DNA of 64,000 nt, from NCBI GenBank assembly GCA_021324465.1, contig JAJPJB010000048.1:1-64000 (forward strand), written 5' to 3'. Below the pieces are notes generated by a model, which was given only the letters and a program-made list of their open reading frames with translations, had not been told where the DNA came from and ran no database searches. This DNA is from Hyphomicrobiaceae bacterium. Its GTDB lineage: Bacteria; Pseudomonadota; Alphaproteobacteria; Rhizobiales; Xanthobacteraceae. The position numbers were made by a program, and so were the translations under genes. This document shows, in pieces, positions 1-64,000 of this stretch (position 1 is its first letter; each line of letters begins with the position of its first letter).

Positions 1-130
1 CCTTCGACTCGTCGAACAACGCCATGACGGTGCACGCGTCAGCATCGTGCTTGGGCGGCCGACCGATGCGCGGCCAGGGCACCGGCTCGATGTAAAGATC
101 GTTGGGCAGAACGCCCAGGCTGGCGCGTAG

Positions 131-529
131 TCAAGAAATTCCGTCAGCATCGCTCGAAGCCTCCGGGACCGGAACGGCCGATTTCCACATCAGAGCATCT
201 TTCCTCTTCCCGGTAACAAAGATCACGCCGCAGTACCGAGCGGCGTCGCACGTTCGATCCGCTCGCGCTCGCGAGGACTGTTCATCGCCTCCCACAGATC
301 GCTGCGCCGCTGCACATTCAGCCAGAAGTCCGGACTGTTGCCAAACACGCGCGAGGATCAGCGCGGTCGCCGCCGTCACGGTCCGGCGGTTGTTGCACAG
401 CTCGTTGACGTGCTTGCGCTGAACGCCCATCGCCGCCGCCAGCGCGGCCTGGGTCAACCCCATCGGCTGCATGAACTCCTCGACCAGGATTTCGCCGACC
501 GTGGCCGGCTTGCGCTTCGTCGTCAGCAT
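131..529 (-). pseudogene. higA: HigA-family antitoxin (HTH), frameshifted
   Basis: N-terminal part reads KRKPATVGEILVEEFMQPMGLTQAALAAAMGVQRKHVNELCNNRRTVTAATALILARV, a HigA/XRE-type sequence. After ~340 the expected continuation (GNSPDFWLNVQRRSDLWEAMNSPRERERIERATPLG) is present in another frame. Confidence 0.75.
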
Positions 530-542
530 GGTTCGCCTCGCT

Positions 543-760
543 TCACCTGCAGCTGTGGTCGTCGAGATAGACGCCTTCCGCCTCGCCGCGGCTGCCGCGC
601 CATCGGAAGACCAGCCGCCACTGACTGTTGACGCGGATCGAGTGAACGAGCGGCTGCTTGATCTCTACGGTTAGCGTGCAGCCAATCTTCCGCCGGATCG
701 CGAATACGGGCAGTCGGCGCGAACCTCGTGTCTGCGTGAAGTAGCCAGGGTGATATTGCT
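543..760 (-). pseudogene. higB: HigB/RelE-like toxin remnant
   Basis: C-terminal HSIRVNSQWRLVFRWRGSRGEAEGVYLDDHS matches the HigB-type end. The preceding LHANRRDQAA segment is in a different frame. Located directly upstream of the HigA-like gene, the usual higBA order. The 5' limit is uncertain. Confidence 0.5.
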
Positions 761-924
761 CCATGCTGTGACGCCGAGAATGTCGCGCGCCGGTTCCGTG
801 GCAAAGGAGTGCAGGAACAGCAAATCCGCCCGCAGCAGTGCGCCACGCGTTATCAGTGGATTTCGCCGACTTTGACACAACTGATACGCGGCTTCCGGCT
901 ACGATTGAGTGATTCGCGGAGGCA

Positions 925-2529
925 GTGCAGTTGAATCAAGCCCAGCCGAAGTTCTCGTCGACGGATGAGCATGCCCGGCGGATCGCGCGTGCGATCGCCA
1001 AGGGCCGCTCGCCTCGATTCAGCGCCGACCTCGATCGGTACTGCGAAAGCTGCCCGGGCGAAATCTTTGCCGCTTTCAAGGGCGCAGCTCGGCACATGCC
1101 TCCGGCCGGCGAAGACGAGACGCTTGCCATCGGTTATCTGTTTTTGCTCCAGCGTCTGCTGGAACACCTGCGTTATCGCACCGATCGGGGCTATGCGGAC
1201 GCGGCCAAGCTGATCGCGGATTTTCAGGCCGAAGTCGTCGCGCAGGTCGAAGCGGGACAGGTCAATAAGCGCATGCTCGTCTTTGTGGGAAGGGCGCTCC
1301 ATCAATCGGATATCCCCGCATCGCCGCAGTTCGCCGCGGCGTCGGCCAAGCGCCCTGTCGATCAGAACGAAGGCGGACCGCTTCCGGCCAACGTCCACGC
1401 CGCTCTTGCCGACGTCCTCGAAGCCTGCGGCGGCGATCCGTTCATCGCCGCTGGGTCGCTCATTGAAATCGGTCATGCGTTACCGCCGGAGGCCCGCGGT
1501 ACTCTGGCGGGCGCCCTTGCGCTCGCCGACGGCGCCGAGACGCGCAGCGTCGCGGTTCTGTTCTTGCTGGATCCAGAGCCGGCTGTGCGTCGCGCGGTCG
1601 CGGGAGCGCTGGGCCAGGTCGCAACCTCGCTGACACCGATCGATGTCCGGCGGTTGATCGCGATACGCAATTGGCGGCCCGAGAACGAGCGCGCCGAAGT
1701 CGACGTGATCATCCACAGGGCACGGGCGGCCGGCATTGCTTGCGCGCAATGGGCGGCGGGCAGCATCGAGACGATTGTCGCGACCTGCATCGATGGGGCC
1801 ACAGCGCAAGGTTTCCTGCTGCTGTCGCCGGTTGGACGGAAATGGCGGATTTCCTCGCTTCTGACCAAAGGCGGGATTGCGGATGCCTGGATCGGCGAGC
1901 CCGAATCGCGCCGCCGCGTCGAGGCGAGCGTCGCTGATGCCGGAATGGAAGCCCCCAGGCTTGCCGCGTCGCGATCGTACCTTGACCGCGCCGTGGCGCA
2001 TCACCTGGCGCTCAGCACGGAGAAAGGTCGAGCGCCGCCGCCCGGCCTGCTCCAAATTGCTGAAACGATCGGCGGTGCCGACTGGCAACCTGCGCGCAAG
2101 CCCTTCAGTGAAACGCTCGCCGAGTTGGTTGCCGAGGTCCCGAGCGCGATGCGCGAGCCGGCGGCGCTCGCATCGGTGCTACGAGACAGCGGCGACTTGC
2201 CCGGTCTCGATGCCGTCGCCCAATCTTGGTTTGAGGACGACCCGGAGGTCGCACGAGCGGTAGAGAGCGCGCGTGGCCGTGGTCGCGAGAAGCTTGCCAC
2301 CTATCTCTTGCAGAGCGCCATAACACGACATCGCGACCGGTGGGCCGACGTTGTTTTGCGCACGGCCTTCTGGATGCGCGAAGCGCTGCCGCAGGCCGAT
2401 CTATGTTGGCGCGAGCTCGCGCTCGTCGCAAAGGCGCTCGCCGACGGACGGGATATGACGGAGATCGGATTGATGTGGGATATCGCATTGCGGACGATTG
2501 CCGTGCTTGAAGACGCCGGGCGAATGTAA
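925..2529 (+). CDS. hypothetical protein (DUF2336-like helical repeat protein, family tentative)
   Basis: Long 534-aa ORF, Ala/Arg-rich helical sequence with no recognised catalytic motif. Confidence 0.7.
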   Translation: MQLNQAQPKFSSTDEHARRIARAIAKGRSPRFSADLDRYCESCPGEIFAAFKGAARHMPPAGEDETLAIGYLFLLQRLLEHLRYRTDRGYADAAKLIADFQAEVVAQVEAGQVNKRMLVFVGRALHQSDIPASPQFAAASAKRPVDQNEGGPLPANVHAALADVLEACGGDPFIAAGSLIEIGHALPPEARGTLAGALALADGAETRSVAVLFLLDPEPAVRRAVAGALGQVATSLTPIDVRRLIAIRNWRPENERAEVDVIIHRARAAGIACAQWAAGSIETIVATCIDGATAQGFLLLSPVGRKWRISSLLTKGGIADAWIGEPESRRRVEASVADAGMEAPRLAASRSYLDRAVAHHLALSTEKGRAPPPGLLQIAETIGGADWQPARKPFSETLAELVAEVPSAMREPAALASVLRDSGDLPGLDAVAQSWFEDDPEVARAVESARGRGREKLATYLLQSAITRHRDRWADVVLRTAFWMREALPQADLCWRELALVAKALADGRDMTEIGLMWDIALRTIAVLEDAGRM

Positions 2530-2639
2530 GTCCTCATGAGCGACGCAACACCAGTACTCGCCGCCGCCAGCGGACTCGGCGAACAGGTGGGTCTTGCGCC
2601 CGAACCCGAAGAGTATTTTCCGGAAACGTGGGTGGCGCT

Positions 2640-2720
2640 TTTCCGCAAGAAAATACGACAAGACAAAAAATCTGGAGCGTTTTCCAATTCCAGCTAATCG
2701 AAAAATGCTCCAGGCGTTTG
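2640..2720. repeat. dispersed-type palindromic element with hairpin CTGGAGCGTTTTC / GAAAAATGCTCCAG
   Basis: Inverted repeat 2672-2684 with 2700-2713, flanked by GAAAATACGACAAGACAAAAAATC, which resembles intergenic repeats common in Bradyrhizobium-type genomes (from memory). Confidence 0.5.
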
Positions 2721-2776
2721 CCGCGCGCCGGCATCAAAAACCGGTGCCGCTTCGTAGGTCGAAGGGATTGGAGTCC

Positions 2777-3340
2777 TCACCAGGGGTGCCCGCGCTGACT
2801 GTTGCGCATCCGATTTTCCGCGACGCGCGTGTAGGCCATGCCGCGCGCGGCAGTTTCACTCGATTCGTTATCGGGCGAGCCAAATGGCCGGACATTCGCA
2901 CGGCGGGCGTATCGCCGTTCGCCGAGCCCCAAGCTTCCGCCGACATATCGGAAGGCAATCGCGCCGCGCAGCGAGCGGTAGCGCGTGCGCACCGCGTTTC
3001 CATCGTTGCCCGACTCGACGAGCCATTGTCCATTGCTGTCCGGTCCTCCGCGGATCACACCCACATGGTGGGGCCACACTACAACGGCGCCGACGCGCGG
3101 ACCCCCGGCATTTGCGCCGACGCTCGCCCAATTGCGGGCCAAATTGAGTCTTGCATCGGCAATGCCGAAGACGTGGCGCATATACGCGCCGCACCAGGCT
3201 CTGCCATGCGCGGCGTAATGACGGCTGCCGTGCTGCCCATGCGTATGATGATGATGACGATCGGAATGTACCTGATGATGGGCGAAGGCTGGCGTGCTCA
3301 CAAGCGCGAGCATGGTGGTGGCTGCGAACAAACAACGCAT
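2777..3340 (-). CDS. secreted His-rich protein, CHAP/TIGR02594-like
   Basis: Signal peptide MRCLFAATTMLALVSTPAFA, His-rich linker, then WCGAYMRHVFG..ARNWASVG..VGAVVVWPHHVGVIRG..GQWLVESGNDGNAV. Confidence 0.7.
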   Translation of the reverse strand: MRCLFAATTMLALVSTPAFAHHQVHSDRHHHHTHGQHGSRHYAAHGRAWCGAYMRHVFGIADARLNLARNWASVGANAGGPRVGAVVVWPHHVGVIRGGPDSNGQWLVESGNDGNAVRTRYRSLRGAIAFRYVGGSLGLGERRYARRANVRPFGSPDNESSETAARGMAYTRVAENRMRNSQRGHPW

Positions 3341-3945
3341 ACTGATCTCCTGATCTTAGGTTGGCTGGCCGACATACCGCTGGTCCCCGCGTGCACGGAG
3401 CAACAAACAACACACAGATGAGATCGTTCCGTCATTGCGGACAAAGCAACGACTCGCGATTGCGTCAGCGAGGAACTTATCTGTTTGTGCGAGCGCGACC
3501 GGCGCTGTTTATGGCTTTTTTTTGAACAACGCGCCCGCCAAATGCGTTTGTCGAAGCATCCCGATGCTTGCGCTTTGATTCAACCTTACTTACTGCATCG
3601 GACAGGTATGAAATTCGACGAGCACCGACCTGACGGCGGCGTCGCCAAGCCACCATGCCCCTCGGCCATAGCCTAGGGGCCGACACGTTCGAGCTCAATC
3701 ATCGACGTGATTATCCACACCCACGCCGCTGACAATGGCTGAGGCAATCTATTCGCGCCGGCGCCTCAGCATCGAAAATCGGTGAACGACGCCGGAATTG
3801 CGTTTTCAGTCATGTTGTGGAGCGCAGCCAGGCGTCTGCTTCGCAATTCGCGCGAGCGATGCTTGTGAAAACTCTGAACTATGTGGACGACTCTGAATCG
3901 TGATCAGGGATGCGATCACGGAAGGCAGAATTCGGAGTATGGATA

Positions 3946-5022
3946 AGCATGCACGGGACGCTTCCAGTTTCCGAAGAGCAGGCGCTCGCGTCATTGCAGA
4001 CGCGTGCCGCCGCCGATATCGGCGTCGCGGCGCTGTCGCGCGAATGGGGGCGGAGCCGTGCGCGAGTCCGCAGCCGGCTCGATTCTTGGTGCAAGAGCGG
4101 ACAGCTGCCGCCGATACACCAGCGGCCAAGGGTGAGCCGCAAGCGGAGAGCGGCTAAAGGTGCCGTCGCGGCAGCCGTGGAACCGTCTATTCCTCGAATC
4201 GGTCGAAGCGATAATGTCGTCTCGGATCGTGCGCCTATCGCTTCGCATGCTTCCGCCGCGGGTGAGCCGATCGGTCCATTGCTGGGCGTCACTATCATTC
4301 TTGCGGTGGTAGGCATCGCGCTTGCCGGCGTCGGCATGGTTGAGACTACTGCCTTCGCGGCGAAAGCCGGAGGACTGCTGTTCGCAGCGCTCGCGCTGTG
4401 CGCGGATGCCGTGGTTTTGCTGATGCCGTCTTCTGCTGCGATGCTATGGCGGCGCCGCTCGCCGGCGGTCGTCGCGGCCGTCGTCCTATGGATCGTGGCA
4501 AGCGCGGTCACGATCGCCAACCTGTCCGGCTATATCGGCAGCAGCGACGATCAATTCCGCGCTGCGCGAGAAGGCGAATCGACTGCACGCGTGCTCACCC
4601 TGCAGCGGCTCGCGCAGCTGCGCCATGAACGCGATGCAATTACCGAGATGCGGCCGGTCGCCGCCTTGATTCTTGCCGTCAATCACGCGCGCGGCTGGAG
4701 AAAGGTGGCGCTTGGCGAAGCCTTGGCCGTCGCTCGGCGGCGCGATGCGCTTGATGCCGAATTGCCAACGGCGGTCTCAAGCATACCCGACCTGCCCAAG
4801 ATCACGACAGTCGATCCGTCGGCGAACGTGCTGTCGGACATAATCGGCGCGACTGTCAGCGAAAGCGGGCTGCGGCGGCTGCGACTCGCGGCTCTGCTGG
4901 CGTTGCCGTTGTGCGGCGGGTTCGTCCTGACCGTCGCTTTGAATCTGCTGCCGCGGCGCGGCCGGCGTAGCGAGCCAGCGTTGGAGCCAGGATCAAGTGG
5001 TGATGAGCGTCACCCGAAATAG
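3946..5022 (+). CDS. membrane protein with N-terminal HTH-like segment
   Basis: Start at the internal Met (MHGTLPVSEEQ..) preferred over 3910. ALSREWGRSRARVRSRLDSWCKSG looks like an HTH; about four hydrophobic segments follow. Confidence 0.6.
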   Translation, partial: SMHGTLPVSEEQALASLQTRAAADIGVAALSREWGRSRARVRSRLDSWCKSGQLPPIHQRPRVSRKRRAAKGAVAAAVEPSIPRIGRSDNVVSDRAPIASHASAAGEPIGPLLGVTIILAVVGIALAGVGMVETTAFAAKAGGLLFAALALCADAVVLLMPSSAAMLWRRRSPAVVAAVVLWIVASAVTIANLSGYIGSSDDQFRAAREGESTARVLTLQRLAQLRHERDAITEMRPVAALILAVNHARGWRKVALGEALAVARRRDALDAELPTAVSSIPDLPKITTVDPSANVLSDIIGATVSESGLRRLRLAALLALPLCGGFVLTVALNLLPRRGRRSEPALEPGSSGDERHPK

Positions 5023-5195
5023 ATCAGATAAATGACCAAGAACGCGATAATGATCGCTGCAAGTCCGAAGCCGAGCACAAAACGGACATTGTGTCCGACG
5101 ACGCCTTGCCGGGCACGCACAGCCGGCACGGCGGTTGTGCTCGCCTGATCAGCCTCCTTGTATTCGGGCGATCGCGTATCAGGACGAGCGTTCAT
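5010..5195 (-). CDS. small single-TM membrane protein
   Basis: 61-aa ORF ending FVLGFGLAAIIIAFLVIYLIYFG; overlaps the convergent gene end by 13 bp. Confidence 0.55.
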   Translation of the reverse strand: MNARPDTRSPEYKEADQASTTAVPAVRARQGVVGHNVRFVLGFGLAAIIIAFLVIYLIYFG

Positions 5196-5315
5196 GTGGA
5201 AGACCTGGCGCTATCGCAACGTAAACGGAGATGATACGAATTCTGTTCCCCATAGCGCGATTCACTATGAGTTGTTCCGCAAATGCGCCGGCGCGGGACG
5301 GAGGGAACCGGAACA

Positions 5316-6137
5316 ATGGGCCTCTTCATCTGCACTGCATGCGGCACCCAGTATCCGGAGAGCCCGCAAGCTCCTGCCCGTTGCGTTATCTGCGAGGAGG
5401 AACGGCAATATGTTCCGCCGCGTGGGCAGACCTGGACCACACTTGAAGCGCTGCAGCAGGCCTACACCAACACGTTCCGCCAATACGAACGCGGCATTAT
5501 CGGCATCGGCTCAACGCCGGCGTTTGCGATCGGCCAGCGCGCTTTGCTCGTGTGCACGGACGACGGCAACGTTTTGTGGGACTGTGTTGCCACGCTCGAC
5601 GACGCCACAGTGACAATGATCGAAGGTCTCGGCGGCATTGATGCTATCGCTATCTCGCATCCGCATTTCTACACGACGATGGTGGAATGGGCGCATGCGT
5701 TCACGGCGCGCATCCACCTGCACGCGGCCGACAAGCAATGGATCATGCGAAACGACCCGGCAATCGAACTGTGGGAGGGCGAAACCCAGACACTATGGGA
5801 TGGCGTGACGCTGGTGCGCTGCGGCGGGCATTTTGAAGGCGGTACGGTGTTGCATTGGGCCGGCGGAGCAGGGGGGCGCGGCGTCATTTGCGCCGGCGAT
5901 ATCCTTACCGTGACGACCGATCGCAAATGGCTGTCCTTCATGCGCAGCTATCCGAATTTTATCCCGCTGTCGGCGCGAACGGTCGAGCATATCGGAACAG
6001 CGCTCAAGCCATTTTCGTTCGAGACGATTTATGGCCACTATTTCGATCGTGTTATCGCGCAGGACGCCAAATCCGTGCTGGAAAGATCGGTGCTGCGCTA
6101 CGTGGCGGCAGTCGAAGGCAGGCGAGGTTATGAATGA
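5316..6137 (+). CDS. MBL-fold metallo-hydrolase with N-terminal zinc-ribbon-like segment
   Basis: MGLFICTACGTQYPESPQAPARCVICEEERQY at the N-terminus; ISHPHFYTTMVEW, CGGHFEGGTVLHW and CAGDIL motifs. Confidence 0.75.
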   Translation: MGLFICTACGTQYPESPQAPARCVICEEERQYVPPRGQTWTTLEALQQAYTNTFRQYERGIIGIGSTPAFAIGQRALLVCTDDGNVLWDCVATLDDATVTMIEGLGGIDAIAISHPHFYTTMVEWAHAFTARIHLHAADKQWIMRNDPAIELWEGETQTLWDGVTLVRCGGHFEGGTVLHWAGGAGGRGVICAGDILTVTTDRKWLSFMRSYPNFIPLSARTVEHIGTALKPFSFETIYGHYFDRVIAQDAKSVLERSVLRYVAAVEGRRGYE

Positions 6138-6221
6138 GCGGCTTGCACGCGCTTCTTCCGTCGAGCACCGCGACGCCGCGCGCCGCATGGGGCTTGCATT
6201 TATCGGGATGCGGCCATACGC

Positions 6222-7043
6222 ATGGATGCTAAAGGCAAAGTGATATTGGTTACCGGGTCAACCGATGGCGTCGGCCGGCGGGTGGCTCAGTGCTTGGCTG
6301 AGCAGGGCGCTCACATTCTGATCCACGGTCGTGACCCTCACAGGGGTCGGCAACTCCTGGAACAGGTCGAGGCCGGCGGCCGCGGTTCTGCGGTCTTTCT
6401 GCCGGCGGATTTTTCCTCGCTCGCCGAGGTACGTCGCCTCGCCCAGATGGTGCGGCAACAATGCGATCATCTTGACGTGCTCATAAACAACGCGGGGATC
6501 GGCTCGGGCGGCTCTGCGGCGAAGCGAGAGATTAGTCAGGACGGCTACGAGTTGCGCTTCGCGGTGAACTATCTGGCCGGCTTTCTACTCACGCGCCTGC
6601 TTCTGGGTCTGCTGACGCGTGGCAAGGGTGCACGCATTGTGAACGTTTCTTCACTTGGCCAGCAGGCGATCGATTTTGACGACGTCATGTTGATCCGCAG
6701 CTACACGGGAGGGCGAGCCTATGCGCAAAGCAAGCTCGCCCAGATCATGTTCACGTTCGATCTTGCTCGCGAGTTCGATCCGGCCACGGTCACGGCAAAT
6801 TGCCTGCATCCAGCGACTTATATGGCGACCACCATGGTGCGACAAAGCGGGGTTACCCCGCTCAGCACCGTCGAGCAGGGCGCGGAAGCGATCCTCAATC
6901 TCGCCGTGTCATCGCAACTCGATCGCCATTCGGGCGAGTTCTACAACGGCCTCAGCCCGTCGCGCGCAAATCCACAAGCCTATGACGATGGCGCGCGTGA
7001 GCGGCTAAGGATGCTTAGCATGAAGCTGACTGGGCTCGCGTGA
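6222..7043 (+). CDS. SDR-family NAD(P)-dependent oxidoreductase
   Basis: VTGSTDGVGRRVA Rossmann motif, NNAG, YAQSK catalytic motif. Confidence 0.9.
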   Translation: MDAKGKVILVTGSTDGVGRRVAQCLAEQGAHILIHGRDPHRGRQLLEQVEAGGRGSAVFLPADFSSLAEVRRLAQMVRQQCDHLDVLINNAGIGSGGSAAKREISQDGYELRFAVNYLAGFLLTRLLLGLLTRGKGARIVNVSSLGQQAIDFDDVMLIRSYTGGRAYAQSKLAQIMFTFDLAREFDPATVTANCLHPATYMATTMVRQSGVTPLSTVEQGAEAILNLAVSSQLDRHSGEFYNGLSPSRANPQAYDDGARERLRMLSMKLTGLA

Positions 7044-7109
7044 CCGCAGAAAGTCACCCTCCGGACAGTCGCTTTGCCCATCGGTAGAGTGTTTTGGGTA
7101 TAGTATTTT

Positions 7110-8471
7110 ATGGCCTCGGTTCTTGATCTTATCGGCGAAACGCCGCTTGTTGAAGTTACCAAATTCGACTGTGGCCCGTGCCGCCTGTTCTTGAAGCTTG
7201 AGAGCGCCAATCCGTCGGGCTCGATTAAGGACCGTCCGGCGCGCTGCATGATCGAGGCGGCGGAAGCCGAAGGACGCCTGAAACCCGGCGGCACCATTGT
7301 CGAGGCAACCGCTGGCAATACGGGACTTGGCCTTGCGTTGGTCGCGGCGCGCAAAGGCTATCGCATTGTGCTCGTCGTGCCCGACAAGATAGCGCGCGAG
7401 AAAATCCTCCATTGCAAGGCAATGGGCGCGGAAGTGGTGCTCACCCGCTCGGACGTCGGCCGCGGCCATCCCGATTATTACCAAGACCTTGCGCAATCCA
7501 TCACCGCCCGTACACCTGGCGCAGTGTTCATCAATCAATTTGACAATCCCGCCAATCCGCGGGCGCACGAGACGACGACCGGACCGGAAATCCTGCGCCA
7601 GATGCAGGGCGACGTTGACGCCGTCGTTGTTGGCGTCGGCTCCGGCGGCACGTTGACCGGTATCGGGCGCTTCCTGGCAAAACATTCGCCGAAAAGCCGC
7701 ATGATTCTCGCCGACCCAGTGGGCTCGGTGCTTGCGCCGTTTGTCGAGACCGGAACCATACCGAGCCCAGGCAACTGGGCCGTCGAAGGAATTGGCGAAG
7801 ACTTTATACCGGCCAATGCCGACCTGAAGCTTGTGCACAAAGCCTACGCGATCTCCGATCCGGACAGCTTCGCGGCCGCGCGCGAGCTTCTGCGTTTGGA
7901 AGGCATTCTTGCGGGCTCGTCCAGCGGGACCTTGCTGGCGGCGGCGCTGCGCTACTGCCGCGAGCAAAGCGCAGCGCGGCGTGTCGTCAGCTTGGTCTGC
8001 GACTCCGGCGCAAAATATCTGTCGAAGGTTTTCAATCCGGTCTTCGCCGCGCGCGAGGGCTGGGATCACGAGCGCCGCGGCCAGGTGCGGGATGTCGTCT
8101 TTAGCCGCTTCCCCGAAGGCGAAGAAGTGGTCGTGCACCCCAACGATCCGTTGCGCACCGCGTTCACGCGCATGCGCGCTGCCGACGTCTCACAGCTGCC
8201 AGTGGTTGACGGCGATCGCATTGTCGGCCTCGTCGATGAGAGCGATATGCTCGGCGCCGTGCTCGAAGGCTCTGCTCGTGCGTTCGAACTGCCGGTGAAA
8301 GACGTGATGGTGACGCGGCTCGAGACCATCTCGGCCGATGCGCCGATTCGCGACCTTGTGCCGTTGTTCCGCCGCGACCTCGTCGCCATCGTCATGGAGC
8401 GGGATCGCTTTCTGGGTATCGCGACGCGTCTTGACCTCGTCAATTATTTCCGCATCGCGCAAACGAGATGA
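7110..8471 (+). CDS. cystathionine beta-synthase-type PLP enzyme with C-terminal CBS domain pair
   Basis: LIGETPLVEV..ESANPSGSIKDRPA PLP-lysine region, EATAGNTGLGLA, two CBS-type repeats at the C-terminus. Confidence 0.9.
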   Translation: MASVLDLIGETPLVEVTKFDCGPCRLFLKLESANPSGSIKDRPARCMIEAAEAEGRLKPGGTIVEATAGNTGLGLALVAARKGYRIVLVVPDKIAREKILHCKAMGAEVVLTRSDVGRGHPDYYQDLAQSITARTPGAVFINQFDNPANPRAHETTTGPEILRQMQGDVDAVVVGVGSGGTLTGIGRFLAKHSPKSRMILADPVGSVLAPFVETGTIPSPGNWAVEGIGEDFIPANADLKLVHKAYAISDPDSFAAARELLRLEGILAGSSSGTLLAAALRYCREQSAARRVVSLVCDSGAKYLSKVFNPVFAAREGWDHERRGQVRDVVFSRFPEGEEVVVHPNDPLRTAFTRMRAADVSQLPVVDGDRIVGLVDESDMLGAVLEGSARAFELPVKDVMVTRLETISADAPIRDLVPLFRRDLVAIVMERDRFLGIATRLDLVNYFRIAQTR

Positions 8472-8472
8472 A

Positions 8473-9636
8473 ATGATGGCACCGAGCAACACACTCGACT
8501 TCGCGACGCGCTGCGTCCATGCCGGTCAAGATCATGATCCGACCACTGGAGCGGTGATTACGCCGATCTACGCGACGTCGACCTATGCGCAGTCCAGCCC
8601 CGGCGTACACAAGGGCTTCGAATATTCGCGCTCGCAGAACCCGACACGCATTGCGCTTGAACGCTGTGTTGCCGATCTCGAGGGCGGCGCAGCGGGTTTT
8701 GCTTTCGCCTCGGGCATGGCCGCGACCGCAACCGTGCTCGACTGCCTGGAACAGAACTCACATGTCGTCGTGGGCGATGATGTATACGGCGGCACGCGCC
8801 GGTTGTTTGATCTGGTGCGGAAGCAATCGGCAGGAATCGAGACAACTTATGCCGATCTTTCCAACGCCGACGCCTTGATCGCCGCGATACGTCCCAACAC
8901 ACGCCTGGTATGGCTTGAGACGCCGACCAACCCAATGCTCAAGATTGTCGATCTGGAGCGCATCGCCGCCATAGCGCGAGGCAGAAGGATTCTGACTGTT
9001 TGCGACAATACATTCGCCAGTCCGTGGACCCAGCGGCCGCTCGAATATAGCTTCGATTTGGTCATGCATTCAGCGACCAAATATCTCAATGGCCACTCCG
9101 ACATGATTGGCGGCATCGTGGTCGTCGGTGAGAATGCCGAGCTGCGCGATCGCATAGCGTTCCTGCAAAACGCGGTCGGTGCGGTGCAAGGGCCGTTCGA
9201 TTCGTTTTTGGCCCTGCGCGGAGTCAAAACCCTCGCTTTGCGCATGGAGCGGCAATCGGCGTCCGCTTTGCGCATCGCGCATTGGCTGGCGAGGCATCAT
9301 CGGATTGAGCGCGTGCATTATCCGGGCCTTGCCACGCATCCGCAGCATGCGCTGGCGCGCCGGCAAATGCGGGCTTTTGGCGCCATGATCACGGTCGAAG
9401 TTGCAGGCACCTCCGATGATGCACGGCGCTTCCTGGAACGATGCCGAGTTTTCACATTGGCCGAAAGCCTTGGCGGTGTCGAAAGCTTGATCTCGCTGCC
9501 GGCCTTGATGACCCATGCCTCAACGCCGGAAAAGGTGCGCGCGGCACTGGGCATTAGCGATCGTTTGGTAAGGATTTCTGTCGGTATAGAGGATAGCGAC
9601 GATCTTATCGCCGACCTTCAAACGGCGCTCGGTTAG
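8473..9636 (+). CDS. cystathionine gamma-lyase/synthase (Cys/Met metabolism PLP enzyme)
   Basis: FATRCVHAGQDHDPTTGAVITPIYATSTYAQ..; VMHSATKYLNGHSDMIGG PLP-lysine motif. Start refined to ATG 8473, in frame with the track ORF. Confidence 0.92.
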   Translation: MMAPSNTLDFATRCVHAGQDHDPTTGAVITPIYATSTYAQSSPGVHKGFEYSRSQNPTRIALERCVADLEGGAAGFAFASGMAATATVLDCLEQNSHVVVGDDVYGGTRRLFDLVRKQSAGIETTYADLSNADALIAAIRPNTRLVWLETPTNPMLKIVDLERIAAIARGRRILTVCDNTFASPWTQRPLEYSFDLVMHSATKYLNGHSDMIGGIVVVGENAELRDRIAFLQNAVGAVQGPFDSFLALRGVKTLALRMERQSASALRIAHWLARHHRIERVHYPGLATHPQHALARRQMRAFGAMITVEVAGTSDDARRFLERCRVFTLAESLGGVESLISLPALMTHASTPEKVRAALGISDRLVRISVGIEDSDDLIADLQTALG

Positions 9637-9790
9637 TGCCGTCGCACGCGATCTGCAGGCCACGACAAGAATGGGACGATTTGGATTAGCTGGGCTTTGA
9701 AGATTATTCGAACGAGCTACTTAGCTTGTTGGTAGTTCCCCACTCGTTAGGTGTTCAGGCGTTTGTTGCTTGATTTGGAGTCTGTTGCGC

Positions 9791-10078
9791 ATGAGTTCGC
9801 TCGATATTGACGAGAAGCGCCGGAATACCCGTCAGCGTCTAGGCCGATTGGCGACCATCAAACTCGGCGCCGGCCTTCCACCGCGATACGTGCTCGTCAC
9901 CAATGTGTCCGAGGATGGCGTTCGTCTTCTCCTCAACGGCGTCGAGGTCGTCGACGAATTCGTACTCCTTTTCCATGGCAACGGCGGGCCGGCGCGAGAC
10001 GGCACGTACAAGCTCGTGTGGCGAAAAGGCAATGATGTTGGCGCCAAATTCGTGAGCGACGCTACGCGCAGCGCCTAG
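9791..10078 (+). CDS. PilZ-like domain protein
   Basis: MSSLDIDEKRRNTRQRLGRLATIKLG..YVLVTNVSEDGVRLLL resembles the PilZ RxxxR / NxSxxG pattern. Confidence 0.65.
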   Translation: MSSLDIDEKRRNTRQRLGRLATIKLGAGLPPRYVLVTNVSEDGVRLLLNGVEVVDEFVLLFHGNGGPARDGTYKLVWRKGNDVGAKFVSDATRSA

Positions 10079-10302
10079 GATCATGCTGAAGTCTGCGGCC
10101 GCTCACGGCGGCCGCGACGACGCTACAGGATGGCGTCGGGCCGTGGACTCTTGCAATCGGCGCCTGCCTTTCCGCCGCAAAGCGACGGACTGGTCGATCG
10201 AGGCGACGAAATTTCACCTCTCACACCTGGACCAGCGATCGTTGTCAGGATATTCGTGCAGCCGACGCGACCCTTCTGGCTGTCGAATTAAAATGATGTG
10301 CG

Positions 10303-10749
10303 ATGGATGATATCTATTTCGAGGACGTGGTGCCCGGCACCACGCTTCACGCAGGTCCCTACGTTATTTCCGAACAAGAGTTGATGAGGTTTGCGGCGGC
10401 ATGGGATCCGATGCCGATGCACGTGGACAAGGCTTATGCCGAGAAGCATGGCGGGCTGACTGCGCCTGGGACCTACCTGCTCGCTGTCAAGCTGAAGCTT
10501 GTTCATTCCCTGCCGCTGCGACGCACCGTCATTGCGTCGATCGGTTATGACGAAGTGCGTTTTCACCGACCGGTCCGTGCGGGCGAATCGCTGAATCTGA
10601 TGCTTGAGTGGACCGGAAAGCGGCGCTCGGAATCAAAGCCGGACCGGGGAATTGTCAAAGGGCGCTATGCGCTCGTCGACGCGGCGGGCGAAGCCGTGCT
10701 GTCGCATTTGGATACGGTGCTCATGCGACTGCGGTATCCGAATGTCTGA
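10303..10749 (+). CDS. MaoC-family dehydratase
   Basis: MDDIYFEDVVPGTT..ISEQELMRFAAAWDPMPMHVD..; hot-dog-type sequence. Confidence 0.85.
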   Translation: MDDIYFEDVVPGTTLHAGPYVISEQELMRFAAAWDPMPMHVDKAYAEKHGGLTAPGTYLLAVKLKLVHSLPLRRTVIASIGYDEVRFHRPVRAGESLNLMLEWTGKRRSESKPDRGIVKGRYALVDAAGEAVLSHLDTVLMRLRYPNV

Positions 10750-10771
10750 GCTGTCACTTTTCTCAACTCGT

Positions 10772-11467
10772 TCACACAGGCTCGATGACCCTGGTGCTCA
10801 TTGCGTAGTGATTGTTCGGCCCGCTGAACTTTGGAAAAGCGCGGAAGTCGGCGCGCATATCATGACGCACCGGTGAGTTCAGCGCCTGCGTCAAGGCCTC
10901 GGCGCTGTCAAAGGCAACCTTGTTGCGCTGCATGAAATGCACGCGCGTAAAAGGCAGCGCACTGACCCAGTCCATGCGCGTGTAAACTTCGAGCTCGCGG
11001 ATTCCGGGCAACATCGCCATGTGCCGGGTGTGGTTGCCGAGATAATGACTGTGCCAGGCATTCAAATCTTCCGCTTCGCCCTCATAAGATACGAGATAAC
11101 TAAAATACGGCTCGCCCGGCGCACTTTTGCGCACCGGATCCGGCACCGCGAAGCGGCGAACCAGCATGGCCTGCTGCGTGATCTCCGCCGCGCTCAGCGC
11201 GGGAAATTCGTCCCGCGAGGTCAGCGCGCGAAGCTGGCCGTCCCGCGCCAGCGCCGCTTCAAGCTCGTGCACTTCTCGAAAATAGAGCTGCACCAGCAAC
11301 GACGGCGGCGGACCGTCGCTGACGTAGGGGTCGCTGGCACTCGATGCCGTGTGCACAAGCGCCCTGGTGAGCCCCGGCGCGGAGCGCAGATGCTTTGCGA
11401 ACTCGGCCAACTCCCCGGTGACCGGCTCGGTGCGGCATCGGAAGGTCAAAAACAGGCAGGTGCTCAT
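10772..11467 (-). CDS. EthD/Dabb-like hypothetical protein
   Basis: 231-aa ORF; two ferredoxin-like halves suggested by the spaced LVSYEG..WHSHYLGNHTRHMAMLPGIRELEVYTR pattern. Confidence 0.5.
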   Translation of the reverse strand: MSTCLFLTFRCRTEPVTGELAEFAKHLRSAPGLTRALVHTASSASDPYVSDGPPPSLLVQLYFREVHELEAALARDGQLRALTSRDEFPALSAAEITQQAMLVRRFAVPDPVRKSAPGEPYFSYLVSYEGEAEDLNAWHSHYLGNHTRHMAMLPGIRELEVYTRMDWVSALPFTRVHFMQRNKVAFDSAEALTQALNSPVRHDMRADFRAFPKFSGPNNHYAMSTRVIEPV

Positions 11468-11563
11468 AGGACCCTTCTATGCGGCCGCGGCGCGGATGCA
11501 ATATAAACCGGACAGCGGCGGGGCCACTCTCACGATCGGGGATACCGCCGCGCGGAGCAGAAC

Positions 11564-14500
11564 GTGCAATTGGCGCAAGTCGGTCTGGACGACAAATATA
11601 CCCTTCAATCCGGACGCATCTACCTGTCCGGCATCCAGGCTCTGGTACGGCTGCCGATGATGCAGCGCCTGCGCGACCGTGCAGCAGGCCTCAATACGGC
11701 AGGCTTCATCTCGGGCTATCGCGGCTCGCCGCTTGGCGGCTATGACAACGCCTTGTGGCAGGCGCAGCATTTGCTCGACCAGCACGACATTCGCTTCCAG
11801 CCGGGCCTCAACGAAGATCTGGCTGCGACCGCCGTCTGGGGCAGTCAGCAGGTCGGGCTATTTCCGGGCGCCAAGGTCGATGGCGTATTCGGCATCTGGT
11901 ACGGCAAGGGTCCCGGCGTCGATCGATCGCTGGATGTGCTCCGGCACGCAAACTGGGCGGGGACCTCGCCGCATGGCGGCGTTCTGGCCATAGCCGGCGA
12001 CGACCACGGCGCCCAGTCCACGACAACGGCCTATCAATGCGAGCAGGTGTTCGAAGCGGCCATGATGCCGATTCTCAATCCTGCGACGGTTCAGGATTAT
12101 CTCGACTTTGGCCTGTTCGGGTTTGCGCTCTCGCGATTTTCCGGATGCTGGGTCGGCTTCAAGGCGACCAGCGAGGCCGTCGACAGCTCGGCATCGGTCG
12201 ACGCCGATCTGCGGCGCGTGAGAATAGTCCCGCCGCGCGATTTCGAAATGGCGCCGGGCGGCGTTCATATCCGGTGGCCGCGGGCCGGGATGGACTACGG
12301 GCTGGAGCAGGAGCGCCGGCTGCTTGGGCCGAAGCTTGCGGCGGTGCACGCCTTTGCGCGCGCCAACAGGATAGACCGGGTGGTCATCGATTCGGCGCAG
12401 CCGCTGATCGGCATCGTTGCCACCGGCAAGGGCTATCTCGATCTCCGGGAAGCGATGGCGGAGCTTGGCTTGACCGAATCCATCGCCGCCGAGCTTGGCA
12501 TTCGCGTCTACAAGGTCGGGCTTAGCTGGCCGCTTGAGGCCGAAGGGGCGCTGCGGTTTGCCGCAGGGCTCAAAGACATTCTTGTGATCGAGGAAAAGCG
12601 CGGCTTCATTGAAAATCAGCTCGTCCGTCTCCTCTACAATATGGATGCTACGCGCCGGCCTAGCGTTGTGGGCAAATGCGATGAAGCTGGCGCAGTGCTC
12701 GTCCCGAGCATCGCCGAACTGAACCCAACCATTGTCGCGCATGCCCTGGTCGCGCGGCTGAAGCGGCTGGCGGTGGATGAGTTGCACATGCGGCAATTTG
12801 AGCAGCGTTTGGCGCAGCTTGAAGCCTTCGGGCGTCCGCGTGCAGTGCCGTCGTCCAAAATCGTGCGCGTCCCGTACTTCTGTTCGGGCTGTCCGCACAA
12901 CACCTCGACCCGCGTGCCCGCAGGCAGCCGCGCCATGGCAGGGATCGGCTGCCACAGCATGGCGCTGTTCATGCCGGGGCGCGAAACCGCAACTACGACG
13001 CAGATGGGCGGCGAAGGCGTCAACTGGATTGGCCAAGCGCCATTTACGACCGAACGGCACGTGTTCCAAAATTTGGGCGACGGCACTTTCACGCATTCAG
13101 GCTTGCTGGCCATTCGCGCCGCGGCGGCGGCAGGCGTCAACATCACCTATAAGATTCTCTACAACGAGGCGGTGGCGATGACCGGCGGCCAGCCTATCGA
13201 GGGCGCGCCTAGCGTACCGCAGATTGCGCAGCAGGTCATGGCGGAGGGCGCGCGGCGCGTCGTCGTCGTCAGCGACGAGCCCGACAAATATCCTTCCAGC
13301 GCCGGCTTTCCGAAAGGCACTGAGGTCCGGCATCGCGACGATCTCGATAGTGTTCAGCGCGAATTGCGCGAGACGCCGGGACTTACCGTGCTGATCTATG
13401 ATCAGACCTGTGCGGCGGAGAAACGCCGCCGCCGCAAGCGCGGGCTTCATCCCGATCCACCGGCGCGCGTGTTCATCAACGACGCCGTCTGCGAGGGTTG
13501 CGGCGACTGCTCGACCAAATCCAATTGCATCTCGGTGCTGCCGGTCGAGACCGAATTCGGCCGCAAGCGACGGATTGATCAGTCCGCCTGCAACAAGGAT
13601 TTCTCATGCCTGAAGGGCTTCTGCCCAAGCTTTGTCACGGTGCGTGGCGGCAGCCTGCGCAAGCTTGCGGGCGCAGCCGTTGCGGACGGTGCGTCCATCC
13701 CTTTGGCCGAGCCGCCGCGGCGGGTTCTTGATCGACCGTACAATATTCTCATCGCCGGCATCGGCGGCACGGGCATCGTCACGCTCGGTGCTCTTCTGGG
13801 CATGGCGGCGCATCTGGAAGGCAAAGCCGTCACCGTCCTCGACACCACAGGGCTCGCGCAAAAGAACGGCGCGGTGACAAGTCATATTCGGCTCGCGCCG
13901 CGATCCGAGGATCTGCATGCGGTGCGGATTGCCGCAGGCTGCGCCGACCTTCTTCTCGCCTGCGATCCCGTTGTCGCGGCGACTCCGGCCGCGCTCGCAT
14001 GCAGTCAAAGCGGCGTTACCAAGGCAGTCATCAACAGTCATTTGCAGCCGACCCCGGCTTTCATCTTCAACCCGGATGTCGATTTCGAGGCAGCCGCGAT
14101 GCTTGAGGCGATTAGGACCGCTGTGGGCGCGAATGGAACGGACCTGATCGATGCCACCGCCCTCGCGTCGGCGCTGATGGGCGATGCCATCGTCGCCAAT
14201 CTGTTCATGCTCGGCTATGCCTTTCAGAAAGGCTACGTACCGCTCAGCCTCGCTGCTCTCGAGCGTGCGATCGAGCTGAACGGCGTCGCTGTCGAAAACA
14301 ACAAGCTGAGTTTCACATGGGGGCGCCGTACCGCCGCTGATCGCAGGCAGGTCGAAGCGCTTTTGCGCGATACGCTTGACGATGAGGGAGCTCCAAAACT
14401 GCAGGGGCTCGATGCGCTGGTCGAAAGCCGCGCCGCTTTTCTCGCTGACTATCAAAGCGCCTCCTACGCACAGCGCTATCGCAACGCCGTTGCAGCGATT

Positions 14501-15061
14501 AGAGACGCGGAGGCCACGCGCACGAGCGGCTATTGCGGCCTGGCCGACGCGGTTGCACGGAACCTGTTCACGCTGATGGCTTACAAGGACGAGTATGAAG
14601 TTGCACGGCTCTATACAGATGGCACGTTCCGCAAAAAGCTGGAGCGGCAATTCGACGGGCCGTTCACCATCGAATACCATCTGGCGCCGCCGCTCTTTGC
14701 CGCGCGCGATCCAGTAACCGGCGAGCCGCGCAAGCGCGCCTATGGCGGCTGGATGACGCGCGTGTTGAAGGTTCTGGCGCGGCTGCGGCGGTTGCGCGGA
14801 ACGCCTTTGGACATCTTCGGCTACACGGCTGAGCGCCGCATGGAACGCCGATTGATTGCACAGTACGAGGCGATACTCGTCGAGCTTGCTAGTTCGCTCA
14901 CGCCCGACAATCACGCGCTTGCCGTGGAGATTGCGTCGATTCCGGCAAAAATTCGCGGCTTTGGCCACATCAAACAACGCAGCGTCGCGAGCGCCAAAGC
15001 TTGCGAAGCCGAGCTTCTAACGCTGCTACGCCGAAAACACACTCCGGCCACGGCGGCATAG
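11564..15061 (+). CDS. indolepyruvate:ferredoxin oxidoreductase family protein, single-chain
   Basis: 1165-aa ORF; GYRGSPLGGYD, CSGCPHNTST, GIGCHSMALFMPG, CEGCGDCSTKSNC Fe-S motif, C-terminal GIGGTGIVTLGALLGMAAHLEGKAVTVLDTTGLAQKNGAV. Confidence 0.92.
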   Translation: MQLAQVGLDDKYTLQSGRIYLSGIQALVRLPMMQRLRDRAAGLNTAGFISGYRGSPLGGYDNALWQAQHLLDQHDIRFQPGLNEDLAATAVWGSQQVGLFPGAKVDGVFGIWYGKGPGVDRSLDVLRHANWAGTSPHGGVLAIAGDDHGAQSTTTAYQCEQVFEAAMMPILNPATVQDYLDFGLFGFALSRFSGCWVGFKATSEAVDSSASVDADLRRVRIVPPRDFEMAPGGVHIRWPRAGMDYGLEQERRLLGPKLAAVHAFARANRIDRVVIDSAQPLIGIVATGKGYLDLREAMAELGLTESIAAELGIRVYKVGLSWPLEAEGALRFAAGLKDILVIEEKRGFIENQLVRLLYNMDATRRPSVVGKCDEAGAVLVPSIAELNPTIVAHALVARLKRLAVDELHMRQFEQRLAQLEAFGRPRAVPSSKIVRVPYFCSGCPHNTSTRVPAGSRAMAGIGCHSMALFMPGRETATTTQMGGEGVNWIGQAPFTTERHVFQNLGDGTFTHSGLLAIRAAAAAGVNITYKILYNEAVAMTGGQPIEGAPSVPQIAQQVMAEGARRVVVVSDEPDKYPSSAGFPKGTEVRHRDDLDSVQRELRETPGLTVLIYDQTCAAEKRRRRKRGLHPDPPARVFINDAVCEGCGDCSTKSNCISVLPVETEFGRKRRIDQSACNKDFSCLKGFCPSFVTVRGGSLRKLAGAAVADGASIPLAEPPRRVLDRPYNILIAGIGGTGIVTLGALLGMAAHLEGKAVTVLDTTGLAQKNGAVTSHIRLAPRSEDLHAVRIAAGCADLLLACDPVVAATPAALACSQSGVTKAVINSHLQPTPAFIFNPDVDFEAAAMLEAIRTAVGANGTDLIDATALASALMGDAIVANLFMLGYAFQKGYVPLSLAALERAIELNGVAVENNKLSFTWGRRTAADRRQVEALLRDTLDDEGAPKLQGLDALVESRAAFLADYQSASYAQRYRNAVAAIRDAEATRTSGYCGLADAVARNLFTLMAYKDEYEVARLYTDGTFRKKLERQFDGPFTIEYHLAPPLFAARDPVTGEPRKRAYGGWMTRVLKVLARLRRLRGTPLDIFGYTAERRMERRLIAQYEAILVELASSLTPDNHALAVEIASIPAKIRGFGHIKQRSVASAKACEAELLTLLRRKHTPATAA

Positions 15062-15069
15062 TTCAAAGG

Positions 15070-16923
15070 CTAAACAGTCGGCTGTGCAACATCGAAAGCC
15101 GGCCACGGCGCTTCGGGGTTATCCGGCGGAACGGAGGAGACGAGGGCGCGGGTATGCGAATGCCGCGGATCGGCGAAGACCGTTTCTGTCGGCCCCTCTT
15201 CGACGATCTCGCCGCGATACATGACCAGCACACGGCTGCAGAGAAAGCGCACAGCCGACAAATCGTGCGAGATGAACAGCATCGCGAAGCCGAGCTCGGC
15301 ACGCAGACGCGCCAACAAATTGAGCAGCTGCGCCTGAATGGAAACGTCGAGCCCGGAAACGATCTCGTCGGCGATGAGCACGGTTGGCAACGTGCAGAGA
15401 GCGCGCGCGATATTGATCCGCTGACGCTGGCCGCCGGATAGCTGATGCGGGAATCTGGTCGCCAAATCGGACGGCAAGCCGACTTCCGCAAGCAGGTCTC
15501 TGGTACGTGCCAGCCGCTGGTCCCAATCGGCATGGCGGCTGCCCGCCTCCATTGCCTGCGTGACGATGCTGGCAATGCGTCGCCGTGGATTAAGCGCCGA
15601 ATAGGGATCTTGAAATACCATCTGCAGGCTCTTGGTGCGCAGGTCGTGATTACGCGCCGAAGCCGAACCAACGTCCTCGCCGTTGAGCAGGATGCGCCCG
15701 GCGTCCGGCTGTTCCAGCCCGACCAAAAGCCTTGCGATCGTGCTTTTGCCGCTACCGCTTTCGCCCACCAGCGCCACGAATTCATTTTCGCGGATGCTAA
15801 AAGAAGCATTCTTGACCGCGGTGACGATGCGCGCCGTGCCGAGAAGTCCGGCCCGCACGATGTAGCGCTTGTGCACGCCTTCCAGCGCGAGCACAGGGCG
15901 CGCAGCCGCGGATGCGGCCATCGCGGCAGGCGCCTTCGCAGCAATGCTCGGCGTCGTGGCGACGTGAAGGCAGGCGGCGCGGCGGCCGGGCGCAATAGTC
16001 TGGTCCGGCGGCGCCACGCGCTGGCAGTCTTCCATGGCGAGCGGACAACGCGGCGCAAAGTGGCAACCGGACATGCCGGCAAGCTGGCGCAGGCTGGGCA
16101 TCTGCTCGGGCATGACATAAAGCGCCCGGCAATCTCCCTGCATCGACGGGTTCGCAAGCTGCAGGCAGCGCGTATAGGGATGCGCAGGGTTCGACAGAAC
16201 CGCGCGTGCCGGACCGCTCTCCACGGCGCGTCCGGCATACATGACGATCACATCGTCGCAGATTTGGGCGGCGAGCCGCAGGTCGTGTGTGATGAAAAGC
16301 ACAGCGGTTCGATGCCGCCGCTGCATGTCGGCGATCAGGCGGATGATCGGAGCATGCAAGGTCACATCGAGCGCGGTGGTCGGTTCATCGGCAATGACCA
16401 GGCGCGGATCACTGGCAAAGGCCATCGCGATGAGCACGCGCTGGCACATACCTCCCGACAGTTGGTGCGGATAGCATCGCAGCAAATCGCTCGGCCGAGG
16501 CAGCCGCGCCGCCTCGAGCATCGCCACGGCGCTTTGACGGCGCTCGCGGCTCGATGTACAGCCAAGTCGCGCAAGGTGTTCGTCGAATTGCGCCCCGATG
16601 GTCAGCACGGGATTAAGTGCGGTCAGCGGTGCCTGCGGGATAAAACCGATTGCCCGTCCCAGCAGAAAGCGCCGGTGCGCCGGCGGCATTTTAAGAAGAT
16701 CTTTGCCTTCGAAGAACAACGCGCCCGCCGTTATCGCAAAGCCCTGCGGAAGAAGCTGAGCGACCGCGCGGCCGACCATGGACTTTCCCGCGCCCGACTC
16801 GCCGATCAGGCCGAGAATCTTTCCCGCCTGAAGCTCGAATGACAAATCGCGGATCACTGGAACCAGTGCGTCGCCGATCCTCGCGTCGACAACAAGGTCG
16901 CAGGCCTGCAGGGCGGCGGCCAT
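15070..16923 (-). CDS. peptide ABC transporter ATP-binding protein, tandem DppD/DppF-type fusion
   Basis: Two ATPase cassettes: GESGAGKSMV/LSGGMCQRVLIAMA/LVIADEPTTALD and GESGSGKSTIA/LSGGQRQRINIARAL/LIADEIVSGLD. Confidence 0.93.
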   Translation of the reverse strand: MAAALQACDLVVDARIGDALVPVIRDLSFELQAGKILGLIGESGAGKSMVGRAVAQLLPQGFAITAGALFFEGKDLLKMPPAHRRFLLGRAIGFIPQAPLTALNPVLTIGAQFDEHLARLGCTSSRERRQSAVAMLEAARLPRPSDLLRCYPHQLSGGMCQRVLIAMAFASDPRLVIADEPTTALDVTLHAPIIRLIADMQRRHRTAVLFITHDLRLAAQICDDVIVMYAGRAVESGPARAVLSNPAHPYTRCLQLANPSMQGDCRALYVMPEQMPSLRQLAGMSGCHFAPRCPLAMEDCQRVAPPDQTIAPGRRAACLHVATTPSIAAKAPAAMAASAAARPVLALEGVHKRYIVRAGLLGTARIVTAVKNASFSIRENEFVALVGESGSGKSTIARLLVGLEQPDAGRILLNGEDVGSASARNHDLRTKSLQMVFQDPYSALNPRRRIASIVTQAMEAGSRHADWDQRLARTRDLLAEVGLPSDLATRFPHQLSGGQRQRINIARALCTLPTVLIADEIVSGLDVSIQAQLLNLLARLRAELGFAMLFISHDLSAVRFLCSRVLVMYRGEIVEEGPTETVFADPRHSHTRALVSSVPPDNPEAPWPAFDVAQPTV

Positions 16924-16924
16924 G

Positions 16925-17782
16925 CTAATGGCCTGTTTCCATCAGGCGCACGTCGAGGCTGCGCCGCAAGCCGTCGCCGAGCAGGTTGAATGCCATCACT
17001 GTGAAGCAGATGGCGGCGATCGGCAGCAACAAATTCGAGGGTGACTGATAGACATATTGGCGCGCATCGGCGATCATTTGCCCCCATGCTGGTTGATCGG
17101 CGCTGACGCCGAGCCCGACAAAGGAAAGAATCGCTTCAACCACGACGGCGATTGCCATTTCGAGGCTCAAAAGCGTGATCAGCAGCGGCAGTGTCGCCGG
17201 CAGCACTTCGCGAACGATGGTTTGTCGATGGGTGAAGCCCAGAAGGCGCGCGGCAGCGACATATTCATGTCGCGTTACAACCAGCACTTCGCTGCGCAGC
17301 ACGCGGCAGAAGCGCGTCCAGTCGACAAGGATGATGGCGAGGATGACTTTGCCGAGACCGATGCCAAGCCCGACCATCAGGATGAGTGAAAGGATGACGG
17401 GAGGAAACGACATCCAGATGTCGACCAGACGTCCAATGACCCAATCCACGGCACCGCCGAAATAGCCGGAAATATGCGCCAGAACCGAACCAATGATCAT
17501 GGCGCCGAGCGATGCGAAGAACGCGACCAGCATCGCGGTGCGGGCGCCGTATATCAGGCGCGACAGCACGCAGCGACCGAGACTGTCCGTGCCCAATGGA
17601 TAATTCGGATCGCCGCCCGGCATCCATTCGGGAGGCGTGAGGATTGCGAGCAAATTTTGCTCGCCCGGCTCATGCGGCGCGACAGCCCCGGCGAAAATCG
17701 CGCAGGTTGCGATGCAAAAGATCATGCTCAACGCGATCAGGACCTTGGGCGAGCGGAGCGAATGTGCGAGCGGACCCTTCAT
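16925..17782 (-). CDS. peptide ABC transporter permease (DppC-type)
   Basis: Hydrophobic permease sequence; start MKGPLAHSLRSPKV overlaps the upstream gene stop (ATGA). Confidence 0.9.
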   Translation of the reverse strand: MKGPLAHSLRSPKVLIALSMIFCIATCAIFAGAVAPHEPGEQNLLAILTPPEWMPGGDPNYPLGTDSLGRCVLSRLIYGARTAMLVAFFASLGAMIIGSVLAHISGYFGGAVDWVIGRLVDIWMSFPPVILSLILMVGLGIGLGKVILAIILVDWTRFCRVLRSEVLVVTRHEYVAAARLLGFTHRQTIVREVLPATLPLLITLLSLEMAIAVVVEAILSFVGLGVSADQPAWGQMIADARQYVYQSPSNLLLPIAAICFTVMAFNLLGDGLRRSLDVRLMETGH

Positions 17783-18819
17783 CAGCGCACTCGCAGTTTC
17801 GGGTTGAGCACGAGATAGAGGCTGTCGACGGCCGTATTGATCAACAGTACGACGATGCAATAAGTGAGGCCGATGGCCTGGATCAGCGGCAGATCGGCAT
17901 TGCGGACGGCATCGACCATCAGATTACCCATGCCGGGATAGGAATAGATCACCTCGACCAGCAGTGTGCCGCTGAACAAAATTCCAAACTGCACGCCGGC
18001 GAGCGTGAGTGTCGGCAGCGCGGCATTCTTGAGGGCGTGGCCGAGCAGGACTTGCCGCTCCGACAGGCCGCGCAGCCGCGCCTGTTGAATGTACTCCTCA
18101 TGATAGACGTCGAACAGGCTCGAGCGCAGAACCCGCATGATGGTCGGAGAAAATGCCAATCCCAGCGCGGTGGCGGGCAGAACGAGGTGACGGCAGGCGC
18201 TGTAAAACACATCGGGGTGTCCGATCAGCAGTGAATCGATCAACAAAAATCCGGAAATGTGCGGCACCGGCAAACCCGGTGCCACTTCGCCCGTGAACGG
18301 CAGAGCACGCAGCAGGACACCGAACACAAACAACAGGATCAAGCCCCACAGAAATTCCGGTATCGACAGAAGGAGGATCGAGACGAGGTCCGCCACCGGC
18401 TCGAGCATCGTGCCGCGCAGGTGGAACAGCAGAAGCCCGCCGCCGAAGCCCAGGGCGCCGGCGATCACCATCGCGGCGACAGCGAGCTGTATGGTCGCCG
18501 GTAAGGTTGCCGTCACCAGGGAGCCGGCCGGCCGGCGCAATTGGATCGATTGCCCAAGGTCGCCATGCAGCGCGCCGTGGAGCCAAATCACATATTGCTC
18601 CGGCAGCGGCCGATCGAGGCCCATCTCACGACGTTTGGCCTCGATCTCCGCTATCGTCGCATTCGGCGGCAATGACATCGCGGCGGGATCAACCGGCAAC
18701 GTGCGCAATAGGCAGAACAGAAGTGCCGAGACGATCAGGAGAATCGGAATCGCCGCGAGCAGGCGCCGTGCGATCAGCGTGATGACGGTTGCAATCATTC
18801 GGCTGCGCGTGCAGCGCAA
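17782..18819 (-). CDS. peptide ABC transporter permease (DppB-type)
   Basis: LPVDPAAMSLPPNAT, LRSSLFDVYHEEYIQQARLRGLSERQVLLGHALKNAALPTLTL motif. Confidence 0.9.
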   Translation of the reverse strand: MRCTRSRMIATVITLIARRLLAAIPILLIVSALLFCLLRTLPVDPAAMSLPPNATIAEIEAKRREMGLDRPLPEQYVIWLHGALHGDLGQSIQLRRPAGSLVTATLPATIQLAVAAMVIAGALGFGGGLLLFHLRGTMLEPVADLVSILLLSIPEFLWGLILLFVFGVLLRALPFTGEVAPGLPVPHISGFLLIDSLLIGHPDVFYSACRHLVLPATALGLAFSPTIMRVLRSSLFDVYHEEYIQQARLRGLSERQVLLGHALKNAALPTLTLAGVQFGILFSGTLLVEVIYSYPGMGNLMVDAVRNADLPLIQAIGLTYCIVVLLINTAVDSLYLVLNPKLRVR

Positions 18820-18909
18820 TCCCGAAGCTCGGCTTTGCGCGGGTAGGCCAACATCATGCTCAATTCGAGCTCAGCCAACGCAATACGGCCAATGCAACAC
18901 AGCCGAGCC

Positions 18910-20433
18910 TCACCCCCACCGCAAAGTCTGCGGCAATAACCAGCCGTTGCCATACCTCTGGTAAGCCAAATTTTTCTTGCGCACCACCGTCACGACGCTC
19001 TGCAGCAGCGGCATACTGGCGCCTTTTTCAACGGCGTAGCGCTCGAGATCGCGATATCCGGCAATCCTTTTATTGTAGTCCGCGACATTAAACAGCGCGA
19101 GCACTTTGTTGCCGATGTCTTCGTCCTTCCACGGCGAGAACGGCATTTTCGGATTGAGCTGATAGCCCAGGAATATTTCCGGGTCGCCGGTCGCGTTGTC
19201 CCAGCTGTAGAGCGTCGCTTCCGGCAATTTACCGCCGCGGTTGAGCTCGAAATATTTCGCATATTCGATGACCTGCAGATCCGCCTCGATGCCGACATTC
19301 TTCCACATTTGCACGATCGCGCGCGCAATGTCGTAATCGCTCGGGAATTGTCCATTCGTCGTAGCAAGCCCGATCTTGACCGGATGGGTTGGCCCGAAAT
19401 TCGATTTGGCAAGCAACTGCTTGGCGAGGGCGGGGTCATATTTGAAGGTAAAGTCCTCGATAAAGCCCGGCGTTCCCGGCGTAGCCAGCACCGATAGCGG
19501 CACCGCGGCGCCGCCGTAAAAGGCTTTTGACAGGGCGGACTTGTCGATGGCGTGATGCGCGGCCAGGCGGACATTCTCATCCGCGAAGGCCAAATCGGCA
19601 CGCACATTGAGCATGATCACACGGGTGATCGGATTGATTTCGGCCGCCAATTCGGCTTCGGCGCCAAAGCGCTGCGCCTCGCGCACCGGAATATTGATGG
19701 TGCAATCAACCTGTCCCGATTGGATCGCCGCGACGCGGGCCGATGGATCTTTAATGATCTGGATGGTGATCCGGGCGATCTTGGCCGGCGGCCCCCAGTA
19801 TTTGTCGTTACGCTCAAGCACGATGCGTGAATTCAGCTCATATTCAGCGAGCTTATAGGGACCTGTTCCGACCGGCTTTTTCAGAAAATTGTCGAGCCCT
19901 TGGCTTTCGATGTAATTCTTGGGAACGACATAGCTGCCGAGAAAGGCCAGCCACTGCGGCATTGTCGGCGCGGGCGAATCGAATTTCATCACCGCCTTGG
20001 TCGGCGATTCGATGACGATGTCCTGCACCTTCTTCATCGAGTTGGCGATGTCGAGCTTGAGCCCCGACCTGACCCGATCGAGGAACGAGTAGCGGAAGTC
20101 CGCCGTCGTCATTTTCTCGCCGTTGTGGAACGTCACGTCGTCGCGCAATTCGACCGCCATGCTCAGCGCATCCGGCGCGAGCTCCCAAGCCTTGACAAGG
20201 CTTGGGATCAGCTTGAGCTGAGGATCCTGGTTGAGCGGCTGATCGAACACCGCCTTGAAGATCGGCTGCGCATCGGGTGTGAAGCGCTGATTGGGATCCC
20301 AGGTAGGAACGTCGTTGGGCCATCCGATGGTGGCGGCGTTGGTATCGGCGGCGGCGATCCGCCCCAGAGGCGCAGCCAAGCCCAAGCCGGCCATCAGCTG
20401 CAGTAAAGTCCTGCGCGGCAAGTCAATCGGCAT
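18910..20433 (-). CDS. peptide ABC transporter substrate-binding protein (SBP family 5)
   Basis: Tat/Sec-type N-terminus MPIDLPRRTLLQLMAGLGLAAPLG; SBP_bac_5-like sequence; upstream of the permeases. Confidence 0.9.
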   Translation of the reverse strand: MPIDLPRRTLLQLMAGLGLAAPLGRIAAADTNAATIGWPNDVPTWDPNQRFTPDAQPIFKAVFDQPLNQDPQLKLIPSLVKAWELAPDALSMAVELRDDVTFHNGEKMTTADFRYSFLDRVRSGLKLDIANSMKKVQDIVIESPTKAVMKFDSPAPTMPQWLAFLGSYVVPKNYIESQGLDNFLKKPVGTGPYKLAEYELNSRIVLERNDKYWGPPAKIARITIQIIKDPSARVAAIQSGQVDCTINIPVREAQRFGAEAELAAEINPITRVIMLNVRADLAFADENVRLAAHHAIDKSALSKAFYGGAAVPLSVLATPGTPGFIEDFTFKYDPALAKQLLAKSNFGPTHPVKIGLATTNGQFPSDYDIARAIVQMWKNVGIEADLQVIEYAKYFELNRGGKLPEATLYSWDNATGDPEIFLGYQLNPKMPFSPWKDEDIGNKVLALFNVADYNKRIAGYRDLERYAVEKGASMPLLQSVVTVVRKKNLAYQRYGNGWLLPQTLRWG

Positions 20434-20757
20434 TTTGCGCTCCCCGTGCCTGGCTGCGATCGATTATAGCTGCAATTATCGGGCCGTCACGCCGGGCTCT
20501 GCTCCTCGAACTCGCGTCCGGTTGCGAAGCTATCGCGTTTTGGCCCTCGGTTTGCGGCATGGTCCTTGGGCGCGGTGGGCCTTTCAAATCTAAACTCACG
20601 GTGTGTAATGCACCGCACAAAATCTGCTGAGGGCGGCTCCGGGCTTCGTGACCATCCGACGCATGTTCCGCTTTCGCATGGACAGCGCCCGCCCGCAGTC
20701 GTAGCTTTGCTGCAATAATCAGAAGAAAGCGTCAGCTCAATCCAGGGAGGAGTAATC

Positions 20758-22083
20758 ATGCCGCGCATGAATCGGCGTAAGCTATTGAAACTCTCCGGTG
20801 CCGGAGCGCTGGCGGCACGCACGGGTGGAATAGCAGCGATACTGGCCTCGGGTAAGGCGCCAGCCTATGCGCAGGGCACGACGGTGCACTGGCTGCGCTG
20901 GAACGATTTCGTTCCGTCGTCGGATGTGTTGTTGCGCAGCCAAATCATCCCCGCCTGCGCCAAAGATCTCGGCATCACGCTCAATATCGAGATGATCAAC
21001 GGCAATGACATCCAGGCGCGCACCACGGCGGCGATCCAGTCGGGCACAGGCCCCGATGTCATCTGCGCGCTGAACAATTGGCCGCAACTTTATGCCGACA
21101 GCGTCGCCGACGTCAGCGAGGTTGCCGAAAAGATCGGCAAAGACCAAGGCGGTTTCTATGCCGAATCGACGGCTGTCGCCAATAACGGAAAAAAATGGCT
21201 TGGCGTACCCTGGTGCATCGTCGGTGCTGAGAATGCTTATCGCAAATCGTGGTTCGAAGCGGTCGGCCTCAGCAAGTTCCCGGAGACCTGGGACGAGTAC
21301 CGCGCGGCGGGCAAGAAGCTCAAGGCCAAGGGCCAGCCAATAGGCCAGGCACTTGGTCACAGCTTCGGCGATCCGCCGACCTTCTGGTATCCCTTCCTGT
21401 GGTCCTTCGGCGGCATGGAAGTCGACAAGAACGGCAAGAAGGCCGCTCTCGACAGCAAAGCGACCGTCGAATCCGTCAAGTTCGCGGTGGCATTCTGGAA
21501 GGATTGCTGCGACGAAGGCGGCCTTGCCTGGGACGATTCCAGCAACAACCGCGCCTTTCTGTCCAATACGATCTCCTCAACGCTCAACGGCGCCTCGATC
21601 TATCTGTTGGCCAAGCGCGAGCCGGATAAATATCAGACCGAAAAGGGTACGCCGCTCTGGCAAGACATTCTGCACGCGCCGCTGCCCAAAGGCCCGGCCG
21701 GTCAATTCTCTTATCAGCTGCCCATGACCAACATGCTGATGGGCTATTCCAAGCAACAGGATGCCGCCAAGAAATTTCTCGCCTGGATCACATCGAAGCC
21801 GGTATATCAGGCGTGGTTCGATTCGCAGGGCGGCTATACAGTCGGCGCCACAACAATCTGGGAGCAGGATCCGCTCTGGAACAAGGATCCCGTGATGCAG
21901 CCGTTCCGGCTGGTCGGCCGCGGCGCGCAGTTTCCCGGCTATCCGGGGCCGGCCGACCGCAGGGCGGCTGAAGTGCTAAGCAAGTACGTGATCATCGACA
22001 TGTATGCCAAGGCGGTCCAAGGCATGCCGGCGGAAGACGCTGTGAAATGGGCGACCGGCGAGGTCGAGAAGATCTACGCATAA
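20758..22083 (+). CDS. sugar ABC transporter substrate-binding protein
   Basis: MPRMNRRKLLKLSGAGALAARTGGIAAILASG leader; extracellular solute-binding family 1 pattern; followed by permeases and a UgpC-like ATPase. Confidence 0.9.
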   Translation: MPRMNRRKLLKLSGAGALAARTGGIAAILASGKAPAYAQGTTVHWLRWNDFVPSSDVLLRSQIIPACAKDLGITLNIEMINGNDIQARTTAAIQSGTGPDVICALNNWPQLYADSVADVSEVAEKIGKDQGGFYAESTAVANNGKKWLGVPWCIVGAENAYRKSWFEAVGLSKFPETWDEYRAAGKKLKAKGQPIGQALGHSFGDPPTFWYPFLWSFGGMEVDKNGKKAALDSKATVESVKFAVAFWKDCCDEGGLAWDDSSNNRAFLSNTISSTLNGASIYLLAKREPDKYQTEKGTPLWQDILHAPLPKGPAGQFSYQLPMTNMLMGYSKQQDAAKKFLAWITSKPVYQAWFDSQGGYTVGATTIWEQDPLWNKDPVMQPFRLVGRGAQFPGYPGPADRRAAEVLSKYVIIDMYAKAVQGMPAEDAVKWATGEVEKIYA

Positions 22084-22194
22084 AAATGCCGCGTCTGCAT
22101 GTTTGACTTGCAAATGCTCAGGGCGCTGTAGCCTTGCCGCTCGCTCGGTCGAGAGTGGGACAGGGCCGGCGCCCAGGCGCGAAGGAGCCCGGTG

Positions 22195-23136
22195 ATGGCA
22201 GTAAGCGAAGTCGTCAGCCAGCGGGCGTTCGCTCGCACGCCGCCACGCAGCGCGACGACACGCCTGCTCGAAGATGAACGCTGGCTGGCTGTCGTCCTGC
22301 TGCTGCCAACCGTCATCTTGCTCGGGCTCTTCATCGCTTATCCATTCGTCGATGGCGTTCTGCTGTCAGTCACCGATGCCAGGGTGGGCGTACCGGGCAG
22401 TTTTGTCGGGCTGCAGAACTTCGAAAGCCTGTGGCACGACACGATATTCCGAACCGCGGTGTGGAATACGTTCGTCTATACGGCGGTCGCTACCGTCTTC
22501 AAGCTTGCGCTTGGACTGTGGCTTGCGTTGCTGCTCAACCGTCACTTCAAGGGCAAGGCTTTCGCGCGAGCGTTCATCCTCTTGCCCTTCATCATCCCGA
22601 CGGTGCTTTCGACCTTCGCTTGGAAATGGATGTTCGACCCGACCTTCAGCGTCATCAACTGGACGCTGTTCCAGCTCGGCCTCATCCACACGCGGATCAA
22701 CTGGCTTGGCGATCCCAATCTGGCGCTGATCTCGGTGATCATCGTCAATGTGTGGCGAGGCGTCCCATTCTATGCGATCAGTTTGCTCGCCGGGCTGCAG
22801 ACCATCAATCCCGAACTGCAGGAAGCCGCCGCCATTGACGGCGCGCGGCCTTGGCAGCGCTTCTGGCATGTAACCTGGCCGCTGCTCCTGCCGGTGACCA
22901 TGGTGGTGGTGCTGTTCTCGGTGGTTCCGACATTCGCCGATTTCCAGCTGGTCTATGTGCTGACCGGCGGCGGCCCGGCCAATGCCACACAACTCTTCGC
23001 CACTTACGCTTATCAGATCGGCGTCGGCACCGGCCTGTTGGGCGAAGGCGCGGCCGTCTCGCTCGCCATGTTCCCGTTCCTGCTCATCGTGGTGATCGTG
23101 CAACTCCTCTACATTCGTCGGGTCGAGGTGCACTGA
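22195..23136 (+). CDS. carbohydrate ABC transporter permease (MalF/UgpA-type)
   Basis: EAAAIDGARPWQRFWHVTWPLLLPVTMVV permease EAA motif. Confidence 0.9.
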   Translation: MAVSEVVSQRAFARTPPRSATTRLLEDERWLAVVLLLPTVILLGLFIAYPFVDGVLLSVTDARVGVPGSFVGLQNFESLWHDTIFRTAVWNTFVYTAVATVFKLALGLWLALLLNRHFKGKAFARAFILLPFIIPTVLSTFAWKWMFDPTFSVINWTLFQLGLIHTRINWLGDPNLALISVIIVNVWRGVPFYAISLLAGLQTINPELQEAAAIDGARPWQRFWHVTWPLLLPVTMVVVLFSVVPTFADFQLVYVLTGGGPANATQLFATYAYQIGVGTGLLGEGAAVSLAMFPFLLIVVIVQLLYIRRVEVH

Positions 23137-23139
23137 GCC

Positions 23140-23991
23140 ATGATTGAGGGAGCGAAATGGCGGCGCTGGGTCTATTTCTACATTCCGCTGAGCGCCTTCA
23201 TTCTGTGGCTCCTGTTTCCGTTCTATTGGATGCTGGTGACGTCGGTCCGGCCCGACCGTGAGCTGTATCGCCCCTGGATGGCGCCGAACTACGCGCCGTT
23301 CTGGACGGCGCACCCGACCCTCGAACATATCACCGATCTGTTGACCGGCACGCTGTTCATCCGGTGGATGGCGAATACGCTGTTCATCGCCGTGATATCG
23401 ACGCTGATTTCGCTGTTCTGCGGCATTCTCGCCGGCTATGCGCTGGCACGCCTGAAATTTCGGTTTGCCGGCGCATTGGGCACCGGCATTTTCATCACTT
23501 ATCTGGTGCCGCAGACGCTCCTGTTCATTCCGCTGGCCAACATCATTCGCAATTTTCAGCTCGGCGACTCGCCCTGGGCGCTGATCCTGACCTATCCGAC
23601 ATTCCTCATTCCGTTCTGCACTTGGCTGTTGATGGGATATTTCAAGGCGATCCCGCGCGAGCTCGAGGAATGCGCCCGCATCGACGGCGCCACCCGCTGG
23701 AAGGCGATGCTCTACATCATCATTCCGATCGCCGTGCCGGGCATCCTTTCGGCCGGCATTTTTGCTTTCACGCTGTCCTGGAACGAGTTCATTTACGCGC
23801 TGGTCTTTCTTTCGTCCGCGGAACAGAAGACGGTTTCCGTCGGGGTCACCTCGGAGCTCGTACGTGGCGACGTCTTTTATTGGGGCCAGCTGATGGCGGG
23901 CGCGCTGTTGGGCTCGATCCCGGTGGCGTTCATCTATTCGTTCTTTGTCGAGTACTACGTCGCCGGCCTCACCGGATCGGTCAAGGGATAA
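23140..23991 (+). CDS. carbohydrate ABC transporter permease (MalG/UgpE-type)
   Basis: ELEECARIDGATRWKAMLYIIIPIAVPGI EAA motif. Confidence 0.92.
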   Translation: MIEGAKWRRWVYFYIPLSAFILWLLFPFYWMLVTSVRPDRELYRPWMAPNYAPFWTAHPTLEHITDLLTGTLFIRWMANTLFIAVISTLISLFCGILAGYALARLKFRFAGALGTGIFITYLVPQTLLFIPLANIIRNFQLGDSPWALILTYPTFLIPFCTWLLMGYFKAIPRELEECARIDGATRWKAMLYIIIPIAVPGILSAGIFAFTLSWNEFIYALVFLSSAEQKTVSVGVTSELVRGDVFYWGQLMAGALLGSIPVAFIYSFFVEYYVAGLTGSVKG

Positions 23992-24015
23992 GCCTCAACG
24001 TTGAGGGTCGAGTCG

Positions 24016-25107
24016 ATGGCACGAGTCCTTATCCGCAACCTCAACAAAATCTTCAACGAGGTCCACGCCGTCAAAGACGTGAACCTTGAAATCCGCGACC
24101 GCGAGTTCGTGGTCCTCGTCGGGCCATCGGGCTGCGGCAAGACCACCACACTGCGCATGGTGGCGGGACTCGAAACGATCACCTCCGGCGAAGTGCTGAT
24201 CGGCGACACGATCGTCAATGAGTTGCCGCCGATGGACCGCGACATCGCCATGGTGTTTCAAAACTATGCGCTCTATCCGCATATGAGCGTCTACGACAAT
24301 ATGGCCTTCGGCCTGAAAATGCGCCGCTTCGCCCGAGCGGAGATTGAACAGCGCGTGCGCGAAGCGGCCGGCATTCTCGGCATCGAAAATCTGCTCCAAC
24401 GCAAGCCGCGCCAGCTTTCCGGGGGCCAGCGCCAGCGTGTCGCGCTCGGCCGAGCATTGGTGCGGCATCCGCAGGTCTTTTTGTTCGACGAGCCTTTGTC
24501 CAATCTGGATGCCAAGTTGCGCGTGCAGATGCGGGTCGAGCTCAAAAAAATCCACGATCGACTGGGCACGACTGCGATCTATGTAACCCACGATCAGGTC
24601 GAGGCAATGACACTTGGCGATCGCGTCGTGGTGATGAAAGACGGCATCGTGCAGCAAGTGGGCGAGCCGCTCGATCTGTATAATGCGCCGGCCAATCGTT
24701 TCGTCGCGGGCTTCATCGGATCGCCCGCCATGAACTTCGCGGATGTCGGCCTCGCCGTGCAAGAGGGCGCTATGCTGGCTTTGGCCGACGGCATTCGGCT
24801 AAAACTGCCGCCAGCCATTGCCGAGCGGCTGCGGTCCCATGTCGGACGTCAAGTTACGCTCGGCATCCGGCCCGAGGATCTGCGCGTCGGCCCGGGCAAC
24901 GGCGCCGATGGCTGCGACTTCCCTGCCATTGTCGAAGTCGTCGAGCGCCTTGGCGCCCAGATCCTGCTCGATGTCAAAGTGGGTTCCGGCACCATGGTGG
25001 CCGCGGTTGAACCGAGCGTCAAAGCCAATGTGCGCGAGCAGTTGCGCTTGGCCTTTGACGCCGAGCGGCTGCATTTTTTCGACCGCGCTTCGGGCAATGC
25101 GATCTGA
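24016..25107 (+). CDS. sugar ABC transporter ATP-binding protein (UgpC/MsmK-type)
   Basis: GPSGCGKTTTLRMVAG, LSGGQRQRVALGRALVR, FLFDEPLSNLDAKLR, C-terminal TOBE region. Confidence 0.93.
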   Translation: MARVLIRNLNKIFNEVHAVKDVNLEIRDREFVVLVGPSGCGKTTTLRMVAGLETITSGEVLIGDTIVNELPPMDRDIAMVFQNYALYPHMSVYDNMAFGLKMRRFARAEIEQRVREAAGILGIENLLQRKPRQLSGGQRQRVALGRALVRHPQVFLFDEPLSNLDAKLRVQMRVELKKIHDRLGTTAIYVTHDQVEAMTLGDRVVVMKDGIVQQVGEPLDLYNAPANRFVAGFIGSPAMNFADVGLAVQEGAMLALADGIRLKLPPAIAERLRSHVGRQVTLGIRPEDLRVGPGNGADGCDFPAIVEVVERLGAQILLDVKVGSGTMVAAVEPSVKANVREQLRLAFDAERLHFFDRASGNAI

Positions 25108-25167
25108 TCGCTCACGGTCGAGTCGGCGCACCCATCATCGCCTCGAGCCGGCGACCGGAATGTAGCT

Positions 25168-27768
25168 TTATTTCGCCATCAACGCGGCATCTGGGGATGC
25201 GCTGCCGCCGTTTGCAGCGCGTCGCTCAACCGGGCGTGAGGCGAATTCGGCGACGATTTCGTGCAGCCAGTCCATCTTGCGCAGCGCGACGTCGGTCTGG
25301 CCAAACGGAATGACAATGTCCGCGTGGTTGAAGGCATCGAGGATCGCCATTGCCAGCTCCGTCCGCACGGCGCCGGCTTTGTTAATGTCGCCGACGAAGG
25401 CATAGAGCGTGAAGTTGAGGCTTGCGGCGCCGAATTCGTCCAGCATCACGAATGGCTCGGGTGTTCTCAGGACGTCGGAATTCTCCTGTGCCACCTTTAG
25501 CAGCAAGGCGCGGACCTCGCGCGCATTGCTGCCGTAGGCGACGCCGACCTGAAGCGCCACACGGCGAATGCCGTTGCGGAATGTCCAGTTCTTGACCTTT
25601 TCGGCGATGAAATAGGAGTTCGGAATGAGGACGTTGGCGCGGTCGAATGTCTCAAGTTCAGTGGAGCGCACGCTGATCTTGCGCACAATGCCTTCCTCGC
25701 CGCCCACGACGACTTGATCGCCAACCCTGATTGGCCGCTCGGCCAGAAGAATGAGGCCGGAGACGAAATTATTGACCAGGTTCTGCAAGCCAAAGCCGAT
25801 GCCGACCGACAGCGCGCCGGCAACGATGGCGATGCTCGATAGATTGAAACCGGCGTAGGAGACGGCGACCAGCGCGGCGATCAAAATGCCGATATAGCCG
25901 ACGCCGGTGCGGATCGAGTTGCGCACGCCGCCGGAAATTCCGGCCGGCAGCAAAACCTGCGCGTCGAGCCAGCCCTGGAACAGCCGCGCCGCCGCATAGC
26001 CGACGCCGAATACGATGATCGAGGCCAGCAGTGCTCCGAAGGTCACATCGGTATTGCCGATGTGGAAGCCGAAGAAGAGCTGCCGATACCATTCGCGAAT
26101 GTCCGGCCAAGTATAGCCCCACTGCAGCATGATAAGCGGCACCGACAGCACCAGCACGGCAAATTTCAGTGACAGGCTGATCGGCAGTGCCAATTGCTCA
26201 CGCCGAGCGGGCTCCATTCCGGCAGTGCTTCTGAGCCAGGCGCCGACCACGGTGCCGTCGTCGCTCAGCCCTTGCGCGAAACCGTCAACCCACAGCAGAA
26301 GCAAATAGACGACCGCGAGAATGGATCCGGTCACGATTAACTGCTGGGCCAAAAAGCGCGCCAACGGCAGGTAACCGGTCACTGCGCAGACGACAATTGC
26401 GCCGACAATGCCCCAGGCAGCGATGCGGATCGGCTTGATCAGCTTCGGCGATGCTGCATCCTTGTCGTGCGCGATGGGCGTGCGCAGCAGTGCAACTACA
26501 AGCCCGGCCAACAACAAGCTTGAGGGCAGCGCGACGGCGATGGTCAGCGCGAATGGCGCATCGACGAGCCGCGTTATCACGTAAAGCAGCGTCGTCAGAC
26601 TGTAGACCAGCGCCAGCAAAACAGCGAGGCCGCAGAGGCGGGTGGCGGCCGCATCCGAAATAGGCACGAGCCGCCATTGCGGCGCGCGGGGCGCAAATGC
26701 CGCGCTCGCAAGCGCGCTGACGGTGGCGACAATCACGATCGACTGTGCTGTGAGATAGAACAGCCAGTCGATGCGCTCGGGAAGAGCCGCAGTGCTGGCG
26801 ACCATGCCGTAGAGAAAGGCGACCGGGCCGACGATCGGAAATGCGCGGAAGAACAGCACGCCCGCCGCCACGGATGCCCTTCGCCAGAATGGCGGTTCGA
26901 CGCCGTCGTTGCGACGCCGCAGCCGACGCACGAGTCGCGAACTCAGCAGGCCCAACGCCAGCGCGGCCAAGAGCGCGCCGAGGACGATATGCGTCACGTC
27001 CTCAGGATCGACCAGCGTGCTCCACCAGGTCGCAACCAGATCATAGAGCTTGCTCGCCGCGACCGGCACCTCGCGCGGCAGCTTAGCCCAGGTCTCAAAG
27101 GAATAGACGCCCGGAATCGGCTGAAACAGAATCGATGCGAAATTCTTGCGGCGAATGTCTTGAATTGTATTGAGTAGGGTGTCGATGCGCAGGTTGGCCG
27201 AATTCACTGCCGCCTGACCCGCCTGCAACAGGCCAAAATGATAGTTCAACTCGGCGCGGTGCATCGCGGCTTCGTCCGGTTCCGGCGGCTGACCCGCGGT
27301 CGGAGCCGGGCCGAGTAGATTCATCTGCGCTTTATCAGCGTTGAGCCGCGGCTGCAGTCGGCCCGCAACATCGTCGAGTTGCGCGCGAACGCGCTGCAGC
27401 GCATCGCGCAAGCGGTTAAGATCCGAGTAGCGCAAGCGCGGCCGGCTAAGATCGCCTTCGATGTGGTCCAGTTCGTGCTGCCAACCGGTCGCGGTTGCTT
27501 GGAGATCGATCCCGAGTTCTTCATTGAGCCGGTTGGTGACGTCTTGGCCGTTGACCTGAGGGCCAGCTGCCGGCGGCGCGCCTTTGAGGTCGCTCGCGGC
27601 CGGGGCAGCGTTTGCGGCGGGCTTTTCAGCGGACGGTGCTGCTCTGGGTGCTTGCGCCAAGGCGCGCGGGCTGCTTGCAAAGGCGATAGCGAGAATCGCC
27701 GCAGCCATCAGAAGGTTGCAAACACACGCAAATCTCCGCAATGAGGCCGCCATCGGCTCCCCCGTCAT
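25168..27768 (-). CDS. MscS-type mechanosensitive channel, large (DUF3772-like periplasmic domain)
   Basis: Signal peptide, long periplasmic helical region, many TM segments, then GIGFGLQNLVNNFVSGLILLAERPIRVGDQV. Confidence 0.9.
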   Translation of the reverse strand: MTGEPMAASLRRFACVCNLLMAAAILAIAFASSPRALAQAPRAAPSAEKPAANAAPAASDLKGAPPAAGPQVNGQDVTNRLNEELGIDLQATATGWQHELDHIEGDLSRPRLRYSDLNRLRDALQRVRAQLDDVAGRLQPRLNADKAQMNLLGPAPTAGQPPEPDEAAMHRAELNYHFGLLQAGQAAVNSANLRIDTLLNTIQDIRRKNFASILFQPIPGVYSFETWAKLPREVPVAASKLYDLVATWWSTLVDPEDVTHIVLGALLAALALGLLSSRLVRRLRRRNDGVEPPFWRRASVAAGVLFFRAFPIVGPVAFLYGMVASTAALPERIDWLFYLTAQSIVIVATVSALASAAFAPRAPQWRLVPISDAAATRLCGLAVLLALVYSLTTLLYVITRLVDAPFALTIAVALPSSLLLAGLVVALLRTPIAHDKDAASPKLIKPIRIAAWGIVGAIVVCAVTGYLPLARFLAQQLIVTGSILAVVYLLLLWVDGFAQGLSDDGTVVGAWLRSTAGMEPARREQLALPISLSLKFAVLVLSVPLIMLQWGYTWPDIREWYRQLFFGFHIGNTDVTFGALLASIIVFGVGYAAARLFQGWLDAQVLLPAGISGGVRNSIRTGVGYIGILIAALVAVSYAGFNLSSIAIVAGALSVGIGFGLQNLVNNFVSGLILLAERPIRVGDQVVVGGEEGIVRKISVRSTELETFDRANVLIPNSYFIAEKVKNWTFRNGIRRVALQVGVAYGSNAREVRALLLKVAQENSDVLRTPEPFVMLDEFGAASLNFTLYAFVGDINKAGAVRTELAMAILDAFNHADIVIPFGQTDVALRKMDWLHEIVAEFASRPVERRAANGGSASPDAALMAK

Positions 27769-27892
27769 GACCGATCCGCTCGGAAGGGCGCGCTCTACGG
27801 CTGGAACGAGGGCAGATTATGGCAGGTGAATATCAGGGCGATCCGCGAGCATTGTGGATCGTGGAGGCGGTCCTGGCATAGTGTGGCCGGGC

Positions 27893-27937
27893 ATGGAGCA
27901 TCAAGCGGTGGAGCATCAGGCGGTGGAGCGTCAGGCG
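27893..27937 (+). repeat. 3 x 15-bp in-frame tandem repeat at the hydrolase 5' end
   Basis: ATGGAGCATCAAGCG / GTGGAGCATCAGGCG / GTGGAGCGTCAGGCG, coding (M/V)E(H/R)QA x3. Confidence 0.9.
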
Positions 27938-28603
27938 AAGCCGCTGCGCATCAGTATAGATCAATCGTCGTCAGTTTCGGGCCTGCTGCTGCGGCCGCCG
28001 CGCGCAAACGCGTGCTATGTCTTTGCGCATGGTGCTGGCGCCGGAATGTGTCATGGCTTCATGCAAAGCGTTGCCGACGGTCTGTACGACCGCGGTGTCG
28101 CGACGCCGCGCTATCAGTTTCCTTACATGGAGAAAGGCGCGCGTCGGCCCGATGCCCCGCCCGTTGCGCATTCGGCCGTACGCGCCGCGGTGGCGCAGGC
28201 GCAAAGAATTTGCCCGGACCTCGCCCTGTTGGCTGGAGGCAAGTCGTATGGCGGCCGCATGACCTCGCAGGTTCAAGCATCGCATGTATTGGGCGGCGTT
28301 CAAGGTTTGGTGTTTTTTGGATTTCCACTGCATCCGGCCGGCAAGCCATCGCTGGAGAGAGCCAAGCACCTCGCCGGCGTGCATGTGCCGATGCTGTTCA
28401 TCCAGGGCACGCGCGACAAGATGGCGGAGCTCACTTTGATTCGGGAGGTGGTCAAGACATTGGGACCCACCGTATTGCTGCACGAGGTCGAGGGCGCCGA
28501 TCACAGTCTTCACGTGTCAGTTCGGTCCGGCCGTCGCGATGCGGACCTGTTGGCCTTGGCTCTGGATGCCTTTGTGGGTTGGCTGCAATCCGTCACGCGT
28601 TGA
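27893..28603 (+). CDS. alpha/beta-hydrolase family (KANL3/Tex30-type)
   Basis: CYVFAHGAGAGMCHGFM, LALLAGGKSYGGRMTSQ nucleophile-region motif, HSLHV near the C-terminus. Start uncertain because of a 15-bp tandem repeat. Confidence 0.8.
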   Translation: MEHQAVEHQAVERQAKPLRISIDQSSSVSGLLLRPPRANACYVFAHGAGAGMCHGFMQSVADGLYDRGVATPRYQFPYMEKGARRPDAPPVAHSAVRAAVAQAQRICPDLALLAGGKSYGGRMTSQVQASHVLGGVQGLVFFGFPLHPAGKPSLERAKHLAGVHVPMLFIQGTRDKMAELTLIREVVKTLGPTVLLHEVEGADHSLHVSVRSGRRDADLLALALDAFVGWLQSVTR

Positions 28604-28612
28604 TGTTTTCTC

Positions 28613-30232
28613 TCAAGCTGCGCCGATTGCGCGACTTAGAATCCGCTCGGCCTCTACGCCTCTATTGTCGCCGACCCATGCGACATATTGATCCGGCCGA
28701 ACAAGGATCAGCGTCGATTCGTAGGCCTCCCGGCCGCCGTTTCTGGAATCGGCAATGACGGTCAGCGGGACACCCAATCTGCTCGCAGCGCCTCTAAAAT
28801 CGGCAATCGCGGCATCGGGCGCATCGAAGGCGAGCAGACTGAACCCGCTGCCGAGCGCCTCGAAGGTGTTGCCGCCGAGCGACAGCGGTGCAGGCGCAAG
28901 ATGGTGTCCCGGCCGCGCCTTGAGCGAATGGGTCCCGTGCGCGCTTGTTACTCCCTGCGGCGGGCCGAAAATCACGGGTGAGCCCTCGTAATTGGGCTCG
29001 TATTGCTGGACCCGCGAGCCGATGTCGCTCTCGCGCGCCTGCCACGCAGCCTCGAATTCGGACAGGTCCTTCTCCGGATTGAAGCGCTCGAGAAACGCGG
29101 CGTCGCGCCGAATCCGCGAGGTGATGAAATCGTCGGCCGTCTCCCAAAAGACCGGCCGCCGCTCGAGGCTGTAGCTCGCCAGCAAAGCGTCGGTGCCCCA
29201 GCCTTGCAGCCGAGCCGCCAACTTCCATCCCAGATTGATGATGTCCTCCAGCCCGTTATTGAGCCCAAAGCCGCCGTAAGGCGGATGACTATGGGCCGCA
29301 TCGCCGGCGATGAACACGCGCCCACGCTGATACTCTTCCGCAACTGCGACCCGCATATTCCAGAACGAAAGATGCTCAAACTCACACGCGCAAGGAAAGC
29401 CTGCGGCTTGTTGAATAAGGCCTAGCGAGTCGAAGCTTTCGAGTTTCGCATCGGGCGGCACGGGTGCGTGAAAGAACCAGTGATCCGGCACCGATATGCG
29501 CCCGAAGAACTGCCAAAACCCCTTCAATTCCGGGCGCAACACGCGATAGGTCGAACGCTGTGGAAAGCGCTTGAGCTTCGCCTCAAGTTCGCTCGAGCGG
29601 AAGACTGCAAGCAGCATGGTCTGTTCGTAGTCTTGTTTGCTGCGCTCGATTCCGATCTGAGCGCGTATCGATGAGTGCGCACCGTCGCAGCCGACTAGAT
29701 AATCGCAAGCGAGCGTTTTCCGCTCTGAACTGTCCTCTCTGCGGATAGAGACTTGAACAGCATGTTCGTTCTGCTCTATCCGCTCGGCCCGCCAGCCAAA
29801 GAATGGGTGAACAGTCGGGAGAGACGACAGCTTTTTCTGTAATACCTTTTCCATCTGATATTGGGGCAAACGCTCGTTGTCTTGGGCGTAGAAAGACCGC
29901 ACGATTTCTCGTCCAGCCGGCGCATGCCAGTACTTGCTCATCAGGTCGCCGTAGGCGGTGAGCTCGCCGATCGCATAGCCCTTGGGCATCAGCCGTGCCG
30001 CGCGGAGCTCTTTTTCGATTCTCCATTTGGCGAAGTGTTCGAGCGTCCGCTGCGTCAGATTCTGACCCTTTGGAATTTTGCTAAGCGTTGTGCGCGGCTC
30101 AATGATCGCGCAACCAATTCCGCGCAGCCCGAGGCTGATTGCCAGGCCAAGGCCGACCGGTCCTGCGCCAACCACTACGATCGGGTATTCATGAAGCATC
30201 GAGACGCTAATCTCCTTTGCGATCGCCGTCAT
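28613..30232 (-). CDS. FAD-dependent aromatic monooxygenase (PheA/TfdB-type)
   Basis: VVVGAGPVGLGLAISLGLRG, CDYLVGCDGAHSSIR, GRVFIAGDAAHSHPPYGGFGLNNGLEDIINLGWKLA. Confidence 0.92.
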   Translation of the reverse strand: MTAIAKEISVSMLHEYPIVVVGAGPVGLGLAISLGLRGIGCAIIEPRTTLSKIPKGQNLTQRTLEHFAKWRIEKELRAARLMPKGYAIGELTAYGDLMSKYWHAPAGREIVRSFYAQDNERLPQYQMEKVLQKKLSSLPTVHPFFGWRAERIEQNEHAVQVSIRREDSSERKTLACDYLVGCDGAHSSIRAQIGIERSKQDYEQTMLLAVFRSSELEAKLKRFPQRSTYRVLRPELKGFWQFFGRISVPDHWFFHAPVPPDAKLESFDSLGLIQQAAGFPCACEFEHLSFWNMRVAVAEEYQRGRVFIAGDAAHSHPPYGGFGLNNGLEDIINLGWKLAARLQGWGTDALLASYSLERRPVFWETADDFITSRIRRDAAFLERFNPEKDLSEFEAAWQARESDIGSRVQQYEPNYEGSPVIFGPPQGVTSAHGTHSLKARPGHHLAPAPLSLGGNTFEALGSGFSLLAFDAPDAAIADFRGAASRLGVPLTVIADSRNGGREAYESTLILVRPDQYVAWVGDNRGVEAERILSRAIGAA

Positions 30233-30391
30233 GTGCTTGCCATTGAATGCAGTGAACGGTCAAACGGTCCGTCTCAGGGCGACGGGAGCCGTCCGGACGT
30301 CGCGTCCCGCAAGCTTGCACTGGGGTGCGCCCTGCTGTTATTCGAAAAGGCGCGCGACCAATCGGGTCCAAATACGTCCAGGAGAAGAGAA

Positions 30392-31381
30392 ATGGTGCTC
30401 TCCCGCCGTTCATTGTTTAGAAGTCTCGCTGCCATGCCGGCGGCTCTACTGGTGTCAGAGAACGCGCTTGCGGCGGACTATCCGGACAGACCGATCCGAT
30501 TGATCGTGCCTTTCGCCGCCGGCGGCAATGCCGACATCGTCGGCCGCATTGTCGGCGAGCAGATCAGCAAGACGCTGGGCCAGCCCGTCGTAGTCGACAA
30601 CCGCGCCGGCGCCGGCGGCAGCATCGGCGCCGAATATGTGGCGCACGCCAACGCTGACGGTTACACGCTGTTGGTCGGCTCGAACGGTCCGCTCACGGTG
30701 AATCCCTTCGTCCAGGCGCGGCTCGGTTACGATCCCTTGAACGACTTTGCGCCTATTGCGCTTACCAGCTACGTGCCGCATGCGCTGATCTTAAGCAACG
30801 GCATTCAGGCAAAGACGGTTGCGGAGGTCATTGCGCTGAGCAAAAAGACGCCGCTGACTGTCGCGACCAGCGGTGTCGGCAGCGCCACGCACATGACTCT
30901 GGAGCGGCTGAGGGCGGCGACGGGCGCCAACATCACGCATGTGCCATATCGCGGCGGCGGCGCGTTGCTGCCCGACCTCATCGGCGGCAATGTGAACGGC
31001 GCGATGACGGAGTTCTCCACCGCCCTGCCGCTGCACAAGGGCGGCAAGGCGCACATTGTGGCGATTGCGGCGATACATCGCTCTCAGCTCGCGCAGGACA
31101 TTCCGACCTTCGATCAGAGCGGTGTCAAAGGCTTTGTCGCGCAAAGCTATATCGGCGTCGTGGCGCCGGCGAAGACGCCTGCGGACATAATCGCCAAGCT
31201 GCAGGACGCCATCGCCAAGGGGCTCGCTCCGGGTTCGCAAGCGCAGGAGCGCCTCGTCGCTCTAGGTTCCGAGGTCGCCACCCCTGACCAGATGACGCCG
31301 AAGGGCTTCGCCGAATTTATCCGAACCGATTACGACGCGATGCGCGCGGCTGCGAAGCTCGCCGGCATCAATCCGACGTGA
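30392..31381 (+). CDS. tripartite tricarboxylate transporter substrate-binding protein (Bug family)
   Basis: ADYPDRPIRLIVPFAAGGNADIVGRIV..QPVVVDNRAGAGGSIGAEYVA. Confidence 0.93.
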   Translation: MVLSRRSLFRSLAAMPAALLVSENALAADYPDRPIRLIVPFAAGGNADIVGRIVGEQISKTLGQPVVVDNRAGAGGSIGAEYVAHANADGYTLLVGSNGPLTVNPFVQARLGYDPLNDFAPIALTSYVPHALILSNGIQAKTVAEVIALSKKTPLTVATSGVGSATHMTLERLRAATGANITHVPYRGGGALLPDLIGGNVNGAMTEFSTALPLHKGGKAHIVAIAAIHRSQLAQDIPTFDQSGVKGFVAQSYIGVVAPAKTPADIIAKLQDAIAKGLAPGSQAQERLVALGSEVATPDQMTPKGFAEFIRTDYDAMRAAAKLAGINPT

Positions 31382-31393
31382 GCGGCTTCGGTT

Positions 31394-32431
31394 TCAGAGA
31401 TCGAACTTGCTTCGCAGCGCCGGCATGACCTGCGATGCAAATATTTCGACCGAATGGAGCATGTGCTCAAGCGTCAGATTGCCGAAGCAGAACTGGCCGA
31501 CCACGTAATTCACGCCGCACTCGGCGATCTGCGACGCCAGAAAGTCACGCACCGTTTCCGGCGAACCGGCGATGCCCTGTCCCTGGCGCACGAGCGTGTC
31601 GAAGCTGTCCACCTGCAGCGGTGATTGCGTTGTGACACCGTGCAAGTCGGAGAGATAAGTGAAGCTCGAGCGCCAGCGCAGATAGGCGCTGCGCGCGATT
31701 CGCATCGCCTGCGCGTCGGTGTCGGCAACCAGAATGAACCTTACCATGCCCATTTTGGGCGGCTCGGCGCTTTCCATTTGCCCGCTGTGGACGTCGCGCC
31801 AGACATCAAGGTAGCGCGCGACGATGGCCCGGGTATTGGCGGGCATGTCATTGGTGACGATGTGGAGGCCTCTACGTGCGGCGCGCTCGGCGCTGTCCGG
31901 TGAATGCGCGCCGTACCACAGCGGCGGGTGCGGCTTTTGGTAAGGTGTCATCTCCATGGGCACGTTTTCGAATTGATCGTAGCGCCCGCTCCAGCATAGC
32001 GTCGTGACCGTAAACGCCTTGAGGATGAGTTCGAGCCGTTCGGCATAGATTTGCTGCCGCTCCTGCGCATTCTGCCCGTAATACGAAATCTCGAACGGCA
32101 CCGAACCGCGGCCGAAGCCGATCTCCAGGCGTCCACGGCTTAAGTGATCGAGCATGCAGATCTCCTCCAGCACGCGCAACGGATGATGGACCGGCAGCGC
32201 GTAGACGAAAGTGCCGAAACGCAGCCGCTCGGTGCGCTGTGCGATGGCGGAGAGAAAGACGCTGGGCGAGGGGGCCATGCCAAGCGGCGTGAAATGGTGT
32301 TCCGCGACATGATAGGCGTAGAAGCCGCAGCGATCGAAGGCCTCGATGACTTTAAGCCGTTCTTCGTAGAATTCGCTCAACAGCAGGTCATTGCGGTCGA
32401 GATGATCGAATACACCGAATTCTAGGCCCAT
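31394..32431 (-). CDS. LLM-class flavin-dependent oxidoreductase
   Basis: MGLEFGVFDHLDRND..YAYHVAEHHFTPLGMAPSPSVFLSAIAQRTERLRFGTFVYALPVHHPLRVLEEICMLDHLSRGRLEIGFGRG. Confidence 0.92.
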   Translation of the reverse strand: MGLEFGVFDHLDRNDLLLSEFYEERLKVIEAFDRCGFYAYHVAEHHFTPLGMAPSPSVFLSAIAQRTERLRFGTFVYALPVHHPLRVLEEICMLDHLSRGRLEIGFGRGSVPFEISYYGQNAQERQQIYAERLELILKAFTVTTLCWSGRYDQFENVPMEMTPYQKPHPPLWYGAHSPDSAERAARRGLHIVTNDMPANTRAIVARYLDVWRDVHSGQMESAEPPKMGMVRFILVADTDAQAMRIARSAYLRWRSSFTYLSDLHGVTTQSPLQVDSFDTLVRQGQGIAGSPETVRDFLASQIAECGVNYVVGQFCFGNLTLEHMLHSVEIFASQVMPALRSKFDL

Positions 32432-32673
32432 GTGATCCGCCCAGCTGACGTGCGATTAACGCAGCCTGTTTGACCGACGCATCGTTGCGGCCAAGGTACC
32501 GAAGCCGCAAAACGGCATCCTCCGTAAGCTTCCTTATCGAGGCTGCGGTGCCGCCGCAACACCGCGGCTCTGCGGAGAAAGGCGGACGACCTTGCTGAAA
32601 CGCCTCTAGCGAGCCGCGCGGCACTGCGCTTAAGATGACGACGGCCGCCATCTGGCGCCTAGGGAGAGCGAGC

Positions 32674-33885
32674 ATGAAAAAACACAATTCGCGCGCGGGC
32701 GCAGTGTCACGTCGTACATTCATGAAGAGCTCGGTCGGCGCCGCATTGGCGTCGAGCCTGGCCGCTCCGGCTGTTCGCGCCCAGGGCAGCGCGCCGATTC
32801 GCATCGGCAACATCAACACCTATACCGGCGGGCTCGCTTATGCTGGGCAGGCCAATCTCGACGCCATGAACCTTTATTTCGACAGCATCAATTGGACTGT
32901 CGCCGGCCGCAAGATCGAACTCATCAAGGAAGACGACCAGTTCAATCCCCAGATCGGCTTGCAAAAGGCCAAGAAGCTTGTCGAGAGCGACAATGTCGAT
33001 CTCATCATCGGCATTCAAGCCAGCAATGTTGCGCTCGCTGTGCTCAATTATATGAAGCAGCAGAAGGCCTTCTATATCGTCTCCGGCGCGGGCACCGACG
33101 CGATCACCTGGGATCGCTACCCTTATTTGTTCCGCACCTCGATTTCGACCTTTCAGCTTTCTGGGCCGATGGCCGACTACATCTATGACCATCTCGGCAA
33201 GGAGATCGTCACCACGGCCTCCGATTATGCTGGCGGCCACGACGTCATGAATCAGTTCAAAGGCCCTTACCTCGCCAAGGGCGGCAAGGTCCTCAAGGAA
33301 ATCTGGCCGCCGCTCGGCACGACCGATTTTTCCGCCTATCTCACCGATATCAAGGCGATCAATCCGCCGGTGACCTACGACTTCATGCCGGGCGCCGACG
33401 CGGCGCGCTTCGTGCAGCAATACACCGAATTCGGCTTGAAAGAGAAGATGCCGCTGACCGGCTTTACCATGATCGATTCGCAAACGGTGAGTGCGGTCGG
33501 CAAATCGGCCATCGGCGTCATCTCGGCGCTCACCTATACCGATACCGTCGACAATCCGGAGAGCAAAGAGTTCGCCAAGAACTTCAAGGCGAAATACAAG
33601 TATGCGCCGGATCTGTTCGCCGATTACGGCTATGTCGGCGCCCAGGCCCTGGCCGAGGCATTGAAGATGACTGGTGGCGATGCTTCCAACAAAGACAAGC
33701 TCGCTGAGGCGATGAGCAAGGTATCCTTCAAGGCGCCGCGCGGCCCGTTCCGCATGGATCCGGCGACCCACAATCCGATCCAGAACATCTATATCGCGCA
33801 AGTGATCGAAAGCGGCGATGGCATCTCCACCAAAATCCTCTCCACCGCCAAAGACGTGCAAGACCCGGGCAAGAAGGTCTACTAA
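32674..33885 (+). CDS. branched-chain amino-acid-type ABC transporter substrate-binding protein (LivK-like)
   Basis: Tat-like leader SRRTFMKSSVGAALASSLAAPAVRAQG; PIRIGNINTYTGGLAYAGQ.. periplasmic binding protein family 6. Confidence 0.92.
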   Translation: MKKHNSRAGAVSRRTFMKSSVGAALASSLAAPAVRAQGSAPIRIGNINTYTGGLAYAGQANLDAMNLYFDSINWTVAGRKIELIKEDDQFNPQIGLQKAKKLVESDNVDLIIGIQASNVALAVLNYMKQQKAFYIVSGAGTDAITWDRYPYLFRTSISTFQLSGPMADYIYDHLGKEIVTTASDYAGGHDVMNQFKGPYLAKGGKVLKEIWPPLGTTDFSAYLTDIKAINPPVTYDFMPGADAARFVQQYTEFGLKEKMPLTGFTMIDSQTVSAVGKSAIGVISALTYTDTVDNPESKEFAKNFKAKYKYAPDLFADYGYVGAQALAEALKMTGGDASNKDKLAEAMSKVSFKAPRGPFRMDPATHNPIQNIYIAQVIESGDGISTKILSTAKDVQDPGKKVY

Positions 33886-33923
33886 GGCGCCCACATCGCA
33901 AAATACCGTCGGCTGAGGAACGC

Positions 33924-35765
33924 ATGGAGCTGTTTGTCGCCCAGCTTCTGAACGGGCTGGTCTACGGCGTCCTCCTGTTTCTGATGGCGGCCGGGCTTTC
34001 GCTGATCTTCGGCCTGATGAATGTGGTGAGCCTGGCGCATGGCTCGTTTTTCATGCTCGGCGCGTACTTAGGTCTGGCCATCTTCAAGGCGACCGGCAGT
34101 TTCTGGCTGGCTTTTGTTTTGGCGCCGATCCCGGTTGCCGGTATTGGCATTGTGATGGAGCTTCTGTTCCTTCGCCCGCTCTATCGGCGCGGTCACATGG
34201 ACCAGGTGTTGCTGACCTTCGGCTTCACCTTTGTCTTTCTCGATCTGGTGCAAACAATCTGGGGCCGCGCCGTGCTGCACCTGTGGGCGCCGGCCGGGCT
34301 GCACGGTATCGTGCATATCGGGCTTGGTGTGTTTTCGGCCTATCGCCTGTTTCTGATCGGCTTCGGTTTTGCGATTGCGCTCGTATTGTGGCTCCTGCTC
34401 GAGCGCAGCCGGATTGGAGCGATGGTCCGGGCGGGCGTCGACAATGCGATCATGGCGGCCGGCCTCGGCGCCAATATTCCCGCGCTGTTCAGCGGCATTT
34501 TCGGCTTTGGCGTGGCGCTTGCGGCCTTGGGCGGCATCGCCGCAGCGCCGATCCTCGGCCTCTATCCCGGAATGGACAGCGAAATTTTGATCCCGGCTTT
34601 CATCGTTATTGTGATCGGCGGCATGGGCAGTTTGCGCGGCGCCTTCGTCGGCAGTCTGCTCATTGGCATCGTCGACACATTCGGCAAGGCCTATTTCCAA
34701 GGTGTGGCGCTGTTTCTGATCTATCTGGCCATGCTGGCCGTGCTCCTTGTCCGGCCGCAGGGGCTGTTCGGCATCAAATATTCCGATGCCTCCGTTGCGC
34801 CGGCCGTGACTACGACCAGCAGGCCAGCTTCGCTGCAGACGCGAACGTCCGAACTCGGGGTGCTGGTCGCGCTTCTTATCCTGCCGTTTCTGATGGGCGA
34901 TTATCCGCGCGCGCTCGTATCGGAAATTTTCATTTTCGCGATTTTCGCCATGAGCCTTGATCTTCTGCTCGGCTTCACCGGCCTGATGTCGCTCGGACAT
35001 GCCGCGTTTTTCGGTCTCGGCGCGTATGCGGTGGCGATTCTCGGTACGCAGTTCGAGCTCAATGCCTGGCTTGGGGTTGCCGCAGGCGTCGCGATCGCCG
35101 CCTGCGGCGCGGCCCTGATCGGTTTCTTTTGCGTGCGCACCGGCGGCATCCCGTTTTTGATGCTCACGCTCGCCTTCTCGCAGCTCGTATTCTCGGTGGC
35201 GCTGAAATGGCGTGACGTCACCGGCGGTTCGGACGGACTGACCATCGCCGAACAGCCGAGCTTCTTCGGCTTTAGTCTGTCAAGATCGCTCGTCATGTAT
35301 TTCATGACCCTGAGCTTCTTCGCTTTGACCTATTGGGTCCTGCGCCGGCTTCTCAACGCGCCGCTTGGCCATGCCTTTGTCGGCATCCGGGAGAACGAGC
35401 AGCGCATGATGGCAGTCGGCTATCCGACGCGGGCCTACAAGCTGCTGTCGTTTACGATTGCCGGCGCGATCGCCGGCCTTGCGGGAGGGCTCTACGCGAT
35501 TTTCAACGGCTTCATTTCGTCGGACGCGATCTATTGGACCGCCTCCGGCGATATTTTGATCATGACCATGCTCGGCGGCGCCGGGACGCTGGTCGGCCCC
35601 GCGATTGGTACCGCGCTGTTTCTCCTGATGAAGAATGTGGTGAGTTCCTACAGCGAGCATTGGCTGTCGATCATCGGTGCAATATTCATCTGCTGCGTCA
35701 TGTTCTTTTCCGGCGGCCTGTGGGGCGCCGCGCAAAAGCTGCAGTGGCGGCGGGTGGCAAAATGA
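33924..35765 (+). CDS. branched-chain amino-acid-type ABC permease, LivH-LivM fusion
   Basis: 613 aa with two permease halves; the second begins at LLILPFLMGDYPRALVSEIFIFAIFAMSLDLLLGFTGLMSLGHAAFFGLGAY. Confidence 0.92.
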   Translation: MELFVAQLLNGLVYGVLLFLMAAGLSLIFGLMNVVSLAHGSFFMLGAYLGLAIFKATGSFWLAFVLAPIPVAGIGIVMELLFLRPLYRRGHMDQVLLTFGFTFVFLDLVQTIWGRAVLHLWAPAGLHGIVHIGLGVFSAYRLFLIGFGFAIALVLWLLLERSRIGAMVRAGVDNAIMAAGLGANIPALFSGIFGFGVALAALGGIAAAPILGLYPGMDSEILIPAFIVIVIGGMGSLRGAFVGSLLIGIVDTFGKAYFQGVALFLIYLAMLAVLLVRPQGLFGIKYSDASVAPAVTTTSRPASLQTRTSELGVLVALLILPFLMGDYPRALVSEIFIFAIFAMSLDLLLGFTGLMSLGHAAFFGLGAYAVAILGTQFELNAWLGVAAGVAIAACGAALIGFFCVRTGGIPFLMLTLAFSQLVFSVALKWRDVTGGSDGLTIAEQPSFFGFSLSRSLVMYFMTLSFFALTYWVLRRLLNAPLGHAFVGIRENEQRMMAVGYPTRAYKLLSFTIAGAIAGLAGGLYAIFNGFISSDAIYWTASGDILIMTMLGGAGTLVGPAIGTALFLLMKNVVSSYSEHWLSIIGAIFICCVMFFSGGLWGAAQKLQWRRVAK

Positions 35766-36505
35766 GCGTGCTCCGCCTCGATTCGCTTTATAAGTCGTTT
35801 GGCAACCTGGTGGTCACCGACAATATCAGCCTCATCGTCGACGCCGGCGAACGCCACGTTATCATCGGGCCAAACGGAGCCGGCAAGACGAGCCTGGTCA
35901 ATCAGATCGGCGGCCAGTTGCGCCCGAGCGCAGGCCGCGTATTGGTCAACGATCACGACATCACCGGCTGGCCGCCGGACAGCATCAGCCGCATGGGCGT
36001 GGCGCGCACGTTTCAGCGCAACAATCTGTTCCAGAATCTCAGTGTCGTCGAGAATATTCGGCTCGCACTCGAAGTCCGCCTCGGCAATCCGCTCAACTTT
36101 TTCGCTCCGGTCGGCCGCGATACGGCGATGTCCGAGCGCGCTACCCAATTGATGGCGCAGGTTCATCTCGATGGCGATGGTGCGCGGGCTGCCAGGACAT
36201 TATCCTATGGCGAGCAGCGACAGCTCGAGATCGCCATTGCGCTTGCGGGCGAACCCGAGCTTCTGTTGTTGGACGAGCCGACCTCCGGCATGTCGCCGAG
36301 CGAAACCGCTCGTATGATCGCTTTGATCGGCTCGCTGCCGCGAACGCTGTCCATCCTGATGATCGAGCACGACATGAAGGTCGTGTTCTCGCTCGCCGAT
36401 CGGATCACCGTGCTCCACTACGGCAAGGTGTTGGCTACCGGGACGCCTGCGGAAATCCAAGCCAACGATCGCGTGCGGGAAGTCTATCTCGGCATGGTGC
36501 ACTGA
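35762..36505 (+). CDS. ABC transporter ATP-binding protein (LivG-like)
   Basis: GPNGAGKTSLVNQIGG, LSYGEQRQLEIAIALAGEPELLLLDEPTSGMSPSE. Start ATG 35762 overlaps the permease stop. Confidence 0.92.
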   Translation: MSVLRLDSLYKSFGNLVVTDNISLIVDAGERHVIIGPNGAGKTSLVNQIGGQLRPSAGRVLVNDHDITGWPPDSISRMGVARTFQRNNLFQNLSVVENIRLALEVRLGNPLNFFAPVGRDTAMSERATQLMAQVHLDGDGARAARTLSYGEQRQLEIAIALAGEPELLLLDEPTSGMSPSETARMIALIGSLPRTLSILMIEHDMKVVFSLADRITVLHYGKVLATGTPAEIQANDRVREVYLGMVH

Positions 36506-37206
36506 TGCTCGAAGTCGATGCCATCAATGCCTATTACGGCGACAGCCATATCCTGCATGGCGTGTCCTTGTCCGTGCGGCCAGGCGAAGTCGTATGTCTG
36601 CTTGGCCGCAATGGTGCCGGCAAGACCACGACCATTCTCACCATCATGGGATATCTGCAGCCGCGGCCTGGTCGCATCCGCTACAAGGGCCGCGACATCG
36701 CTGGTCTGCCGCCTTACGCGCTTGCCCGGCTCGGCTTCGGTTTCGTGCCGCAGGAGCGCGGCATCTTCCCGAGCCTGACGGTGCGCGAGAACCTGACCGT
36801 CTTTGCGCGAACTGGCCGGGGCGGCGCGGGCTCCTGGACGCTGCCGCGAATTTTCGAGCTGTTTCCGGCTTTGCAGGCGCGGCAACGCAATCTCGGCTTT
36901 CAACTGTCGGGCGGCGAGCAGCAGATGCTCTCGATCGCCCGCGCGCTCATGCTCAATCCGAGCCTGCTTCTGCTGGATGAGCCCTCGGAAGGACTCGCGC
37001 CGATCATCGTGCAGCAGATCATCGAAGTCCTGCTGCGGCTCAAACGCGAAGGGCTCGCGATCGTTCTGGTCGAGCAGAACCTGTCGGCGGCTTTCGCCGT
37101 TGGCGATCGCCATCACGTCATGAACAAGGGGGAGATCTGCTTTAGCGGGAGCACGGCACAGCTTGAACGCGATGACTTTGTGCTGCGCGAATATTTGAGC
37201 GTGTGA
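36505..37206 (+). CDS. ABC transporter ATP-binding protein (LivF-like)
   Basis: GRNGAGKTTTILTIMGYL, LSGGEQQMLSIARALMLNPSLLLLDEPSEGLAP. Confidence 0.93.
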   Translation: MLEVDAINAYYGDSHILHGVSLSVRPGEVVCLLGRNGAGKTTTILTIMGYLQPRPGRIRYKGRDIAGLPPYALARLGFGFVPQERGIFPSLTVRENLTVFARTGRGGAGSWTLPRIFELFPALQARQRNLGFQLSGGEQQMLSIARALMLNPSLLLLDEPSEGLAPIIVQQIIEVLLRLKREGLAIVLVEQNLSAAFAVGDRHHVMNKGEICFSGSTAQLERDDFVLREYLSV

Positions 37207-37318
37207 CGCCTTGGTGCAGTGCAGCTATTCCGAAGCCGGCATTCTCGTGCTCATGTCAATGTGCAATGCTTTGAAATAAAAGTAATAGTGGAAAAGTTTC
37301 GCGACGGGAGGAATTCGC

Positions 37319-38122
37319 GTGCAGATGGTGACCAGACCGGACATGGCAGTTGTGAAACTGTCCGGAATCGATCTTGAACTGTTCGATTCGGGACAAGACA
37401 CGCAGCCCCAATCTCCGATTTTGTTTCTGCACGGTGGCGGCGGTTTTCACCCGCAACAGCCTTTTGTTGCACCGCTGTCGACGAGGCGGCGCCTTGTTGT
37501 GCCGTCGCATCCGGGATTTGGCAGATCGAGCCTGCCCGACTGGCTCGATAGCGTCGACGACATCGCCTATCTCTATCTCGAATTGATGGACATCCTGCAA
37601 TTCGATCGCATCGATCTGATCGGCTGTTCGATCGGCGGTTGGGTCGCGGCCGAGATGGCGACCAAGGCGCCGGAACGGTTTCGCCGCCTGGTCATGGTCG
37701 GCCCCGTCGGTATCAAGGTTGGGCCGTCCGATCGGCTCGACATTCCCGACATCTTCGCCATGCCGCAGGCGGAGGTCGACAAGCTGCTTTATCACGACCC
37801 CGAGCGTATGAAGCCGGATCCCGCCAAAATGTCGGACGACGAGCTAGCCGCCATGTTTCGCGCTCGCGAGACGGTCGCGCTGCTGACCTGGGAGCCGTGG
37901 ATGCACAATCCGAAGCTCAAGCATCGGCTGCATCGCATCAAGGCGCCGACTTTGTTCATTCGCGGCGACAGCGACGGCCTGGTGTCGCAGACCTATCTCG
38001 AGGCCTATGCAAGTCTGTTACCTGATGCCCGCACCGTGACCATTACGGCGGCAGGTCATGTGCCGCAGCTCGAGCGGCCCGCGGCCTTCGCGGCCGAGGT
38101 CATGCAATTTTTCGGAGAATGA
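37319..38122 (+). CDS. alpha/beta-fold hydrolase
   Basis: ILFLHGGGGFHPQQPF, DLIGCSIGGWVAAEMA (serine nucleophile), AAGHVPQLERP (catalytic His). Confidence 0.9.
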   Translation: MQMVTRPDMAVVKLSGIDLELFDSGQDTQPQSPILFLHGGGGFHPQQPFVAPLSTRRRLVVPSHPGFGRSSLPDWLDSVDDIAYLYLELMDILQFDRIDLIGCSIGGWVAAEMATKAPERFRRLVMVGPVGIKVGPSDRLDIPDIFAMPQAEVDKLLYHDPERMKPDPAKMSDDELAAMFRARETVALLTWEPWMHNPKLKHRLHRIKAPTLFIRGDSDGLVSQTYLEAYASLLPDARTVTITAAGHVPQLERPAAFAAEVMQFFGE

Positions 38123-38123
38123 G

Positions 38124-39317
38124 ATGAGAGCGTGGCACTTCAGTGAGACGGCCTATCCTTATCTGCCGCCGGCCGAGACCTATCCGTCGATCCGGGTGTC
38201 GCTGCCCAATCGCATCTATGATCCGTTAAAGGGCGCGGCTTTGTATGACCGATTCATCGACGAATGGTTGGTTGCCGAAGACGAAGGCGTCGAGATCATG
38301 CTCAACGAGCATCATCAGACTGCGACCTGCGTCGATCCGGCTGCGCCATTGATGCTCGCGGCGCTGGCGCGCTTGAGCAAAACGGCACGCCTTCTCATCC
38401 TAGGCAATCCGATCGCCAATCGTCGGCAGCCGGTTCGCGTCGCCGAGGAAATGGCAATGATCGACGTGCTGTCGCACGGGCGGCTCGAGGCCGGCTTTGT
38501 GCGCGGTGTGCCCTACGAGGTGCTGCCGGCCAACAGCAACCCGGTGCGCATGAACGAGCGGCACTGGGAGGCGCTCGATCTGATCGTCAAGTGCTGGACA
38601 CATCACGACGGCCCATTCAGCCATGAAGGGCGCTTCTTTCATCATCGGGCGATCAATATCTGGCCGCGCCCCATTCAGCAGCCGCATCCGCCGATCTGGG
38701 TCAGTTCGACATCCACCGGCGGCGCCGCGCAGGTCGGCGCCCGCGGCTATATCCAGGCAACATTTCTCACCGGCTTCGAGACCACCAAGCGCATTTATGA
38801 GTCTTATCGCCGCGGCTGGCGCGAGGCCGGTCGCGGCCAGGACGTGCCGATCGACCGGCTTGCTTATGCTGCGCTGATCTATGTCGGCGAAAATGACGCG
38901 CGGGCGCGTGCCGGCGCGGAAAAGCTGCTCTGGTATATCACCGCCAACAAGGTGCCGCCGCACTTCTCCAATCCGCCGGGCTATGTGCCTGTGGCGATGA
39001 ATGTGCAATTGGCCAAGGGCGCGCACAATGTGGTGAGCGCTTACGGCACCAAGCAATCGACCGTGGAAGGCGCGATCGAAGCCGGTACCATGTTCGCCGG
39101 CACGCCCGATCAGGTGCTGGCGCAGATCAGGAAGCATTGGAATTACGTCGGCGGCTACGGCAATCTCCTGATCATGGGACAGGCGGGCTTCCTCGATCAC
39201 GAGGACACGGTGCATGGCATCCGCATGTTCGCGCGCGAAGTCTATCCGCAGCTCAAAGAGCTTTATCCCGACACCACGATTTCGGGGATGACGGAGCAAT
39301 TGAGCGCGGCGAGCTGA
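38124..39317 (+). CDS. LLM-class flavin-dependent oxidoreductase
   Basis: GVEIMLNEHHQTATCVDPAAPLMLAALARLSKTARLLILGNPIANRRQPVRVAEEMAMIDVLSHGRLEAGFVRG. Confidence 0.92.
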   Translation: MRAWHFSETAYPYLPPAETYPSIRVSLPNRIYDPLKGAALYDRFIDEWLVAEDEGVEIMLNEHHQTATCVDPAAPLMLAALARLSKTARLLILGNPIANRRQPVRVAEEMAMIDVLSHGRLEAGFVRGVPYEVLPANSNPVRMNERHWEALDLIVKCWTHHDGPFSHEGRFFHHRAINIWPRPIQQPHPPIWVSSTSTGGAAQVGARGYIQATFLTGFETTKRIYESYRRGWREAGRGQDVPIDRLAYAALIYVGENDARARAGAEKLLWYITANKVPPHFSNPPGYVPVAMNVQLAKGAHNVVSAYGTKQSTVEGAIEAGTMFAGTPDQVLAQIRKHWNYVGGYGNLLIMGQAGFLDHEDTVHGIRMFAREVYPQLKELYPDTTISGMTEQLSAAS

Positions 39318-39339
39318 GCGAGATTGGCGCAAGCCAGGC

Positions 39340-40104
39340 TCAACGATGCCCGGCGTCCGACCAGGGCATGACGATGCGTTCGGCAACAACGACTGCGGCG
39401 AATAATAAGATGCCGAGCGCGCTCAGCCAGACCAGCGCCGCCCAGGCGAGGGCGCTGTCGAGCTGCGAATTCGCGCTGAGCAGCAGATTGCCCAGGCCGC
39501 TCACCGAGCCCACGAACTCGCCGATTACCGCGCCGATCACGGCCAGCGTCACCGCCACCTTCGCGCCGGCAAAGATGAACGGCAAGGCCGCAGGAAATTG
39601 GATCTTGAGAAAGATCTGAAGCGGTGAAGCGCGCAGCGAGCGCGCCAGTTCGAGCAGCGCGGGCGGCGTCGCCCGTATGCCTGCCGCAGTATCGACGACA
39701 ATGGGAAAGAAAGCGACCAAAAAAGCGATCACGAGCTTCGATTGCATGCCGAGTCCGAACCAGACCAGGATGATCGGCGCGATCGCGACCTTGGGAATCG
39801 ATTGGGTCGCAATCAGGATCGGGTAAAGCGTCAGGTTTAGAATTCGTGAGCTTGCAACGCAGACCGCAAACGGGATGCCGACGACGACAGCCAGCAAAAA
39901 TCCCAACACGCTCTCCGAGAAAGTCGGCCAGCTTTGCCGCAGTAGCGCGTCCCAATTTGCGGCGCAAGCATCAAAAATGTCCAGCGGGCTTGGCAGCACG
40001 ATCCGGCTGATCGCGAAGACGTCCGTGTAGAGCTGCCAAACAACAAGAATGACAGCGACACCAAGCAGCGGAAAAAGGGAGTTCTTGATTGCTCCTCGGG
40101 TCAT
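39340..40104 (-). CDS. ABC transporter permease (SsuC/TauC-type)
   Basis: RASPLQIFLKIQFPAALPFIFAGAKVAVTLAVIGAVIGEFVGSVSGLGNLL. Confidence 0.9.
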   Translation of the reverse strand: MTRGAIKNSLFPLLGVAVILVVWQLYTDVFAISRIVLPSPLDIFDACAANWDALLRQSWPTFSESVLGFLLAVVVGIPFAVCVASSRILNLTLYPILIATQSIPKVAIAPIILVWFGLGMQSKLVIAFLVAFFPIVVDTAAGIRATPPALLELARSLRASPLQIFLKIQFPAALPFIFAGAKVAVTLAVIGAVIGEFVGSVSGLGNLLLSANSQLDSALAWAALVWLSALGILLFAAVVVAERIVMPWSDAGHR

Positions 40105-40922
40105 CGGGTGATTCCGAGCGCCCGTCCGGCTCTGTGTTCCAGCGCGGTGAATGCGGGCAGGTAGCGCATTTCCGACGCGCGCGGGTAGGGCAGGTCGACA
40201 TTGATATAGTCGGCGACAACCGCCGGGCGCCTGCTGAATACGACGATCGCATCGGAAATGTACACGGCCTCACTGATGCTGTGGGTCACAAACATCACGG
40301 TCGCGCCGGTCTTGCGGCGAATATCGAGCAGCAGGTCCTGCATCTCCATGCGGGTGAGCTCATCGAGCGCGCCGAATGGCTCGTCCATCAGCAGCAGCTT
40401 TGGCTTGTGGATCAACGCCCGGCACAGCGCGACGCGCTGCTGCATGCCGCCGGAAAGTTGCGACGGGTAGGCGTGTTCGAAACCCGCAAGACCGACGAGC
40501 GTCAGCATCTGCTTGGCGGCGCGCACCGCCTCGGCATCGGCGCGTCGCAGGATCTCCATCGGGAAGAGAACATTGGCAAGCACGGTCCGCCATGGCATCA
40601 GGTTGGCCTGCTGAAACACCACACCGAAATCGGGCTGTGGCTCCTGGACGTCGCGGCCGTTGATCTGAATCGTGCCGCTCGACGCCGACAACAATCCGCC
40701 GACGATCTTGAGAAAAGTCGTCTTGCCGCAACCGCTCGGGCCAAGGAGCGTCACCAGATGGCCCGCTTGCAAGTCGAACGTAATATTTTCGATGGCAACC
40801 AGCGGCGCCCGGCCGGACTGAGCGAAAGCTTGATGGACATCTTTGAAATGGCCGAACGGAACAGAGGCGCGTGGCGTGAGAGCTCCGCTGCAGATGTCTT
40901 CGCGTGTCGCAGCGCCCATCAA
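40101..40922 (-). CDS. ABC transporter ATP-binding protein (SsuB/TauB-type)
   Basis: GPSGCGKTTFLKIVGGL, LSGGMQQRVALCRALIHKPKLLLMDEPFGALDELTR. Confidence 0.92.
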   Translation of the reverse strand: MMGAATREDICSGALTPRASVPFGHFKDVHQAFAQSGRAPLVAIENITFDLQAGHLVTLLGPSGCGKTTFLKIVGGLLSASSGTIQINGRDVQEPQPDFGVVFQQANLMPWRTVLANVLFPMEILRRADAEAVRAAKQMLTLVGLAGFEHAYPSQLSGGMQQRVALCRALIHKPKLLLMDEPFGALDELTRMEMQDLLLDIRRKTGATVMFVTHSISEAVYISDAIVVFSRRPAVVADYINVDLPYPRASEMRYLPAFTALEHRAGRALGITR

Positions 40923-41995
40923 GGCAGCATGGGAGTAGCTGGCAGAAAGCCCGCGGCGTAAATGTCTGCCGGGGCCGGCGGGGCGCCGCTGACACCGATA
41001 TATTTGGTGACAAAATCGACATTCGCTTTCATCTTCGCCGGATCAAACCAGCCGAGCCCGTTCTTTTTGGTATCGGCGATCACGGCAAGATCAGCGACCA
41101 CGCCGATCTCTGCCACGATACCGTCCGCTTTAAGCGTCGGCACGTATTGGATTTCATCGGCTGCCGCCTTTTGCGGATTGGCCAGCGCGAATTTCCATCC
41201 TCTCAGCGACGCGCGCACGAAGCGCCGCAAGACGTCGGGATTTTTTGCGATGGTGTCTTCGGTTGCGGCGATCCCGTTGCCGTAAAGTTCAAGTCCGTAA
41301 TCGGCGAGCAGCAGCGTGCGCAATTCTGTATTTGCACTTTTTGCGCCAGCCTCGAGACTAGGCTTGGCCATGACAAAAAACTCAATGGCCGGGATTTGTC
41401 CGGACAGCAACGTCGAGGCGCGTGCCGGCGGTGCTACATTGCTGATCGCGAGCTTGTTCGGATCGAGCCCTCTCTGAACCATAAAGCCCTGGATGATCTT
41501 CGGCGTGAAACTGCCGGCGCCGCTGCCGAGTGTGAGGCCTTCCAGTTGCTTCGGCGTGGTGACGTTGGCGCCGTTGGCGAGACTGAAAATCGCATAAGGT
41601 GCTTTCTCGTAATTCACCGCCAGTATCCTGAGCTTGGAGCCGTTGCCGCGGGCGATCACGACGCTCGGCACATCGACGAAACCGATATTCGCGGTGCCCG
41701 ATTCCACAGCCTGGATCACCTGCGCCGTGCCCTGGGCCGGTATGATGGAGATGTCGAGCCCTTCGTCCTTGTAATAGCCTTCGGCGAGCGCCGCATACCA
41801 GGGCGCGTGGCGGCCTAACGGAATGAAATCGAGCGAAAACACGACTTTGGTCGGTAATTGCGCATTTTGCGCCATAGCCCGATCGGACAGTGGCGCGATC
41901 AGCAGCGCGATGGTCGATATTGCGGCAGATGCGGGAAACCACGAACGCATTGGACCTATCTCCAGCGCCGCGAAAGCGGGTGAACCGGCGGTCAT
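40919..41995 (-). CDS. ABC transporter substrate-binding protein (SsuA / NMT1-THI5-like)
   Basis: KVVFSLDFIPLGRHAPWYAALAEGYYKDEGLDISIIPAQGTAQVIQAVESG. Confidence 0.9.
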   Translation of the reverse strand: MTAGSPAFAALEIGPMRSWFPASAAISTIALLIAPLSDRAMAQNAQLPTKVVFSLDFIPLGRHAPWYAALAEGYYKDEGLDISIIPAQGTAQVIQAVESGTANIGFVDVPSVVIARGNGSKLRILAVNYEKAPYAIFSLANGANVTTPKQLEGLTLGSGAGSFTPKIIQGFMVQRGLDPNKLAISNVAPPARASTLLSGQIPAIEFFVMAKPSLEAGAKSANTELRTLLLADYGLELYGNGIAATEDTIAKNPDVLRRFVRASLRGWKFALANPQKAAADEIQYVPTLKADGIVAEIGVVADLAVIADTKKNGLGWFDPAKMKANVDFVTKYIGVSGAPPAPADIYAAGFLPATPMLP

Positions 41996-42061
41996 GGTGC
42001 CATCGAAAGTTTCGATCCGTCAACATATTTTCGAAAATCCGTTGATCCTGTAAAAAGCCTC

Positions 42062-42847
42062 GTGTATTCGATTAGAGCCGTGCGCCGCGCGGCTGCAGTC
42101 CCGGGAGGTCTGATGCCGCCGTCGCCTGCCAAATCCGTCGCTCCGCCGACCCTGCAGGAATCCGCGCTGCGGCAGTTGCGCGCCGATATCATCGCCTGCC
42201 GGCTGATGCCGAATGAGCGCTTGCGCGTCGAAGCTTTGCGCGAGCGTTACGGCATGGGCATTAGTCCGCTGCGCGAAGCGCTGATGCGGCTCGAGGCCGA
42301 GGGCCTTGTCGAGCTGGAGCAGAACAAGGGATTTCGCGTTGCCGAAGTGTCGCATGAGAATCTGCGCGATCTGATGCGAACCAGGATCGAAATCGAATCG
42401 ATCGCGCTGCGCTGGTCGCTTGAGAAAGGCGGCGTCGAATGGGAGGCCAATCTGCTAAGCGCGTTTCATCGTCTGTCGCGCCAGACCAAGATCGATCCGG
42501 ACAATCCCGACGCCCTCAATGCGGCATGGCGCCGGGAGCACGCGGAATTTCACGCAGCGCTCGTAGCGGCGTGCGCATCGCAGACAATGATGTCGATTCG
42601 GTCACGATTGTTCGAACAGGCTGAGCGCTATGTCGCTCTTTCGATCATGGCGAACGCACCGCCGCGCGATGACGTGGCCGAGCACAAGCAGCTGATGCGG
42701 GCCGCGTTGAACCGGGAAATCGACAGAACACTGGATCTCAACCGGCTACACATCACCCGCACCTTCGATAAGGTTGCAGCGTCGCTCGCCGCTGGCAGAG
42801 ACGCGGCGGCGCGCGGCAAAGCGCAGAACGGCAAGGCGCTCAAATGA
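42062..42847 (+). CDS. GntR-family (FCD-type) transcriptional regulator
   Basis: QESALRQLRADIIACRLMPNERLRVEALRERYGMGISPLREALMRLEAEGLVEL winged HTH. Start possibly at 42113. Confidence 0.9.
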   Translation: MYSIRAVRRAAAVPGGLMPPSPAKSVAPPTLQESALRQLRADIIACRLMPNERLRVEALRERYGMGISPLREALMRLEAEGLVELEQNKGFRVAEVSHENLRDLMRTRIEIESIALRWSLEKGGVEWEANLLSAFHRLSRQTKIDPDNPDALNAAWRREHAEFHAALVAACASQTMMSIRSRLFEQAERYVALSIMANAPPRDDVAEHKQLMRAALNREIDRTLDLNRLHITRTFDKVAASLAAGRDAAARGKAQNGKALK

Positions 42848-43911
42848 GCGTTGCCGTGCAACAGGGGGCCGTGGCGGTGCCTGCGCCCGGGCTCGCCAAA
42901 TTTGTCGCGCAGTTGTTTGTCGCCGCAGGCGTTCCCGAGCCTGCAGCCGCCGCTGTTGCCGACGGGCTGGTTGAGGCCGAGCTTGACGGCCTGTCGTCAC
43001 ACGGCGTGATGCTAATCGACATGTATATCGAGCGCCTGCGTCGGGGATCGGTTTCGCGCAAAACCAAAGCTGAGGTGGTCTGTGACCGGCACGGCGCCGT
43101 TGTGCTCGATGCCGGACATGCGCTCGGGCAGGTAACCGGCCTGCAGGCGATGACCGTTGCGATCGACAAAGCCCGCCAGTTCGCCGCGGGCATCGTCGCG
43201 GTTCGCCATGGCTTTCACTTCGGCGCGGCCGGCCGCTATGCGCTCCACGCCGCCAGAGCCGGCTCCGTCGGCATCGCCATGTGCAACACGCGCCCGCTGA
43301 TGCCGGCGCCGGGCGGCGCTGAACGGGCGGTCGGCAACAATCCTCTCGCCATTGCGTTGCCCACCGATGGCGAGATCCCAGTTGTGCTGGATATGGCGAC
43401 GAGCGAGGCCGCCATGGGCAAGATCCGGTTGGCGGAGAAGGCCAGGGAAGCGATTCCGCCGACATGGGCCGTCACCGCGCAGGGGCTGCCCACCACTAAT
43501 GCCTCGGAGGCGATCGCCGGCATGCTGTTGCCAGCTGGCGGGCCCAAGGGCTTCGGCCTTTCGTTTCTCATCGATCTGTTGTGCGGACTGTTGTCACAAG
43601 GCGCGACCGGCGCGCAGGTACGCCCGCTCTACGGCGATTTCAGCGTGTCCTACGACTGCTCGCATCTTTTCATTGCCATCGACGTCGCGCATTTCTGCGA
43701 TCTCGGTTGGTTTCGGCAACAGGTGTCCGCGGCTGCGGCACGCATCCGCGGCGGCGCGCGCGCTCCCGGCGTGGCCGCGCTGTTCACGCCGGGAGAGGCG
43801 GAATGGCGGCGGCGACAGGGGTGCGGTGGCAGCGTGCGGCTCGAGCCATCCGTCGTCGTGATGTTGCAGCGCTATGCGCGGGAGCTTGGCGTTGCCGCGA
43901 CATTGTTTTGA
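42844..43911 (+). CDS. Ldh-family (malate/L-lactate/ureidoglycolate-type) oxidoreductase
   Basis: GLVEAELDGLSSHGVMLIDMYIERLRRG; VGNNPLAIALPTDGEIPVVLDMATS; GPKGFGLSFLIDLLCG. Confidence 0.9.
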   Translation: MSVAVQQGAVAVPAPGLAKFVAQLFVAAGVPEPAAAAVADGLVEAELDGLSSHGVMLIDMYIERLRRGSVSRKTKAEVVCDRHGAVVLDAGHALGQVTGLQAMTVAIDKARQFAAGIVAVRHGFHFGAAGRYALHAARAGSVGIAMCNTRPLMPAPGGAERAVGNNPLAIALPTDGEIPVVLDMATSEAAMGKIRLAEKAREAIPPTWAVTAQGLPTTNASEAIAGMLLPAGGPKGFGLSFLIDLLCGLLSQGATGAQVRPLYGDFSVSYDCSHLFIAIDVAHFCDLGWFRQQVSAAAARIRGGARAPGVAALFTPGEAEWRRRQGCGGSVRLEPSVVVMLQRYARELGVAATLF

Positions 43912-43925
43912 TAACCGTGTCCAGG

Positions 43926-44336
43926 ATGAGCACCATGCCCAAGGTACAAATTTCAAGTCCAAAGCTGCGGCAGCCGAACGGCGTCTTCTCGCACGCCACG
44001 GCAATCGAAGCGACCGGCCGCTTCGTCTTCGTCTCCGGCATGACGGCGCGCCGGCCGGACGGCAGCGTCGCCGGCATTGGCGACATTACGGAGCAGACAC
44101 GACAGGTTTGCGAGAACGTAAAATCCGCGGTGGAAGCTGCCGGTGGCACGCTCGACGACGTCTGCCGCGTCGACGTCTATGTGCGCAACATGGAGCACTT
44201 TGAGGCCATTCACAAAGTGCGCGCCCAGTATTTCAAGCCGCCGTTGCCGGCCTCGACCATGGTCGAAGTCGCCAAGATGACCTCGCCGGATTATTTGATC
44301 GAGATCAATGCAATCGCGGTCGTTCCCGCGCGATAG
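43926..44336 (+). CDS. RidA-family protein
   Basis: ISSPKLRQPNGVFSHATAIEATGRFVFVSGMTARRPDGSVAGIGDITEQTRQVCENVKSAVEAAGGTLDDVCRVDVYV. Confidence 0.92.
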   Translation: MSTMPKVQISSPKLRQPNGVFSHATAIEATGRFVFVSGMTARRPDGSVAGIGDITEQTRQVCENVKSAVEAAGGTLDDVCRVDVYVRNMEHFEAIHKVRAQYFKPPLPASTMVEVAKMTSPDYLIEINAIAVVPAR

Positions 44337-44348
44337 GAGCCGAAAACG

Positions 44349-44714
44349 GTGGACGACAGATTCGGACTAGAGGCTGCGGCGGATCGCGGTGTCAGGCTCG
44401 GCGAGATCGGCCAGAAAATTTTGTTCGAAAATGAGCTGGTGCGGGTCTGGGAAATTCGGCTCGAGCCGGGCGAGACCATCGACTTCCATATTCACTATCA
44501 TCCCTATCTTGTCGTTTCGCTTGGCGGCGGCGAGAACGAGATCGAGACGATTTTCGGCAAGAAAATCGCGACGCAGGAGCCACTCGGCTCGTTTGTCTTC
44601 ATCAACGAAATGCGCGAAGTGCACAGGCTGACCAACAAATCGGACGTGACTTATTTATCGCGGCTGATCGAAATCAAGTCGATTACGTGGAGCGTGGAGC
44701 ATCCCGCCGCGTGA
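44349..44714 (+). CDS. cupin-like protein
   Basis: LGEIGQKILFENELVRVWEIRLEPGETIDFHIHYHPYLVVSLGGGENEIE; small beta-rich His-containing sequence. Confidence 0.75.
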   Translation: MDDRFGLEAAADRGVRLGEIGQKILFENELVRVWEIRLEPGETIDFHIHYHPYLVVSLGGGENEIETIFGKKIATQEPLGSFVFINEMREVHRLTNKSDVTYLSRLIEIKSITWSVEHPAA

Positions 44715-44755
44715 TGCCGGCCGCCGTTGTCAATCATCGCGAGTGTGAGGTCCAA

Positions 44756-45157
44756 ATGACAGAACTACCAGAGGGCGCGCCCACTCTCACCGAAATTCTC
44801 ATCCAATCCGAGAACGTCGCCTGGCGCGAGAAGTCGCTCAAGGGCATTCATGAGAAAATGCTGTGGCGCAACGAGCAAACCGGCGCTTCGATCGCCCTGA
44901 TCAAGTTCGACAAGGGCGCCGGTATTCCACAGCCGCATCTTCATGCTGCCAATCAGTTCATGTTCTGCCTGAAGGGCAACTATGAATACACCTCGACCGG
45001 CGTCGTCCTCACCGCCGGATGCTTCTACTGCAATCCCAAAGGCAACGTGCACGGCCCCGCTATCGCGCATGAAGAGACGATAGTGATCGAGATTTACGAC
45101 GGTCCGCATTACCCGCAGAAGCCGTCATGGTACACCGATGAACGCGACGCCCATTGA
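44756..45157 (+). CDS. cupin-domain protein
   Basis: FDKGAGIPQPHLHAANQFMFCLKGNYEYTSTGVVLTAGCFYCNPKGNVHGPAIAHEETIVIEIYDGPHY. Confidence 0.85.
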   Translation: MTELPEGAPTLTEILIQSENVAWREKSLKGIHEKMLWRNEQTGASIALIKFDKGAGIPQPHLHAANQFMFCLKGNYEYTSTGVVLTAGCFYCNPKGNVHGPAIAHEETIVIEIYDGPHYPQKPSWYTDERDAH

Positions 45158-45195
45158 GGACACGGCTTCGCGCTGCAAAGGCGTCGGCGGTGCCG

Positions 45196-46302
45196 CTAAC
45201 GGTGCCGGCTTTGGCTCGCAGGCTTCGGCCAATAGGGCAGACTGTACTGCGCCGAAACGTCAGCTCTTCGAGCCTGCGTCCTGCGCGCAATTAATCGCAA
45301 TTCGCGCAGCCCGAACATGATCATGGCGAGCACGAGCGGCAAAAAGAAGTCGATCACGCGGAATGTGAGCAAGGTCGCCAGCAATTCCTCGCGTGGATAT
45401 TGCGGCAGGCCGATCAGAATCGCCGCTTCGACCACGCCAAGGCTGCCCGGAGTGTGGCTGACTGTGCCGAGAAGCGTCGCCAGGACGAAGACGACAACCA
45501 AATGCACGAAGCTGATGCTTGGGCTGGGCGGCAGCAGCATGAAAATCGCCAGCGACGCCAGTAAGCGATCGGTGGTCCCGATTGCGATCTGCAGAAGCGT
45601 GCGGCGTAGATTGGGCAGGACGATCTTCCAGTTCGCGCGCCCGACAGCACGCGGCTGCGGCGCGAGCCACAGCAGATAACAGCCAATCGCCGCGAATCCC
45701 GCCAAGCCGAGCAGGCGGTTGACCCAGAGCGGCAGCTGATCGATGGCCGTCAGCGCACCCGGCGCGATCGCGACCCCGCCGCCAAGCACGAAGGCGTTGC
45801 CAAGCCAAAAGGTCAGCCCGGTCATGAACGCAATCTTGGCAACATCGACAACGGTCAAGCCCCAAAACGAGTAGACGCGGAATCGCACCAAGCCGCAGGT
45901 CAGGGTCGCTGCGCCGAGCGAGTGGCCGATCGTGTAGCTTGTGAAGCTTGCAAAGGCGACGACATGCCAGGGCATGCCGCGCTTGCCAATCGTATGCAGC
46001 GCGAACGCGTCGTAGAGCACGAGATTGGAATAGCCGGCAATCACCAGCAGCGCCGCAATGAGGATATTCCAGCCCGGCTGCGCTTGCAGCGCTTCGACGA
46101 CCTTCTCGACATCGATACCGCGCAGCAGGTGATAAAGCGTGGCGGCGGCGATCGCGACAATCACCAAGCTGAGTGCGACGCTGATCCTGTTCCGGCCGAC
46201 GCCGCGCATGATCGTCTGCGCAAGGGGAGGAGTTTCAGCCAGGACCTGTACAACTCCGTGGACGAATCGCGACGGCAAGTTCCCATCCGTTTGTAACAGC
46301 AT
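45196..46302 (-). CDS. flippase-like / lysylphosphatidylglycerol synthase TM-region (UPF0104) protein
   Basis: Multi-TM ORF; ASFTSYTIGHSLGAATLTCGLVRFRVYSFWGLT and HTPGSLGVVEAAILIGLPQYPREELLATLLTFRVIDFFLPLVLA. Start uncertain. Confidence 0.85.
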   Translation of the reverse strand: MLLQTDGNLPSRFVHGVVQVLAETPPLAQTIMRGVGRNRISVALSLVIVAIAAATLYHLLRGIDVEKVVEALQAQPGWNILIAALLVIAGYSNLVLYDAFALHTIGKRGMPWHVVAFASFTSYTIGHSLGAATLTCGLVRFRVYSFWGLTVVDVAKIAFMTGLTFWLGNAFVLGGGVAIAPGALTAIDQLPLWVNRLLGLAGFAAIGCYLLWLAPQPRAVGRANWKIVLPNLRRTLLQIAIGTTDRLLASLAIFMLLPPSPSISFVHLVVVFVLATLLGTVSHTPGSLGVVEAAILIGLPQYPREELLATLLTFRVIDFFLPLVLAMIMFGLRELRLIARRTQARRADVSAQYSLPYWPKPASQSRHR

Positions 46303-46438
46303 TGTTACGGTCCACCCGGGGGTAGACGTATGGCCGTGCCGGGACCGTCACACGATTGAGATATGAAATGGCAATTGTTGTTTACATGCGATTCGAACAA
46401 ACGACGCCGCTGCCCAGTTCCCGGCCGAAAGCAATCCC

Positions 46439-47554
46439 ATGAAAGTCCTGGTCGGGACGGACGCTTGGCGTCCGCAAGTCAATGGCGTGGTGCGCACGCT
46501 GGGTTCGCTGGCGCGGGCCGCCGGCAAGCTCGGCGTCGAGATCGACTTTCTCTCGCCGGATGGCTTTTGGACCTTTCCGGTGCCGACTTATCCGGGTCTG
46601 CGGCTCGCTCTGCCGCGCAGGAAACGCATTGCGGAGCGCATCGAAAGAGCAAGGCCGGACGCCATTCATATCGCGACAGAAGGACCGATCGGCCACGCGA
46701 TACGCGCGTATTGCCTCCGGGTCGGCCGGCCCTTCACGACGAGCTATACCACGCGCTTTCCTGAATATATTTCGGCGCGCTCGCCGATCCCTGCGGCGTG
46801 GATTTATAACGCGCTGCGGCGTTTTCACGCGGCGGCTGCGGTGACCATGGTGGCGACGCCATCACTGATGACGGAACTCTCCGCACGCGGCTTTACCAAT
46901 CTCGGCATGTGGACGCGCGGCGTCGATGTCGATCTGTTCCGTCCCGATCGTGCCATTGATCTCGGCTTTCCGCGACCGATTTTCATGTCGGTCGGGCGCG
47001 TCGCAGTCGAAAAGAATCTGCCGGCTTTCCTGTCGCTCGATTTGCCAGGCACCAAGGTCATCATCGGCGCCGGGCCGCAGGAAGCCGAGCTCAAGCGTCG
47101 TTTTCCCGACGCCAAATTCCTTGGGCAGCTGGACAACGGCATCCTTGCCGCGCATCTGGCGGCCGCCGACGTTTTTGTCTTTCCAAGCCTCACCGATACG
47201 TTCGGCATTGTGCAGCTCGAGGCGCTTGCGAGCGGCGTACCCATCGCCGCTTTTCCGGTGACCGGACCGAAAGACGTTGTCGCCAACAATCCGATCGGAG
47301 TGCTCAACGACGATCTTCGCACTGCCTGCATGCAGGCGCTCTGGATTTCCCGCGAGGCGTGCCGCGAATTCGCGCTGCGCTATTCCTGGGAGAACAGCGC
47401 GCGCCAGTTCATTGGTCATGCGCGCAAGGCGGCCCAAAGCGGTGCGCGCGCGATCGAGTCGGCGATGGCAACCGCCGATGACGCACACGAAACAGCCGGG
47501 CAGAGCCTGGTGCCCGGCTGTAACACAAGGGTCACGCATGAGCATTCTATCTGA
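46439..47554 (+). CDS. GT4-family glycosyltransferase (MgtA/SqdX-like)
   Basis: MKVLVGTDAWRPQVNGVVRTLGSLA; FMSVGRVAVEKNLPAFL; FPSLTDTFGIVQLEALASGVPIAAFPVTGPKDVV. Confidence 0.92.
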   Translation: MKVLVGTDAWRPQVNGVVRTLGSLARAAGKLGVEIDFLSPDGFWTFPVPTYPGLRLALPRRKRIAERIERARPDAIHIATEGPIGHAIRAYCLRVGRPFTTSYTTRFPEYISARSPIPAAWIYNALRRFHAAAAVTMVATPSLMTELSARGFTNLGMWTRGVDVDLFRPDRAIDLGFPRPIFMSVGRVAVEKNLPAFLSLDLPGTKVIIGAGPQEAELKRRFPDAKFLGQLDNGILAAHLAAADVFVFPSLTDTFGIVQLEALASGVPIAAFPVTGPKDVVANNPIGVLNDDLRTACMQALWISREACREFALRYSWENSARQFIGHARKAAQSGARAIESAMATADDAHETAGQSLVPGCNTRVTHEHSI

Positions 47555-48236
47555 CGCGGATTTGGACAAGCAAACGGTCGCCAAAGCCTATGCGCGCTGG
47601 GCACCGGTTTATGATCTGGTCTTCGGGGCGGTTTTTGAGCGCGGCCGGCAGGTCGCGATCACGGCCGCCGAGCGCATCGGTGGCCGCGTTCTTGAGGTCG
47701 GCGTCGGTACCGGAATTTCGCTGCCGCAATATTCGAAGAACTGCCAAATTTCCGGCATCGACATTTCCGAGCCGATGTTGCGCAAGGCGCAGGAGCGGGT
47801 CGCCGAGCTTGGCCTGACGAATGTCGAGGGCCTGTGGGTGATGGACGCCGAGCATCTGACGTTTCCCGATGATTCGTTTGACGTGGTCGTTGCGCAGCAC
47901 GTCATCACCACGGTTCCCAATCCGGAGGCGACACTTGACGAGCTTGCCCGCGTGCTCAAGCCCGGCGGCGAGATCATCCTGGTGAGCCGTGTCGGCGCCG
48001 AAGCGGGCTTGCGGCGTTCGCTTGAACATTGGTTTCAGCCCGCGGCGCGCAAGCTTGGCTGGCGCTCCGAATTCTCATTTGAGCGCTATTCGCGCTGGAC
48101 CGCGCAAACCCCTGGCATGCATCTGATCGAACGCCGCGCGGTGCCGCCGTTCGGGCACTTCAATCTGATCCGCTTCGGCAAACAGGGTGCCGTAAGGGCG
48201 GACGACATTTCCAAGCGAGAACGCGCGGCAGGTTGA
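47538..48236 (+). CDS. pmtA: class I SAM methyltransferase, phosphatidylethanolamine N-methyltransferase (PmtA)-like
   Basis: KAYARWAPVYDLVFGAVFERGRQVAITAAERIGGRVLEVGVGTGISLPQYS; overlaps the GT stop. Confidence 0.8.
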   Translation: MSILSDADLDKQTVAKAYARWAPVYDLVFGAVFERGRQVAITAAERIGGRVLEVGVGTGISLPQYSKNCQISGIDISEPMLRKAQERVAELGLTNVEGLWVMDAEHLTFPDDSFDVVVAQHVITTVPNPEATLDELARVLKPGGEIILVSRVGAEAGLRRSLEHWFQPAARKLGWRSEFSFERYSRWTAQTPGMHLIERRAVPPFGHFNLIRFGKQGAVRADDISKRERAAG

Positions 48237-48373
48237 GCCCGCCGCGGAGCATCGGTTTTCACCCCTTTGTCACATGCGGACCCTGGCGACGCGACTCACC
48301 GAAGGCTCCCGTCACACGGGGTTCATCGAATCGCCATACGCAGAACGAACGCCTGCAGGACGGGGGTTGCCAA

Positions 48374-49030
48374 ATGGAAAATTTCCTGGGTGCCTTGCGG
48401 AGTCAACGCTGGGACGACCATCGTTATTATCATCACAGCCGCATCAATCAGTCGCTGCATTTTGTCAGCGCGTTAAGCTTTCTCTTTTCCTACGTGATGA
48501 TCTTCAAGGATCCGGCGATCTCCGCGCTTGCGGGCTGGCTGGTGGCGATGACGACACGGCAGACCGGCCATTTCTTTTTCGAGCCCAAAGACTACGATCA
48601 TGTCAATCACGCCAGCCATGAATACAAGGAAGAGATCAAGGTCGGATATAACCTGCGTCGCAAGGTCGTTCTGCTGTCGATCTGGGCGCTGTCGCCGCTG
48701 CCGTTCCTGTTCAGCCCCAGCTATTTCGGCCTGTTCACACCGGCCACCAACAAATCAGAACTGGTACATCATGTTGCCATTGTCTGGCTCGCGCTCGGGA
48801 TCGGTGGGGTGATCTTCCGGACCATGCAATTGTTTTTCGTCAAGGACGTGCAGACCGGTCTGGTCTGGGCCACCAAGATTCTCACCGACCCGTTCCACGA
48901 CATCAAAATCTATCACAAGGCGCCACTTGCGCTCTTGCGCGGCGAGCTGATCGACCCCGAGATCGGGCTGAACCACTGGTGGGACGCGGAAGACGATGAT
49001 GATGTCGAGGAAGTGCCGCGGCCGACCTGA
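48374..49030 (+). CDS. membrane protein, Mpo1/DUF962-like
   Basis: HHSRINQSLHFVSALSFLF..AGWLVAMTTRQTGHFFFEPKDYDHVNH resembles the N..LH / QxxGHxFFE pattern of DUF962. Confidence 0.6.
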   Translation: MENFLGALRSQRWDDHRYYHHSRINQSLHFVSALSFLFSYVMIFKDPAISALAGWLVAMTTRQTGHFFFEPKDYDHVNHASHEYKEEIKVGYNLRRKVVLLSIWALSPLPFLFSPSYFGLFTPATNKSELVHHVAIVWLALGIGGVIFRTMQLFFVKDVQTGLVWATKILTDPFHDIKIYHKAPLALLRGELIDPEIGLNHWWDAEDDDDVEEVPRPT

Positions 49031-49240
49031 GCGGGCGTTCTGAGCGGCGAATTTCGACGAGATGGTTCTAACGTCGCCGCAAGCGAAGCGATCCAGATCG
49101 GCGGCACCGCACCCCTGCGCCTCGCCGCTGACGCTCCTTGCAATGACGTGGCGCAGGCGATTGCGGGCGGAAAGTGCGGCGGCGGCAGAGTCATGGAGCG
49201 GAGGAAGCGCGGCTGTTGCGATCAATGCCGTCTCGTCATC

Positions 49241-49276
49241 ATACCGGCGCGATTTTGGATACCGGTGCGGTTTTGC
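49241..49276 (+). repeat. 2 x 18-bp imperfect direct repeat
   Basis: ATACCGGCGCGATTTTGG followed directly by ATACCGGTGCGGTTTTGC. Confidence 0.75.
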
Positions 49277-49305
49277 GGTCTGGCACGATGCCGAATTCTC
49301 GCGCT

Positions 49306-50985
49306 TTAGCCATTGATCCGCACTGCCGGGCCAAACAGGCGCACGCGGACCATTTCCTTGAGCACGGTCCGCCTGATCGATTTGTTGGTGAGTGCCGGAT
49401 GGTGCCACCACCAGCCGTCCTCCTGCATGGCTTTGGCGGCGGCGACGAAACGATCGGCGACGGCCTCGAAATCGGTCTGCGTATAATTCAAACTGAAGAT
49501 CAGCCGGCCTGTGCCGATCCAGCTCAGCGCCAGGCCTTCGGCGCGCAGATAATATTGCAGCATCCAATTATAGCGCAGCGGCTTTGTGTAGCAGACGCAC
49601 CAGATCGACGACATGTTCGCGACTTCCACCGGCAGGCCTTCGGCGGCGAGGAGCGCGTTGAGCTGCTGTGTGCGTCGATCCCAGATCGCATCGAGATCAC
49701 GATAGAGCGCATCGGCCGCCGGGGTGCGCAAATAGCGCAGAAACTCGTTCATCGCCGCCATGACATAGGGATGCGAATTGAAGGTGCCGCGCGCAAAGCA
49801 AATGTCGGCGGGGCGGTCGTCGCGAAAGCGCTTCATCAGATCGTGGCGGCCGCAGACCACGCCGATCGGCAGGCCGCCGCCCAGCGTTTTGCCGTAAGTG
49901 ACAAGGTCGGCACGCACCCCGAAATAGTCCTGTGCGCCGCCTTTTGCGAGGCGGAAGCCGACGAAGACTTCATCGAAGATCAGAACGATGTTGCGCTCGG
50001 TGCAGACTTGGCGCAGTCGCCTGAGCCACTCGGCATAAGCCGCTTTGTCGAACCGGGCGCGGCGGCTGGAGTCGAGCAGCGCGGAATCGCTGGGCGCCGA
50101 AGCATTGGGATGCAGCGCCTGCAGCGGATTGATCAGCACGCAGGCGATATTGTGCCGCGTGCGCAACACGCGCAGCGCGTCCTCGGACATGTCGGTCAGC
50201 GTATAGGTCTCATGCGCCGGCACGGGATTGCCGACGCCCGGCTGCACGTCGCCCCACCAGCCGTGATAGGCGCCGCAAAACCGCACCAGATGCGAACGCT
50301 TGGTGTGATAGCGCGCCAGCCGCACCGCTTGCATGACGGCTTCGGTGCCGGACATGTGAAACGAGACTTCGTCGAGCCCGGAAATATCTTTGAGGAGCTC
50401 GATATTCTCAACGATCAGCGGGTGATAGAGGCCGAGCACCGGTCCCAGTGCGCGCACCCGCGCGGCGCCGCGCTCGATGGCGTCCTTGTAGAAATCGTGC
50501 CCGAACAGGTTGACGCCATAGGAACCGGTCAGATCGTAAGCGCGATTGCCATCGAGATCGGTGACGGTGACACCGCTCGAAGACGCCAGAAAGGCGGCGG
50601 ACGGCAAGTGTTCGCGGACCACGCGGCGATACTGGAACGGCACGCGATACGCATCGGTGAACTGCAGGTCCGAAATCGACCGGCTCGCCTCGGCGGTTCG
50701 TCGAATCGTTTCGGCGAAGCGCTTTTTGTAAAGCGCCGACAATCGCAGGAAACCGGCTCGACGACGCGCCGCAACTTCCGCCGGCGCTCCATCCGTGCAA
50801 AAGAACCGTTCTTCGTCGTATTCATAGAACGGCACAAAGGCAGCGAGCCGGCGCGCGATCCGTGCATGACCGGCCAGCGAGCGATGCTTGGCTTGCGACA
50901 GTTCAAGCCGTTTTTTCAGTTTCGCGACCGAAGTCGCCACTGCCGCGGCGCCAAGCCCGTAAAAGGCGAGAATCGTGCCGTCCAT
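49306..50985 (-). CDS. class III aminotransferase (GSA-aminomutase-like) with N-terminal TM-like extension
   Basis: 559 aa; FHMSGTEAVMQAVRLAR, LIFDEVFVGFR, DLVTYGKTLGGGLPIGVVCG (PLP lysine), FNSHPYVMAA. Confidence 0.9.
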   Translation of the reverse strand: MDGTILAFYGLGAAAVATSVAKLKKRLELSQAKHRSLAGHARIARRLAAFVPFYEYDEERFFCTDGAPAEVAARRRAGFLRLSALYKKRFAETIRRTAEASRSISDLQFTDAYRVPFQYRRVVREHLPSAAFLASSSGVTVTDLDGNRAYDLTGSYGVNLFGHDFYKDAIERGAARVRALGPVLGLYHPLIVENIELLKDISGLDEVSFHMSGTEAVMQAVRLARYHTKRSHLVRFCGAYHGWWGDVQPGVGNPVPAHETYTLTDMSEDALRVLRTRHNIACVLINPLQALHPNASAPSDSALLDSSRRARFDKAAYAEWLRRLRQVCTERNIVLIFDEVFVGFRLAKGGAQDYFGVRADLVTYGKTLGGGLPIGVVCGRHDLMKRFRDDRPADICFARGTFNSHPYVMAAMNEFLRYLRTPAADALYRDLDAIWDRRTQQLNALLAAEGLPVEVANMSSIWCVCYTKPLRYNWMLQYYLRAEGLALSWIGTGRLIFSLNYTQTDFEAVADRFVAAAKAMQEDGWWWHHPALTNKSIRRTVLKEMVRVRLFGPAVRING

Positions 50986-51020
50986 CGAATCGCGGTTTAG
51001 CTCGAACTTTTAACAAGCAC

Positions 51021-51926
51021 ATGACGGTCAGGACTCAAATCCTCCGCGTCGTCGAGCAGGAAGACATCAATTTTCTGCTCACCAACCGCATTCCGCGGCG
51101 GCTTGCGACGCAATTTATCGGCTGGTTCAGCCAAATCGAGCAGCCGGTGATCCGGGATCTGTCGATCGCCACCTGGCGCTTGTTTTCCGATCTCGACCTG
51201 TCGGAGGCCAAGAAATCCAAATTTTCAAGTCTGCACGACTGCTTCATTCGCGAGCTCAAGGATGGCGCGCGACCGATCGATGCCAGGCCCGATATTGTGA
51301 TCAGTCCGTGCGATGCCATCATTGGTGCACACGGCATGCTGGACGGCACCCAATTGTTTCAAGCCAAGGGCTTTCCCTACACGCTGGAAGACTTGCTACC
51401 CGATCCGGCATTGGTCGAAAAGCATCGCGATGGGTGCTATGTGACGCTGCGGCTCAAATCGAGCATGTATCATCGTTTCCATGCGCCGCACGACGCCCAC
51501 ATCGATCAGGTGATCTATGTCTCGGGGGATACCTGGAACGTCAATCCGATCGCGCTTAAGCGGATCGAGCGCCTGTTCTGCAAGAATGAGCGCGCGATCG
51601 TCCGCATGTCCCTGGCCCACGGCGGCCATCATGTGACGCTGGTCGCGGTCGCCGCCATTCTGGTGGCAAGCATCCGCCTGCATTGCATCGACGGGCTGCT
51701 CGGCCGCGACTACCGCGGCCGCAATGTCATTGTTTGTGACAGTCAGGTGCGCAAAGGCGACGAGCTCGGCTGGTTTCAACACGGCTCGACCGTCATTGTG
51801 TTCGCGCCCGACGGCTTTGCGTTGTGCGAGAATGTTCAGGAGGGCGCGATAATCCATATGGGGCAGCCGCTGCTGCGGATGTCCGGAAGCATTTTGAAGT
51901 CTAGCCGGCCTTTTTCATGTCCCTAG
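51021..51926 (+). CDS. psd: phosphatidylserine decarboxylase family protein (full-length type)
   Basis: FSSLHDCFIRELKDGARPIDARPDIVISPCDAIIGAHG; MYHRFHAPHDAHI; pyruvoyl cleavage-type GWFQHGSTVIVF (Ser codon 51786-51788). Confidence 0.9.
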   Translation: MTVRTQILRVVEQEDINFLLTNRIPRRLATQFIGWFSQIEQPVIRDLSIATWRLFSDLDLSEAKKSKFSSLHDCFIRELKDGARPIDARPDIVISPCDAIIGAHGMLDGTQLFQAKGFPYTLEDLLPDPALVEKHRDGCYVTLRLKSSMYHRFHAPHDAHIDQVIYVSGDTWNVNPIALKRIERLFCKNERAIVRMSLAHGGHHVTLVAVAAILVASIRLHCIDGLLGRDYRGRNVIVCDSQVRKGDELGWFQHGSTVIVFAPDGFALCENVQEGAIIHMGQPLLRMSGSILKSSRPFSCP

Positions 51927-52536
51927 CCTGGGCATCATCAAGCTCATTGGCGCGCTTGCAGGCCGGCCGGCTGCTCACCCGTTTCCAATACTGTTCGAAG
52001 GCGGGCCGCCGTTCGAGCATGCCGAACATCATGCCGAAGCCAATATGCGATCCGACATAGAGATCGGCCGCGGTGAAATGGTTACCGACGAGATATTCGC
52101 TCTTCGATATTGCAGCCTCGAGCGTATCTATCGCCCGTGCGTAGTTGCCATAACCCATCATCCGTTCGCGCTCGGGCGGCACGACAAAACCGAGCGCCTT
52201 GTTGCTCGACGCGGCCTCGATCGGGCCGGCGCAAAAGAACAGCCAGCGATAATAGGGCGCGCGCAGTCGGTCGCCCGCCGGCGGGGCAAGCCGCGCTTGC
52301 GGAAAGGCGTCCGCCAGATAGGCGCAGATCGCCGCCGTCTCGGTCACGATGGCATCGCCGTGGCGCAAGGCCGGCACCTTGCCCATCGGATTGATGGCGA
52401 GATAGGCAGGTCCTTTCATGGTCGAGGCATAATCCAAAAGTTCAACTTTGTAAGGCTGGCCGACTTCCTCCAGCATCCACCGCGCGACACGGCCGCGCGA
52501 CTGTGGATTGGTGTAAAGCACGAGTTCGTCTGCCAT
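51901..52536 (-). CDS. glutathione S-transferase family protein
   Basis: LVLYTNPQSRGRVARWMLEEVGQPYKVELLDYASTMKGPAYLAINPMGKVPALRHGDAIVTETAAICAYLADAFP. Confidence 0.93.
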   Translation of the reverse strand: MADELVLYTNPQSRGRVARWMLEEVGQPYKVELLDYASTMKGPAYLAINPMGKVPALRHGDAIVTETAAICAYLADAFPQARLAPPAGDRLRAPYYRWLFFCAGPIEAASSNKALGFVVPPERERMMGYGNYARAIDTLEAAISKSEYLVGNHFTAADLYVGSHIGFGMMFGMLERRPAFEQYWKRVSSRPACKRANELDDAQARDMKKAG

Positions 52537-52763
52537 CGGCGTCTCCTTCCTCCACGGCTTGCGTTGATGTGCCGGGATGAATGTGGAGTGTCAATGGCGA
52601 GCCCATCTACATTGTCATTGCACCGGGCGGACTTCTTTATGGGTGGCGCGCCGGTGGGGTGACCCGGGGGATTCGCAGGCGATGATTGGACTTTGCTTGC
52701 CGCCCAAAAGGCGTTCAACCCGCATGTTGCCGGCACGCTATGCACCGGGGGCGCGCAGCAGTG

Positions 52764-52880
52764 CTAAGCCAATACCGCGAGAACGGTATGAGCAAGATGA
52801 AGCAAATGCGCCGCTGCGCCGGTCTTGGCGAGCGTCGCCGCCAACAGAATGCCGGCCACCGGCAGCAAGGCGGAAAGCAT
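52764..52880 (-). CDS. possible 38-aa hydrophobic small protein
   Basis: ATG..TAG reading MLSALLPVAGILLAATLAKTGAAAHLLHLAHTVLAVLA in an otherwise non-coding gap. Below the ORF-track length cutoff. Confidence 0.2.
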   Translation of the reverse strand: MLSALLPVAGILLAATLAKTGAAAHLLHLAHTVLAVLA

Positions 52881-53220
52881 CGGATGCTTCCGGTCATCCG
52901 TAATAAGCCGCTTCACCATATTCCGCTCACCGGAATCTCAACAGTCCGTACGCGCAAAATCTGCAGGCGCACTATTTGTTGCGCGGATTAAGTCGAATTA
53001 ATGTGATTGGGGTCACACCAAGCGCAGTGCGTACCGATGTAAACGCGGAGTAAAATTTCACAAAGCGCCCGGCGCCGGAACTTCTCGATCGCTATCCGGC
53101 CAAGATCGGTTATGAAGCACAGGAGACTGCCATTCCCATCGTGCCGGACCGACAGGACAGTCTCTTGGCGCCGTGAATTGCTCGCAGGCCGCCGCCGTCT
53201 TTGACGGGCATTTTGGCGCC

Positions 53221-54489
53221 TTACCGGGACGGCAGTCGCGCCGACTGCAGCGCGGTCTTGGCCGTGCGGCTGCGGAGCGATCGGCGACTGAGCACGCGCG
53301 CAGCGCTGAGCGGAATGTCGAGGGCTGCCGGCCAGGGGTCGTCCCAGGCAAAGACCGCTGCCGAAGAGGCGCGGCGCAGCGAACGGATGTAATCGCCGGG
53401 CGATAGCCGTCCGCTTGCGATCTCGTGCAGGCAAGCGACAAGGTCGCGCGCAAAATACACCCACTTCACGCCGCTGCGCGCCGCGCGCGGATTGACTGCT
53501 TCGCCGCTTGCGAGCTGCCAGGCTATTGCCGGAAAGTCGAGGCCTGCCGCGGCCCCGAGCGCGATCCAGGTCCAGGCCCGTGCGTTGACATCGAGAATTT
53601 TGTAGAGACCTTGGCGCCCGTCGAATTTGAATTCGATCTCAACCAGGCCGCTATAGTCGAGCGACGTGAGGAAGCGCACAGCCGCCGCTTCGATCTCGGG
53701 CGCGTCGATGGTTTCGACGAGAGTGCTGGTGAAACCGAATTCGACCGGGTACTGCCGCCGCCGGCGCGCCACGAGTGCACCGATCGGAGCGCCGCGATCC
53801 CATATGCCGGCATAGGAAAACTGTGCTGAGCCGTCGCCGGGTATCAGCTCTTGAATCATAATATTGTCCGTGCCGACCAACGCCTTCGCTTGTTCATAGC
53901 GGGCGCGCAGCACTTGCCCGTTATCTGCTCGCCAGGCCTTGGCATCGACAAAGGCATTGCGCGCCTCACGGACCGTGGGCTTGAGGATCACCGGAAACGG
54001 CAGATCGATCTCGGCGAGATCGTCGTGGGCGCGCGGATAATAGGTGCCTGGATAGGGTAGACCGAGCATCGCGGCGCGCGCATTCATTTGCCGCTTGTCA
54101 TAGGCGAAACGGACCGTCTCCCAGGCCGGCGTCGTGAGGGTGAAGACGGTCGAGAGTGCGGCGTGATTTTGCGCAACAAAGCGCAGGTCAGCGTCGCTGC
54201 CGGGAAACAGCATCCAGCCCGAAAGGCCGCAGCGATGATGCAGGTCGCCGAGAAAGCGGAGCGCCCCCTCGTCACGCGGTCCCGGCCAGGTGAAGCTGCG
54301 CGTCACGTAACGTGAAAGCTTGGCGAGCGGGCTGTCGTCGGTGACGAGCCAGACCGGAATGCCGCGCCGGCCGAGGCTGCGCGCAATTGCGAGAGTGCCA
54401 TGCGCGCCGCCGAGGAGGATGGCGCCGCGCCGCGTCTGTGTTCTGATCTCGGTCTGCAATCTCGGCGCCGCTTGTTCGGATTGTCTCAT
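53221..54489 (-). CDS. ATP-grasp domain protein (carboxylate-amine ligase-like)
   Basis: AILLGGAHGTLAIARSLGRRGIPVWLVTDD; FPVILKPTVREARNAF; IMIQELIPGDGSAQFSYAG; LVEIEFKFDGRQGLYKILDVNARAWTW. Confidence 0.88.
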   Translation of the reverse strand: MRQSEQAAPRLQTEIRTQTRRGAILLGGAHGTLAIARSLGRRGIPVWLVTDDSPLAKLSRYVTRSFTWPGPRDEGALRFLGDLHHRCGLSGWMLFPGSDADLRFVAQNHAALSTVFTLTTPAWETVRFAYDKRQMNARAAMLGLPYPGTYYPRAHDDLAEIDLPFPVILKPTVREARNAFVDAKAWRADNGQVLRARYEQAKALVGTDNIMIQELIPGDGSAQFSYAGIWDRGAPIGALVARRRRQYPVEFGFTSTLVETIDAPEIEAAAVRFLTSLDYSGLVEIEFKFDGRQGLYKILDVNARAWTWIALGAAAGLDFPAIAWQLASGEAVNPRAARSGVKWVYFARDLVACLHEIASGRLSPGDYIRSLRRASSAAVFAWDDPWPAALDIPLSAARVLSRRSLRSRTAKTALQSARLPSR

Positions 54490-55751
54490 TGCGGCTGCGA
54501 CAGGTTGTGCGCGGCCGCGCCGAATTCGGAATCGGCAGACGACAAAAATTCGCGGCCGACGCTGGCGGTGTCGGCCAACGCCGCCTTTGTCACTGCGTAT
54601 GCGGTGAAAGGCGCGCCGGCAATGAAGCGCAACAGCGGTCCATAGCTTCGAACGGCGTAGGAACCGACAAAGTGCAGTTTTGCCACGGTCGATTCAAAGC
54701 CGGTACCGAGCAGGGGCGCGCCGCCATCGCAGGCGATCTTGTCGAGGATTCGCCGCGACAGGATCCCAAGCCGTGCAATGTCGACGCGATAGCCAGTACC
54801 CAGCAAGACATGATCGAAAGTTCGCGCGCCATTGTCGAGCTCGAGCACGATGCCGGCGGTTGTCGCACGCACCCCGGTAATGATGCGCCCGGTATTGCAG
54901 CTCACGTTGGCAAAACGCGGCTTGAGCCAGCCGGCGGCGGCGGGCTTGAGACAGCGTCGGGAAAATTCTTCGCGCAAATTTTTCGGCAGATGCCGGGTGA
55001 GACCGGGAAATTCCGCGAGCCAGCTCAGTGGAAACGGTCCTACGGCCGAGGGTGCGTCGAGCGCTTGGCGTAACCGCCGCAGCGAGGATTTGGCCCCTCC
55101 GTCGGTCAGATTGTCCAGCCAGCGAATATCACCCCGGCTGATGAGCTCGGCTGCCGCGCCGGCTTCCGACAACAGCGCTGCGGATTCGCACGCGCTTTGG
55201 CCGCGGCCGACGACCGCAACACGCTTGCCGCCAAAGATCGACAGGTCGGCGTGATCGCAGGTATGCGAAACAACATCCTTGGACAGGCCGGCGAAGAGCG
55301 GCGGCCGATAGTCCTGATTGCGCAAGCCCGTCGCGACGACGACGCGGTCGGCGGAGATCGTCTCGCCGTCGCGCAGCGTCAGCGTGAAACCATTGCTGCC
55401 GGCATCGACGAGACGTACGGTGCGATCATCGAGCTGCGGCACCGCGCGCTTTTGGAACCATTCGCCGTAATCGATGAAATCTTCGAGCGGCAGGAGCCTG
55501 TCGTCATCGATGTTATGATCGCGCGCATAAGCATCGAGCGAATGCGCGTGGTTCGGGCTCGCAAGGTGCGTGCCGTGCCACGGCGAGCGCAGCTTCATGC
55601 CTTTCGGCATGTTCTCACGCCAAAAGCCCATGGGCGCGCCGAACACGCAGGTTTTGACGCCAGATTGATCAAGATGCGCGGCAATCGACAGCCCGTACGG
55701 GCCCGCGCCGACGATGGCGACCTCGCAGAAGTTGATTGGTCTCGACGTCAT
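54486..55751 (-). CDS. FAD/NAD(P)-binding oxidoreductase
   Basis: CEVAIVGAGPYGLSIAAHLDQSG; GKRVAVVGRGQSACESAALLSEAGA; DHVLLGTGYRVDI. Overlaps the ATP-grasp gene by 4 bp. Confidence 0.9.
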   Translation of the reverse strand: MTSRPINFCEVAIVGAGPYGLSIAAHLDQSGVKTCVFGAPMGFWRENMPKGMKLRSPWHGTHLASPNHAHSLDAYARDHNIDDDRLLPLEDFIDYGEWFQKRAVPQLDDRTVRLVDAGSNGFTLTLRDGETISADRVVVATGLRNQDYRPPLFAGLSKDVVSHTCDHADLSIFGGKRVAVVGRGQSACESAALLSEAGAAAELISRGDIRWLDNLTDGGAKSSLRRLRQALDAPSAVGPFPLSWLAEFPGLTRHLPKNLREEFSRRCLKPAAAGWLKPRFANVSCNTGRIITGVRATTAGIVLELDNGARTFDHVLLGTGYRVDIARLGILSRRILDKIACDGGAPLLGTGFESTVAKLHFVGSYAVRSYGPLLRFIAGAPFTAYAVTKAALADTASVGREFLSSADSEFGAAAHNLSQPQ

Positions 55752-55985
55752 ATTGCGACGTTGGGCCTGCCGCCTAATATTGGTTAAGGCGCTGATAACG
55801 GGCGAGAAAGTCTGCAACCGCAAGGTAGCAGATTTGCGCGTTCCGGTGCGAATACGGTCGCATTAGCGTTAAGGCGACTTGAGCATCGGCGGAGGGATCG
55901 CCGGCAGGCCGGAGAAATCAATGGGAATACCGACGCGATTGTCGGAAGCGGAAAAGATGCGCTAGTTTTCCGCGGCGCTTCGGGC

Positions 55986-56059
55986 GCGGGTGTAGCTCAA
56001 TGGTAGAGCAGAAGCCTTCCAAGCTTATGACGGGGGTTCGATTCCCCTCACCCGCTCCA
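55986..56059 (+). tRNA. tRNA-Gly (anticodon TCC), CCA encoded
   Basis: GCGGGTG...CACCCGC acceptor pairing, TAGCTCAATGGTAGAGCA D-arm, CTTCCAA anticodon loop, GGTTCGATTCC T-arm. Confidence 0.97.
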
Positions 56060-56189
56060 CCTTCTTCATCTTCGGTAGGTCATCTCCGGCAGATTGCCGG
56101 CAAGCGTGGTTTCCCTCACGCGCGCGGGGCGGTGTCAATGAATATAGATCGAATATGATCGCCCTTCGGTCTTCCGCCCTGCCGTCACG

Positions 56190-56603
56190 CAGCCCGGGTG
56201 ATGTTGTTAATCCGCCAGGCGCTGTTGACCGTCACAACCTCGATCACCGTCGTCGTCGGCTTGCGATCATTGAGGAATTTGACGGTAACGCCGGCTTTGG
56301 CCAGGCGCAGCACCGGTGGCGCTAATCTCGAAGTGCTGTGCGTCCCAATCCCGCGCGTCAAGCGACATCCTTGGCGTCTTTGCCCCGGTAGGAATTGTGG
56401 ATGGCCGCGACAAAGGTGCGTGCCGAACTGTCAGCAGCGCGGGCAGCATCTTTGCAAAGAGGGCTGCCAAAGCTGGCGCGGCAAAAGCCGCATGCGGTGA
56501 GTGTGAAGGCGCGGCGCGAAAGCATGAAGGGCTCTCTTAGGGATTTCACCGATGAGTCGATCGGCGGCCTGGTTCGGTTCAAGGGCGTGGCGCGGCATCG
56601 CAA
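56190..56603 (-). pseudogene. DUF3828-like secreted protein remnant, frameshifted
   Basis: Three pieces in different frames: MLSRRAFTLTACGFCRASFG..FVAAIHNSYRGKDAKDVA, LDARDWDAQHFEISATGAAP, LRLAKAGVTVKFLNDRKPTTTVIEVVTVNSAWRINNITRAA. Confidence 0.6.
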
Positions 56604-56646
56604 AGACTTGCCTTATGCGCCGGCAAGGGGCATTTCTCGGCTGCCT

Positions 56647-56722
56647 AGGAGTGTAGCTCAATGGCTAGAGCACCGGTCTCCAAAACCGGGGGTTGGGGGT
56701 TCGAGTCCCTCCACTCCTGCCA
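56647..56722 (+). tRNA. tRNA-Trp (anticodon CCA), CCA encoded
   Basis: AGGAGTG...CACTCCT acceptor pairing, TAGCTCAATGGCTAGAGCA D-arm, TCTCCAAAA anticodon loop, GGTTCGAGTCC T-arm. Confidence 0.97.
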
Positions 56723-57000
56723 TTTTCGGCGTGGGTCCGGTACGTTCCGTCGCCAATCTCTCAGGTCGGACACTTGGCAGTGGACGGCCGGCAGACCGCA
56801 AAACGCGCGTTTTATCAGACGCCTGTTGTCCGCCTCACTGCGGCGGCTCCCTTGACGCTTCGTTCGCCCGGCAGTAAGTAAGACGCATCGTCAGCGGCCC
56901 GGGATCGGACTTCCGCGACGAACGTATTCCCCAAAGAAACCGCGGGTCGGTCTCGTCCGTAAAGTTGGGCGGGGGCGGGGAATTCTATTGGAATAAGCGC

Positions 57001-57198
57001 ATGGCAAAGGTCAGCCCGTTCAAGTTTCTGCAGGAAGTGCGTGCCGAGGGCCAGAAGGTCACTTGGCCGACCCGCAAAGAGACCACCGTCACCACCATCA
57101 TGGTGTTCGTGATGGTGTTCATCGCATCGATCTTTTTCCTGCTCGCCGATCAGGCCATGCGGCTCGCTGTCAGTTTTCTGCTCGGCATCAATATGTGA
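57001..57198 (+). CDS. secE: preprotein translocase subunit SecE
   Basis: [50 protein letters not shown]; start moved to ATG 57001. Confidence 0.97.
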
Positions 57199-57229
57199 GC
57201 GCTGCAACGCGACGATTTGGAATTCAGCT

Positions 57230-57760
57230 ATGACCAGTCGGTGGTACGCGGTCCACGCCTATTCGAATTTCGAGAACAAGGTTGCGGATTCCATCCGCGA
57301 ACAGGCGAAGCAGCGCGGGCTGTCGCACTTGTTCGAGGAAATCCTGGTTCCGAAAGAGAAGGTGGTCGAGGTCCGCCGCGGGCGCAAGGTCGATGCCGAG
57401 CGCAAATTCTTCCCCGGCTATGTGCTGGTGAAGATGGAGATGACGGATGACGCCTATCACCTGATCAAGAACACGCCGAAGGTGACGGGCTTCCTCGGTT
57501 CCGACAACAAGCCCATGCCGCTGGCCGAGGCCGAGGCGCAGCGTCTTCTTCAGCAGGTGCAGGAAGGCATCGAGCGGCCGAAGCCCTCGGTATCGTTCGA
57601 AGTGGGCGAGCAGGTGCGCGTTGCGGACGGACCGTTTGCCTCGTTCAACGGCACCGTGGAGGAGGTCGACGAAGGGCGGTCGCGGCTCAAAGTGGCGGTG
57701 TCGATCTTCGGCCGCGCCACGCCGGTCGAGCTCGAATTTGGGCAGGTGGAGAAATTATAG
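57230..57760 (+). CDS. nusG: transcription termination/antitermination protein NusG
   Basis: [62 protein letters not shown] region. Confidence 0.98.
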
Positions 57761-57771
57761 GTGATCCTGTA

Positions 57772-57870
57772 TCCCGGATGCGGTGCAGCACGCAGTGATG
57801 CACCGCTGTTCCGGGATCGTAACGGTCCCGGGTCTGCGGCGCACCGCTTCGCGCTGCACCGCGCCCGGGA
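57772..57870. repeat. paired 45-bp palindromic units in inverted orientation
   Basis: Unit 1 57772-57816 TCCCGGATGCGGTGCAGC...TTCCGGGA; unit 2 57826-57870 TCCCGGGTCTGCGGCGCACCGC...GCCCGGGA. Unit 2 resembles the reverse complement of unit 1. Confidence 0.8.
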
Positions 57871-57941
57871 AACGAAGTGGACCCGTGGGAGGTGAGGCGG
57901 TCGCCAGCTGTCAAGATCCGCACCACTAACAGGAGTAGCGA

Positions 57942-58370
57942 ATGGCAAAGAAAATTACCGGCTATGTGAAATTGCAGGTGCCGGCGGGCGCGGCCAATCC
58001 GTCGCCGCCGATCGGACCCGCCCTGGGCCAGCGCGGCCTCAACATCATGGAGTTCTGCAAGGCCTTTAATGCGCAGACCCAGAAGATGGAGAAGGGCGCG
58101 CCAATTCCGGTGACGATCACGGTCTATGCCGACCGCTCGTTCACCTTTGAACTTCGCACCCCTCCGGTATCGTACTTCCTCAAGAAGGCCGCCAAGCTCG
58201 AAAGCGGCTCAAAGACCCCGGGCCGCGACGTCGCGGGCTCGGTCACCCAGTCGCAGGTGCGCGAGATCGCCGAGCAGAAGATGAAGGACTTGAACTGCGA
58301 CACCATTGAAGCGGCCATGCGCATGGTCGAGGGATCGGCGCGTTCGATGGGACTGGAGGTGAAAGCATGA
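57942..58370 (+). CDS. rplK: 50S ribosomal protein L11
   Basis: [43 protein letters not shown]. Confidence 0.98.
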
Positions 58371-59080
58371 GCCGGCTGGGAAAGCGCACGATCGACGCGC
58401 GCAAGGGGATCGACCGCGAGAAGCTTTATCCGCTTGCCGAGGCCGTGAAGATGGTCAAGGCGCGGGCCAAGGCCAAATTCGACGAGACCGTCGAAATTGC
58501 CATGAACCTTGGTGTCGATCCGCGTCACGCCGATCAGCAGGTGCGCGGGGTAGTCAATCTGCCGAACGGCACCGGCCGTACCGTGCGGGTCGCCGTGTTC
58601 GCGCGCGGCGCCAAAGCCGATGAGGCCAAAGCCGCGGGCGCTGATGTGGTCGGGGCCGAGGACCTGGTCGAGAAAGTGCAGGGCGGCAATATCGACTTTG
58701 ATCGCGTCATCGCAACGCCCGATCTGATGCCGCTGGTCGGCCGTCTTGGCAAAGTGCTGGGCCCGCGCGGACTGATGCCCAATCCAAAGGTCGGCACAGT
58801 GACCATGGACGTGACCAATGCGGTCAAAGGTGCCAAGGGCGGCTCGGTCGAGTTCCGCGTCGAAAAGGCCGGCATTGTCCAGGCCGGGGTCGGCAAGGCC
58901 TCGTTCAGCGAGGAAAAGCTGGTCGAGAATATTCGCGCTTTTGCGGACGCCGTGCAGAAGTCGCGGCCGCAGGGCGCCAAGGGCCACTTTATTAATCGCG
59001 TGGCCATCTCCTCGACGATGGGTCCCGGCGTCAAAGTCGACGTGAGCAGCGTCTTCGGTGTGTCGGAGCAGGCCCGCTGA
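58367..59080 (+). CDS. rplA: 50S ribosomal protein L1
   Basis: [46 protein letters not shown]. Confidence 0.98.
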
Positions 59081-59120
59081 GACGGCCGCCGCCTCTTGTG
59101 GCGCAGGGTGGTGGGACGCC

Positions 59121-59168
59121 GCTCGGCAATTGCGGCTTGGCAAGGCTCGGCAATTAGGGCTTGGCAAG
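59121..59168 (+). repeat. 2 x 24-bp tandem direct repeat
   Basis: GCTCGGCAATTGCGGCTTGGCAAG then GCTCGGCAATTAGGGCTTGGCAAG (2 mismatches). Confidence 0.9.
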
Positions 59169-59439
59169 TCTGTCGCGAACGGCTAAATATCGCTGAGGGC
59201 GTGCCGGCCCGTTTTGTCGGCGCGCCTTTGTTCGCTTCTCAAAAACCTGTGAGTGAAATGCGCTCTTAGGCTGATCCGAGTCGGATTTTCTAAGAGACAC
59301 AAGAGCTTGCGGAGTTTGCTAAGCGCATTCCTGTCCAAGACTGCGGGCGCCAGCAACGGCTTAATCCAGCCCTCGACGAGGGCCAAGCCAGCATAGACGG
59401 GCGAAGGACGAGGGCTGGGGCCTCAAATGGGCCGGTTGC

Positions 59440-59545
59440 CCTTCGGTTCTGACCTCGACGACCCGGAGTAGCGCGAGCTACGCGCCGGGGGGCAGGCTCA
59501 ACGTCGTCCTGCCCCGGTTTGCCCTCCTTGCAAGGAGGGACCGTG
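59440..59545 (+). promoter_or_regulatory. putative L10 leader (autogenous control region of rplJL)
   Basis: Successive hairpins GTAGC/GCTAC (59468-59481), GGGGCAGG/CCTGCCCC (59489-59515) and the perfect palindrome CCCTCCTTGCAAGGAGGG (59522-59539), upstream of rplJ. Confidence 0.6.
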
Positions 59546-59608
59546 CGGGACGGCCGGCATCAACCCGGCGGGTTTCGCAAGGCGCGGACCGCCAACCGGA
59601 GAGAGCTT

Positions 59609-60136
59609 TTGGATCGCGCGGCAAAAAGCGAGTTCGTGGCGTCTCTTGGCGAGGTCTTCAAGGCCACCAAGGTTGTCGTCGTGGCTCATTACTCCGGCCT
59701 CACGGTCGCCCAGATGCAGACTCTGCGTCGGCAGATGAAGCAGGCTGGCGCCAGCGTGAAGGTCGCGAAAAACCGCCTCGCTAAAATCGCTCTTGAGGGC
59801 TCCGACGTCGCTTCCATTGCGTCCCTGCTCAAGGGACCGACCGTGATCGCCTATTCGAACGATCCGGTAGCGGCGCCGAAGGTCGCCATCGATTTCGCCA
59901 AGGCCAACGAGCAGTTTGTCATTCTTGGCGGCGCGATGGGCAAGACCACGCTCGATCCGAACGGGGTCAAGGCGCTTGCCGCCCTGCCGTCGCTCGACGA
60001 GTTGCGGGCCAAAATCGTCGGCCTCATCCAGGCGCCCGCAACCAAGATCGCCCAGGTGGTCAATGCACCCGCGGCGAAAGTCGCCCGCGTGGTCCAGGCC
60101 TATGCCTCAAAGAGCGGGGAAAGCGCGGCAGCCTGA
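59609..60136 (+). CDS. rplJ: 50S ribosomal protein L10
   Basis: (L/M)[61 protein letters not shown] start at 59609 preferred; an in-frame GTG exists at 59543. Confidence 0.93.
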
Positions 60137-60178
60137 GGCTGCCTCAGCTCACACGGTTAGAACCGAAGGACATTGAAC

Positions 60179-60562
60179 ATGGCTGATCTGCAGAAAATCG
60201 TCGACGACCTCTCGAGCCTCACCGTGCTCGAAGCCGCCGAACTCGCCAAGTTGCTTGAGGAGAAGTGGGGTGTCTCCGCGGCTGCCGCAGTTGCGGTTGC
60301 GGCCGGTCCGGCCGCCGCTGGTGCCGGCGGCGCCGCGCCCGCCGAAGAGAAGACCGAATTTACGGTCGTTCTGGCCTCTGCCGGCGACAAGAAGATCGAG
60401 GTCATTAAGGAAGTCCGCGCCATCACGGGGCTCGGCCTCAAGGAGGCCAAGGACCTGGTCGAAGGCGCGCCCAAGAACGTCAAGGAGGCTGTCAGCAAGG
60501 ATGACGCCGCCAAGATCAAGGCGCAGCTGGAAAAAGTCGGCGCCAAGGTTGAGCTTAAGTAA
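60179..60562 (+). CDS. rplL: 50S ribosomal protein L7/L12
   Basis: [84 protein letters not shown]. Confidence 0.98.
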
Positions 60563-60629
60563 GTAGTGCTTACTTATAGGGAACGCCCGGCCGAGCGCGG
60601 TGATGCCGGGCTTCCAAGAGCGTGAATAG

Positions 60630-60664
60630 CGGTGATCCCTGGGCCTTGGACCTGGGAATCACCG
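60630..60664 (+). promoter_or_regulatory. strong hairpin in the rplL-rpoB spacer (attenuator or RNase III site candidate)
   Basis: CGGTGATCCCTGGGCCTTGGACCTGGGAATCACCG folds with 7-bp outer and ~5-bp inner pairing; no following U-run. Confidence 0.5.
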
Positions 60665-60905
60665 TGATTGTCGCCTAGCGGCGAGAAGAGAATCCGGCGA
60701 TTCGGTTCCACTGCGGGTCGCTTGACCTGCGGAAGGGCCAAGTCGCTGACGCAACAGGGGCGCTCGACGCCTGTCCCGATGGTCGCGACGGATGGCGGCC
60801 TTCCGGAGAGTCGCCTTGATCGCCTCCAATGCCTCGAGCCCGCGGGCTTGAGGTGGTGGTTCGAGCCGGCGGTTCGGGCCCAACGGGTCGATTGAGCGAG
60901 AGGAC

Positions 60906-64000
<3,095 letters not shown>

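What the first reader, a model, noticed from the sequence alone, without database searches (positions are those of the whole stretch)
45196..52536. Candidate undescribed lipid-modification cluster: flippase, GT4, PmtA-like, Mpo1-like, class III aminotransferase, full-length PSD
Six consecutive genes all point to membrane lipid chemistry: a UPF0104-type flippase, a GT4 glycosyltransferase (MgtA/SqdX-like), a PmtA-like methyltransferase overlapping it, an Mpo1/DUF962-like membrane protein, a long aminotransferase and a PSD. I do not recognise this combination as a named pathway. A possible logic is an amino- or glyco-phospholipid head group built by amination/decarboxylation and N-methylation, then flipped. 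Gene identities come from motifs; the joint function is inference.
Basis: partly seen in the sequence, partly recalled or inferred. Interest (0 to 1): 0.72.

Follow-up and report, generated by a model that had tools for sequence, protein, structure and literature searches.

The report
Phosphate-stress membrane lipid gene module

Summary
The core is not six genes but three: a full-length phosphatidylserine-decarboxylase homologue (PSD2), a 559-aa class III aminotransferase (AT) and a divergent Mpo1-like membrane protein. Among 299 sampled genomes of the phylum, PSD2 and the Mpo1-like gene occur in exactly the same 22, and AT in 21 of those (the exception is a 78%-complete MAG). PSD2 adjoins AT in 81/81 loci and the Mpo1-like gene in 79/81. 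PmtA (59/81) and a GT4 glycosyltransferase (67/81) are lineage-dependent partners. The flippase appears only in the window's own genus; the GST at 51901-52536 is not part of it. New here: PhoB-box-type promoters precede AT and the Mpo1-like gene in alpha-, beta- and gammaproteobacteria, with the same geometry as at this genome's own plcP-like gene. All 15 non-f50 triad genomes encode PlcP; the seven without PlcP carry a PHP-like-GT4 fusion with the triad. Relatives place PlcP, PhoU, Ppk and Ppx beside the block. I conclude that this is a phosphate-starvation lipid-remodelling module that makes an amine-bearing lipid. The exact chemistry is inferred, not shown. No description was found in the open literature searched.

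The parts
51021..51926 (+). PSD2: full-length (E. coli-type) phosphatidylserine decarboxylase homologue, core gene; distinct from the short housekeeping Psd beside pssA on contig C41
   Evidence: TIGR00163 above cut-off; PDB 7cnw/6l06 E. coli PSD; co-occurs with AT and Mpo1-like; housekeeping psd-pssA elsewhere
49306..50985 (-). AT: class III PLP aminotransferase with an N-terminal hydrophobic helix and a ~125-aa helical extension, core gene; PLP lysine K366 by motif
   Evidence: PF00202; nearest solved relative the mycosubtilin AMT domain; invariant residues; model
48374..49030 (+). Mpo1-like integral membrane protein, core gene; H21, H30, H67 and E71 align with the invariant H/H/H/E of Mpo1-like proteins
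   Evidence: sub-threshold Pfam match; profile comparison probability 78%, E 1.9e-5; A2/A5 conservation; helical model
47538..48236 (+). PmtA-like SAM-dependent phospholipid N-methyltransferase, lineage-dependent partner (59/81 loci); start moved to ATG 47538
   Evidence: 8ys9 E 7e-44; neighbour counts; paralogue elsewhere at C85, 64% identical
46439..47554 (+). GT4 glycosyltransferase, Agt-like candidate; only close GT4 of its kind in the genome
   Evidence: Pfam GT4 domains; sole close copy; 53% identical homologue directly beside PlcP in L087
45196..46302 (-). MprF-flippase-domain protein without synthase domain; genus-specific neighbour, peripheral
   Evidence: NF033480 residues 39-347; 6 of 81 loci; beside GT21-PlcP-PhoU in L051
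51010..51027 (-). PhoB-box-like site CCGTCATGTGCTTGTTAA reading towards AT; its first half overlaps the PSD2 start codon
   Evidence: conserved at fixed spacing across classes
50994..50999 (-). -10 element TAAACC, 10 nt after the box, as at plcP in the same genome (TAAAAG)
48309..48326 (+). PhoB-box-like site CCGTCACACGGGGTTCAT upstream of the Mpo1-like gene
   Evidence: same element in L024, L025, L029, L035, L051; enrichment
48337..48342 (+). -10 element TACGCA, 10 nt after that box

Best explanation
The block is a phosphate-starvation (PhoB-controlled) membrane-lipid remodelling module. Its obligate core, PSD2 + AT + Mpo1-like, makes one amine-bearing lipid in a membrane-bound sequence. Partners supply and finish it: a phospholipid head-group phosphoesterase (PlcP elsewhere in the genome, or a PHP-like domain fused to GT4 in one gammaproteobacterial family) and a GT4 glycosyltransferase turn phospholipid into diacylglycerol and glycolipid, and in PC-making alphaproteobacteria a dedicated PmtA methylates the amine. 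The chemistry I think most likely, inferred and not shown: the Mpo1-like Fe-dependent oxygenase oxidises an alpha-hydroxy-acid group on the lipid to a keto acid, AT aminates it to a serine-like alpha-amino acid, PSD2 decarboxylates it to the amine, and PmtA methylates it, giving analogues of PE and PC that replace or spare phospholipids. Shown by computation: obligate triad, shared promoter type, and PlcP/PHP-GT4/GT4 context. Inferred: PhoB binding, lipid product, reaction order.
For: Co-inheritance: PSD2 and Mpo1-like in the same 22/299 genomes, AT in 21 of them, one copy each. Adjacency 81/81 and 79/81, kept on a Sphingomonas plasmid at 53-61% identity and as one collinear operon AT-GT4 fusion-PSD2-Mpo1-like in family f50. 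Promoters: in 44 dereplicated divergent loci [CT]TGTNA lies at one fixed offset in 16 (shuffle mean 0.1, maximum 2) and TA at exactly 10 nt after in 23. Upstream of Mpo1-like, 28/58 dereplicated loci score >= 9.6 against 2.3% of background, 14 with TA at +10. Control: 11/20 plcP promoters score >= 10 against 2% background, and this genome's plcP-like gene and its divergent GT21 neighbour both have the box with TAAAAG 10 nt on. Context: PlcP, PhoU, Ppk and Ppx beside the block in L025, L029, L035, L051, L053, L057, L087, L099. PlcP in all 15 non-f50 triad genomes (102/299 overall, P about 5e-8 ignoring kinship); all 7 f50 triad genomes lack it and carry the fusion, found in no other sampled genome.
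Against: No expression, binding or lipid data. The first box half at AT is confounded by the PSD2 start codon (ATGAC). Acetobacteraceae and several sphingomonad loci lack the box at AT. The window's own boxes are weak (score about 10.3 in 64 kb); the case is comparative. PSD2 keeps the residues of ordinary PS decarboxylase, so its substrate may simply be phosphatidylserine, which would not save phosphate. AT is nearest to beta-amino-forming enzymes, not alpha-keto-acid transaminases. PlcP is common, and kinship among genomes inflates the co-occurrence P value.
Confidence: 0.6

Rival explanations
1. A phosphate-stress isoenzyme set for ordinary PE and PC: PSD2 decarboxylates phosphatidylserine, PmtA methylates PE, and AT and the Mpo1-like protein modify acyl chains or supply a precursor.
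For: PSD2 passes the general PSD model and aligns with E. coli PSD around the catalytic Asp and YHRxHxP motif; the PmtA-like enzyme is closest to a true PE methyltransferase.
Against: A complete psd-pssA operon and a second PmtA already exist. More PE or PC does not save phosphate. It does not explain why AT and Mpo1-like are never separated from PSD2.
Confidence: 0.17
2. Fatty-acid-centred pathway: the Mpo1-like oxygenase acts on 2-hydroxy fatty acids, AT aminates a keto fatty acyl chain, PSD2 decarboxylates a lipo-amino acid, giving an amino-acyl or long-chain amine lipid.
For: The Pfam namesake of the Mpo1-like family is a 2-hydroxypalmitate dioxygenase. AT is closest in sequence and predicted fold to the mycosubtilin AMT domain, annotated as the aminotransferase domain of a hybrid PKS/NRPS; that it acts on beta-ketoacyl chains is my own knowledge.
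Against: Membership in Mpo1-like is sub-threshold; no acyl-carrier or acyl-CoA gene is conserved in the block; the GT4/PmtA partners point to head groups.
Confidence: 0.13
3. Salvage or turnover: under phosphate limitation PSD2 and AT dismantle PS/PE head groups so that phosphate and nitrogen are recovered and the diacylglycerol is glycosylated by GT4.
For: Link to PlcP, PhoU, Ppk and Ppx and Pho-type promoters.
Against: AT is GSAM/AMT-like, not like ethanolamine-phosphate lyases; a dedicated PmtA in the same block points to building, not removal; PlcP alone already makes diacylglycerol.
Confidence: 0.07
4. The block is part of sphingolipid metabolism.
For: On the Sphingomonas plasmid a GNAT protein, desaturase, LptF/G, an aminotransferase class I/II, ACP and an NAD(P)H-binding protein, which I read as ceramide-synthesis genes, lie 1-12 kb away.
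Against: The own genome has no serine-palmitoyltransferase match above 34% identity; these genes are not conserved beside the block elsewhere.
Confidence: 0.03

Closest known systems
PlcP-Agt phosphate-stress lipid remodelling (e.g. Methylosinus trichosporium OB3b, PMC9239053; marine heterotrophs, PMC4796936)
   Same: Metallophosphoesterase plus GT4 glycosyltransferase context; Pho-box-type promoters on plcP; found with PhoU/Ppk/Ppx genes
   Different: Adds an obligate PSD2-AT-Mpo1-like triad, often with its own PmtA; triad present in only 15 of the 102 sampled PlcP genomes
Canonical PE/PC branch (PssA, Psd, PmtA)
   Same: PSD2 and PmtA belong to the same enzyme families
   Different: Separate from the housekeeping psd-pssA operon (short Psd) and from the second pmtA; PSD2 is the full-length E. 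coli type and is tied to AT and Mpo1-like
Mpo1 / DUF962 (PF06127) 2-hydroxy fatty acid dioxygenases
   Same: Three His and one Glu metal-ligand pattern, membrane helices
   Different: About 219 aa against the 95-position Pfam domain, long C-terminal extension (K86-E87-x2-K90-V-G-Y-N, then W139 to P185), below the Pfam cut-off
Mycosubtilin AMT domain / GSAM-type class III aminotransferases
   Same: PLP fold and active-site motifs; best match by sequence and by predicted fold
   Different: About 26% identical; stand-alone enzyme with a hydrophobic N-terminal helix and a ~125-aa extension; not in a PKS/NRPS
MprF flippase domain
   Same: P0001 matches residues 3-311 of the MprF model
   Different: No lysyl transferase domain; genus-specific neighbour

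Membership tests
Phosphatidylserine decarboxylase (full-length, TIGR00163/PF02666) | Score above curated family cut-offs | tested here: met
   157.1 against 111.75 bits; PF02666 188 against 22
Phosphatidylserine decarboxylase (full-length, TIGR00163/PF02666) | Catalytic Asp/His and the self-cleavage GST motif | tested here: met
   D98, H151, H154 and G255-S256-T257 invariant in 28 homologues; aligned to E. coli PSD up to residue 218
Phosphatidylserine decarboxylase (full-length, TIGR00163/PF02666) | Decarboxylates phosphatidylserine | not testable with these tools
   needs enzymology or complementation
PmtA phospholipid N-methyltransferase | Best solved relative is a PE N-methyltransferase | tested here: met
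   8ys9 E 6.9e-44, next best 1.5e-14
PmtA phospholipid N-methyltransferase | NCBIfam PmtA equivalog (NF045882) cut-off | tested here: not met
   155.8 against 390 bits; the C85 paralogue also fails, 136 bits
Mpo1-like (PF06127) | Pfam gathering score | tested here: not met
   20.8 against 24 bits; f50 members 23-27 bits
Mpo1-like (PF06127) | Invariant H-x8-H and H-x3-E metal-ligand pattern | tested here: met
   H21/H30/H67/E71 align with H15/H24/H62/E66
Mpo1-like (PF06127) | Oxygenase activity on 2-hydroxy fatty acids | not testable with these tools
   needs enzymology
Class III aminotransferase | Pfam domain, PLP lysine and fold | tested here: met
   PF00202 126 bits; K366 in GK(T)xGGG invariant; predicted-fold match to 6kfm E 1.9e-23
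PhoB regulon | Pho box (direct repeat, 11-bp period) with a -10 at the proper distance, shared with plcP | tested here: met
   not met in Acetobacteraceae and some sphingomonad loci
PhoB regulon | PhoB binding and induction by low phosphate | not testable with these tools
   needs EMSA/ChIP and transcript data
PlcP-Agt lipid remodelling | PlcP encoded in the genome | tested here: met
   C91 gene, below LpxH cut-offs; not adjacent to the window block
PlcP-Agt lipid remodelling | GT4 is an orthologue of characterised Agt | tested here: inconclusive
   53% identical to a GT4 beside PlcP in L087; no characterised Agt sequence was compared
Sphingolipid biosynthesis cluster | Serine palmitoyltransferase present | tested here: not met
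   best own-genome matches 31-34% identity, not specific to Spt

The most novel reading that the evidence does not exclude
A PhoB-controlled pathway that makes phosphorus-free analogues of PE and PC by oxidation, transamination, decarboxylation and N-methylation of one head-group carbon on a diacylglyceryl or glycosyl lipid: a new class of bacterial amino/betaine-like lipid made by Bradyrhizobium, Nitrobacter and many betaproteobacteria.
Probability: 0.15. Interest if true: 0.9.

Novelty: new variant of a known kind. Interest (0 to 1): 0.7.

Why it matters
Phosphate limits growth in many soils and waters, and bacteria adapt by swapping phospholipids for other lipids. This module is common in Bradyrhizobium and occurs in Nitrobacter, Methylocapsa, Zoogloea, Sulfuricella and acetic-acid-bacteria relatives, yet its product is unknown. 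It turns two orphan families (the AT and the Mpo1-like protein) into a concrete, testable pathway with a growth condition, low phosphate, under which to look. If the product is a new amine lipid, it would affect biomarker lipidomics, soil phosphorus budgets and rhizobial membrane biology.

Tried and rejected
Six-gene operon: rejected, since strands alternate, the flippase is genus-specific and the GST is unconserved. Sigma-70 reading of the AT promoter: rejected because the TTGTNA-to-TA spacing is 11 bp, not about 17. Fold search with the Mpo1-like model: no PDB match with E <= 0.001, so the fold is uninformative. Literature: no paper linking PSD, class III aminotransferase and lipid genes, or a plcP-PSD link, in the open-access library; subscription journals are not covered. 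PHP identity of the f50 fusion rests on my reading of motifs (DLHCHD, TNHN, PHP, SDDH); Pfam and PDB searches were silent. Defence systems: no PADLOC hit. Sphingolipid role: considered because of L023, not supported elsewhere.
Full report
What is there. The window holds a flippase-domain protein (45196-46302, -), a GT4 glycosyltransferase (46439-47554, +), a PmtA-like methyltransferase (47538-48236, +), an Mpo1-like membrane protein (48374-49030, +), a class III aminotransferase (AT, 49306-50985, -) and a full-length PSD (51021-51926, +), followed by a GST (51901-52536, -). The genes are neighbours but on alternating strands.

Is it more than chance? Eighty loci encoding the AT were collected from a genome collection, plus one Sphingomonas plasmid. 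In these 81 loci the PSD homologue is adjacent in 81, the Mpo1-like gene in 79, a GT4 in 67, a PmtA in 59, the flippase in 6 (window genus) and the GST in 1. In an evenly drawn sample of 299 genomes of the phylum, the Mpo1-like gene and PSD2 occur in exactly the same 22 genomes, and the AT in 21 of them; the missing one is a 78%-complete MAG. By simple counting this is about 1e-33. Kinship inflates that figure, but the genomes span alphaproteobacteria and other classes of the phylum, and the spread is patchy. On the Sphingomonas plasmid all four proteins (PSD, AT, Mpo1-like, PmtA) keep the same arrangement at 53-61% identity. The functional unit is therefore the triad PSD2-AT-Mpo1-like, with GT4 and PmtA as frequent partners.

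The enzymes. PSD2 is an E. coli-type PSD with catalytic residues conserved. The genome's housekeeping short Psd sits beside PssA on another contig, so PSD2 is extra. PmtA is also extra: a 64% identical paralogue lies elsewhere. AT's nearest solved relative, by sequence and by predicted fold, is the aminotransferase domain of mycosubtilin synthase, then GSAM and beta-transaminases. It has a hydrophobic N-terminal helix and a helical extension, which suggests a membrane-bound substrate (inference). The Mpo1-like family keeps the three His and one Glu that are invariant among true Mpo1-like proteins but has a long conserved C-terminal part of its own.

Phosphate. Several relatives place the block next to a PlcP/LpxH-like metallophosphoesterase and PhoU (L025, L029, L035, L051) or PlcP, polyphosphate kinase and exopolyphosphatase (L053, L057, L087, L099) (Ppk and Ppx named from sequence by eye). 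The published PlcP-Agt pathway for phosphate-stress lipid remodelling combines a PlcP with a GT4 enzyme (PMC9239053). All 15 triad genomes outside f50 encode PlcP (102 of 299 overall; P about 5e-8 without correcting for kinship). The seven f50 triad genomes lack it. Six of them carry the PHP-like-GT4 fusion, the seventh shows its C-terminal part at a contig edge, and the fusion was found in no other sampled genome. A GT4 beside the block is missing in Acetobacteraceae and Sphingomonas, so the partner set is not universal.

Promoters. Upstream of AT, across classes, CAT-N4-[CT]TGTNAN-N10-TA is conserved at fixed spacing. In 44 dereplicated loci the half-site occurs at that offset in 16 (0.1 expected, maximum 2 in 1000 shuffles) and TA at exactly that distance in 23. 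The spacing does not fit an ordinary sigma-70 promoter and matches a Pho box followed by a -10 (the E. coli phoA comparison is from my own knowledge). The first half coincides with the PSD2 start codon and is therefore not independent evidence. An independent second case lies upstream of the Mpo1-like gene: 28 of 58 dereplicated loci score at or above 9.6 against 2.3% of random windows, 14 with TA at the same distance; in the window it is CCGTCACACGGGGTTCAT-N10-TACGCA at 48309-48342. GT4 upstream regions are also enriched (18/38), PmtA less so (5/36). Positive control: 11 of 20 plcP upstream regions score >= 10 against 2% of background, and this genome's own plcP-like gene and its divergent GT21 neighbour both carry the box with TAAAAG 10 nt on, the same architecture as at AT (TAAACC). 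Control by PhoB is thus the simplest reading in most lineages. Acetobacteraceae and several sphingomonad loci lack it.

Mechanism. Shown by computation: the obligate triad, its shared promoter type and its phosphate-stress lipid context. Inferred: the module makes an amine-bearing membrane lipid under phosphate limitation. The order that fits all four enzymes on one carbon is oxidation of an alpha-hydroxy acid (Mpo1-like), transamination (AT), decarboxylation (PSD2) and N-methylation (PmtA). I give this exact chemistry about 0.15. The broader statement, a PhoB-controlled lipid-remodelling module with an amine-bearing product, I give 0.6. Rivals are an isoenzyme set for ordinary PE/PC, a fatty-acid-centred route and head-group salvage.

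Novelty. The setting (phosphate-stress lipid remodelling) is known; the triad is not described in the open literature searched. I file it as a new variant of a known kind.

Noticed in passing
L023:18728-31638 (NZ_CP155753.1 plasmid): In Sphingomonas parapaucimobilis the conserved four-gene block lies 1-12 kb from what look like sphingolipid genes (GNAT, desaturase, LptF/G, class I/II aminotransferase, ACP, NAD(P)H-binding protein).
   Followed up: partly
L133:7374-10109 (-), also L132, L134-L138: A ~900-aa fusion of an N-terminal PHP-like phosphoesterase domain (by motif; Pfam silent) to a GT4 glycosyltransferase, only found in triad genomes of family f50, possibly a fused stand-in for PlcP plus Agt.
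   Followed up: partly
L155:8417-8580 (own genome C91): plcP-like gene and an HpnI-like GT21 gene are divergent, each with a Pho box and TAAAAG 10 nt on.
   Followed up: yes
window 50983-50999: In the window and in Bradyrhizobium the AT start codon is about 14 nt from the TA of the -10, so the AT transcript would be leaderless; betaproteobacterial loci instead have a Shine-Dalgarno-like GGAGG.
   Followed up: no
window 46293-46308: Palindrome GTAACAGCATTGTTAC over the flippase start codon between flippase and GT4, possible repressor site.
   Followed up: no
window 53221-55823 (-): ATP-grasp protein and FAD-dependent oxidoreductase with 4-nt overlapping ORFs; possibly a small-molecule pathway unrelated to the lipid block.
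   Followed up: no
L051:4090-14500: In this congener flippase, GT21, PlcP, PhoU, PSD2, AT, Mpo1-like, PmtA and GT4 form one contiguous cluster.
   Followed up: partly
L044, L057, L098: Record titles (Vicinamibacteria, Chitinophaga pinensis, Frankia) disagree with their proteobacterial-looking block; MAG contamination, mislabelling or transfer.
   Followed up: no
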